A stretch of DNA of 41,440 nucleotides from Actinomycetes bacterium. Its GTDB lineage: Bacteria; Actinomycetota; Acidimicrobiia; Acidimicrobiales; RAAP-2. The stretch lies in contig JAKAFH010000008.1 in NCBI GenBank assembly GCA_021818025.1, forward strand, positions 1 through 41,440. Direction: 5' to 3'. Position numbers and translations under genes: made by a program. Each line of letters opens with the position of its first letter. Within the stretch, counting starts at the first letter, position 1. This document shows, one piece after another, positions 1-41,440 of the stretch. The notes beneath the pieces are model-generated. The model was not told where the DNA came from. It saw nothing but the letters and a program-made list of their open reading frames with translations, and ran no database searches.

Positions 1-293
1 CAGCTATCCGTCGTAGCCTTGGTGGGCCGTTACCCCGCCAACAAGCTGATGGACCGCGAGCCCCTCCCGAAGCAAAATTCATTTCTTCCCCCAACCATGC
101 GATTGAGGGGAGGTATTCGGTATTAGCACCGGTTTCCCGGTGTTATCCCAATCTTCGGGGCAGGTTGCTCACGTGATACTCACCCGTTCGCCACTAAATC
201 TTTCGGAGCAAGCTCCTTGGATTCCGTTCGACTTGCATGTATTAAGCACGCCGCCAGCGTTCATTCTGAGCCAGAATCAAACTCTCCATCAAG
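1..293 (-). rRNA. rrs: 16S ribosomal RNA, 5' portion only
   Basis: Read on the minus strand, the segment contains the universal 16S start GAGTTTGATTCTGGCTCAG, followed by the ACGCTGGCGGCGTGC and CATGCAAGTCGAACGG elements and the ACGGCCCACCAAGGC helix. The gene runs off the left edge, so only about 290 nt are present. The mature 5' end is placed by analogy with E. coli, about ten bases upstream of GAGTTTG, and may be off by several bases. The first variable helix and the T in GATTCTGG fit Actinobacteria, probably Acidimicrobiia, but a database alignment would be needed to place it. Confidence 0.97.
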
Positions 294-460
294 ATCTTCA
301 GGGTTTCCCCTTCGAATCAGAGAGCCGAATGGACGACTCTAATATCCATTCGACAACAGTTTCCTCCACGGGGTGGATTCCACTGCCTACTTCTTTTTGA
401 CGAACGACGCGTCCGGTTAGGTCCGTCCATCGTCGCCCGTACTGGCTTTTGGCTCTCGTT

Positions 461-480
461 CTTCCGTTTTCAAGGAGCGA
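461..480 (-). promoter_or_regulatory. boxA-like antitermination site in the 16S leader
   Basis: The minus strand reads GCTCCTTGAAAACGGAA about 170 nt upstream of the 16S 5' end. It resembles the TCTTTGAAAAC-type boxA of Gram-positive rRNA leaders, where NusB/S10 bind to protect the transcript from Rho. The position between the candidate promoter and 16S fits that role. The assignment rests on motif similarity only. Confidence 0.5.
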
Positions 481-572
481 CATCGCACACGACCGAAGTC
501 GGAGGTGCGAAGTACACCACCAGGATCTCTCCCGGTTCCCGCCGCCGTAAACCTCCCGGCTGCGGGATACTT

Positions 573-602
573 ACCCTATCAGCGCGTTACGGTCGCGTGC
601 AA
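573..602 (-). promoter_or_regulatory. candidate rrn promoter
   Basis: On the minus strand a TTGCAC hexamer (602-597) is followed after 18 bases by TAGGGT (578-573), an actinobacterial-style -35/-10 pair for the housekeeping sigma factor. It would start a leader of about 275 nt before 16S, upstream of the boxA-like site. A second, weaker -10-like TACACT lies further upstream with no convincing -35. No experiment supports either. Confidence 0.4.
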
Positions 603-897
603 ATCGCGTGACCGGCGTCTCTGACGGGAAGACCAGTGTAGCAACTGCCTCGGGGACGAACGTGCATTTCCCAGAGTTTTTTCTTCCCTCTCGCCATCGA
701 CCCACTGGCGCGCGAAAACGCGGCACCGATGCGCCCGGAGGTCGCCCGAAGCGTACGACGAACAGGAGCTTGACATTGTGTCCAAACGCACCGGCGTGAC
801 CCCGACAGCGAGTGAGTTCTCCAGCGTCGTCCCCACTGCTCGCCTCATAGCCTGCGACACGGGCAAACCGTATCGAACGGCGATTACGCCTTGAGCG

Positions 898-1392
898 TCA
901 GTCGTCTCCCACGTTGAAGGCGACGCCGTTGGTGATGCGCACGAGTTCCTCGTAGGTCGTGGCGAAGACGTAGTGCGGGTGGCCACCGGCCGCCCAGACG
1001 ACCGGCCAGTCACCCAGCGTCGTATCAACGATGGTCCGAATCGGGTTGGGGTGGCCGACGGGTGCAACACCACCAATCGGCTGTCCCGTGTGCGTGCGCA
1101 CGAAGACCGCGTCGGGACGACGCACCGCGTGTGCGCCGAGGAACGTCGCCAGTCGATCAGTGTGCACGCGGTGTGCACCCGACGTCATCACCAGGATCGG
1201 CTCGCCATCAGCCTCAAAGATCAGTGAGTTGGCGACCTGGCCGACTTCGATGTCGAGTTGGGCCGCCGCCGCGGCGGCTGTCGGCGACGAGTCGATCGTC
1301 TCGACAATCGGGCTCGCGACCCCAAGACGATCGAGTGCATCACGCACCAACTGTCCGTTGGGATGCAGGTTCTCGACCGATCGAATGTTCAC
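898..1392 (-). CDS. YbaK/EbsC-family aminoacyl-tRNA deacylase-like protein
   Basis: The 164-residue protein is a single YbaK/ProXp-type editing domain. Families of this fold hydrolyse misacylated tRNAs (for example Cys-tRNA(Pro) or Ala-tRNA(Pro)) in the cytoplasm. Recognisable features are the N-terminal SVENLHPNGQLVRDAL helix, the central conserved lysine position changed to a hydrophobic stretch (NSLIFEADG), and the GGVAPVGHP loop around residues 107-115 that shapes the active site. The start ATG overlaps the argH stop (ATGA), so it is translationally coupled as the last gene of the arg operon. Substrate specificity cannot be read from the sequence; an INS-like or uncharacterised deacylase is equally possible. 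Nothing links it biochemically to arginine synthesis. Confidence 0.85.
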   Translation of the reverse strand: MNIRSVENLHPNGQLVRDALDRLGVASPIVETIDSSPTAAAAAAQLDIEVGQVANSLIFEADGEPILVMTSGAHRVHTDRLATFLGAHAVRRPDAVFVRTHTGQPIGGVAPVGHPNPIRTIVDTTLGDWPVVWAAGGHPHYVFATTYEELVRITNGVAFNVGDD

Positions 1393-2795
1393 GCACTCGC
1401 CTCGGCGATGTCTCCGCCGACCTCACGCAGTCGACGGTGCAAATCGGCCGCCACGCGGTGCCAGGTTTCGGCCTGGTTGGGCCACGCGACGGGTCCTGAC
1501 GCACCGCGTGAGCGCCGGCTTCGCAGCGTCTCTCGCGAATCGAACACCGCGAGGAAGCTGGCAAGAGCTGGCGTCTCGGCGACCACGTCCTGAAACGAAT
1601 GTCCCGTCCTGATCGAGGTCCCCACCGCCGCGCCGACCAGCTCATGGGCCTCGCGAAACGGCATCCCCGTCTCGACGAGTCGTTCGGCGATGTCGATTGC
1701 CGCCAGATACGGGTCGTCCGCGGCCCGCGCGGCGACCACGTCATTGAACGTCATCGACTCATAGGTGCCGCGCAGCGCGTCGAGCACGAGTCCGATGTTT
1801 CGCAAGGAGTCAAAGAGCGGCTCCTTGTCCTCTTGGAGGTCTCGGTTGTAGGCGAGCGGGAGACCCTTGAGCACGACGAGCAGCGACGTCAGGTTGCCGA
1901 TGAATCGACCCGTCTTGGCGCGAGCCAGTTCGGCGACGTCGCTGTTCTTCTTCTGGGGCAGCATGGACGAGCCCGTCGTATAGGCGTCACCGAGCGTGGC
2001 AAAGCCAAACTCCGCACTCGTCCAGAGCACCAGCTCCTCGCCCATTCGTGAGAGGTGTACGCCAAGCAGTGCGATGTCGAACAGCGTCTCGGCCACGAAA
2101 TCCCGGTCGCTCACCGCGTCCATCGAGTTCGCAAACGCCCGGTCGAATCCCATCAGCGCCGCCGTCGTGCCCGGGTCGATCGGCAGCGACGTTCCCGCGA
2201 CTGCGCCCGCGCCAAGCGGGGACACGTTGAGCCGGCGGCGGGTTTCGAGGAGTCGATCGATGTCGCGCGTCAGGGCCCACGCGTGGGCTCCGAGGTGGTG
2301 CGCCAGCAGTACGGGCTGGGCCCGCTGGAGGTGGGTGTAGCCGGGCAAGTACCGCTCCGGGTCGCTTTCACCGACCGCGAAGAGGGTCTCGGCGAGCGCC
2401 AGGACGCGTTGGGCAACGTCGACCAGCGCATCACGCACGAAGAGCCGTACCGTCGTCGCCACCTGATCGTTGCGGCTACGAGCCGTGTGCAGCTTCGCAC
2501 CCGTTGGCCCCGCCAGCTCCGTCACGCGCCGTTCGATGGCCATGTGGATGTCCTCGTCGCTGCCAGCCCGCACGAAGACGCCCCGGTCGAACTCGCTCTC
2601 GACCTCGTCGAGCGCTGCCACGAGGGTTCGCCCCTCGTCGGCCGAGAGCAAGTCCGCCTCAACCAGTCCTAGGACGTGGGCCCGCGACCCCACGATGTCG
2701 TGGTGGTACAGCGCGCGGTCGAAGGGATAGCTCTCCGAGAGCTGCCACAGCGAGCTCGCCATGGACGACTCGAAGCGACCGTGCCACAACGTCAT
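1389..2795 (-). CDS. argH: argininosuccinate lyase
   Basis: This 468-residue cytoplasmic enzyme splits argininosuccinate into arginine and fumarate, the last step of arginine synthesis. It belongs to the fumarase/aspartase superfamily and shows the three conserved regions: TARSRNDQ (104-111), GYTHLQRAQP (152-161) and the signature GSSMLPQKKN (275-284). The usual M-P of the signature is L-P, a conservative change. Length matches the family (450-480). The ATG start overlaps the argG stop by four bases (ATGA), and its own stop overlaps the ybaK start in the same way, so it sits inside one transcript. No sign of damage. Confidence 0.97.
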   Translation of the reverse strand: MTLWHGRFESSMASSLWQLSESYPFDRALYHHDIVGSRAHVLGLVEADLLSADEGRTLVAALDEVESEFDRGVFVRAGSDEDIHMAIERRVTELAGPTGAKLHTARSRNDQVATTVRLFVRDALVDVAQRVLALAETLFAVGESDPERYLPGYTHLQRAQPVLLAHHLGAHAWALTRDIDRLLETRRRLNVSPLGAGAVAGTSLPIDPGTTAALMGFDRAFANSMDAVSDRDFVAETLFDIALLGVHLSRMGEELVLWTSAEFGFATLGDAYTTGSSMLPQKKNSDVAELARAKTGRFIGNLTSLLVVLKGLPLAYNRDLQEDKEPLFDSLRNIGLVLDALRGTYESMTFNDVVAARAADDPYLAAIDIAERLVETGMPFREAHELVGAAVGTSIRTGHSFQDVVAETPALASFLAVFDSRETLRSRRSRGASGPVAWPNQAETWHRVAADLHRRLREVGGDIAEASA

Positions 2796-4015
2796 TTCGA
2801 GCGTGGCGCCGTGTTCTTCGCCCCTTGGCGGGCCGCCCAGGTCTTCACACCTAGACCATAGATCCTCACGTAGCCCTCGGAGTCTGCGTGACGGAAGGTG
2901 TCCGCCGCGTCATAGGTGGCGAGCCCGTAGTCGTAGAGCGCCTCGTCGCTGCGCCGTCCGATCACGCGCATGACCCCCGGTGCCTCGAAGCGAAGCCGGA
3001 CGTCGCCCGAGATGTGGCGTTGGGTCTCTGCGACGAAGGCGTCGATCGCCTCCTTGAGCGGCGAGAACCACATGCCGTCATAGACCAGCTCGGACCAGCG
3101 AGGCTCGAGGCGGGCCTTCTCGTGGTGGACGTCGCGTTCAAGGTTGAGATCCTCGAGGTCCGCGTGCGCGGCGATGAGGGCGAGCGCAGCCGGGCATTCG
3201 TAGACCTCGCGACTCTTGATTCCGACGCGGCGGTTCTCCACCATATCCAGCCGACCGAATCCCGTAGAGCCCGCCCGGTGATTGAGCGTGCGAATCAGGT
3301 CGGCGAGTGACATCACGATGCCATCGAGGGCCACCGGCACCCCCTCGCGGAAGGTGATGGTGAGCTCCACCGGCTCGTGGGTGGTCACCCGCGTCAGGGT
3401 GTAGGGCTCACTCGGTGGTTCGGCCCACGGGTCCTCCATCTCGCCGCACTCGATCGCCCGACCCCACAGGTTCTCGTCGATCGAGTAGATCTTCTCCTTG
3501 GTGGCCCGAATCGGGATCTCCCACTTCTCGGCGTAGTCCACGGAGTCCGCGCGGGTCATGCCCCAGTTGCGCGCCGGTGCCAAGACCTCCAGATCGGGCG
3601 CCAGCGCGTGCGTGCCGACTTCGAAGCGCACTTGGTCGTTTCCCTTGCCCGTGCAGCCGTGCGCGACCGCCGTCGCGTTGAACTTGCGCGCCTGGTCGAC
3701 GAGGTGTCGCACGATCACCGGGCGCGAGAGCGCCGACACCAACGGGTACTTGCCCTCGTAGCGGGCGTTGGCCATGATCGCCGGCGCACAGAACGCCTCG
3801 GCCATCTCGTCGCGAGCGTCGACCACCACGCAGTCGATCGCGCCGGCCGCGAGCGCCCGATGCTTGATGTCCTCGAAACTCTCCGAGCTCTCGGGGTCCT
3901 GGCCCACATCGACGAGGACGCACACCACCTCGGCGTCCCACTCTTCCATCATCCAGCGAATGGCCACCGACGTGTCCAGCCCTCCGCTATATGCCAGTAC
4001 CACACGTTTCGTCAT
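2792..4015 (-). CDS. argG: argininosuccinate synthase
   Basis: The 407-residue enzyme joins citrulline and aspartate using ATP to make argininosuccinate. The N-terminal PP-loop AYSGGLDTS (8-16) binds ATP, and GCTGKGNDQVRFE (120-132) is the second conserved ATP/citrulline segment. Length and order of motifs are those of the standard bacterial enzyme (about 400 residues). It begins with ATG 24 bases after the argR stop, preceded by an AAAGGAA Shine-Dalgarno sequence, the only clear spacer within the arg operon; it may therefore be translated independently of argR. The stop overlaps argH by four bases. Confidence 0.97.
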   Translation of the reverse strand: MTKRVVLAYSGGLDTSVAIRWMMEEWDAEVVCVLVDVGQDPESSESFEDIKHRALAAGAIDCVVVDARDEMAEAFCAPAIMANARYEGKYPLVSALSRPVIVRHLVDQARKFNATAVAHGCTGKGNDQVRFEVGTHALAPDLEVLAPARNWGMTRADSVDYAEKWEIPIRATKEKIYSIDENLWGRAIECGEMEDPWAEPPSEPYTLTRVTTHEPVELTITFREGVPVALDGIVMSLADLIRTLNHRAGSTGFGRLDMVENRRVGIKSREVYECPAALALIAAHADLEDLNLERDVHHEKARLEPRWSELVYDGMWFSPLKEAIDAFVAETQRHISGDVRLRFEAPGVMRVIGRRSDEALYDYGLATYDAADTFRHADSEGYVRIYGLGVKTWAARQGAKNTAPRSK

Positions 4016-4039
4016 CGACGTTCCTTTCTCAACACCCGT

Positions 4040-4504
4040 TCATTCCAACCCGGCGAGTTCACGGAAGCTCTCCGCAATCGCGGCGCCCCCATGCTCATCG
4101 CTCGCGATGACCACCAACGTGTCATCGCCGGCCACGCTGCCGAGCACGCCTTCGAGGGCGCTTCGGTCCAACGCGGACGCTACGACGTGCGCACAGCCGG
4201 GCGGCGTGCGCAGGACCACGAGGTTGGCCGAGCTATCGACCGACACCACCCACTCGCCCATCATCCGACGCAGGTGGTCGAGTGGCGGCGAACTGACTTT
4301 TGGTGAGCTGGCGACGACGATTCGCCTCGAGCCGTGCTCGTCGCGGACCTTGATCGTGCCCAGCTCCTGCAGATCGCGCGTGACGGTCGCCTGGGTTGCG
4401 GTGATGCCCTCGGCCTGGAGCCGGGTCACCAGTTGCGCAGCGGTCGAAATCACCTCGCGTTCGATCAGCTCGTTGATCCGATGCTGTCGTTGCGTCTTGG
4501 TCAT
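4040..4504 (-). CDS. argR: arginine repressor ArgR
   Basis: A 154-residue ArgR/AhrC family regulator. An N-terminal winged helix-turn-helix includes the recognition segment QATVTRDLQELG (38-49); the C-terminal oligomerisation and arginine-binding domain carries GSVAGDDT (122-129), whose acidic residues contact L-arginine in known hexamers. The gene lies between argF and argG, overlapping the argF stop by four bases (ATGA), so the regulator is made with the operon it presumably represses. A TGCAT-containing stretch overlapping the argC -10 element is a possible ARG half-site, but no full palindrome is evident. The argF-argR-argG order is common in Actinobacteria. Confidence 0.95.
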   Translation of the reverse strand: MTKTQRQHRINELIEREVISTAAQLVTRLQAEGITATQATVTRDLQELGTIKVRDEHGSRRIVVASSPKVSSPPLDHLRRMMGEWVVSVDSSANLVVLRTPPGCAHVVASALDRSALEGVLGSVAGDDTLVVIASDEHGGAAIAESFRELAGLE

Positions 4505-5421
4505 CGTTCACCGTCCTTTATCCATCGAAGTGCGCCGATCATCGCCGAACGCCGATGCGCCACTTGCCGCCAGACGAGTGACTGGGGTCCGTCGAGCACG
4601 TCGTCGGTGATCTCGTCACCGCGATGGGCGGGCAGGCAGTGCAGCAGCACCGCCTGAGGCGATGCGGCGTCCAGGAGTGCCTCGTTCACGCGGAATCCGG
4701 CGAGGTCGGCGCGCCGGCGCTTCGTCTCAGCTTCGAAGCCCATCGATACCCACGCGTCGGTGTAGACGACGTCGGCGCCGCGCACCGCCTCGAGAGCCGA
4801 CGACGTGAGCCGCAGCTGGGCGCCTTGGACCCCCAGGGGATCCTCGTCGGTCCCGGCCGTGAGTTGGTAGCCTTCGGGCGCCCCCACAACGACTTCGGCG
4901 CCCAGTCGCACCAACGCCACCGCGAGGGACCGCGCCACGTTGGTCGCGTCGCCGACGTAGGCGACGCGCAGTCCCGCCAGCTGGCTCGGGTCACCACCCG
5001 CGAAATGATCCGCGATCGTCAGCACGTCAGCGATCGCCTGGGTGGGGTGGGCCACGTCACTGAGCAAGTTAATCAACGACAGTCGGTCGTTCGTCGCGCT
5101 GCGGATCCGGCCGAAGACCGAATGGTGGCGAATGCGCATCGCACAGATCGCGTAGAGGGCGTCGATCGTTCGGCCGACGTCCTCGGCAGACTCTCGGCTG
5201 TCCAGACCGATCTCCTCGTCACTGAAGAAGGTCGCGTAGCCACCGAGTTCGTGCACCGCAGTCGAACACGCGGCCCTGGTGCGCAGGCTCGGTCGTTCGA
5301 AGACGAGCGCCACCCCCTGGCCCGCGAGAAGCGAATCGTCGATCGGCGCACGCGCACCTTCGAGAATCGCTCGAAGGTCGTCGTCCGCCAACTCACTGAT
5401 CGTCACGACGTGTCGGCTCAT
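4501..5421 (-). CDS. argF: ornithine carbamoyltransferase
   Basis: The 306-residue enzyme transfers the carbamoyl group from carbamoyl phosphate to ornithine, giving citrulline. The carbamoyl phosphate loop reads SLRTR (45-49) rather than the commoner STRTR, a variant I recall from Thermus-type enzymes. HPTQ (125-128), DAWVSMG (222-228) and the ornithine-site HCLPAHRG (261-268) are intact. The last two motifs separate it from aspartate carbamoyltransferase, which is encoded by pyrB in this window. Start and stop overlap argB and argR by four bases each. Its substrate carbamoyl phosphate comes from carAB at 27941-32316. Confidence 0.96.
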   Translation of the reverse strand: MSRHVVTISELADDDLRAILEGARAPIDDSLLAGQGVALVFERPSLRTRAACSTAVHELGGYATFFSDEEIGLDSRESAEDVGRTIDALYAICAMRIRHHSVFGRIRSATNDRLSLINLLSDVAHPTQAIADVLTIADHFAGGDPSQLAGLRVAYVGDATNVARSLAVALVRLGAEVVVGAPEGYQLTAGTDEDPLGVQGAQLRLTSSALEAVRGADVVYTDAWVSMGFEAETKRRRADLAGFRVNEALLDAASPQAVLLHCLPAHRGDEITDDVLDGPQSLVWRQVAHRRSAMIGALRWIKDGER

Positions 5422-6206
5422 CGCTTCACCTCCGTACTGGGAACCGAGCCGTCGAGCACGCTGGCCAGCGCGTGGCGTCTCGTCCCGTTGGCGAGGACGA
5501 TCCGTGCGGCGCCGGCGTCCAGTGCGTCGAGCGCCGCTCGCATCTTGGGGATCATGCCGTCGCGAATGGCGCCGTCCGCCAGCATCGCGCGCACGTCGGT
5601 GACCGTGACCGAGTCGAGGGCGCTACCAGGGTCGTCGGGGTCGCGACGCAATTGGTCGATGTCGCTCAAGAGCACCAGGGTGTCAGCCTCGAGTGCGGCG
5701 GCGATCGAACCAGCGACCGTGTCGGCGTTGCAGTTGAGCAGCTCGCCCTCGGCGTCGCTCGCCACGGGCCCGATCACTGGCGTCCAGCCCTGCTCGAGCA
5801 GGTTCGTCACGAGTCGAGGATCGACCGTGACTTCGCGGGCGACTCGTCCGAGCCGCCCGCCGTGGGCTGCGGCGCGCACGAGGGCACCGTCGACGCCGCT
5901 CAGCCCGACTGCGGCGAGCCCACCCCGCTCCAGCGCCGCGGTGAGGCGCTGGTTCACGAGTCCGAGGGCCATGGCGACGAACTCCATCGTTGCGCCATCG
6001 GTGACGCGAAGTCCGTCGAGGAACTCACTCGCCAATCCGACCCGCTCAAGCAGGCTCGCGATCTGCGGACCGCCGCCGTGCACGACGACCGCGGGGGTGT
6101 CAGTGCGAATCGCGCCAATGTCCTCGGCGAGGTCGCCCAAGATCGGTGAGGCGGGGTCCAGTTGATCGAGCGCGTGACCACCGATCTTGACGACGATCCG
6201 GCTCAC
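5418..6206 (-). CDS. argB: acetylglutamate kinase
   Basis: A 262-residue amino acid kinase that phosphorylates N-acetylglutamate, the second step of arginine synthesis. The sequence opens directly with the nucleotide-binding strand VVKIGG, has the glycine-rich HGGGPQI (43-49), the substrate/Mg segment NCNADTVAG (158-166) and the GMIPKM element (217-222). It lacks the N-terminal helix that arginine-inhibited hexameric NAGKs carry, which hints at a form not feedback-inhibited by arginine; that is inference. It is slightly short for the family (280-300 typical). It overlaps argC and argF by four bases each. Confidence 0.95.
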   Translation of the reverse strand: MSRIVVKIGGHALDQLDPASPILGDLAEDIGAIRTDTPAVVVHGGGPQIASLLERVGLASEFLDGLRVTDGATMEFVAMALGLVNQRLTAALERGGLAAVGLSGVDGALVRAAAHGGRLGRVAREVTVDPRLVTNLLEQGWTPVIGPVASDAEGELLNCNADTVAGSIAAALEADTLVLLSDIDQLRRDPDDPGSALDSVTVTDVRAMLADGAIRDGMIPKMRAALDALDAGAARIVLANGTRRHALASVLDGSVPSTEVKR

Positions 6207-7213
6207 GGCGTCACGCCACTTCGGGGCAGTCCGAGCGCCTCGTCAAAGCCCGTGGCGACGTTCCAGGCCTGGATCGCCTGACCCGCCGCCCCTTTCAAGA
6301 GGTTGTCGATCGAGCTCATCGCCAGCAGCCAGCCGGTCCGCTCGTCGACGCGCGCCGAGACGAAGCAGAGATTGCTGCCGACGGCGTCTTTCATCGTGGG
6401 CGGCTCGACCGTGACGACCACGAAGGGATCGCTGTCGTACGCCTCGTGGAGCACGTCGAGTGGGTCGAAGGTCGCGCCGCCGATGAGCGGCGCGTACGCG
6501 CTCACCAGCATTCCCCGACTGACCGGGACGAGGTGAGGCGTGAAGAGCAGTTCCGCGCCTAGCTCTTGTTGCATCTCGGGCGTGTGCCGGTGGTCCAGCA
6601 GCCCGTAAGCCTCGGCATTGGACGCCAGGCGTGCGAAGTGCAGCCGATCAGAGGTCCCCCGACCCGCTCCCGAGACGCCGCTGAGGGCGTTGACGACGAT
6701 CCCCCGGCGCGACACGACGCCGGCGTCGATGAACGGCCCGAGTGCCAAGGACGTCGCGGTCGGATAGCAGCCCGGAGCGGCGATGAGCGACGCACCGACG
6801 AGCTCGGACCGGTGCCGTTCGACGAGGCCGTAGCGGGCCTGACCGAGCAAGTCGGGCCGCGTGTGCGCGTGGCCGTACCACCGCTCGTACTCGACGGGAT
6901 CGATCAGGCGAAAGTCGGCGCCGAGATCGACGACGGCGGCCCCGGTCGCCAACAGGTCGGGTACCAGGCGTTGGCTATGGCCGTGCGGCAAGGCCACGAA
7001 GACCACGTCGAGCGCCGCTCCCAGCGCCGCGTCGGTCGATTCGTAGACGAGGGTCGGAGCGAGCGCCGCGAGTGCCGGAACGTGCTCGGCTACCGATTTG
7101 CCCGCGTTGGACTCCCCCGTTGCCACGACGACGTCCATCGCCGGGTGGGTCAGACAGAGCCGCAGCACCTCCGCACCGGCGTATCCAGTGGCTCCGATGA
7201 TCCCGACTCGCAT
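6203..7213 (-). CDS. argC: N-acetyl-gamma-glutamyl-phosphate reductase
   Basis: The 336-residue enzyme reduces N-acetylglutamyl phosphate with NADPH to the semialdehyde. The N-terminal Rossmann motif GIIGATGYAGAE (4-15) and the catalytic cysteine in AAPGCYPTA (Cys149) are clear, and the length fits type 1 ArgC (about 340). It is the first gene of the arg operon. The ATG lies six bases after a TAAAAT -10-like hexamer with no Shine-Dalgarno sequence, so its mRNA is probably leaderless. argJ and argD, which normally lie between argC/argB and argF in Actinobacteria, are absent here. Confidence 0.96.
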   Translation of the reverse strand: MRVGIIGATGYAGAEVLRLCLTHPAMDVVVATGESNAGKSVAEHVPALAALAPTLVYESTDAALGAALDVVFVALPHGHSQRLVPDLLATGAAVVDLGADFRLIDPVEYERWYGHAHTRPDLLGQARYGLVERHRSELVGASLIAAPGCYPTATSLALGPFIDAGVVSRRGIVVNALSGVSGAGRGTSDRLHFARLASNAEAYGLLDHRHTPEMQQELGAELLFTPHLVPVSRGMLVSAYAPLIGGATFDPLDVLHEAYDSDPFVVVTVEPPTMKDAVGSNLCFVSARVDERTGWLLAMSSIDNLLKGAAGQAIQAWNVATGFDEALGLPRSGVTP

Positions 7214-7278
7214 AGTGACATTTTATGCATGTGAGAGAACAATTGCGCAACACCGAATTTCTACAGTAGGCTGAGCAC
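7214..7278. promoter_or_regulatory. divergent promoter region argC / EamA gene
   Basis: This 65-bp gap has a palindromic TTGCGCAA (7243-7250) that reads as a TTGCGC -35-like hexamer on both strands. To the right, 18 bases later, is TAGGCT (7267-7272), then six bases, then the EamA ATG. To the left, 19 bases away on the minus strand, is TAAAAT (7225-7220), then six bases, then the argC ATG. Both mRNAs are predicted leaderless. ATGCAT next to TAAAAT could be an ArgR half-site overlapping the promoter; I could not find a complete ARG box. Confidence 0.55.
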
Positions 7279-8175
7279 ATGTCACGGCGCGGCTGGTTGC
7301 TCTTCGCGACGATGGCCGTCTTGTGGGGCATCCCATACTTACTGATCAGAGTGGCCGTTCGCCAACTCGACCCCGGTGTGCTGGTCTTTGGACGCACGGG
7401 CCCCGCGTCGCTGCTCCTGCTCCCGCTCGTGATCGCCCGCGGTCAATTCCGTGCGATCGTTCGCAACTTCGGGTGGATCGTGGTCTTTGCCTTCGTCGAG
7501 TTTGGCGTGCCGTGGTACTTCATGGCGACCGCCGAGCAGCACATCACGAGCTCGCTGACGAGCCTGTTGATATGCGCCGTTCCACTGTTCTCGGTCGTGG
7601 CGCAGCGGTTCCGGCGCACCGAGGAGCACATCAGTCGTCGCCGGCTACTCGGCCTCGGCGTCGGCGCGCTCGGCGTGGCCTTGCTCGTCGGCTTGGGTAT
7701 CCACGGCGGCTCCGTTGGCTGGATCGGCCTGATGCTTCTCGTCGCGATCGGCTACACCCTCGGACCCATCCTGCTCGCCACGAAACTCGCGGACGTGCCC
7801 GGCATTGCGGTCGTCGCGGGTGCGACGGGTGTCGTCGCACTGGCGTGGCTCCCGTGGAGCATCCTGCACTGGCCCCACCACGTCGACCACGAGACCTGGG
7901 AGTCCGTGGCGATCCTCGCCGTCGCGTGCACCGCGGCCGCCTTTGTCACCTTCTTCGAACTCGTCCAAGAGGTCGGCTCCACGCGCAGCGTCGTCGTCAC
8001 CTACGTGAACACGGCGCTGGCGGTCGTGCTCGGGGTCGTGTTCCTCAGCGAGCCGATCACGACGGGAATCCTGATCGGCTTTCCCTTGGTCCTCGTGGGC
8101 AGCGTGATCGCCACCAGTCGCGGATCCTCAGCGGAGAAAGTCACCAGCGACGCGGACGAGCTCATCCACGGTTAG
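7279..8175 (+). CDS. EamA/DMT-family membrane transporter
   Basis: A 298-residue protein made almost entirely of hydrophobic helices, about ten, in two EamA-type halves (first half ends near residue 140). The opening segment LLFATMAVLWGIPYLLIRVAV is typical of the drug/metabolite transporter superfamily, whose members export amino acids, metabolites or nucleotide sugars across the plasma membrane. It is divergent from argC and shares its promoter region. That neighbourhood makes an amino acid exporter tempting, but substrate cannot be read from this family. The ATG at 7279 follows a -10-like TAGGCT by six bases. The last 48 bases overlap the convergent thioesterase-like gene. Confidence 0.85.
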   Translation: MSRRGWLLFATMAVLWGIPYLLIRVAVRQLDPGVLVFGRTGPASLLLLPLVIARGQFRAIVRNFGWIVVFAFVEFGVPWYFMATAEQHITSSLTSLLICAVPLFSVVAQRFRRTEEHISRRRLLGLGVGALGVALLVGLGIHGGSVGWIGLMLLVAIGYTLGPILLATKLADVPGIAVVAGATGVVALAWLPWSILHWPHHVDHETWESVAILAVACTAAAFVTFFELVQEVGSTRSVVVTYVNTALAVVLGVVFLSEPITTGILIGFPLVLVGSVIATSRGSSAEKVTSDADELIHG

Positions 8176-8829
8176 CCACCAGCGCGCGCCTTCGCTCACG
8201 AGCGTCACCGCCTCGCCGAACTCCACCGAGCCGTGGAAGGTCACCGACCCGTAAGCCAACGGCTCCGGGGCGACCTCGACGAGCGGTGACCACAGGGCCG
8301 CGTTATTCACGTGGCCGACGACGTCCAGATCGGTGCGACGAATCGGCCACGGCCGTCGGACCGCATCGGCACCGGGCTCGGTTCGCTCCACCCGACCCGA
8401 AACCCGCTGACGCGAACCCTCGCCGTAGGCGTCGTAGAAGGCGGAGCCGATGCGAACCGGGTGACCCGAGGGGTTCACGGGGACCCACAGCGCCACCGTC
8501 TCGATCGCGACCCGGCCGCCGCAGGCAACGTCAGTGCGCCGCTGCGCCCACGCCGCCCCCGAGCCCGAACACCACGTCGTGAGCGACACCTCGTCCCCGA
8601 GGCGGGGCCACGACCCGCCAGCGACAACTCGGAACGCCGCACGCCGCACCAGCCAGGTGTCGCTCGACTCGATGCCCGTGTCGTCCCAGTCGTCGGTGGC
8701 GATGTCCTGGAGATATCGCGCGAGGCCGTCGGGTCGCAGTGAGCCATTCGGTCCGCAGTCGCTGAGCCGCACCGGGCGACGGGCGCTGAAGCGCCGCCCC
8801 GTGCCGAGTGGTGCGAACTCGTCAGCCAT
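8128..8829 (-). CDS. acyl-ACP thioesterase-like double hotdog protein
   Basis: The 233-residue protein resembles the FatA/acyl-ACP thioesterase family: two tandem hotdog domains, the first with DWDDTGIESSDTWLVRR (47-63) and the second opening with RRTDLDVVGHVNNAALW (164-180). Family members cleave fatty acyl-ACP to free fatty acid. The plant-type catalytic segment is DxNxHxNN; here the Asn position is Val (DVVGHVNN), so the mechanism may differ or the substrate may be another thioester. The gene follows pheT by 24 bases, probably as the tail of the infC-pheT transcript; a TAAGGT hexamer nine bases before ATG could give its own promoter. Its 3' end overlaps the convergent EamA gene. Confidence 0.75.
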   Translation of the reverse strand: MADEFAPLGTGRRFSARRPVRLSDCGPNGSLRPDGLARYLQDIATDDWDDTGIESSDTWLVRRAAFRVVAGGSWPRLGDEVSLTTWCSGSGAAWAQRRTDVACGGRVAIETVALWVPVNPSGHPVRIGSAFYDAYGEGSRQRVSGRVERTEPGADAVRRPWPIRRTDLDVVGHVNNAALWSPLVEVAPEPLAYGSVTFHGSVEFGEAVTLVSEGARWWLTVDELVRVAGDFLR

Positions 8830-8853
8830 TACCCGTCAACCTTAGGCCAGGTT

Positions 8854-11328
8854 CTAGCGCAAGACTGCACCGTGACCAGCGCCGACGGCGATCAACGCTT
8901 CGCGCGCGCTCGCCACTTCGGTGTCGCTAAGCGTCCGGTCCGTAGCGCCCAAACGAACCGTGAAGGCGAGGCTCCGGGTTCCCGGGGCGAGTGCCGCGCC
9001 GTGGTACACGTCAAAGAGCACGACCGACTCCACGAGCGGCGACGACGAGGCGAGGTCGTGACCGAGGTCAGCGGCGTGCACCGATTGGGGTGTCACAAAG
9101 GCCAGGTCGATGACCGCACTCGGGTACCGGCTCGGCACGACGGCGAGCGTCGAGCGTCGTCGCACCGCGTCGGTGTCGGCGAGGACGTCGAGGTCGAAGT
9201 CCAAGAGGCCGAGACGGCGACCCTGATGCCCGGTCACGGCCTCGACGAGCTGCGGATCGACTTCGCCAACGGTACCCACAATCGCTCCGCTCCAACGGTC
9301 GACCAACGTGGCCGATCGCGTGGGGTGAAGCCCTGGGCCAGGACCGTCGGTCGTTCGCACGACCACGTCGGCGAGCCCCAGCCGATTGGCCACTTGGGAC
9401 CAGAGCACCACGGCACTCGTGGCGTCGTCCGTGCGATGGCCGAGGACTACCGTTACGCGCTCGTTCTCTGACGGCAAGCGAAGGTTGACCGATCCACCGG
9501 CACCGCCCCGGGTGAGTCGCGCCTGATCGGTGTCGTCGGGGTGGGTGAAGACGACGCCGATCTCACTGAGGCGAACGTCGGGGAATCCGCGCTCCACGTT
9601 TCGCCCCCACGCGGCGACGAGCCCCGTGATCATGGTCGGGCGAAGGACTGACTCTTCCTGGGCGAGCGGATTCGTGATCCTGACCGGCGTCGAAGTCTCG
9701 TGGGTCAGCTGGAACGAGGACTCGCTGCCGAGCGTCGGTGTCCAGGCCTCGAACGTTCCGGCGTCCACCACGATCGCGCGCACCTGGCGTCGAAGCCGCT
9801 GGCGTTGCGTCATGCCGCCGGGCTGGGGCCACGTCGGCGTGTGACGCGCCAGCCGGGAATAGCCCCACACCCGGGCGATCTCCTCGATGACGTCCGCGCG
9901 ACCCGCGGCGCCAGTTCGAATGTCGGGTCGCGACGACGGTGCGGTCACGACGAGGGCGCCGTCGTCAGACTCGGCGACGACGAATCCCAAGGCACCCAGG
10001 TTGGCGACGACCGCCGCGGTCGGTAACGCCGTTCCGAGGGCTCGCTCGACGTCGTCACGACGAACCGTCACCGTCGACGGCGTCGGGACGACGCCTCGAA
10101 CGTCGATCGGCGCGCCCATCCACTCGAGCTCGGGAACGCTCTCGGCGAGGACGGCGACGAATCGCGCGACCGCGCGCAACGCCAGCTCGGGGTCCACGCC
10201 CCGCTCGAACCGGTGGGAGGCCTCGCTGCGCAGACCGTGGCGCTTGGACGAGCGCGCGATCGTCATGGGATCGAAGTAGGCCGCTTCGAGGAGCACCTCG
10301 GTCGTGGTGTCGCTGATCTCACTCGTCGCGCCGCCCATGATGCCAGCCAGACCCAGCACCTGGTCGTCACCGTCGGTGATGACACAGTCCTCACCGGTGT
10401 CTCCCAAGCCCCGCCCGGGGTTGGCCAGGGAACGCGTGACGCCGTCGAGGGTCACGAGGGTCTCCCCAGCGCGAGCCCGGCGAACTCGCAGGGTCCGTCC
10501 CGCGACCCGGTGGGCGTCGTAGGGGTGCGTCGGCTGACCGAGCTCGAGCATCACCAGGTTCGACGCGTCGACCACGTTCGATATGGGTCGCATACCCGCT
10601 CGCTCGAGGCGGTTCGACACCCACGCGGGTGAGGAGCCCACGCGCACGTTGCGCAGCACCGACACCGTCAGTCGCCCACAGAGGTCGGGTGCCTCGATGA
10701 CGCCGGCCGCCACCGCGTCACTCGACGAGTCCGAACGAGGTGTTGCCAGCGCGGGCTCTCGAACCGGGCGACCGAAGCGCGCCGCGAGGTCGCGCGCCAC
10801 GCCGGCGATCGACCAGGCGTCGGGACGATTGCCCTCGATCGAAAGGTCAAAGACGACGTCCGCCTCGATGCCCAGGGCTTCCATGAGCCGCTCGCCGGGT
10901 CGCGGCTCGATCATCCCGTCGAGGACCATCAGACCCTCGTGCTCCTCGCTCAGGCGCAACTCACGCGCCGAGCACAACATGCCGTTGCTCACGACGCCGC
11001 GCATCGAGCGCCTCGCGATGGCGAAACCGCCGGGCAGCACCGCGCCCACGGGGGCAAGGGGTACGTGCTCGCCGACCTCGAAGTTCCACGCTCCACAGAC
11101 GATCTCGAGCGGTCCGTTACCAGCGTCGACCACGATGCGCCGAATTCGATCGGCGCCGTCAATGGGATGGATCTCGTCGACCCGGGCGACAACGACGTCT
11201 TCGAGACCCTCGCCCACGTAGTCGATGCCCTCGACCACCAGGCCGAGGTCGTCGAGCGCCGCGCGGATCTGCTCGACCGACTCGGGTAGGTCGACGAAGT
11301 CGCGCAGCCACGAAAGGGGCGTCTTCAC
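8854..11328 (-). CDS. pheT: phenylalanyl-tRNA synthetase beta subunit
   Basis: 824 residues from the GTG at 11328, whose first bases overlap the pheS stop (GTGA). The ORF-track version of 1017 residues begins about 190 codons upstream inside pheS and is wrong: the family starts with MKTPLSWLRDF. Domains in order: N-terminal EMAP/OB tRNA-binding domain (about 40-150), B3/B4 editing region (about 210-375) that hydrolyses Tyr-tRNA(Phe), B5 (about 400-470), a catalytic-like core, and the C-terminal FDX-ACB anticodon-binding domain (about 730-824). It forms the alpha2-beta2 enzyme with PheS. Length is that of a standard bacterial PheT (about 800-830). Confidence 0.96.
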   Translation of the reverse strand: MKTPLSWLRDFVDLPESVEQIRAALDDLGLVVEGIDYVGEGLEDVVVARVDEIHPIDGADRIRRIVVDAGNGPLEIVCGAWNFEVGEHVPLAPVGAVLPGGFAIARRSMRGVVSNGMLCSARELRLSEEHEGLMVLDGMIEPRPGERLMEALGIEADVVFDLSIEGNRPDAWSIAGVARDLAARFGRPVREPALATPRSDSSSDAVAAGVIEAPDLCGRLTVSVLRNVRVGSSPAWVSNRLERAGMRPISNVVDASNLVMLELGQPTHPYDAHRVAGRTLRVRRARAGETLVTLDGVTRSLANPGRGLGDTGEDCVITDGDDQVLGLAGIMGGATSEISDTTTEVLLEAAYFDPMTIARSSKRHGLRSEASHRFERGVDPELALRAVARFVAVLAESVPELEWMGAPIDVRGVVPTPSTVTVRRDDVERALGTALPTAAVVANLGALGFVVAESDDGALVVTAPSSRPDIRTGAAGRADVIEEIARVWGYSRLARHTPTWPQPGGMTQRQRLRRQVRAIVVDAGTFEAWTPTLGSESSFQLTHETSTPVRITNPLAQEESVLRPTMITGLVAAWGRNVERGFPDVRLSEIGVVFTHPDDTDQARLTRGGAGGSVNLRLPSENERVTVVLGHRTDDATSAVVLWSQVANRLGLADVVVRTTDGPGPGLHPTRSATLVDRWSGAIVGTVGEVDPQLVEAVTGHQGRRLGLLDFDLDVLADTDAVRRRSTLAVVPSRYPSAVIDLAFVTPQSVHAADLGHDLASSSPLVESVVLFDVYHGAALAPGTRSLAFTVRLGATDRTLSDTEVASAREALIAVGAGHGAVLR

Positions 11329-12395
11329 GCGAACTGCCCCAGGAATCGAACGTCGTTGTCCACGAGCGCGCGCATGTCCGAGAGTTCGTGTCGCATCTGC
11401 GCGCACCGATCGATGCCGAACCCGAAAGCGAAGCCACTCCACTGATCGGGATCGATGCCCACGGCCTCGAAGACAGCCGGGTCGATCATCCCGCACCCTC
11501 CTAGCTCGATCCAACCCGTGTTCGAACAGGTTCGACAGCCCGCACCGCGACAGATCGTGCAGGTGATCTCGAACTCGGCGGAGGGCTCGGTGAAGGGGAA
11601 GAACGCCGGCCGGAGCCGCGACTCGATGTCGGGCCCGAAGTAAGCACGGGTGAAGGTTTCGATCGTGCCCGCTAGGTCGGCGAACGTGATCTCGCGATCC
11701 ACGACCAAACCTTCGATCTGGTGGAACGCGGCGAGGTGTCGGGCGTCGGGCGTGTCGCGTCGGTAGCACCGTCCCGGAGCGACCGAGTGGATCGGCAGCG
11801 AACCGGCCGACACGGCCGCCTCCATCAGGTGGACCTGGGTCGGCGAGGTGTGGGTACGCAGCACGACGGTCTCGGGGTCGCCCAGGTCGACGTAGAACGT
11901 GTCCCACATCCCGCGCGCCGGGTGCGCCGGCGGAATGTTGAGGGCCTCGAAGTTGTACCAGTCGCTCTCGACTTCGGGACCTTCAGCGACGGTGAAGCCC
12001 ATCGCCACAAAGACGTCCTCGAGTTCGGCCTGGGTCGAACCGACCAGACCGGCGTGCCCGGGGGTCACCGCCCATGCACGGGTCTCGACCACCACGTCGC
12101 CGAGGTCCAGCCGGTCCGCCTCGAGCATCGCCGCGCGCTCCATCGCGCGCAGCTCGATCCGCCGACGCTCCACGGCATCTTCCACCGAACGTCGAGCCTC
12201 TTGCAGCCGCGCACCCATGGTGCGCCGTTCGTCGGGCTCAAGCGAGCCGAAGGACTTCTGCACCGCAGCGAAGGCCGAGCGCTTGCCGACGATCGAAGCG
12301 ACGCGCTCGTCCAGTTCCTCGATGCTCGCCACGTCGGCGAGCATCGCGAGCGCCTCAGCCGTTATTGCTGTTATCTGATCATCGGGTTCGTTCAT
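11325..12395 (-). CDS. pheS: phenylalanyl-tRNA synthetase alpha subunit
   Basis: The 356-residue catalytic subunit charges tRNA(Phe). An N-terminal coiled-coil (about 1-95) binds tRNA; the class II core has FEALNIP..HPAR (149-161), motif 2 GRCYRRDTPDARH (208-220), a cysteine pair cluster (C279, C282, C287, C290) that looks like the zinc-ribbon-like loop seen in many PheS proteins, and motif 3 GFGIDR (325-330). ATG overlaps the stop of the upstream methyltransferase by four bases, and its stop overlaps pheT. The order infC-rpmI-rplT-rRNA methylase-pheS-pheT is conserved in Actinobacteria. Confidence 0.97.
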   Translation of the reverse strand: MNEPDDQITAITAEALAMLADVASIEELDERVASIVGKRSAFAAVQKSFGSLEPDERRTMGARLQEARRSVEDAVERRRIELRAMERAAMLEADRLDLGDVVVETRAWAVTPGHAGLVGSTQAELEDVFVAMGFTVAEGPEVESDWYNFEALNIPPAHPARGMWDTFYVDLGDPETVVLRTHTSPTQVHLMEAAVSAGSLPIHSVAPGRCYRRDTPDARHLAAFHQIEGLVVDREITFADLAGTIETFTRAYFGPDIESRLRPAFFPFTEPSAEFEITCTICRGAGCRTCSNTGWIELGGCGMIDPAVFEAVGIDPDQWSGFAFGFGIDRCAQMRHELSDMRALVDNDVRFLGQFA

Positions 12396-13213
12396 GACCC
12401 TCCCAGGCTACGGGGAATCAGCCCCGCCACTCGACCCCCGCGCTGCCAGTACGCCATGAAGGCGACTAGCGACGCCGCGACGCCGGCGTTGAGCGATTCG
12501 TTTGCGCCCGCCATGGCGATGCTCATCGTGGACTGGCAGCGTCCAACCGATTCGTCGTCTAGCCCCTCGGCCTCGTTGCCGATGACCACGACCGACGGCC
12601 CCGACAGCTCACAGTCGAGGAGTTCGGTCCCCCCGCGCACGACCGTCGCCCAGGTGTGCGACCCCGCCGCGGCGTAGTGCGCGAGCGTGGGCTCAAGGTC
12701 GCCCACGACGACGGGCAGGTGGAAGATCGAGCCGGCCGTCGCGCGCAGGGTCTTGGGATTGAACGGATCGACGCTCTGGCCGGTCAGCACCACCGCGTCC
12801 ACGCCCGCAGCGTCGGCCGAGCGAATGATCGTGCCGACGTTGCCGGGGTCACGCAAGTCGTGCAGCACCATTGTCAAGCCACCCGTGGGCAACTCGGACA
12901 ACGCCGGTGTGACGAAGCGCACGGTCGCCGAGATGGGCTGTGGCGTGAGGGCATCAGAGACCTTCGCGAAGACCGCGGGTTCCAGTCCGAAGGCTCGCAC
13001 GCCTCGCGCGTTGGCTCGCGAAACGATCGCGCGAATATCGGACCGGTCGGCGAGCGACGTGTCAGCGAAGAGCGCCTCGAATTCGACGTCGGCCTCGAGG
13101 GCCGCGACCACCAGGTCGGGACCCTCGAGGACGCAGACGTGTTCACTCCAGCGAAGCGAGCGCTTCTGGACGAGTCGACGGAGTCGTCGTACTCGCTGGT
13201 GTGATGATCCGAT
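12392..13213 (-). CDS. SpoU/TrmH-family RNA 2'-O-methyltransferase
   Basis: A SPOUT methyltransferase that uses SAM to methylate ribose in rRNA or tRNA. The three knot motifs are present: LHDLRDPGNVGTIIRSADAAG-like motif 1, VVVIGNEAEGL motif 2 and NESLNAGVAASL motif 3. The ORF track starts at GTG 13111, which removes a conserved N-terminal segment. The same frame stays open back to the rplT stop and encodes SSHQRVRRLRRLVQKRS and CVLEGPDLV, typical of the substrate-binding domain of this family. No ATG, GTG or TTG exists in that extension. I place the start at ATC 13213, giving about 273 residues, but CTG 13225 is also possible. The target nucleotide is unknown. Confidence 0.8.
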   Translation of the reverse strand: MGSSHQRVRRLRRLVQKRSLRWSEHVCVLEGPDLVVAALEADVEFEALFADTSLADRSDIRAIVSRANARGVRAFGLEPAVFAKVSDALTPQPISATVRFVTPALSELPTGGLTMVLHDLRDPGNVGTIIRSADAAGVDAVVLTGQSVDPFNPKTLRATAGSIFHLPVVVGDLEPTLAHYAAAGSHTWATVVRGGTELLDCELSGPSVVVIGNEAEGLDDESVGRCQSTMSIAMAGANESLNAGVAASLVAFMAYWQRGGRVAGLIPRSLGGS

Positions 13214-13231
13214 CGATTCGAGCAGGGTGGC

Positions 13232-13591
13232 CTACTTCGCCAGCGCCGCCGAGGCCTGGGCGACCAGGGCGCCGAACGCGGCCTGGTCGTTCACGGCGAG
13301 GTCGGCCAGCACGCGCCGGTCGACTTCGATGCCGGCGGCGTTGAGACCCGCGATGAAGCGGCTGTAGCTCACGCCGTGGAGTCGCGTGCCCGCGTTGATG
13401 CGCTGGATCCATAGTTTGCGGAACTCGCCCTTGCGTGCGCGACGGTCGCGAAACGCGTAGACCCCGGAGTGCTGGACCGCCTGGTTCGCCGCGCGGAACG
13501 TGCGGCTCCGATCACCGTAGTAGCCCTTGGCCTGTTCGAGTACTGCCTTGTGGTGCTTCTTGGCGTTTACTGCGCGCTTGACTCGTGCCAT
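13232..13591 (-). CDS. rplT: 50S ribosomal protein L20
   Basis: The 119-residue protein matches L20 from end to end: basic N-terminal MARVKRAV, the [15 protein letters not shown] segment, and the C-terminal domain with [21 protein letters not shown]20 is an early 50S assembly protein binding 23S rRNA domain I. It lies 23 bases after rpmI in the infC-rpmI-rplT operon. In E. coli and Bacillus L20 represses this operon through a leader RNA; I did not see an obvious L20-binding structure here. Confidence 0.98.
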
Positions 13592-13614
13592 GTCAGTGTC
13601 TCCTCACTCGTTCC

Positions 13615-13809
13615 TTACAGACCCAACATCTTCTTGACGTTCTTCTCGATGCCCGGCGAGATGTCAGCCTCGCGTCCGAGGCGACGCGCGCGCACCGAGG
13701 TCTTCTTCTCCATGATGTGGCCCCGGAACGCCTTGCGACGCCGCAGGCGGCCAGTACCGGTGATCTTGATGCGCTTCTTGGCACCACTGTCGGTCTTCAT
13801 CTTCGGCAT
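13615..13809 (-). CDS. rpmI: 50S ribosomal protein L35
   Basis: 64 residues starting at ATG 13809 (MPKMKTDSGAKKR), the family start. The ORF-track entry from 13881 adds 24 spurious residues that overlap infC. The sequence shows the L35 features KRIKITGTGRLRRRKAFRGH and a basic C-terminus ending near KKMLGL. The Shine-Dalgarno GGAGGG lies inside the end of infC, whose stop is one base upstream, implying coupled translation. Confidence 0.98.
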   Translation of the reverse strand: MPKMKTDSGAKKRIKITGTGRLRRRKAFRGHIMEKKTSVRARRLGREADISPGIEKNVKKMLGL

Positions 13810-13810
13810 C

Positions 13811-14419
13811 TCAGCCCTCCTCACTCGAACTCTTCGACGGATCTGCGGACCCGTCCACCGACTCCTCGACCTTCGAGGCATCGGTGCCCTTGGCCTTGAC
13901 CCGCTTCTCGGGGCCGAGGACCATGATCATGTTGCGACCATCGATCTTGGCCGCGGACTCCACCCGAGCCGCATCGCCCAGCTTCTCGACGATTCGGTCG
14001 AGGATCTTGCGACCCAGTTCGGGGTGCGCGGACTCGCGACCGCGGAACATGATCGTTACCTTCACCTTGTGACCCTCGGCCAAGAACTTCTCAACGAGGC
14101 GGGTCTTGGTGTCAAAGTCGCCAGGACCGATCTTCGGCCGGTACTTCATCTCCTTGACACCGACGTTCATCGTCTTGCGGCGCGACTCCTTAGCCTTTTG
14201 GGCTTCGTCGAATTTGAATTTCCCGTAGTCCATGATTCGACAGACCGGCGGGCTCGCGGTTGGCGCGATTTCGACGAGGTCCAGGTCCAAGCTCCGCGCT
14301 AACGCCAATGCCTCACGGCTCGACATCACGCCACGCTGATTGCCCTCGTTGTCAATGAGCCGAACGGTTTCGACTCGAATACGCTCATTGACGCGGTGGT
14401 CTCCAGGTCCTGTTGCGAT
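13811..14419 (-). CDS. infC: translation initiation factor IF-3
   Basis: 202 residues when started at ATC 14419. The ORF track begins at an internal ATG (14329) and so drops the conserved N-terminal strand HRVNERIRVETVRLID. The frame upstream is closed by a TAG ten codons... before any ATG, GTG or TTG appears, while AAGGAG sits six bases before the ATC. Rare AUU/AUC starts are a hallmark of infC: IF-3 itself rejects them, so the protein limits its own synthesis. The N-domain contains GVMSSREALALA and the C-domain ends in a charged tail. The central linker and MDYGKFKFDEAQK region are standard. IF-3 binds 30S and controls start-codon fidelity. Confidence 0.95.
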   Translation of the reverse strand: MATGPGDHRVNERIRVETVRLIDNEGNQRGVMSSREALALARSLDLDLVEIAPTASPPVCRIMDYGKFKFDEAQKAKESRRKTMNVGVKEMKYRPKIGPGDFDTKTRLVEKFLAEGHKVKVTIMFRGRESAHPELGRKILDRIVEKLGDAARVESAAKIDGRNMIMVLGPEKRVKAKGTDASKVEESVDGSADPSKSSSEEG

Positions 14420-14431
14420 ATGCCTCTCCTT
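14417..14431 (-). promoter_or_regulatory. ribosome binding site and ATC start of infC
   Basis: The minus strand reads AAGGAG (14431-14426), six bases, then ATC (14419-14417). An in-frame TAG lies a few codons upstream and no ATG/GTG/TTG occurs in frame until the GTG-ATG inside the conserved N-domain. This fixes the start at the ATC and predicts IF-3 autoregulation by initiation discrimination. Confidence 0.85.
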
Positions 14432-14780
14432 GCTCTATGCGACGCCATGGCGCCGCCACGGCAAGCGAGGCGAAGACTCTGGACCCGGCGTACTGCGCAT
14501 ACCCAGGTGGACGTTGGCGTCGCCAACCTCACTTGCTGTGAACTGCCTGACAAGGCTAGCAGAGCGACGACTTCGACAACGACGTCGGGCGAGCCCAGCG
14601 GACCACGAGTGCCGACCCTAGTATCGACCGACTACCGACTCCGGCGCCTTGGAGGCATTTCGCTCCTGATCAGCACTTAGTTCGAGACGACAACCGTCCA
14701 GGCCCGCAGCGCCCACCAGGGCCCTCGGTAGGCTCGCGACGTGGATCGATCTCGATGCCCGCAGCGGAGCCGAGCACTCG
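14432..14780. promoter_or_regulatory. divergent control region of infC operon and DUF4232 gene
   Basis: About 350 bases with no convincing gene; ORFs 14340-14621, 14396-14680 and 14618-15017 are shadows. On the minus strand TAGCCT (14558-14553) with TTGTCG 15 bases upstream is a weak candidate infC promoter, which would give a leader of roughly 125 nt. On the plus strand TAGGCT (14729-14734) lies six bases before a GTG (14741) that opens a 22-codon reading frame ending at 14809, overlapping the DUF4232 start. I see no clear terminator or riboswitch fold. Confidence 0.35.
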
Positions 14781-15410
14781 ATGGGCCGCTGGTCGGCGCC
14801 CACGCCTGAGACCCGCCGGCGCGTCGGTCGCCGGGGGCTCGCGTGGCCGGCGCTGTTTCTCGCACTCGTTGGAGCAGTCGGCGGCGTGCTGATGCTTCGA
14901 TCGGCCGCGGTGCATCGCGTCGGTGACACCCCACGGGCGACACGGGCCTGTCGGGCGGGTCTCGTCGAGGTCACCAACGGACCCTACGTCGGCGGTGCGA
15001 CCCAGGAGGAGGCACACTCCCTGGCAATTATTAACACCTCGTCGGTCGCCTGCTCACTGCACGGCTACGTCCGCCTCGTCGTCTACGGTGAGCACGGGCG
15101 GCCACTTCCGTTGCGCTTCGCGCATCACCCGACCGGCGGCTGGCCCATGGCCACCGTGGTGCCGAGGTCGTTCGCGATCGCAACTCGGGCGTCGGGCTAC
15201 GTCTTCGTGGCCCAAAACGCCTGCTACACGGGCTACGCCACGATCAGCCGGCACATCGCCGTTACGCTTCCGAGCGACCGCCGCGCGCTGGCACTCACGC
15301 TGCGCCGTCCGATCGCCCTGTGCACCGGACCCTCGGCGCAGGTCGGTAATGTCGTGGCCATCTCACCCATCGAGCCGTCGATCGCCGCCACACAGGGTCC
15401 GATCCCCTAG
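14781..15410 (+). CDS. membrane-anchored DUF4232-like exported protein
   Basis: A 209-residue protein with an arginine-rich N-terminus, one hydrophobic segment (WPALFLALVGAVGGVLML, about 24-41) and an extracytoplasmic domain. The domain shows the pattern seen in actinobacterial DUF4232 proteins: ...NTSSVACSLHGYVRL... in the first third and an even spread of cysteines (in TRACRAG, SVACSL, QNACYTG, ALCTGP) that could form two disulfides. Function of the family is unknown. The ATG at 14781 has GGAG eleven bases upstream, a long spacing, so the start is moderately sure. It is divergent from infC and followed 57 bases later by the DUF1844-like gene. Confidence 0.7.
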   Translation: MGRWSAPTPETRRRVGRRGLAWPALFLALVGAVGGVLMLRSAAVHRVGDTPRATRACRAGLVEVTNGPYVGGATQEEAHSLAIINTSSVACSLHGYVRLVVYGEHGRPLPLRFAHHPTGGWPMATVVPRSFAIATRASGYVFVAQNACYTGYATISRHIAVTLPSDRRALALTLRRPIALCTGPSAQVGNVVAISPIEPSIAATQGPIP

Positions 15411-15455
15411 TCGTGACCTTCCGAGCCACGACATCGGTGGTGGGTCGTGGGCCGC

Positions 15456-15467
15456 TACCGTGGAACC
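15456..15467 (+). promoter_or_regulatory. candidate leaderless promoter of the DUF1844-like gene
   Basis: TACCGT (15456-15461) is followed by exactly six bases and then ATG (15468). This spacing would place the transcription start on the A of ATG. No Shine-Dalgarno sequence or clear -35 is visible. Confidence 0.4.
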
Positions 15468-15752
15468 ATGAGCGACGACAAGGGTGTCGACGAGGAGATC
15501 GAGTGGATTCGCTCCACCCCCGTTGAGGTCATCCTCGGCAACCACCTCTTCCGAATGATCCAGATGGCGGCCGTACACCTGGCGGACACGCCGCCGAACC
15601 TGCCCGCCGCGCAACTCAGCATCGACCTCGTCCACGCCATGATCGAGGCCGGTGGCGACCGGCTTGGTGAGCACGTCGGCCTCTACCGAAGCGCCCTGGC
15701 CGAGGTCCAGCAGGTCTATGTGCGAGCGGCGAGCGGCTCGCCCGCCTCGTAG
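15468..15752 (+). CDS. DUF1844-like small protein
   Basis: 94 residues from ATG 15468 (MSDDKGVDEEIEW); the ORF-track start seven codons upstream adds MGRYRGT, which is not typical. The helical pattern with IRSTPVEVILGNHLF, NLPAAQLSIDLVHAMIE and a C-terminal amphipathic helix resembles DUF1844 proteins, often found beside infC in Actinobacteria. The biochemical role is unknown; it is small, acidic and has no signal peptide, so it is probably cytoplasmic. Its last 37 bases overlap the convergent cold-shock-like gene. Confidence 0.65.
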   Translation: MSDDKGVDEEIEWIRSTPVEVILGNHLFRMIQMAAVHLADTPPNLPAAQLSIDLVHAMIEAGGDRLGEHVGLYRSALAEVQQVYVRAASGSPAS

Positions 15753-15952
15753 CGACGCGGGCGCACCTCACTCACCTCGTCGGCGCCTCGGTGTCCGGCC
15801 ACCCGGATTCCGCTGACTTCGAGTCCGTTGTCGACGTGGCGGCTGCCATCGGCGATGGCCACGCAGTGGAAGTACCACCGGCCGTCGCCGTCGTCAATCC
15901 AACCGTCACCCCGGTCGTCGTCGAAATCGACGACGACGCCCTCTATCCTCAT
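15716..15952 (-). CDS. cold-shock-domain-like small protein
   Basis: A 78-residue protein with an OB-fold pattern like actinobacterial CSD proteins: GVVVDFDDDRGDGWI at 5-19 and WYFHCVAIADGSR at 26-38, followed by a GHRG segment. In true cold-shock proteins the RNP motifs are KGFGFI and VFVHF; here RGDGWI and YFHCVAI are degenerate versions, so nucleic acid binding is plausible but not certain. Highly acidic N-terminus. The ATG overlaps the ribH stop by four bases; this is the last gene of the long minus-strand run. Its 3' end overlaps the convergent DUF1844-like gene by 37 bases. Confidence 0.65.
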   Translation of the reverse strand: MRIEGVVVDFDDDRGDGWIDDGDGRWYFHCVAIADGSRHVDNGLEVSGIRVAGHRGADEVSEVRPRRYEAGEPLAART

Positions 15953-16485
15953 CGACCCGATCGCTGGCGCAGCAGGGAGACCATTTCCAGTGCCGTCAGC
16001 GCCGACTCGCGTCCCTTGTTGGTCTCGTCAGGCAGCGATCGCTCGAGCGCCTGCGCCACGGTGTTCGTCGTCAGCACCCCGAAGATCACTGGCACTCCGG
16101 TGGTCAGCTGCACGTCCTGGACGCCACGGGCGCTTTCGCCCGCGACGACCTCGTAGTGACCGGTGTCCCCGCGAATCACGGCGCCGAGGGTTATGACCGC
16201 GTCAACCGGTGACGGCCCGTCGGCGAAGGCGAGGGCCATCATGGGAATTTCGTAGGCGCCGGGCACCCAGGCCAGGGTGATGTCCGAGCGCGAGACACCA
16301 GCCTCGTCGAGCGCGGCCAGAGCGCCGTCGATCAGCCGCGTCGTCACCCCACCGTTGAATCGCCCGGCCACGATCGCGATGCGCAAGCCTCGCCCGTCGT
16401 GGCTGCCTTCGAGGTAGCTGCCAACGGCGGCGCGGATTGCCTCGCCCTTGGCGGGGTCGAACTCGGTCTGGTCATTCGACGTCAT
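15949..16485 (-). CDS. ribH: 6,7-dimethyl-8-ribityllumazine synthase
   Basis: The 178-residue enzyme condenses the pyrimidinedione with dihydroxybutanone phosphate, the penultimate riboflavin step. Motifs: RFNGGVTTRL (42-51), PGAYEIP (75-81) and GAVIRGDTGHYE (101-112) with the catalytic histidine at 110. An N-terminal extension of about 30 residues precedes the usual start; the first 14 codons... overlap the end of ribBA by 14 bases in another frame. An internal start cannot be excluded. It usually assembles as a pentamer or 60-mer. No ribE (riboflavin synthase) gene is present nearby. Confidence 0.95.
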   Translation of the reverse strand: MTSNDQTEFDPAKGEAIRAAVGSYLEGSHDGRGLRIAIVAGRFNGGVTTRLIDGALAALDEAGVSRSDITLAWVPGAYEIPMMALAFADGPSPVDAVITLGAVIRGDTGHYEVVAGESARGVQDVQLTTGVPVIFGVLTTNTVAQALERSLPDETNKGRESALTALEMVSLLRQRSGR

Positions 16486-17692
16486 CGAGACCTCCCAGGA
16501 TGTGGCCCATGCGCTCGCGCTTGGTTCGCAGGTAGTCGATGTTGTACGGGGTCGGCGTACTCTCGATTGGCACCCGCTCGACGATGTTCAGGCCGAAGCC
16601 CTCCAGCCCCCCGTACTTGCTCGGGTTGTTGGTCATGAGCCGCATCGAGGTCACCCCGAGGTCCACGAGGATCTGGGCGCCGATGCCGTACTCGCGCGAG
16701 TCGACCGGCAAGCCCAGTTCGAGGTTGGCGTCCACGGTGTCGTGACCGTTCTCCTGGAGCGCGTAGGCGCGGATCTTGTGACCAAGGCCGATCCCGCGTC
16801 CCTCGTGGCCGCGCAGGTAGACCACGACGCCGGCACCCTCGGCGGCGATCTTCATCATGGCCGCCTGCAGCTGGGGACCGCAGTCACAGCGCAGCGAACC
16901 GAGCACGTCACCCGTCAGGCACTCCGAGTGCACCCGCACGAGCACGTTCGGCGTCGACTCGATGTCGCCGTAGACCAGGGCCAGGTGCTGCTCGCTGTCG
17001 AGGATCGACTCGAACACCACCGCTTGGAAGTTGCCGAACTCCGTGGGCAGCGCCGCCTCGGCGATCCGCTTCACCAACTTCTCGTGGTGGCGCCGATAGC
17101 GGATGAGGTCGGCGATCGACACGATCGGCAGGTTGTGACGCGCGGCGAACGCCTCGAGCTCGGGGAGGCGGGCCATGTCGGACTTGTCGGCACTCACGAT
17201 CTCGCACAGCACGCCCGAGGGCGCCTTGCCCGCCAGCCGACAGAGGTCAACGGTCGCCTCAGTGTGCCCGGCACGCTTGAGCACTCCACCGGGTCGGTAG
17301 CGCAGCGGAAAGATGTGTCCGGGGCGGTTCAGATCGGTCGGGCGCGTGTCGGGATCGATGAGCGCGCGCACCGTGGCGGCGCGGTCGTGCGCCGAGATGC
17401 CGGTCGTCGTGCCGTGTCGGTAGTCCACGGTCACGGTGAAGGCCGTGCGCTGGGCCTCGGTGTTCGCCACGACCATCAGGGGCAGGTCGAGCTCGTCGGC
17501 CCGGGCCGACTCCAGCGGAACGCAGAAGACCCCCGACGTGTACTCGAGGTAGAAGGCCATGGACTCGGCCGTCACGTCCTCGGCGGCCATGATCAGGTCG
17601 CCTTCGTTCTCGCGGTCCTCGTCGTCGACGACCACGACCATTCCGCCGTCGCGAATTGCGCGGACTGCCTCTTCAATCGTCGATAACGCCAC
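16472..17692 (-). CDS. ribBA: bifunctional DHBP synthase / GTP cyclohydrolase II
   Basis: 406 residues from GTG 17692, which shares a base with the ribD stop (TAGTG). The ORF-track start at 17977 reaches into ribD. The N-terminal RibB half (about 1-200) makes dihydroxybutanone phosphate from ribulose 5-phosphate and has DDEDRENEGDLIMAAE (23-38) and YRHGTTTGISAHDR. The C-terminal RibA half opens the imidazole ring of GTP and has the zinc cysteines in HSECLTGDVLGSLRCDCG, then LRGHEGRGIGL. Both halves look intact. It supplies both precursors for RibH; upstream rpe interconverts ribulose and xylulose phosphates. Confidence 0.96.
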   Translation of the reverse strand: MALSTIEEAVRAIRDGGMVVVVDDEDRENEGDLIMAAEDVTAESMAFYLEYTSGVFCVPLESARADELDLPLMVVANTEAQRTAFTVTVDYRHGTTTGISAHDRAATVRALIDPDTRPTDLNRPGHIFPLRYRPGGVLKRAGHTEATVDLCRLAGKAPSGVLCEIVSADKSDMARLPELEAFAARHNLPIVSIADLIRYRRHHEKLVKRIAEAALPTEFGNFQAVVFESILDSEQHLALVYGDIESTPNVLVRVHSECLTGDVLGSLRCDCGPQLQAAMMKIAAEGAGVVVYLRGHEGRGIGLGHKIRAYALQENGHDTVDANLELGLPVDSREYGIGAQILVDLGVTSMRLMTNNPSKYGGLEGFGLNIVERVPIESTPTPYNIDYLRTKRERMGHILGGLDDVE

Positions 17693-18675
17693 TAGACCTC
17701 CAATTCGATACGAACATCTTCGCCGACCGTTCGCACATCCACCAATCGGCCGCGCCGCAGGTCGCCGATCGTCGACGTCGTCAGGTCGACGAGGGCACCG
17801 ACGGTGCCCGTCGCGCCCGCGAGCGCCGGCGCCACGTACCAGACGATCCGGTTGACGAGACCCGCGGCCACGAAGGCGCTCGCGGTCTTGGGCCCGCCTT
17901 CCACCAACGCCTGGAGCACGCCACTCGCGCCGAGCTCGTCGAGTACCGCGCCGACGTCGCCCGAACGCTCCCAGCACGGTCGGACCTTGGCGTGCTCTGG
18001 CGCACGACCAAGCACGACGCGCAGCGGCTCGAGCACCACGTCCTCGAGGCGTGCCGTGAGACGCGGATCGTCACGGCGCACGGTTCCCGCGCCGACGATG
18101 ATCGCCTGGCTGCGCGCACGCAGCACGTGGGCGTCTCGGCGCGCGGCCTCCCCGGTAATCCACTGACTGGACCCGTCCGGCATGGCGACGACGCCGTCCA
18201 GGGTTGCGGCGACCTTCATGACCACGTACGGCCGCCCGGTCTCGCGGTGCCAGAGGTAGGCCGCGAGCTGCTCGCGCACCGCTGCCTCGCCCACGCCGAC
18301 TGTCACCTCGATACCCGCGTCACGCAGAGCGGCGACGCCCGATCCCGACACGCGTGGATCGGGATCGAGGGTGCCGACCACCACCGACGCCACCCCGGCC
18401 GCGACGATCGCCTCGGTGCACGGGCCCGTTCGACCCGTGTGGCTGCACGGCTCGAGGGTGACCACGAGGGTGGCGCCAGCGGCCGACGTACCGGCGTTTC
18501 GCAGCGCCACCACCTCGGCGTGGGCGTCCCCGGGAACCTGCGTATGGCCGATGCCAACGATGCCGCCCCGGCGATCGACGACCAGCGCGCCGACCCAAGG
18601 GTTGGGCGGGGCGTGGTAGCGGGCCTTCTCGCCCTCGGCCACGGCGCGAGCCATGAGGTCCTCGAGATCGATCAC
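17692..18675 (-). CDS. ribD: bifunctional riboflavin deaminase/reductase RibD
   Basis: 327 residues from GTG 18675, overlapping the rpe stop as GTGA; the 460-residue ORF-track version reads into rpe. The N-terminal deaminase has zinc ligands in HAEV (52-55) and PCSHTGRTGPC (76-86). The C-terminal reductase (about 135-327), DHFR-like, reduces the ribosyl side chain with NADPH and includes KVAATLDGVVA and the LVEGGPKTASAF segment. The length fits RibD (about 330-370). It converts the RibA product in two steps. The stop shares a base with the ribBA start. Confidence 0.95.
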   Translation of the reverse strand: MIDLEDLMARAVAEGEKARYHAPPNPWVGALVVDRRGGIVGIGHTQVPGDAHAEVVALRNAGTSAAGATLVVTLEPCSHTGRTGPCTEAIVAAGVASVVVGTLDPDPRVSGSGVAALRDAGIEVTVGVGEAAVREQLAAYLWHRETGRPYVVMKVAATLDGVVAMPDGSSQWITGEAARRDAHVLRARSQAIIVGAGTVRRDDPRLTARLEDVVLEPLRVVLGRAPEHAKVRPCWERSGDVGAVLDELGASGVLQALVEGGPKTASAFVAAGLVNRIVWYVAPALAGATGTVGALVDLTTSTIGDLRRGRLVDVRTVGEDVRIELEV

Positions 18676-19355
18676 GCCGCCCCCGCCGCGAGTCGCAGCG
18701 CCCGGGCCGCCGCCAGGGGGTCGGGTTTGGCGAAGATGGCCGAGCCCGCGACGAGCACGTTCGCGCCGGCGCCAACCGCGACCGGGGCCGTGCGCTCGTC
18801 GATGCCACCGTCGACCTCCAGGTCGACCGCGAGGCCCTGACCGTCGATCTCGCCGCGCGCCTGGACGACCTTGTCCATGACCTCGCCGATGAAGGACTGT
18901 CCGCCGAAGCCCGGGAACACCGTCATGAGCAGCAGCAGGTCGATCCCGCCGAGGAACGGGGCGACGGCCGAGAACGGCGTGTCCGGGTTGGCCGCCAGCC
19001 CCACCCGAAGTCCCACGGCGCGCGCCTCGGCGATCAACGCTCCCGTGTCGCCGATCTCGACGTGGATCGTGCACCCGTCCGCGCCGGCGGCCTTGAAGGC
19101 CTTGAAGTACCGGCCGGGCTCGGTCATCATGAGGTGGCAGTCAAAGAACCGGTCGCTGTAGCGACGAAGTGAGGCCACGACGGGCGGCCCGATCGAGACG
19201 TTGGGCACGAAGTGACCGTCCATGACGTCCACGTGCAACCAGTCCGTTTCGTCGTCAATGGCGCGAACCTGCGCAGCCAGCGATCCGAAGTCCGCCGCCA
19301 GGATCGACGGGGCGACACGAAGGCGGCCCGTCGGACCGGCGTCAATGGTGGTCAT
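18672..19355 (-). CDS. rpe: ribulose-phosphate 3-epimerase
   Basis: 227 residues from ATG 19355, the family's usual length; the ORF-track start at 19424 overlaps fmt. It is a TIM barrel interconverting ribulose 5-phosphate and xylulose 5-phosphate. The metal/catalytic segments are APSILAADF (15-23), HVDVMDGHFVPN (41-52), HLMMTEP and MTVFPGFGGQSF. A TAGGCT hexamer lies seven bases before the ATG, so a leaderless internal transcript may start here. Its neighbours ribD and ribBA use pentose phosphates and follow directly. Confidence 0.95.
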   Translation of the reverse strand: MTTIDAGPTGRLRVAPSILAADFGSLAAQVRAIDDETDWLHVDVMDGHFVPNVSIGPPVVASLRRYSDRFFDCHLMMTEPGRYFKAFKAAGADGCTIHVEIGDTGALIAEARAVGLRVGLAANPDTPFSAVAPFLGGIDLLLLMTVFPGFGGQSFIGEVMDKVVQARGEIDGQGLAVDLEVDGGIDERTAPVAVGAGANVLVAGSAIFAKPDPLAAARALRLAAGAA

Positions 19356-19368
19356 GCCCCCCAGCCTA
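19356..19368 (-). promoter_or_regulatory. candidate internal leaderless promoter before rpe
   Basis: TAGGCT (19368-19363) is followed by seven bases, GGGGGGC, then ATG. The spacing is one base longer than at the other predicted leaderless genes. The G run could alternatively act as a weak ribosome binding site. Confidence 0.3.
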
Positions 19369-19378
19369 GAGAGCCCCG

Positions 19379-20257
19379 TCACCGCCACCGCACGATCTCG
19401 TCCGATCGAACCCGACCCCGCCACCAGTCAGCGGCCGGCATGGTGCGACCGCCCTCGGGACGCAGGGCGTCGAGCACGAGTGCGCCACCCTGGACGCCGA
19501 GCAGGATCTCGCCATCCTGGCGGCAGAGGGTCCCCGGGGCGGTCGCGGCGTCAACGGACAGCGCGTGGGCCTCGATCAGCCGGATCCGCTGGTCATCGAC
19601 GAGCAGCCACGAACGCTCCAGTCGCACGATCCGAAGGTTCTCGTCGACCGAGCGCGCGGGGTCGAGATGGAAGGTCTCAGCGTCGAACTTCGTCGCGTAG
19701 GTCACCTCGCCCGACTGCGCGACGGGGTGGTCGAGCAGCGCGGAGTCGCCGAGCACCTCGAGCAGCGCCTGCGCGCCGAGTCGAGCCAGACGCTCGAGCA
19801 ATACCCCGAGCGTCGCGTCGGCGATCTCGATGCGTCGCTCGAGGTGCACGGGGCCCGTGTCGAGGCCCTCGTCGAGCGTCATGATCGACACACCAGTCTC
19901 GCGGTCGCCGGCGAGGATCGCGCGCTCGACCGGCGCGGCGCCACGCCAGCGCGGCAGCAGCGAGAAGTGGACGTTGAGCATCGGGACCCGCTCGAGGACC
20001 GCGGCGGGGATCATCGCGCCATAGGCCACGACGACGCCGCGATCGACGTCGTAGGCCGCCAGGTCGGCAATCCGGTGGATCACCGGAATGCCCCGCGACA
20101 CCGCTTCAGCCTTCACCGGGCTCGGGGTCTGCCCCGACCCTCGACTCCGACGCCGGTCCGGTCGCGTTACGACGACCGCGACGTCGTAGCCCGCGTCACA
20201 GAGCGCCCCGAGTGACGCCACCGCCGGCGCCGGTGTTCCGAGGAAGGCCAGGCGCAT
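19379..20257 (-). CDS. fmt: methionyl-tRNA formyltransferase
   Basis: A 292-residue enzyme that formylates initiator Met-tRNA with 10-formyltetrahydrofolate. The N-terminal Rossmann domain starts MRLAFLGTP; the catalytic set is Asn95 and His97 in NVHFSLLPRWRGAAP and Asp133 in GLDTG. The C-terminal tRNA-binding OB domain (about 200-292) is shortened relative to E. coli (315 residues). It begins immediately after the def stop with no gap, the classic def-fmt pairing of formylation and deformylation. In many Actinobacteria fmu follows; here rpe follows directly. Confidence 0.95.
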   Translation of the reverse strand: MRLAFLGTPAPAVASLGALCDAGYDVAVVVTRPDRRRSRGSGQTPSPVKAEAVSRGIPVIHRIADLAAYDVDRGVVVAYGAMIPAAVLERVPMLNVHFSLLPRWRGAAPVERAILAGDRETGVSIMTLDEGLDTGPVHLERRIEIADATLGVLLERLARLGAQALLEVLGDSALLDHPVAQSGEVTYATKFDAETFHLDPARSVDENLRIVRLERSWLLVDDQRIRLIEAHALSVDAATAPGTLCRQDGEILLGVQGGALVLDALRPEGGRTMPAADWWRGRVRSDEIVRWR

Positions 20258-20788
20258 CTACTCGCCGAGCAGCTGACCGAGACCGTCGACGTCGCGTCCG
20301 AGCGTGAGGCGCCGATGGCGCAGCAGCTTCTTCGCCTCGCGTCGCTGGTCCTCGTCCAGGCGCTCGACCAGGAGGACCCCTTCGAGGTGGTCCATCTCGT
20401 GCTGGAAGATCCGGCCCTCGTACTCGTCGGTCTCAATGTCGATCTCGTTGCCGTCGAGGTCGTAGCCCCGCAGGTGCACGGCGTTGGGACGCGTGATCTC
20501 CCAGCTGAGCCCCGGTACGGAAAGGCAACCCTCCTCGAAGGTCCACTCGCCGTCGGTCTCGACGATGACGGGATTCACCACCACGACGGGTCCGTCGCCC
20601 TGGTCGTAGACGAAGAGCCGCTTCTGCACGCCGATCTGGTTGGCGGCGAGGCCCGCGCCGGGCGCCTCGTACATGGTCTCGATCATGACCTCGGCCAGCG
20701 CGGCGATCCGGCCGTTGATGTCCTCCACGGGCGTGGTGACCTGGGTCAGCACCGGGTCACCGTACACGCGGATGGGCAGTGTATTCAC
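20258..20788 (-). CDS. def: peptide deformylase
   Basis: The 176-residue metalloenzyme removes the N-formyl group from nascent proteins. All three deformylase motifs are intact: GAGLAANQIG (44-53), EEGCLS (85-90) with the metal Cys, and QHEMDH (129-134) with two metal His and the catalytic Glu. The start is GTG 20788, six bases after TAGCCT, with no Shine-Dalgarno sequence. It follows priA by 17 bases and abuts fmt. Confidence 0.97.
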   Translation of the reverse strand: MNTLPIRVYGDPVLTQVTTPVEDINGRIAALAEVMIETMYEAPGAGLAANQIGVQKRLFVYDQGDGPVVVVNPVIVETDGEWTFEEGCLSVPGLSWEITRPNAVHLRGYDLDGNEIDIETDEYEGRIFQHEMDHLEGVLLVERLDEDQRREAKKLLRHRRLTLGRDVDGLGQLLGE

Positions 20789-20800
20789 GGCCCCAGGCTA
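20789..20800 (-). promoter_or_regulatory. candidate leaderless promoter of def
   Basis: TAGCCT (20800-20795), exactly six bases GGGGCC, then GTG. It lies in the 17-base gap after priA. No clear -35 is visible inside the priA end. Confidence 0.4.
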
Positions 20801-20805
20801 CCGGC

Positions 20806-22509
20806 TCAGTCGACGGCGATACGCAGGGAGGTCGGGCGATTCGGTGCCCGAAGCGCCTCGAGCAACGTGGCGAGGTCTCGCGCGCGCACCGACACGTCCG
20901 ACGCACCCTCGCTGACGCGCACTCGCGCGCGATCGAGTGTCTCGGCGAACGCGGCCGCCCCGTCGCCACGCAGTGACGCCGCCGCGCCGAAGGGCGCGAG
21001 TTCGAGGAGGCGCGCCGTCTCGAGCTCGTCGGCCAGCAGCTGGTCGAAGGAGCCCTCGGCGACGGCTCGAATCACCGGGTCATCGCCGCGGCGCGTCTGG
21101 ACGATCACCTGTCCGCGACCCTCGCGACGCGAGCCGACGAGCCGGCCGGCGCGACCCAGCACGCTCACCGCCTGGCGTCGAGCCGACTCGCGTGGCGCGA
21201 GCAGGTACTGGTCAAAGTCATCAATGACGACCAGCGGGGCCCGCCGCACGCGCTGGAAGACGGCCTCGGTACCGACCACGACCCGCGCCAGCGCACCGTC
21301 GGGCGCGTCGGCCGCGGTCACGACGCTCACCGGTTGACCGATCTGGGCCTCGAGATCGCGCTGGGTGGTGCTCACGCCCTGACGTAGCCGCCGCACCCGC
21401 GTCGATCCACAGGACCGGCAAAACCGCTCGCGCGGCTGGTGGGCGTTGGCACAGGCGACGCCCTCGGGCACCTCCTGCTCGGCCTGCGTGCAGACGGCAC
21501 AGCGATAGAGCTCGTGGCACTGCGCGCACGCGAGTAGCCGACCTCGTCCCAGGCGCTGGTGCACGATGACCGCGGCCACCGGTTCGCTCTGAGCGAGCGC
21601 GCGGTGCACGGCGTCGAGCGTCTCGCGGGCGAGCACGCCGTCGTGCGGGTCACCGCCTCGACGATCGACGACCGTCAATCGCGGCCACCCGCCATCGACG
21701 CCCGCGTCGCGCCGAAAGCCACCGAACATGAACCGCGGTTCCGGGAACATCGACGTGGCCCAGAGCGGCGCTCCCTCGCGCCGGCACCGTTCCGCGAGCA
21801 CATCGAAGGCGTGCCAGGTGGGAACCGCGTCAGACCGGAGCGACTCGTCTTCGAGGTCCAAGACCACCGCGCCCGCCACGTGGGCGACTGGCGCCATCGC
21901 GGCGCCGCGGGCTCCCACGACGATCGGCCACCCGGCGCGCATTCGCTCCCACTGATCGGCGCCGGCGACGTCACAGCCTCGCTGTTCGAGGCGCCCGCGC
22001 AGCCGGCGCGCCCACGAGTCCGTCGGGGCAACGACGATCAGACTGCCGGGCGCCAAACGCGTCGCGCGATAGGCCGCGAGCACCAGCCCGAGCGGATCGG
22101 TCGTTGGCGCGAGTTGGATCACGCCTGGCTCGTAGTCGACGAGTTGGCCGCTAATGGAGGCGAGCAGCGGCTTCGCCACCGGTGGCGTGGGCAGCGACGT
22201 CACCAGGCGGGTCGGCGACGCCGACACGAGCAGACGCGCCAAGGGCGCGAGCCAGCGGTCGCTCGCCCACGAGAGGAACCCGAGCATCTCGGCCGGCGGG
22301 CCGTAGCCCAACCACTTGCCAATCGGCTTGAGCTCGGGGGTGGGCGTCGCCTCGTCGAGCACCCAGGCTCGCACGCTGCGGTGATTGAAATCGACGCGCA
22401 CGCGGTCGCCCAGGCCGAGCGAGGCGATGCGCTCTGGTACCAGGTAGTCAAAGGGGCGATCAACGGCGGCGACCTCGGTCACCACGCGAACCGCCCGCGG
22501 CTGGGCCAC
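20806..22509 (-). CDS. priA: PriA-like primosomal protein N', ATPase motifs degenerate
   Basis: 567 residues from GTG 22509, sharing a base with the metK stop (TAGTG). The N-terminal 3'-DNA-binding domain reads RPFDYLVPE...GDRVRVDF and is followed by a helicase-like region and a zinc-binding segment with CAQC, CAVC and CRSC. The Walker A GxTGSGKT of true PriA is missing (the region reads LIVVAPTDSWARR) and the DEEH box is LDLEDES. Actinobacterial PriA proteins are known to lack the ATPase motifs, so this is a family trait, not a pseudogene. It probably recognises stalled forks and helps reload the replicative helicase. The third zinc pair is irregular (CANAH). Confidence 0.85.
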   Translation of the reverse strand: MAQPRAVRVVTEVAAVDRPFDYLVPERIASLGLGDRVRVDFNHRSVRAWVLDEATPTPELKPIGKWLGYGPPAEMLGFLSWASDRWLAPLARLLVSASPTRLVTSLPTPPVAKPLLASISGQLVDYEPGVIQLAPTTDPLGLVLAAYRATRLAPGSLIVVAPTDSWARRLRGRLEQRGCDVAGADQWERMRAGWPIVVGARGAAMAPVAHVAGAVVLDLEDESLRSDAVPTWHAFDVLAERCRREGAPLWATSMFPEPRFMFGGFRRDAGVDGGWPRLTVVDRRGGDPHDGVLARETLDAVHRALAQSEPVAAVIVHQRLGRGRLLACAQCHELYRCAVCTQAEQEVPEGVACANAHQPRERFCRSCGSTRVRRLRQGVSTTQRDLEAQIGQPVSVVTAADAPDGALARVVVGTEAVFQRVRRAPLVVIDDFDQYLLAPRESARRQAVSVLGRAGRLVGSRREGRGQVIVQTRRGDDPVIRAVAEGSFDQLLADELETARLLELAPFGAAASLRGDGAAAFAETLDRARVRVSEGASDVSVRARDLATLLEALRAPNRPTSLRIAVD

Positions 22510-23708
22510 TAGTTCAGCGACAGCTCCCGACGCAGGTCGTCGACCCGCGGCGTCTGTTCCCACGTGAAGCCTTGATCGCTTCGCCCGAAGTGCCCGTAGG
22601 CGGCCGTGCGCTGGTAGATCGGTCGACGAAGGTCCAGGTCGCGGATGATCGCGGCGGGACGCAGGTCGAAGATGGCGTCAACGGCCTTGGCGATCTTGGC
22701 CCGGTCGACGGTCTCGGTCCCGAAGGTCTCTACTAGTACCGAGACGGGACGGGCCACGCCGATGGCGTAGGCCACCTGCACCTCGCAACGCTGCGCGGCG
22801 CCGGCGGCCACGACGTGCTTGGCGACCCAGCGTGCCGCGTACGCCGCGGACCGGTCGACCTTGGACGGGTCCTTGCCCGAGAAGGCACCACCACCGTGGC
22901 GAGCCATCCCGCCGTAGGTGTCGACGATGATCTTGCGCCCCGTCAGGCCGGCGTCGGCGTGCGGACCGCCGAGGACGAACTTGCCCGACGGGTTGACGAT
23001 GACCCGCATCGAGCTGGTGTCGAGGTTGGACGGCAGGACCGGCTTGATCACGTGCTCGAGGACGTCGTGGCGGATCGTGGTCTGGGAGTCGTAGCCATCC
23101 TCGTGCTGGGTGGAAACGAGCACGGTGTCGACCGCGACCGGACGACCGTCTTCGAAGGCAATCGTGACCTGGGTCTTGCCGTCGGGACCGAGGTACGGGA
23201 TCAGGCCGGATCGGCGTACCTGGGCCAAGCGCATCGAGAGCCGGTGCGCGAGCCAGACCGGCACGGGCATGAAGTCATCGTTGTCGTCACAGGCGTAGCC
23301 GAACATCATGCCCTGGTCACCCGCGCCGAGCGCGTTCAACTGGTCCTCGCCGCCCGAGCCGCTTCGCAGCTCGAGGGCCGCGTCGACGCCGCCGGCGATG
23401 TCGGGGCTCTGCTTGTCCAAGGACACCAGGACCGCGCAGGTACGGCCGTCGAATCCCTTGCTACCGCTGTCGTAGCCGATGTCCAGGATCGTCTTACGCG
23501 CAATGGCGTTGATGTCAACGACCGCGGTGGTCGTGATCTCGCCCGCGACCACGCACAGTCCCGTCGTGAGCAGTGTCTCGCAGGCCACCCGCGCGTGCGC
23601 GTCCTGGGTCAAGATGGCGTCCAAGACGCTGTCAGAGACCTGATCTGCGATCTTGTCGGGATGTCCTTCCGTCACCGACTCCGACGTGAAGAGGGTGCGA
23701 TCGCTCAT
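22509..23708 (-). CDS. metK: S-adenosylmethionine synthase
   Basis: The 399-residue tetrameric enzyme makes SAM from methionine and ATP. Clear landmarks are [11 protein letters not shown] (10-20), [12 protein letters not shown] (128-139) and the glycine-rich [18 protein letters not shown], which binds the phosphates. The ATG overlaps the coaBC stop by four bases and is preceded by AAGGAG. The length is typical (about 380-405). No SAM riboswitch is visible, as expected inside an operon. Its position after coaBC matches other Actinobacteria. Confidence 0.98.
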
Positions 23709-24934
23709 TGGTCTCCTTGCGGTAACAATGCAACCACCCTAGTCAACACCTCTAGCGCAACGTCCTCTTTTGTTCGCATCGACACCGTCACCGGGTCGTG
23801 GTCGCGAAGCAGCAGCACCACTTCATTGGTCCTGGACTCGAAGCCCGCCCCGGGGGTCGTGACGTCGTTGACGACCAGCAGATCAGCACCCTTGCGTTCG
23901 AACTTCGACTGCGCATTGGCGAGCACGTCGGTCGACTCCGCGGCGAAACCGACGATGACCTGGCCGTCGCGCCGAGCGCCGGTCAACTCCACCAGGATGT
24001 CTGGGGTGGCCACCAGTGACAGCTTGGGCGGACCCGCCGCCTTCTTGAGCTTGTTGGGTGCCGGCGCGACCGTGAAGTCCGCCACGGCCGCCGCCATCAC
24101 GATGACGTCAGACTCGCTGGCCCGCGCGAGCACGCGATCGCGCAGCTCGGCCGCGGTCACGACGGGCACCACGTCGATTCGGCGTTGCACGTCGAGGGCG
24201 AGCGGCCGGACGGTCGTTGTGACCAGGGTGACCGCGGCTCCCAGGCGTGCGGCGACCTCGGCGATGGCGTGACCCTGGCGGCCCGAGGACCGGTTCGTGA
24301 TCACCCGAACGGGATCGATCGGCTCACGCGTGCCACCCGCGGTGACCAGCACCCGCCGGCCCGTCAGCGGGCCACGGTACCCCTCGACGATTCGCTGCAC
24401 GAGCGCGACGATCGTCGCGGGATCGGCCAGTCGTCCGGCCCCCTCGTCACCGCCCGCGAGGTGGCCGCGCTCGGGCTCGAGCACGAGCACCCCACGTCGA
24501 CGCAGGGTCGCCAAGTTTTCCTGGACGACGGGCTGCTCCCACATCTCGGTGTGCATCGCCGGACACAGCAGCACGGGCGACGCACTCGCCATCAGGGTCG
24601 CAGTGAGCAGGTCGTCGGCGAGGCCGGCCGCGAAGCGCGCGATCAGGTGGGCGGTCGCGGGTGCGACGACGATGAGATCAGCCGACTGACCGAGCTTGGT
24701 GTGGGGTATCGGCAGGTTCGGGTCATCGTACAGGCCGACGCGCGCCGGTTCGCTCGCGAGCGCGGTGAAAGTCAGCGGCGCCACGAAGCGCGTGGCGTCA
24801 GGAGTCAGGATCGGAGCGACGTGATAGCCGGCGTCGCGCAGGCGCCGGAGCACTTCGACGGCCTTGTAGGCCGCGATGCCGCCGGCGACGCCCAGAACGA
24901 TTCGAGGTGTCGGCTCAGGCGTCGCGGAGGGCAT
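23705..24934 (-). CDS. coaBC: phosphopantothenoylcysteine decarboxylase/synthase
   Basis: A 409-residue fused enzyme of coenzyme A synthesis. The N-terminal flavoprotein CoaC (about 10-185) decarboxylates; it has the catalytic His78 in IPHTKLG and PAMHTEMW (125-132), the actinobacterial form of the PxMNxxMW substrate clamp with His in place of Asn. The C-terminal CoaB (about 190-409) ligates cysteine using CTP and starts [16 protein letters not shown], with NRSSGRQG following. It overlaps rpoZ by 20 bases and metK by four. Confidence 0.96.
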
Positions 24935-25265
24935 CGGTGAAGGCGTCCAGCTCGTTCGCCTCGTCCTGGTGCGCCTGGGCTGCGTCTCGGTCGCGACGCT
25001 CCTGCTCGAGCTCCTCGGGCGTCGGACGGTGGAATTCGAGCTTGCCCTCGTAGAGCTCCTGGAGCGACAGCGACAGCGACTTGTTCGACAGTGACGTCAC
25101 CTGGGGTGGGATCATCGCGCCGTGGCCCGTTCCGAGTCCGTTGTAGTAGTCGTTGATCTCGCGTGCGCGAATCGCCGACACCGCGACCAGGGTGAACTTC
25201 GAGTTGCCAACCTTGGCCAGCAGCTCCTCGATGGGCGGATCGACAAGCGATGGGCGCTCGGTCAT
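24915..25265 (-). CDS. rpoZ: RNA polymerase omega subunit
   Basis: 116 residues from ATG 25265; the 195-residue ORF-track version reads antisense-like sequence into gmk. The omega core PIEELLAKVGNSKFTLV and AIRAREINDYY (31-41) wraps the beta' C-terminus and aids RNA polymerase assembly. A charged Glu/Asp-rich C-terminal tail (about 85-116) is typical of actinobacterial omega. AAAGGA sits before the start. It follows gmk by 16 bases, as in mycobacteria. Confidence 0.95.
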   Translation of the reverse strand: MTERPSLVDPPIEELLAKVGNSKFTLVAVSAIRAREINDYYNGLGTGHGAMIPPQVTSLSNKSLSLSLQELYEGKLEFHRPTPEELEQERRDRDAAQAHQDEANELDAFTDALRDA

Positions 25266-25281
25266 GGATTCAGTCCTTTGA

Positions 25282-25848
25282 TTACGCGAGGGTTCGACGG
25301 TCTCGTCGGAGTTCTTCCAGTATAGAGAGGATTTCGCTGGTGGCCCGCTCCACGTCGTCATTGACGATGACGTGGGTCGCGAGGCGTTCGCCGACGCGCA
25401 TCTCGCCCGCCGTGCTGTGCAGCCGCCGCTGGACGTGGTCCTCGGTGTCACCGCGCCCGCGTAGGCGGGCTTCGAGATGGTCCATCGAGGGCGGAACGAC
25501 AAGGAAGATCACGACGTCGTCGTAGTGTCGCCGCACCTGCTCAGCCCCCTGGACCTCGATCTCGAGCAGCACATCGGCGCCGCCGGTTCCCGTGGGAACG
25601 GGCGTGCCGTAGAGGTTGCCCTGGAACTGCGCCCACTCGAGGAATCGGCCCTCGTCAATCGCGCGCTCGAAGGTCTCCCGGTCCACGAAGACGTACTCGT
25701 CACCCGTCTCGGTCTCGCGTTTGTTGCGCGTCGTCCAACTGCGGCTGAGCCACAGCCGGGGATCGGCCTCGACGAGTCGCCGGGCTATTGTCCCTTTGCC
25801 GACTCCACCAGGACCAATCAGTACCGCCAGCAGCGGTTCAGCGCACAA
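25282..25848 (-). CDS. gmk: guanylate kinase
   Basis: About 188 residues if started at TTG 25848, which overlaps the mihF stop by 11 bases; the ORF-track start at another TTG (25884) adds a non-conserved tail. The enzyme phosphorylates GMP to GDP. The P-loop GPGGVGKGT (12-20) has Gly where most have Ser. The GMP-binding segment SRSWTTRNKRETETGDEYVFV and the lid region are present. Either start is non-ATG, so the exact N-terminus is uncertain by a few residues. The mihF-gmk-rpoZ order is conserved in Actinobacteria. Confidence 0.93.
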   Translation of the reverse strand: MCAEPLLAVLIGPGGVGKGTIARRLVEADPRLWLSRSWTTRNKRETETGDEYVFVDRETFERAIDEGRFLEWAQFQGNLYGTPVPTGTGGADVLLEIEVQGAEQVRRHYDDVVIFLVVPPSMDHLEARLRGRGDTEDHVQRRLHSTAGEMRVGERLATHVIVNDDVERATSEILSILEELRRDRRTLA

Positions 25849-26158
25849 GGGCTCGAAACAGCTCGGCGCGCTGCTTGGGACCAAGCCCGCGAATCCGGCG
25901 CGACTTGGCGATCTGGGCCTTTTGCATGATGCGCTCGGCCTTCACGTCACCGATGGCCGGAAGCGCGCTGATCAAGTCATACGCGCGCATCTGGGCGACG
26001 CACTCCTCGCGGTCGGCAAGTTCGAACAACTCCTCTAAAGAAAGTTCACCGGACTTGATCTGCCGCTTCACCTCCGCCCGGCGTCGCCGGTTCGCCACGG
26101 CGAGTCGTGAGGCTTGAACTCGCTGCTCTTGCGACAGTGTTGGCGGAGTCGGTGTCAC
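25838..26158 (-). CDS. mihF: integration host factor, actinobacterial type
   Basis: 106 residues from GTG 26158. The protein matches the actinobacterial nucleoid protein mIHF: a basic N-terminal helix (LAVANRRRRAEVKRQIKSG) and a helix-two-turn-helix DNA-binding region with ALPAIGDVKAERIM and the conserved end RRIRGLGPKQR. It bends and compacts DNA and is unrelated to proteobacterial IHF. The ORF track starts 13 codons upstream at TTG 26197, and ATG 26173 is also possible. GTG 26158 is preferred because TATTCT lies exactly six bases before it and the resulting protein has the family's core length. Confidence 0.93.
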   Translation of the reverse strand: MTPTPPTLSQEQRVQASRLAVANRRRRAEVKRQIKSGELSLEELFELADREECVAQMRAYDLISALPAIGDVKAERIMQKAQIAKSRRIRGLGPKQRAELFRALVR

Positions 26159-26170
26159 GGGCACAGAATA
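26159..26170 (-). promoter_or_regulatory. candidate leaderless promoter of mihF
   Basis: TATTCT (26170-26165), six bases GTGCCC, then GTG 26158. TTGAGT lies 21 bases upstream of the hexamer, too far for an ideal -35. The element falls in the only sizeable gap (42 bases) between the pyrimidine block and the mihF block, a sensible place for a second promoter. Confidence 0.45.
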
Positions 26171-26200
26171 CATCGTGACGAGCGCAAATGCACTCAAGAA

Positions 26201-27037
26201 CTAGGGCAGGGCGTCAGATATTTCGTCGCGCCAGCGCCGAGCGGCGTCGTGCACCGCGCGGCGATCCGGACCCCGCTCGAGGATCGACCGAGCCACGTTG
26301 ACCAGGACTGATGCACGAGGGACACCGCCGAACAGCCGGCGGACCCGTTCGGGCGTGGCGCCCTGGGCGCCCACGCCTGGCACCAGGATCGGCCCCTGCA
26401 GCCGCGTGAGGTCAAAATCCGGGCGATCCCTGGTCGCGCCGATCACCGCACCGATGGCGCCGAGCGACTCGGCACCGGCGTTCAGGGCGGCGATCGCACC
26501 CAGGACCGCGACCTCAACGCTGCGCTCGCCGTCCACGATCGCGCCCTGGACCTCGCGACCCTCGGCGTTGGAGGTCGCGGCGAGTACGAAGAGCCCCCGG
26601 CCGCTGCCTTGCGCCGCGCGCACGAGTGGCGCCAGCGATCCGACACCGAGGTAGGGGTGGGCCGTCAGCGCGTCGACGGCGAGTGGCGAGCCGTCGGTGA
26701 GCCACGCCTGGGCGTAGCCCTCGACCGACGAGCCGATGTCGCCGCGCTTGGCATCGGCGACGACGACGAGCGACGCGTCACGGGCCTCGCGAATCACCCG
26801 CTCGAGGATCCGATACCCGGCCGAGCCGAATCGTTCGAAGAAGGCGACCTGGGGCTTGACGGCCACGGCGGTGCCAATCGCTGCCTCGACGATGGACAAC
26901 GCGGCGAATTCGAGTCCCTCGACGTCATCGCGTCGACCCCACTGCTCGAGCACTGTCGCGCTGGGGTCGACACCGATGCACAGCGGACCGCGCTCGGTGA
27001 TCAGTTCCTGCAGCCGCACGCCGAACGATTCAACCAT
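26201..27037 (-). CDS. pyrF: orotidine 5'-phosphate decarboxylase (type 2)
   Basis: 278 residues from ATG 27037; the 307-residue ORF-track version is over-extended. It catalyses the last step to UMP. The catalytic DAKRGDIGS (95-103) is intact, and the long form with KPQVAFFERFG (61-71) matches the PyrF type 2 group found in mycobacteria. A C-terminal VPGVGAQG segment binds phosphate. It overlaps pyrD by eight bases. A 42-base gap separates it from mihF. Confidence 0.96.
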   Translation of the reverse strand: MVESFGVRLQELITERGPLCIGVDPSATVLEQWGRRDDVEGLEFAALSIVEAAIGTAVAVKPQVAFFERFGSAGYRILERVIREARDASLVVVADAKRGDIGSSVEGYAQAWLTDGSPLAVDALTAHPYLGVGSLAPLVRAAQGSGRGLFVLAATSNAEGREVQGAIVDGERSVEVAVLGAIAALNAGAESLGAIGAVIGATRDRPDFDLTRLQGPILVPGVGAQGATPERVRRLFGGVPRASVLVNVARSILERGPDRRAVHDAARRWRDEISDALP

Positions 27038-27940
27038 GGGCCACCCCGATAATCTCGCGCACGTCAGCCACGCCGTGTGACCCCAGCCACGAGAGGACCT
27101 CGCGTTGGATGCGCCACGGCGCACGAGGCGACGCGAAGATCGCCGTTCCGACTTCCACGGCGCTGGCGCCGGCCATCAGCATCGCGATCGCGTCCTCGCC
27201 CGAACGCACGCCGCCCACGCCCACGATCGGCACGTCGGGCAGGGCACGGCGGCAGTCAAAGATCGCGCGCAATGCGACGGGGTGGATCCCGGGACCGCTC
27301 ACCCCTCCCCCGATGCCGCCGAGGACGGGACGGCGGCGCTCGACGTCGATGGCGAGACCGAGCACGGTATTCACGAGCACCAGCGCCTCGGCGCCCGCGT
27401 CGACCGCGGTCGCGGCAATGCGCACGAGATCGGGCGTGTTCGGGCTCAGCTTGACCCACACCGGCCGCTTCTCGCTGACGGTCGCGCGCACGATCGCGGC
27501 CGTCGCCTCCGGTGAGTGGGCGAACATCGTCGCGCGGTCCTCGAGATTCGGACAGCTCGCATTCACCTCGAGCGCGATCGCCGGCGATTCGGCCAGCCCA
27601 TCGGCGGCGTCAGCGAACTCCTGGGTGTTGCGTCCCCAGATCGAGGTGACAATCGTCGCACCCGTGGCCACGAGCGACGGTTCATAGTCCTGACGCCACG
27701 CCGCCACGCCGGGCCCCGCGAGTCCGACGGAATTGATCAGATGCTCGCCGACCGCCGCGATTCTCGGCGCCGGGTTGCCGGGCCAGGCGAAACTCGCCAG
27801 CGACTTGGTGACCAAGGCCCCGAGGCGGCTGAGGTCGCCGTAACCGGCGAGTTCGTCGCCAAACCCCGCGGTGCCCGCGGCAGTAAGGATCGGCGAGCGC
27901 AGCGCCACTGAGCCCACGCGCGTCGTGAGCGATGCCTCGC

Positions 27941-27944
<4 letters not shown>
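27030..27944 (-). CDS. pyrD: dihydroorotate dehydrogenase, class 1B catalytic subunit
   Basis: 304 residues from ATG 27944, overlapping the carB stop (ATGA). The flavoprotein oxidises dihydroorotate to orotate. The catalytic base cysteine is in NASCPN (Cys131), and [19 protein letters not shown] plus [14 protein letters not shown] follow the class 1B (PyrDB) pattern. No membrane helix is seen, unlike class 2. Class 1B enzymes normally pair with the iron-sulfur flavoprotein PyrK, which is not encoded next to it here, so its electron acceptor is open. Confidence 0.94.
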
Positions 27945-31227
<3,283 letters not shown>

Positions 31228-31228
<1 letters not shown>

Positions 31229-32316
31229 TAGTTGGCCCTCAGGTCTTCGCCGCGAAGCAGCGACTCGAAGCGTTCGAACAGGTACCGCGCGTCGTGGGGT
31301 CCGGGGCCGGCCTCGGGGTGGTACTGGACCGAGAAGCAGCGCAGCTTCGGCGAGACCATCCCCTCCACGACGCCGTCATTGAGGTTGCGGTGACTCACCT
31401 GCGCATTCAGCGAGTCCGGGTCGACGGCGTAGTTGTGATTCTGGGCGGTGACCTCGATCCGCCCGGTCGCGAGGTCCTGGACCGGGTGGTTGCTGCCGTG
31501 GTGGCCGAAAGGCAGCTTGTAGGTCGAACCGCCGAGTGCCGTCGCGAGCAGTTGGTGCCCGAGGCAGATCCCGAAGATGGGGACCGTCCCGACGAGGCCT
31601 TCGATCTCACCCACGTACGAGCGCAGTGCCGCGGGATCACCTGGACCGTTGGACAAAAAGACGCCGTCGGGCGCGAGGGATCGGATGCCGTCGGCCGAGG
31701 TGCCCGCGGGCACCACGGTCACGCGAAAGCGCTGGGCGAGTTGCTCGACCATCGTCGTCTTGATGCCGTAGTCGATCGCCACGACGTGACGGCGTCCTTC
31801 GCCCCGCACGTAGGCCGTTGGCGTTGTAACGAGTGACACGTAGTCCATCCCGTCGGTTCCCTGGGCGGTCGCGGCCGCCGCGGCGACGACGCCGGGGCTC
31901 GCGTGCCCGAACGCGCCCGGCAGGGCCCCGTGTGCACGCAGGTGGCGGGTGAGTCGACGCGTGTCCACCCCGATGATGGCCGGGACGCGGCGCTCGACCA
32001 GAAACGGCTCGAGGTCGTTCTCGGCACGCCAGTTCGAGTGGCGTGCCGTCAGTTCGCGCATGACGACGCCCCGGCACCATGGACGCACCGCTTCGTCGTC
32101 TCGGGGCGTGACGCCGTAGTTGCCCACGTGGGGATAGGTGAAGGCGATGACTTGGCCCGCGTAGCTGGGATCGGTGATCACTTCCTGGTAGCCGCTCAGG
32201 GCCGTATTGAACACGAACTCGCCGGTCGTGACGCCATCGTCGGGAAGGTAGCCGGCCGCGTAGCCCTCGAAGACGGCGCCATCACTGAGTACGAGTGTTG
32301 CAGGTTGACGGTTCAC
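31228..32316 (-). CDS. carA: carbamoyl-phosphate synthase small subunit
   Basis: The 362-residue class I glutamine amidotransferase subunit supplies ammonia to CarB. The catalytic triad is Cys251 in GICLGHQ and His333/Glu335 in QYHPE. The N-terminal CPSase_sm domain shows [21 protein letters not shown] (one long conserved strand set). The ATG overlaps the pyrC end by four bases. Length is typical (about 360-390). Confidence 0.98.
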
Positions 32317-33626
32317 GCGAGCGCTCCGTCGGCGACCACGAGCGAGCCCCGCACAATCGTCCAGCGCACCCGTCCCACCAGCTCACGACCGTGGTAGGGC
32401 GTATTGGCGGCGAGGCTCTGCAGGCGTTCTGCGCGCACTGCCCACCGTTCAGCCGGGTCAAAGACGACGAGGTTCGCGTCCTCGCCGGCGACCACTGAAC
32501 CACCGTGCGCACTGTGGCGAACGGGGGCGTCCTCGCGGCGCAGCTGCGCGATGCGCGCCGGGTTGCGGCTCAGCAGCGCGAAGAATCGAATCGGGTCGGC
32601 CTGGGAGGCGCCGAGTGCCTCGAGGGTCAGCGACGCCGCGTGCTCGAGGCCGAGCATTCCAGCTGGTGCCTCGTCAAAGGGCAGGTCCTTCAACTCCGCC
32701 GTGTGCGGCGCGTGATCGGTCGCGACCGCGTCCGCGAGTCCGTTGGTCAGTGACGCGCGCACCGCGGCCGCGTCGGTGCTCGAGCGAAGGGGTGGGTTGA
32801 CCTTGAAGTGCGCGTCATAGTTGGCGCACGCGGACTCGTCGAGCGTGAAGTGGTGTGGTGCGACCTCGGCGGTGATCGGTAGTCCCTCGTCGCGTGCGGC
32901 ACCAACCATGGCGAGGGACCGCGCGGTCGACAGGTGCAAGAAGTGCAGTGGCGAGTCAGTCAGCCGAACCAGCTCGATGTCGCGCGCGACCATGATCTCC
33001 TCGGCGGCCGCGGGTCGTCCGATGAGGCCGAGTCGGCTGCTGAGCGCACCTTCGTTCATCGATCCCTCGCCCGCGAGGTGCCCATCCTCGCAGTGCTGGG
33101 CGAGGCGCACGCCGAGCGGACGCGCGTAGCACAGCGCGCGGCGCATGACGGCCGCGTCCTGCACGCCGGTTCCGTCGTCGGTGAAGAGCCGTACGCCGAG
33201 TGCCGCCAGTTCGCCCATGGGCGCGAGTCGCTCGCCGAGTCGCCCGTGCGTGATGGCGCCGGCGACGGCGACGTCGACGAGCGCTCGCGAACCTTGGTCC
33301 AAGACGTAGGTCGCTAGCGCGACGTTATCGATGGCTGGCTCGGTGTTGGGCATGGCGATCACGGCGGTGAAGCCACCGACCGCGGCCGCCCGCGAGCCAC
33401 TCTCGATGGTCTCGGCCGACTCGCGTCCCGGTTCGCGCAGGTGCGTGTGCAGGTCCACGAGGCCTGGCCCGACCCAACAGCCCGTCGCGTCAATCTCGCG
33501 GCTATCGCGCGGTGCCTCGAGGTGCTCCCCGACCGCGGCGATCACGCCGTCGACCACGAGCACGTCGGCTACGGCCACCGACCGCGGACCGACGACCGTC
33601 CCGTTTCGCACGACTACCGACGCCAT
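32313..33626 (-). CDS. pyrC: dihydroorotase
   Basis: 437 residues from ATG 33626, which shares a base with the pyrB stop (TGATG); the 535-residue ORF-track version reads into pyrB. The zinc enzyme cyclises carbamoyl aspartate. It has DLHTHLREPG (metal His60 and His62), FTDDGTGVQ, the EVAPHHF histidines and ATDHAPH, the class I dihydroorotase arrangement. It sits between pyrB and carA as in other Actinobacteria. Confidence 0.97.
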   Translation of the reverse strand: MASVVVRNGTVVGPRSVAVADVLVVDGVIAAVGEHLEAPRDSREIDATGCWVGPGLVDLHTHLREPGRESAETIESGSRAAAVGGFTAVIAMPNTEPAIDNVALATYVLDQGSRALVDVAVAGAITHGRLGERLAPMGELAALGVRLFTDDGTGVQDAAVMRRALCYARPLGVRLAQHCEDGHLAGEGSMNEGALSSRLGLIGRPAAAEEIMVARDIELVRLTDSPLHFLHLSTARSLAMVGAARDEGLPITAEVAPHHFTLDESACANYDAHFKVNPPLRSSTDAAAVRASLTNGLADAVATDHAPHTAELKDLPFDEAPAGMLGLEHAASLTLEALGASQADPIRFFALLSRNPARIAQLRREDAPVRHSAHGGSVVAGEDANLVVFDPAERWAVRAERLQSLAANTPYHGRELVGRVRWTIVRGSLVVADGALA

Positions 33627-34609
33627 CAGGCCACCTCCCGGTTCGCTCCGGCCACGGTGAGGTACAGCACCGCCATCCGAATTGGTACGCCGTTGCTGAC
33701 CTGGCGTTCGATGATCGCAGCGGGAAGATCCGCGACGATCGAATCGAGTTCGACGCCGCGGTTGATCGGACCCGGGTGCATGATGAGCGTCTCGGGTCGC
33801 AGTCGCCGAGCCCTCGCAGCCGTGAGGCCGAAGGTCGCGGTGAACTCGCGCAGACTCGGCACGAACAGACCGGTCCCGCGCTCGTTCTGGAGCCGTAGCA
33901 GCCCGATGACGTCGGCCCATTCCAGCGCCTCGTCGAAGTCCCCCACGACCTCGACGGGCCAGGTTTCGATATCGACGGGCAGCAGCGTCCCCGGCGCCGC
34001 GACCCGGACCTGTGCGCCGAGGGCCACGTAGGCGTCGACGTCGCTGCGCGCCACTCGACTGTGCACGATGTCGCCCACTATCAAGACGCGCAACCCGTCG
34101 AACAGCGTCGCGCCAGTCTCGGCGCCCGACAGGCCACGGCGTTCGGCGAGCACCTGGCGCACGGTGAACGCGTCCAAGAGGCCCTGGGTCGGGTGCTGGT
34201 GCAGTCCATCGCCCGCGTTGATCACGCGCACGTGGGGCACGTAGCGACTCACCTGTTCGGCGGCACCGCTCGATCGATGGCGCAGCACCACCGCGTCGAG
34301 TCCGAGTGCGTCGATAGTGGCGATCGTGTCTCGTAGCGACTCGCCCTTCTTCACGCTGCTCGAGGCGACCGCGAGCGAGAGCACGTCAGCGCTCAACCGC
34401 TTGGCCGCCGTCTCGAAACTCAGCCGTGTCCGCGTCGACTCCTCGAAGAAGAGCGATGCGACGACTCGGCCCTTCAGTGCGGGCACCTTCTTGATCGTTC
34501 GCTGGTGAACCTCGACGAAGGATTCCGCCGTGTCGAGCACTTCGACCAGCGCGCCGCGACTGACACCGTTGAGCGACAACAAGCTCTGACCCCGAATGCT
34601 CTCGATCAC
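33626..34609 (-). CDS. pyrB: aspartate carbamoyltransferase catalytic subunit
   Basis: A 327-residue enzyme that carbamoylates aspartate, the committed pyrimidine step. Carbamoyl phosphate loop STRTR (58-62), SVKKGES loop from the neighbouring subunit (86-92) and HPTQGLLDAF (139-148) are intact. No pyrI regulatory gene is present, so control probably falls to PyrR. It overlaps pyrR by four bases. Confidence 0.97.
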   Translation of the reverse strand: MIESIRGQSLLSLNGVSRGALVEVLDTAESFVEVHQRTIKKVPALKGRVVASLFFEESTRTRLSFETAAKRLSADVLSLAVASSSVKKGESLRDTIATIDALGLDAVVLRHRSSGAAEQVSRYVPHVRVINAGDGLHQHPTQGLLDAFTVRQVLAERRGLSGAETGATLFDGLRVLIVGDIVHSRVARSDVDAYVALGAQVRVAAPGTLLPVDIETWPVEVVGDFDEALEWADVIGLLRLQNERGTGLFVPSLREFTATFGLTAARARRLRPETLIMHPGPINRGVELDSIVADLPAAIIERQVSNGVPIRMAVLYLTVAGANREVA

Positions 34610-35172
34610 GAGCCCGCCTCCTCACCGATCCAGACCCCGTCCACCGTCGCCACGATCGCCTCGTGCTGCGCGGTGGGCAGGTTCTTGCCCACGAAGTCGG
34701 CGCGAATCGGCAACTCCCGATGGCCCCGATCGACGAGCACTGCGAGCTGTATGGCGCGGGGGCGGCCCCATTCGGCCAGGGCATTCAGCGCCGCGCGGAT
34801 CGTTCGGCCGGTGTAGAGCACGTCGTCGACCAGCAGGACGGTCCGGTCGGTCAGGTCGACCGGGATTGTCGTTGCGGTCGCGCCGAGCAGCGGCCTCCGG
34901 TCGTGGTCGTCGCGAAAGTACGCGACGTCGAGCCGTCCGACCTGGACCGCTAGCGCGCCGATGGCCGCGATGTCCGCGGCGAGTCGCTCGGCGAGCACCA
35001 CGCCACCGACCTGGAGGCCGAGCACGACGATCTCGGACTCGTCGGCGTTTCGCTCGATGACCTCGTGGGCCATGCGCCGCATCGCTCGGTCGACTTCGTC
35101 TCGCGAGAGCAACTGTGAACGGGGCTCAAACTGACTATTCGGCACGTTCGGCGTGCCCGGTCTCGTGGTCAC
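34606..35172 (-). CDS. pyrR: bifunctional PyrR regulator/uracil phosphoribosyltransferase
   Basis: 188 residues from a GTG start preceded by GGGAGGAA. The PRPP-binding motif VLLVDDVLYTGRTI (112-125) is intact. PyrR binds a conserved RNA hairpin in pyr mRNA when UMP is high and also has uracil phosphoribosyltransferase activity. It is first in the pyr run and lies behind a leader carrying a near-consensus PyrR loop, described separately. In mycobacteria PyrR represses translation in the same way. Confidence 0.96.
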   Translation of the reverse strand: MTTRPGTPNVPNSQFEPRSQLLSRDEVDRAMRRMAHEVIERNADESEIVVLGLQVGGVVLAERLAADIAAIGALAVQVGRLDVAYFRDDHDRRPLLGATATTIPVDLTDRTVLLVDDVLYTGRTIRAALNALAEWGRPRAIQLAVLVDRGHRELPIRADFVGKNLPTAQHEAIVATVDGVWIGEEAGS

Positions 35173-35230
35173 AGTTCCTCCCGTCGTACGAGCCTCACGG
35201 GACCCGCTTCACGACGATGGACCAAGGTTA
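35173..35230 (-). promoter_or_regulatory. pyr operon promoter and PyrR-binding leader
   Basis: On the minus strand TAACCT (35230-35225) is a candidate -10 giving a leader of about 47 nt. The leader contains GGGTCCCGTGAGGCT (35205-35191), matching the PyrR loop consensus ARUCCNGNGAGGYU at 13 of 14 positions. It is enclosed by a perfect six-base-pair stem, CGTCGT (35216-35211) with ACGACG (35187-35182). The Shine-Dalgarno GGGAGGAA (35182-35175) starts at the foot of this stem, and GTG follows at 35172. PyrR binding would hide the ribosome site. No -35 or terminator is evident. Confidence 0.75.
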
Positions 35231-35245
35231 ACAGACGACGACCGG

Positions 35246-36163
35246 CTACCGAGAACCGTCCGCGGGCGCGGTCGGTGTCGAGATCGTCAGATCCAGCGTC
35301 GAAGCGCGCCCCGTCAAGCGGTCGAGCACGCTGCCCATCGAACCTTCGGTCTCGATCGCCCGGCGGATGACGATCGCCAGGGTCGGCAGCGCCCAGAAGT
35401 CGCCGCAGATCCAGAGGATCGCCGCGCCGATCTGCTGGTCGGCGAATGGCGACAACGTTACGCCAGGCACGTGGGCGTAGACCGCGTACCAGCTGACCGT
35501 CGTCAGGATGCTCATGGAGATCGCGAGCACTGTCATGAGCCCGTTGGTGAGCAGCACGGCGCCGATCTTCCACACGGTCCCCTTCGCCGGCTTCATCGGC
35601 GCCGAGGGGTAGATCTGGAGCCAGAACAAGGTGCCCGCTACGACGAAGCTCCCGTGCATCAGCCAGACGTGCACGAGGCCGTTTCGCTCGCTGAGGTCAA
35701 AGAGGGCCGGCACGTGCCACGCGAACATCACCCCGTTCATCAAGAACAGTGCGAACCACGGGTTGCGCGCGAATCGCCCGACAGCCCGCAGCCAACCCGT
35801 GGACCGGCGCAGGAACAGAAACCGTCCAACGCGTCGTCGCGCTCCGACGGGCAGCACGAAGAGCAGGGGGATCCACGGAGCACCCGCGACGATCAGCATC
35901 GGAACGAAGAACGCGATCACGACGTGTTCGATCATGTGCACGAAGAAGTACTGAGCCGCCCAGTAGTCCAGTGGCGACGCGATGGCGATCACCAGGAGCG
36001 CAAGACCCGCGTAGAACCGGTACGACCGGTTCCGGCGGCGCCGTCGATTGGCGGGCGTCGAGTGGCTCGCCATTCGGCGCAGCCCGACTTCGTGGGCGAA
36101 CGCGGTGGCTGCAAGTACGACGATCATGGGATCGAACGTCCAGTGGTGCACGAGGTAGTTCAC
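35246..36163 (-). CDS. CtaG-type cytochrome c oxidase assembly protein
   Basis: A 305-residue membrane protein of the caa3_CtaG family (Bacillus CtaG type, not Cox11). Seven or so helices carry the family histidines: HHWTFDP at the N-terminus, VHMIEH in helix 2, AWHVPALFDL, HVWLMH, and the ending DQQIGAAILWICGDF. These are thought to bind copper during oxidase maturation. The start is GTG 36163; the preceding 141-residue gene ends 12 bases upstream. A basic cytoplasmic segment NRRRRRNRSYR follows helix 1. A diverged paralogue lies at 38171-38944. Confidence 0.85.
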   Translation of the reverse strand: MNYLVHHWTFDPMIVVLAATAFAHEVGLRRMASHSTPANRRRRRNRSYRFYAGLALLVIAIASPLDYWAAQYFFVHMIEHVVIAFFVPMLIVAGAPWIPLLFVLPVGARRRVGRFLFLRRSTGWLRAVGRFARNPWFALFLMNGVMFAWHVPALFDLSERNGLVHVWLMHGSFVVAGTLFWLQIYPSAPMKPAKGTVWKIGAVLLTNGLMTVLAISMSILTTVSWYAVYAHVPGVTLSPFADQQIGAAILWICGDFWALPTLAIVIRRAIETEGSMGSVLDRLTGRASTLDLTISTPTAPADGSR

Positions 36164-36174
36164 GGCGCCATCCG

Positions 36175-36600
36175 TTACGGCGTTTCGGTGGGTGTCTGGT
36201 CGCCAAGGCGTTCGCCTCGAAATGCCGCCCCGCTATCGCTTTGCTCGGCGTCGGCCCGCTCGGCGTCGGCGACCTCGGCCTGGTGAGCCTGCCAGGCCCG
36301 CAGCATCCCGTCGTACTCTGGCGCGAGGCCGGGCTCGGTCTTGCGGCGCCGCTTCGGCGTGGCGTCGCCATGCAGCACCTTCCACCACATGTAGACGGCG
36401 AAGATTCCCAGCAGTGGCCACTCGAACACGTAGGCCCAACTCAGGGTATTGCCCCTTTCGGCCCGTCCCAACTCGAACCAGAACGCCAGTGAACACAGCG
36501 CAAGTCCGAGTACCAACACCGCATGGGTGCGCCACGCCTCGGCCCCGCGAAGCCGGCGCGGCGGCTGTCCGGGCGCGTCCTGACCCTTCGCACCACTCAT
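36175..36600 (-). CDS. small two-helix membrane protein, uncharacterised
   Basis: 141 residues with two hydrophobic helices (about 26-45 and 53-71) joined by FELGRAERGNTLSW, then a soluble charged tail rich in Ala, Asp and Glu. The block around GNTLSWAYVFEWPLLGIFAVYMWW is a pattern I recall from uncharacterised actinobacterial proteins; no function is known to me. It lies directly upstream of a ctaG gene and divergent from SCO1, suggesting a role around the oxidase. Its ATG follows TACAGT by six bases, so a leaderless transcript is likely. Confidence 0.65.
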   Translation of the reverse strand: MSGAKGQDAPGQPPRRLRGAEAWRTHAVLVLGLALCSLAFWFELGRAERGNTLSWAYVFEWPLLGIFAVYMWWKVLHGDATPKRRRKTEPGLAPEYDGMLRAWQAHQAEVADAERADAEQSDSGAAFRGERLGDQTPTETP

Positions 36601-36671
36601 TACTTGACTGTATCCCTGGCGGTCGTCGCACGACGCTGAGAAAACTTTCGGCTTGGGTAGAGTGCGAGACG
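36601..36671. promoter_or_regulatory. divergent promoters of the 141-residue gene and SCO1-like gene
   Basis: Minus strand: TACAGT (36612-36607), six bases, ATG 36600. Plus strand: TAGAGT (36658-36663), eight bases, ATG 36672. Both lack Shine-Dalgarno sequences at a useful distance, so both transcripts would be leaderless or nearly so. No shared operator is obvious in the 71-bp gap. Confidence 0.45.
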
Positions 36672-37496
36672 ATGACCAGCGCCCCCCACGACGCCCCCGA
36701 TGACCACGACTCCGTGACTTCGGCGCCGATCATTTCTTCCGATGAACGAAGCGCGGCCTTTCACGCGGGCCGAACCCCGATACCGCCGAAGTTCTTTCTC
36801 TTGGTCGCCGTGGTCTTCGTTGTGCTGGGCCTGGGCGGCGTCGTGCTCGAGCGCGTTGTCGGCACGCCGGGCCAGACACCCATCGCGAGTCCTCCCGCCA
36901 CGACGACGCCATCCTCCCTGCCGAGCACGACCCACTCGATACTCGGCCTTGAGCTGCTCCCGAGCCGTCCCGCACCCCCGATCACCTTGACGGACCAACG
37001 CGGCGCCACCTGGCGGCTCGCGGCCCAACGGGGTCGAGTCGTGATCCTCGCCTTCTACAACCAGACGTGCAACGACATCTGCCCGGTCCTTGGCGCCGAA
37101 CTGCGCTCCACGATCTCGCTCCTCGGCACCAACGCCGGGCGCGTCGACGTGGCGATTGTCAATACCGATCCGACCCACGCCGCGGTCGTCGCCCTACCCG
37201 CGGCGCTCGTGCGACCCGGGTTGATCGGTCAACCGACTGTCGTGTTCCTGACTGGAACCCTCGCCGAGCTGGACGCCGTCTGGACGCACTACGGCGTCGA
37301 GGTTCGCGTGGGTCCCGCGCCGACCCCGAGCCTCCACAACGACCTGCTGTACTTCATTACGGCCGACGGGCGACTCCACGCGTTGGCGACGCCGTTTGCC
37401 AATGAGAGTCGAAAGGGGGTGTTCTCACTCGATGCCGCTTCACGGCGCGCCTTCGCCGCGGGCGTCGCAGAAGTCGCCGATAGTCTGTTGCCGTGA
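36672..37496 (+). CDS. SCO1/SenC-like copper chaperone
   Basis: 274 residues from ATG 36672; the 434-residue ORF-track start is a shadow extension. One N-terminal helix (about 40-60) anchors a periplasmic-side thioredoxin-fold domain. The copper motif is CNDIC (Cys133 and Cys137; family CxxxC), and His222 in SLHNDLLYF is the expected third ligand. SCO proteins deliver copper to the CuA site of cytochrome oxidase subunit II. It is transcribed against the oxidase genes and its stop overlaps the next gene as GTGA. Confidence 0.88.
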   Translation: MTSAPHDAPDDHDSVTSAPIISSDERSAAFHAGRTPIPPKFFLLVAVVFVVLGLGGVVLERVVGTPGQTPIASPPATTTPSSLPSTTHSILGLELLPSRPAPPITLTDQRGATWRLAAQRGRVVILAFYNQTCNDICPVLGAELRSTISLLGTNAGRVDVAIVNTDPTHAAVVALPAALVRPGLIGQPTVVFLTGTLAELDAVWTHYGVEVRVGPAPTPSLHNDLLYFITADGRLHALATPFANESRKGVFSLDAASRRAFAAGVAEVADSLLP

Positions 37497-38170
37497 GTAC
37501 CCCCGAGAGCGAGGTCCGAGCGAGTTCGTACGACCCCGCGTCGATGCCGGCGTCGTCGTTGATCGCGAGCAAGGCGGTCTGGTACCGACGCCCGTGGTTC
37601 CTGATCGCGATAGTGATCGTCGTCGCCATCGCGGTATCGGTCGTCTCAGATTTGCCCCATACGGTGACCAAGAGTGAGGACGCGGCCCAGCAAAACGGGA
37701 CGATCGCGCTCATCAACACCGACATCGCGCCGTGCGCCTATGCGCTCCATGAAAGCTTTCTCATCTACAACCGGCTTCGCTCGGGGACACTCACGTCGGG
37801 AGACATTCAGATGTCGGCCAATCTCTTGACCCAGGATCAAGCTTCGTGCACCTTGGCCACTGGCCCGATCTACGACCTCGCGACCAACATCCAACCCGTC
37901 GACACCGCCGCGGGTAAGAAGATCGATGCGATGTACGGCGTCGTCATCACGTGGACGACGAACGACGCTAAGGACGCCATCTACGATATCGCGATGGCCG
38001 TTCGCCAGCCCACCAATCAGAAGTGGGTACGCGACCTCACCACCCGCCAGCGCTACCTAGCCCAGGACCGCGCGCGCATCGTCAAGTTGGTCGCCGAGGC
38101 GAGTCACCTCGTTGGGGTCACGCTCACGCCGGTCAAAGTTCCCCAACTCGCCCCGCTGCTTGGAACCTAG
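37493..38170 (+). CDS. membrane-anchored protein of unknown function
   Basis: 225 residues from GTG 37493. A single hydrophobic helix (WFLIAIVIVVAIAVSVVSDL, about 35-54) anchors an extracytoplasmic domain that is largely helical, with two cysteines (in APCAYAL and QASCTLA) that could pair. I recognise no domain. Coupling to the SCO1-like gene suggests a joint role in oxidase copper loading or assembly; this is inference from position. Its stop TAG is immediately followed by the stop of the convergent ctaG-like gene. Confidence 0.7.
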   Translation: MSTPESEVRASSYDPASMPASSLIASKAVWYRRPWFLIAIVIVVAIAVSVVSDLPHTVTKSEDAAQQNGTIALINTDIAPCAYALHESFLIYNRLRSGTLTSGDIQMSANLLTQDQASCTLATGPIYDLATNIQPVDTAAGKKIDAMYGVVITWTTNDAKDAIYDIAMAVRQPTNQKWVRDLTTRQRYLAQDRARIVKLVAEASHLVGVTLTPVKVPQLAPLLGT

Positions 38171-38944
38171 TTAGTTCTTCGTCCCAAAGAAGCCCCGAGC
38201 CCGCTCGCGGCGCACCAGCCGATACAACTCGGCGTCAGGATCTTCTTCGGACTGCAGCCACTGCACCAGGTTCCAGAAGATGATGGGCAGGAAGACCGCC
38301 GCGGACACGAGCCAGATGGAACTGACACTCAGCTGCTGGTCGGCCGCGAGTGACGGACCGTGTCCCGGGACGTGGGTGAAGGCGTGATACCACGACGATC
38401 GCGACATGCCATTCATGTACGCCATGATCCACACGACCCACATCACCACCGCCGAGATGCCGATTCGATATGGACGAGTGGCTCGGGGCGTCAGCGGCGG
38501 GGACTCGATCAAGTCACGAAAGAGCGCCACACCGCTGACGCCGAGCGTGACGAACTCCACGACGGTGAGCCACGGGTGCCGAACGACGGCGTCGACCACG
38601 GGCGACACGCGCCACAACACGGCGATGGCGAGGAAGATTCCCGCCGCCACGATCGATCGACCGTGGTTGACACCGGTCGCCACCGGATCACGCGAACCGT
38701 CCGGATCAGCGACGCTCGACGGCGTCGAGCGCGACCAGACCGGCCAGCGCCGCACGCCGAGGCGGCGCCACGGCCCCCCCGCCACGAACAACACCGGCGC
38801 CACGAAGGCGAACGACTCGAACTGCAGGGTCTGGACGTATTCGTACTGGCGGGCCCACGACCCGAGTGGCGGGACCAACCAAATGAACCACCACACGACC
38901 CCTAGGACCGCGAGCACGTCGCGGAATCCTCGGTGCCCCAACAT
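38171..38944 (-). CDS. CtaG-like paralogue lacking the conserved histidines
   Basis: A 257-residue membrane protein that aligns without gaps over long stretches with the CtaG at 35246-36163. YVQTLQFESFAFVAPVL here matches FVHMIEHVVIAFFVPML there, and both end in SWYxxxxHVPG...ADQQ. The histidines of the family are replaced: HxxxH becomes QxxxF, AWHVP becomes LWRVS, and HVWLMH becomes LTVVEF. It is therefore unlikely to bind copper in the same way. It is the last gene of the ctaD-ctaE operon, preceded by AAAGGGGG. A diverged or structural assembly role is inferred. Confidence 0.75.
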   Translation of the reverse strand: MLGHRGFRDVLAVLGVVWWFIWLVPPLGSWARQYEYVQTLQFESFAFVAPVLFVAGGPWRRLGVRRWPVWSRSTPSSVADPDGSRDPVATGVNHGRSIVAAGIFLAIAVLWRVSPVVDAVVRHPWLTVVEFVTLGVSGVALFRDLIESPPLTPRATRPYRIGISAVVMWVVWIMAYMNGMSRSSWYHAFTHVPGHGPSLAADQQLSVSSIWLVSAAVFLPIIFWNLVQWLQSEEDPDAELYRLVRRERARGFFGTKN

Positions 38945-38962
38945 CTTCGGCGCCCCCTTTCG

Positions 38963-39076
38963 TTACTCCGACGGGTGTCGCTGGAAGAACCCCCAGATCA
39001 GCACGCCAAACAAGACGCCGAGTAGGACCACCATCGTCTGGACCTGCGGTCCGATGTAGATGTCAACTCCCTGCAC
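38963..39076 (-). CDS. 37-residue single-helix membrane peptide
   Basis: Too short for the ORF track. GTG 39076 is preceded at eight bases by AGGAGG, and the frame encodes 37 residues ending in TAA at 38963. One hydrophobic helix spans MVVLLGVLFGVLIWGFF, with a short polar N-terminus and RHPSE at the C-terminus. It lies between ctaE and the ctaG-like gene, 29 bases after ctaE. Small helical subunits are common in oxidases (CcoQ-like and caa3 subunit IV types), so a supernumerary oxidase subunit is the likeliest role, unproven. Confidence 0.65.
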   Translation of the reverse strand: MQGVDIYIGPQVQTMVVLLGVLFGVLIWGFFQRHPSE

Positions 39077-39105
39077 GATCGCTTCCTCCTCTCGTCAAAC
39101 TCGAG

Positions 39106-39762
39106 TTACAGCAGATAGAACATGGCGAAGAACAGGACGCCACTCAATCCGACGAAGCCCCAGAAGTAGGTCATCGCCGATACGTTGGCCCGGAACGACT
39201 GGGCCGTCGCGTGCGCCGAGAGTTCGGGTCGATCGCCGCCGATCTCGCGGTGCAGGCGCAACGAGCGAGCGAGGGCGGTCTCGAGCCAGTAGGCACCAAC
39301 AACCAACGTCGCGATGTTGATGACGACGAAGCCGATGAACGTCGACGCGTAGCCGCTTGAGCCCGGGTAAAAGGACAACGCCGTCAACTCCCAGATCTGC
39401 AGCACCAATGCCAGCACCGCGGCGAAGAGCGCGGTCCAGCCCGCCACCTGCCAGTCCACGACGCCACCCTTGCGCAGTCGCCACTGCCCGTAGATCGCCA
39501 TCAGAGCGGCGAGGATCGTCAGGGAGAAGATCGTCCAGCCGTAGGCCGTCGGTGCCGTGACGTGATTCGGGCGCCACAGCAGACCGTTGTTGCTCGATCG
39601 CAGATAGAAGTACGCGAAGGCGAGCGAGGCCAGCAGGAACGTGTACATCCCGATGAACAACCGCCCGCCGGACCACACTGATCCGATGTGCGCGCGTAGT
39701 TCGAACTCATCCTCTTCCGGGGTCGAGGTGTACCCGTTTGACTGTTTCATAGTTCCACTCAT
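39106..39762 (-). CDS. ctaE: cytochrome c oxidase subunit III
   Basis: 218 residues from ATG 39762, preceded by GGAG eight bases upstream; the ORF-track start at 39822 overlaps ctaD. Five helices of the bacterial short form (lacking the first two of seven) are visible, with GGRLFIGMYTFLLASLAFAYFYLR and the FWGFVGLSGVLFFAMFYLL end. The subunit stabilises subunit I and its proton uptake. It follows ctaD by 16 bases. No subunit II gene is in the window. Confidence 0.9.
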   Translation of the reverse strand: MSGTMKQSNGYTSTPEEDEFELRAHIGSVWSGGRLFIGMYTFLLASLAFAYFYLRSSNNGLLWRPNHVTAPTAYGWTIFSLTILAALMAIYGQWRLRKGGVVDWQVAGWTALFAAVLALVLQIWELTALSFYPGSSGYASTFIGFVVINIATLVVGAYWLETALARSLRLHREIGGDRPELSAHATAQSFRANVSAMTYFWGFVGLSGVLFFAMFYLL

Positions 39763-39778
39763 CAGCTGTTCTCCGTTC

Positions 39779-41440
39779 CTACGCCACGCCACTGCCGTCG
39801 TGAGACGACACGACCGGTACACGTTCGTCGCCGCCTAGGTCGGCAACCGCGGGAGCGCTCGCCTCGCTGTAGTGATACGGGTCGGTCAGGATCACCGGGA
39901 TCCGCTCAAAGTTGTACGCGGGCACCGGTGTCGCGGTCTGCCACTCCAGGCCGAGGGAGTCCCACGGGTTGGCGGGCGCCTTCTGGGGACTGATGTACAG
40001 CGACCACACCAGGTTGAAGAAGAAGATAAGGAACGAGAAGCCCAGCAAGAAGGCGCTGATCGACGAGAAGTCGTTCAGGCCCTGGAGGTTCTTCGCGTAC
40101 GTGAACACCCGTCGTGGCTGGCCGAGCAGTCCGATGATGAACATCGGGAAGAAGGTCAGGTTGAAGAAGATGAACATCGTCCAGAAGTGCCAGAGGCCGA
40201 TCTTCTTGTTCATCATCCGCCCGGTCATCTTGGGCAGCCAGTAGTAGAGGCCACCCATGAAGGCGAAGAGCAGTCCACCCATGATCGTGTAGTGGAAGTG
40301 CGACAGCACGAAGAATCCGCCGTGCACCGTCACGTTCACGGGGACGTCCGACAGGAACACGCCCGTGACGCCACCGATCAAGAAGTTGAAGTAGAGCGCC
40401 ATCGCGAACAGCATCGGTATCTCGAATCTGATCTTCGATTTGTACAACGTGCCCATACCGACCAGGTAGATGAAGCCAGTGGGAATCGAGATCAGTTCGG
40501 TCGTCAACATGAACAGCGGTCGCATGTCAGGGTTGATGCCGCTCTGGAAGAGGTGGTGCTGCCAGACGAAGAACGACAGCAGTGACACGCCAATCATGCC
40601 CGCGGCACCCACCTTGTACGCGAAGAGCGGTTTACGGGTGAAGACCGGCAGGATCTCACCGACGATGCCAAAGCCCGGCAGCGCCATGATGTAGACCTCG
40701 GGGTGCCCGAAGAACCAGAAGAGGTTCTCCCACAGGTACGAACTGCCGCCGTGCTCGGTGACGTAGAACGCCGTCTGGGCGGTCTTGTCGAGCAGGCCGA
40801 ACAGGCCCGCGGCGAAGAGCGTGGGCGTGGCGAGCGTGAGCAGAGCTGCCGTAGCGAGGATCGACCAGACGAAGATCGGCACCCGGCTCCAGGTCATGCC
40901 CGGCGCGCGATAGTTGATGATGGTCACCGCGATATTGAAGCCCGCAGCCATCATGCCCATCCCGATGACCGCGAAGCCAAAGAGGTAGGACACCATGCCC
41001 GGGCCCGCCTGGGTTTGCAGCGGCGCGTAGCCGGTCCACCCCGTCGGGAAGCCACCGTAGGGCAGCGCCGAGAAGATGACCATGTAGCCCGCGACGAAGA
41101 TCCAGAAGCTGAAGGCCTCGATGCGCGGGAACGCCATCCGGCGCGAGCCAATCATGAGCGGCACGAGGTAGTTGCCCAGCGGACCGACCACGATTGAGGT
41201 GGCCATCATCATCATGATCGTGCCGTGCTCGCTCACGATCTTGATGTACGTGTCCGCGCTGAAGTAGTGCGTCGTGGGGTTGAGCAGCTCGGTGCGAATC
41301 GCCATGGCCAGCAGACCACCGGTGAACATGAAGAGCAGCACACCGACCACGTACTGCAACCCGACCGTCTTGTGGTTGGTGCTGTAGCGGAAGTACTTGG
41401 ACCAGTCGTCAACCTCGACTTCCTTCCGTGGCTGGCGTCC
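39779..41440 (-). CDS. ctaD: cytochrome c oxidase subunit I, 5' end outside window
   Basis: 553 residues are visible; the frame is open to the window edge and reads KYFRYSTNHKTVGLQY before the ORF-track start, so the true start lies beyond 41440. All metal ligands are present (track numbering): His45 and His356 for heme a, His354 for heme a3, His219, His268 and His269 for CuB, with Tyr223 for the His-Tyr cross-link and Glu221. Yet the D-channel Asp is Arg74, the Asn pair position is Glu81, the K-channel Lys is Ile297, and the Mg-site Asp is Gly347. It is a divergent A-type oxidase. ctaE follows 16 bases later. Confidence 0.93.
   Translation of the reverse strand, partial: GRQPRKEVEVDDWSKYFRYSTNHKTVGLQYVVGVLLFMFTGGLLAMAIRTELLNPTTHYFSADTYIKIVSEHGTIMMMMATSIVVGPLGNYLVPLMIGSRRMAFPRIEAFSFWIFVAGYMVIFSALPYGGFPTGWTGYAPLQTQAGPGMVSYLFGFAVIGMGMMAAGFNIAVTIINYRAPGMTWSRVPIFVWSILATAALLTLATPTLFAAGLFGLLDKTAQTAFYVTEHGGSSYLWENLFWFFGHPEVYIMALPGFGIVGEILPVFTRKPLFAYKVGAAGMIGVSLLSFFVWQHHLFQSGINPDMRPLFMLTTELISIPTGFIYLVGMGTLYKSKIRFEIPMLFAMALYFNFLIGGVTGVFLSDVPVNVTVHGGFFVLSHFHYTIMGGLLFAFMGGLYYWLPKMTGRMMNKKIGLWHFWTMFIFFNLTFFPMFIIGLLGQPRRVFTYAKNLQGLNDFSSISAFLLGFSFLIFFFNLVWSLYISPQKAPANPWDSLGLEWQTATPVPAYNFERIPVILTDPYHYSEASAPAVADLGGDERVPVVSSHDGSGVA

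Follow-up and report, generated by a model that had tools for sequence, protein, structure and literature searches.

A CtaG paralogue lacking the core histidines and its apparent dedication to one oxidase in Acidimicrobiales

Proteins of the caa3_CtaG family most commonly have seven transmembrane helices, and 6 to 9 are reported. Their mode of action is debated, with CuB, CuA or neither being loaded (PMC9145763, PMC13344008). In Corynebacterium glutamicum, loss of CtiP, a CopD-CtaG fusion, destabilises the bc1-aa3 supercomplex (PMC9145763), which implies that a CtaG domain can matter for stability. The CtaG proteins of acidophilic iron-oxidising Proteobacteria have eight transmembrane helices and variant potential copper ligands and keep an invariant aspartate (PMC8239418).

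Here, we describe a CtaG paralogue of the Acidimicrobiales, CtaG2, that has none of the core histidines. The window, i.e. the whole stretch of DNA that was analysed (41,440 nucleotides), is one whole contig of a genome of 2.06 Mb in 148 contigs. As the initial annotation had it, two CtaG-family proteins are encoded here, and both match PF09678; a third caa3_CtaG of the same genome lies on another contig. In the window, ctaE is separated by about 30 bases from a 37-codon gene and the latter by about 18 bases from ctaG2; sco and orf225 on the plus strand point toward ctaG2, and orf141 and ctaG1 lie beyond them, on the minus strand again. The features are:

35246..36163, minus strand: ctaG1, caa3_CtaG with the full histidine set, 305 aa, seven transmembrane helices (PF09678, E 2.7e-43, 148.5 bits)
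36175..36600, minus strand: orf141, conserved small membrane protein upstream of ctaG1 (no family match)
36672..37496, plus strand: sco, SCO1/SenC copper chaperone (PF02630, E 1.3e-10)
37493..38170, plus strand: orf225, conserved membrane-anchored protein, convergent with ctaG2 (no family match above cut-off)
38171..38944, minus strand: ctaG2, His-less caa3_CtaG paralogue, 257 aa, six predicted transmembrane helices (PF09678, E 5.3e-18, 65.7 bits)
38339..38341, minus strand: codon D202 of the DQQ motif (D in 60/60 sequences)
38552..38566, minus strand: codons T127 to F131, aligned with H165 and H170 of CtaG1, E130 between (60 sequences)
38609..38611, minus strand: codon R112, in place of the WH histidine H150 of CtaG1 (R in 60/60 and 21/21)
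38819..38833, minus strand: codons Q38 to F42, aligned with the HxxxH pair of CtaG1 (60-sequence alignment)
38963..39076, minus strand: micropeptide, 37 aa, single transmembrane helix, candidate small oxidase subunit (homologues, pN/pS)
39106..39822, minus strand: ctaE, very divergent subunit III (position after ctaD, weak COX3 similarity)
39779..41440, minus strand: ctaD, subunit I, truncated at its 5' end where the contig stops (PF00115, E 2e-127)

CtaG2 passes the Pfam gathering cut-off for caa3_CtaG (65.7 versus 27.7 bits) and aligns well with CtaG1, as first noticed by eye of sequence, the profile-profile comparison being near end-to-end (E 1.8e-24). PF09678 is its sole match above cut-off in hmmscan, which found PF12270, the actinobacterial subunit IV, neither in CtaG2 nor in the micropeptide. 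The CtaG equivalog TIGR02737 gave no match to CtaG2 at E 1, and CtaG1 is also below its cut-off (62.7 versus 279 bits). CtaG1 has the usual ligand residues that were ascribed to it, i.e. H76xxxH80, WH150 and H165xxxxH170 (ligand string HHWHPHMH). In these five columns CtaG2 has Q38, F42, R112, T127 and F131 and thus 0/5 core histidines, the exact column of H170 hinging on a one-residue gap. Alignments bear out both the replacements read from the sequence earlier (HxxxH by QxxxF, WH by WR and HVWLMH by TVVEF) and the retention of SWY, HVPG and DQQ.

Among 60 CtaG2 sequences, none has histidine at the five core positions, and a search for other histidines at the metal positions found none. Position 38 is Q or E and position 42 is F or Y in 60/60, and R112 (R also in 21/21 order-sample sequences), E130, Y186 and D202 are invariant. 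The initial claim that all conserved histidines are replaced holds for the five core positions and goes too far beyond them: H191, which CtaG1 also has, is found in 52/60 sequences and H123, which is no ligand position, in 51/60, neither being conserved throughout the deeper CtaG2 lineages. E130 was considered as a novel residue of CtaG2 and rejected as such, E being the usual residue of the family (motif ...EH) and the Met of CtaG1 the exception. As judged from the alignments, loss of the canonical histidine site in CtaG2 is well supported, and copper would no longer be bound at the old site.

In AlphaFold2 single-chain models, CtaG1 has seven helices (pLDDT 80.4) and CtaG2 six (pLDDT 82.8). 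The missing helix is TM1, which in CtaG1 bears two further commonly conserved histidines (H7 and H24). A PDB fold search with both models gave nothing below E 0.5, a sequence search found no solved structures of CtaG relatives, and we know of no caa3_CtaG structure. Loop charge leads us to place the five former ligand positions and D202 at the outer ends of the helices, matching the publication on the family (PMC8239418). D202 is probably the invariant Asp and possible ligand described there.

Among 397 genomes of the order that were searched, the window's own genome and 20 others from five families have a His-less CtaG2, and a scan of GTDB release r220 found 61 ctaG2 loci, most of the source genomes being MAGs, in which mis-binned contigs are possible. 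For the GTDB scan the deep alignment gave no sufficiently conserved pattern, and a pattern from seven closer sequences was used instead. The relatives carry the labels Acidimicrobiaceae or Acidimicrobiales, and many of their isolate names refer to bog or palsa. All 21 His-less proteins fall on one branch (SH-aLRT 96, or 100 without the ligand columns). In searches of the class and phylum, those of the best hits outside the order that were aligned all have His at the core positions, and as far as tested CtaG2 is confined to Acidimicrobiales. Compared pairwise with its four closest relatives, ctaG2 has a dN/dS of 0.12-0.15, close to the 0.08-0.11 of ctaG1 in the same four genomes; by this measure CtaG2 is clearly under selection and not decayed. 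No published description of such a clade was found in the open literature, subscription papers lying outside the search.

The suspicion that the His-less clade always lies beside ctaE is matched by gene order: ctaG2 follows ctaE on the same strand in 21/21 genomes of the order sample and in 59/59 uncut loci of the GTDB scan, another CtaG standing between the two genes in five of the 21 (G050, G125, G365, G290 and G092). This intervening CtaG itself lacks several His in two of those five genomes. ctaD, ctaE, the micropeptide gene and ctaG2 form one tightly spaced unit, sco/orf225 and orf141/ctaG1 are in separate units, and the orf225 and sco neighbourhood is near-invariant around ctaG2 loci. 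Related genomes do have the pair. Within the window's genus, ctaG2 is present in 5 genomes and absent in 9/14, in exact match with the CtaE type: in the nine genomes without it the CtaE is of another type, a micropeptide was not detected, and any CtaG found near the oxidase has a different, partly eroded ligand set, e.g. HHSHPMME. Family f32 and two f16 genomes have the CtaE-micropeptide type but no ctaG2, so that ctaG2 is an extra component that such an oxidase can do without. Taken together, we consider a dedicated link of ctaG2 to one oxidase to be well supported by gene order and co-occurrence.

The 37-residue peptide pointed out in the initial annotation is a real coding gene, with homologues in 87 loci and a pN/pS of 0.23 in frame versus 1.3 and 2.1 in the other frames. 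In loci that are not cut off it lies nearly always between ctaE and ctaG2, and in 37/56 loci of relatives, counted with script-chosen start codons, its stop and the start of ctaG2 share 4 nt, which suggests coupled translation of the micropeptide and ctaG2. It has no match above cut-off in Pfam, NCBIfam or PDB; possibly it is a small subunit of the oxidase that has so far escaped notice. A one-helix micropeptide with a motif like LTFAIPxGxxxxxxWGFFQRR follows ctaE across families of the Acidimicrobiales, with or without ctaG2 (further coordinates are 6715-6831 in L160 and 4484-4627 in L169); as it also occurs where ctaG2 is absent, the idea that it is a specific partner of CtaG2 is weakened.

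The oxidase looks functional from its motifs. CtaD has the active-site motifs GHPEVY, WQHH and HFH, and CtaC of relatives retains the CuA motif CxELCGxWHxxM, which suggests that copper still needs loading. The ctaE product has no Pfam COX3 match, even in 15 relatives scanned singly; its assignment is based on its position after ctaD, on a marginal match to COX3 chains (E 0.19) and on a homologue that forms the C-terminal part of a COX1 frame of 848 aa in family f23. A PF12270 (CtaF) gene lies beside the other oxidase in 11/12 related genomes, and in no relative does a CtaF gene share a contig with the ctaG2-linked oxidase. The window's own genome has one COX1 and no CtaF was found in it, close relatives having two COX1 and one CtaF; the missing second COX1 and CtaF are probably a gap of the fragmented assembly.

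Further CtaG copies are present in 8/8 ctaG2 genomes counted, mostly with the His set where aligned, and in most loci ctaG1 lies with sco and orf141 within about 3 kb of ctaG2. In L088, L096, L101, L111-L113 and L123 the neighbouring CtaG1 is without two His (HHWMPHML and similar), and ctaG2 is unchanged there. The ligand sets of CtaG proteins are variable in the order (HHWMPHML, HHSHPMME, HHWFPMMH). In L197-L208, from the same genus or family, another oxidase type is preceded by a CtaG whose ligand set is partly eroded (HHSHPMME and similar), suggesting that erosion of CtaG ligands is recurrent in this group. Since other CtaG proteins of Acidimicrobiales have lost some of their ligands as well, CtaG2 is the far end of a continuum and less surprising. 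Family f32 has a more divergent CtaG-like protein encoded between ctaE and the micropeptide (4756-5580 in L169, 6968-7765 in L171, 5067-5864 in L173 and 4697-5512 in L168, one of the four in a closed genome). These proteins have no Pfam match, are alignable only in the C-terminal half (alignment A5; HHalign probability 93 with CtaG2 and 87 with CtaG1) and were left out of the CtaG2 counts; they are possibly a second, independent His-poor CtaG. The membrane-anchored orf225 product has two cysteines, is paired with Sco in nearly all loci and is a possible new copper-assembly factor. In many relatives, homologues of orf141 flank the oxidase cluster on either side.

Combining these data, we suggest as the rather probable reading that CtaG2 is a dedicated, non-copper-loading membrane partner of one oxidase, functioning as an accessory subunit or as an assembly scaffold. 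We read CtaG2 as a structural partner because the structural genes and ctaG2 form one unit and the copper genes with an intact CtaG are in neighbouring units. In this model, (i) CtaG2 would have originated by duplication of a caa3_CtaG, (ii) the histidine site of the outer face would then have been lost, together with TM1 in most lineages, while the CtaG core was kept, (iii) a single operon would yield CtaG2 along with the oxidase subunits and the micropeptide, CtaG2 retaining the part of CtaG that faces the oxidase but not the copper site, and (iv) CtaG2 would touch the oxidase physically and act as a stoichiometric accessory subunit or as a scaffold holding subunits I and III, copper being delivered by Sco and a CtaG that has its histidines. 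Two points count against this reading: the CtaE-micropeptide type also exists where ctaG2 is absent, and the acidic residues left in CtaG2 could, with H123 and H191, make up another site. Of the copper-free scaffold or permanent oxidase partner proposed initially, the loss of the site and the dedicated link to the oxidase stand, and the words copper-free, scaffold and permanent partner are interpretation. Tentatively, and with less confidence, we propose that CtaG2 and the micropeptide are part of the mature oxidase of Acidimicrobiales, a copper-chaperone-type assembly factor having turned into a permanent subunit.

Alternatively, CtaG2 could be half of a hetero-oligomer with CtaG1, in which CtaG2 would give the structure and CtaG1 the copper site for CuB loading. 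The proximity of ctaG1, sco and orf141 in most ctaG2 loci and the retention of at least one other CtaG in all eight genomes counted are consistent with such an arrangement; however, CtaG1 has lost two His in several loci with ctaG2 unchanged, and ctaG2 is linked to ctaE and the micropeptide and not to ctaG1, and we regard a hetero-oligomer as unlikely. Doubtful, too, is a CtaG2 that handles metal or protons via a rebuilt outer-face cluster of Q/E38, E130, D202 and perhaps H123 and H191 around R112. A cation site is disfavoured by the Arg that is invariant where a ligand used to be, and conservation of H123 and H191 does not extend to all deeper lineages, although the first three positions are conserved in 60/60 sequences and the two histidines in most, D202 is probably the possible ligand of PMC8239418, and CtaG ligand sets are plastic in the order.

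That CtaG2 and the micropeptide replace the actinobacterial subunit IV (CtaF, PF12270) is very unlikely in our opinion. The own assembly has no CtaF match and no relative has its CtaF gene on the contig of the ctaG2-linked oxidase, as replacement would have it, but with PF12270 beside the other oxidase in 11/12 relatives the absence probably reflects a gap in the assembly, and one CtaF could serve both oxidases; moreover, CtaG and CtaF are not homologous. Finally, a protein that has lost one helix and its presumed active site might be a decaying duplicate without function, a reading that the dN/dS of about 0.12-0.15, the positions invariant across five families, the fixed operon position and a frame that is open in every locus make hardly credible.

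With CtaG2 as a dedicated membrane partner, nature would provide a selected CtaG without the presumed metal site and tied to one oxidase, in which oxidase binding is separated from copper handling. The residues kept despite the His loss (Y186, D202, R160 and W172) would be the first candidates for a role in oxidase binding. The carriers of CtaG2 are some soil and acid-habitat actinobacteria.

Among known systems, caa3_CtaG (PF09678; Bacillus subtilis CtaG) resembles CtaG2 in near full-length homology, in TM2-TM7, in SWY and DQQ with its Asp and in being encoded with cta genes, whereas CtaG2 is without the five core His and TM1 and is encoded within the structural operon, next to a second CtaG that has its His. 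CtiP likewise has an actinobacterial CtaG domain; unlike CtiP, CtaG2 has no CopD fusion. In contrast to CtaG of acidophilic iron-oxidising Proteobacteria, with eight transmembrane helices and alternative ligands, CtaG2 has six, and its site is devoid of histidine. Small oxidase subunits (CtaF, CcoQ/FixQ, ba3 subunit IIa) share with this locus a gene after ctaE and a one-helix micropeptide alongside; however, the micropeptide matches no family above cut-off, and CtaG2 is a six-helix CtaG homologue.
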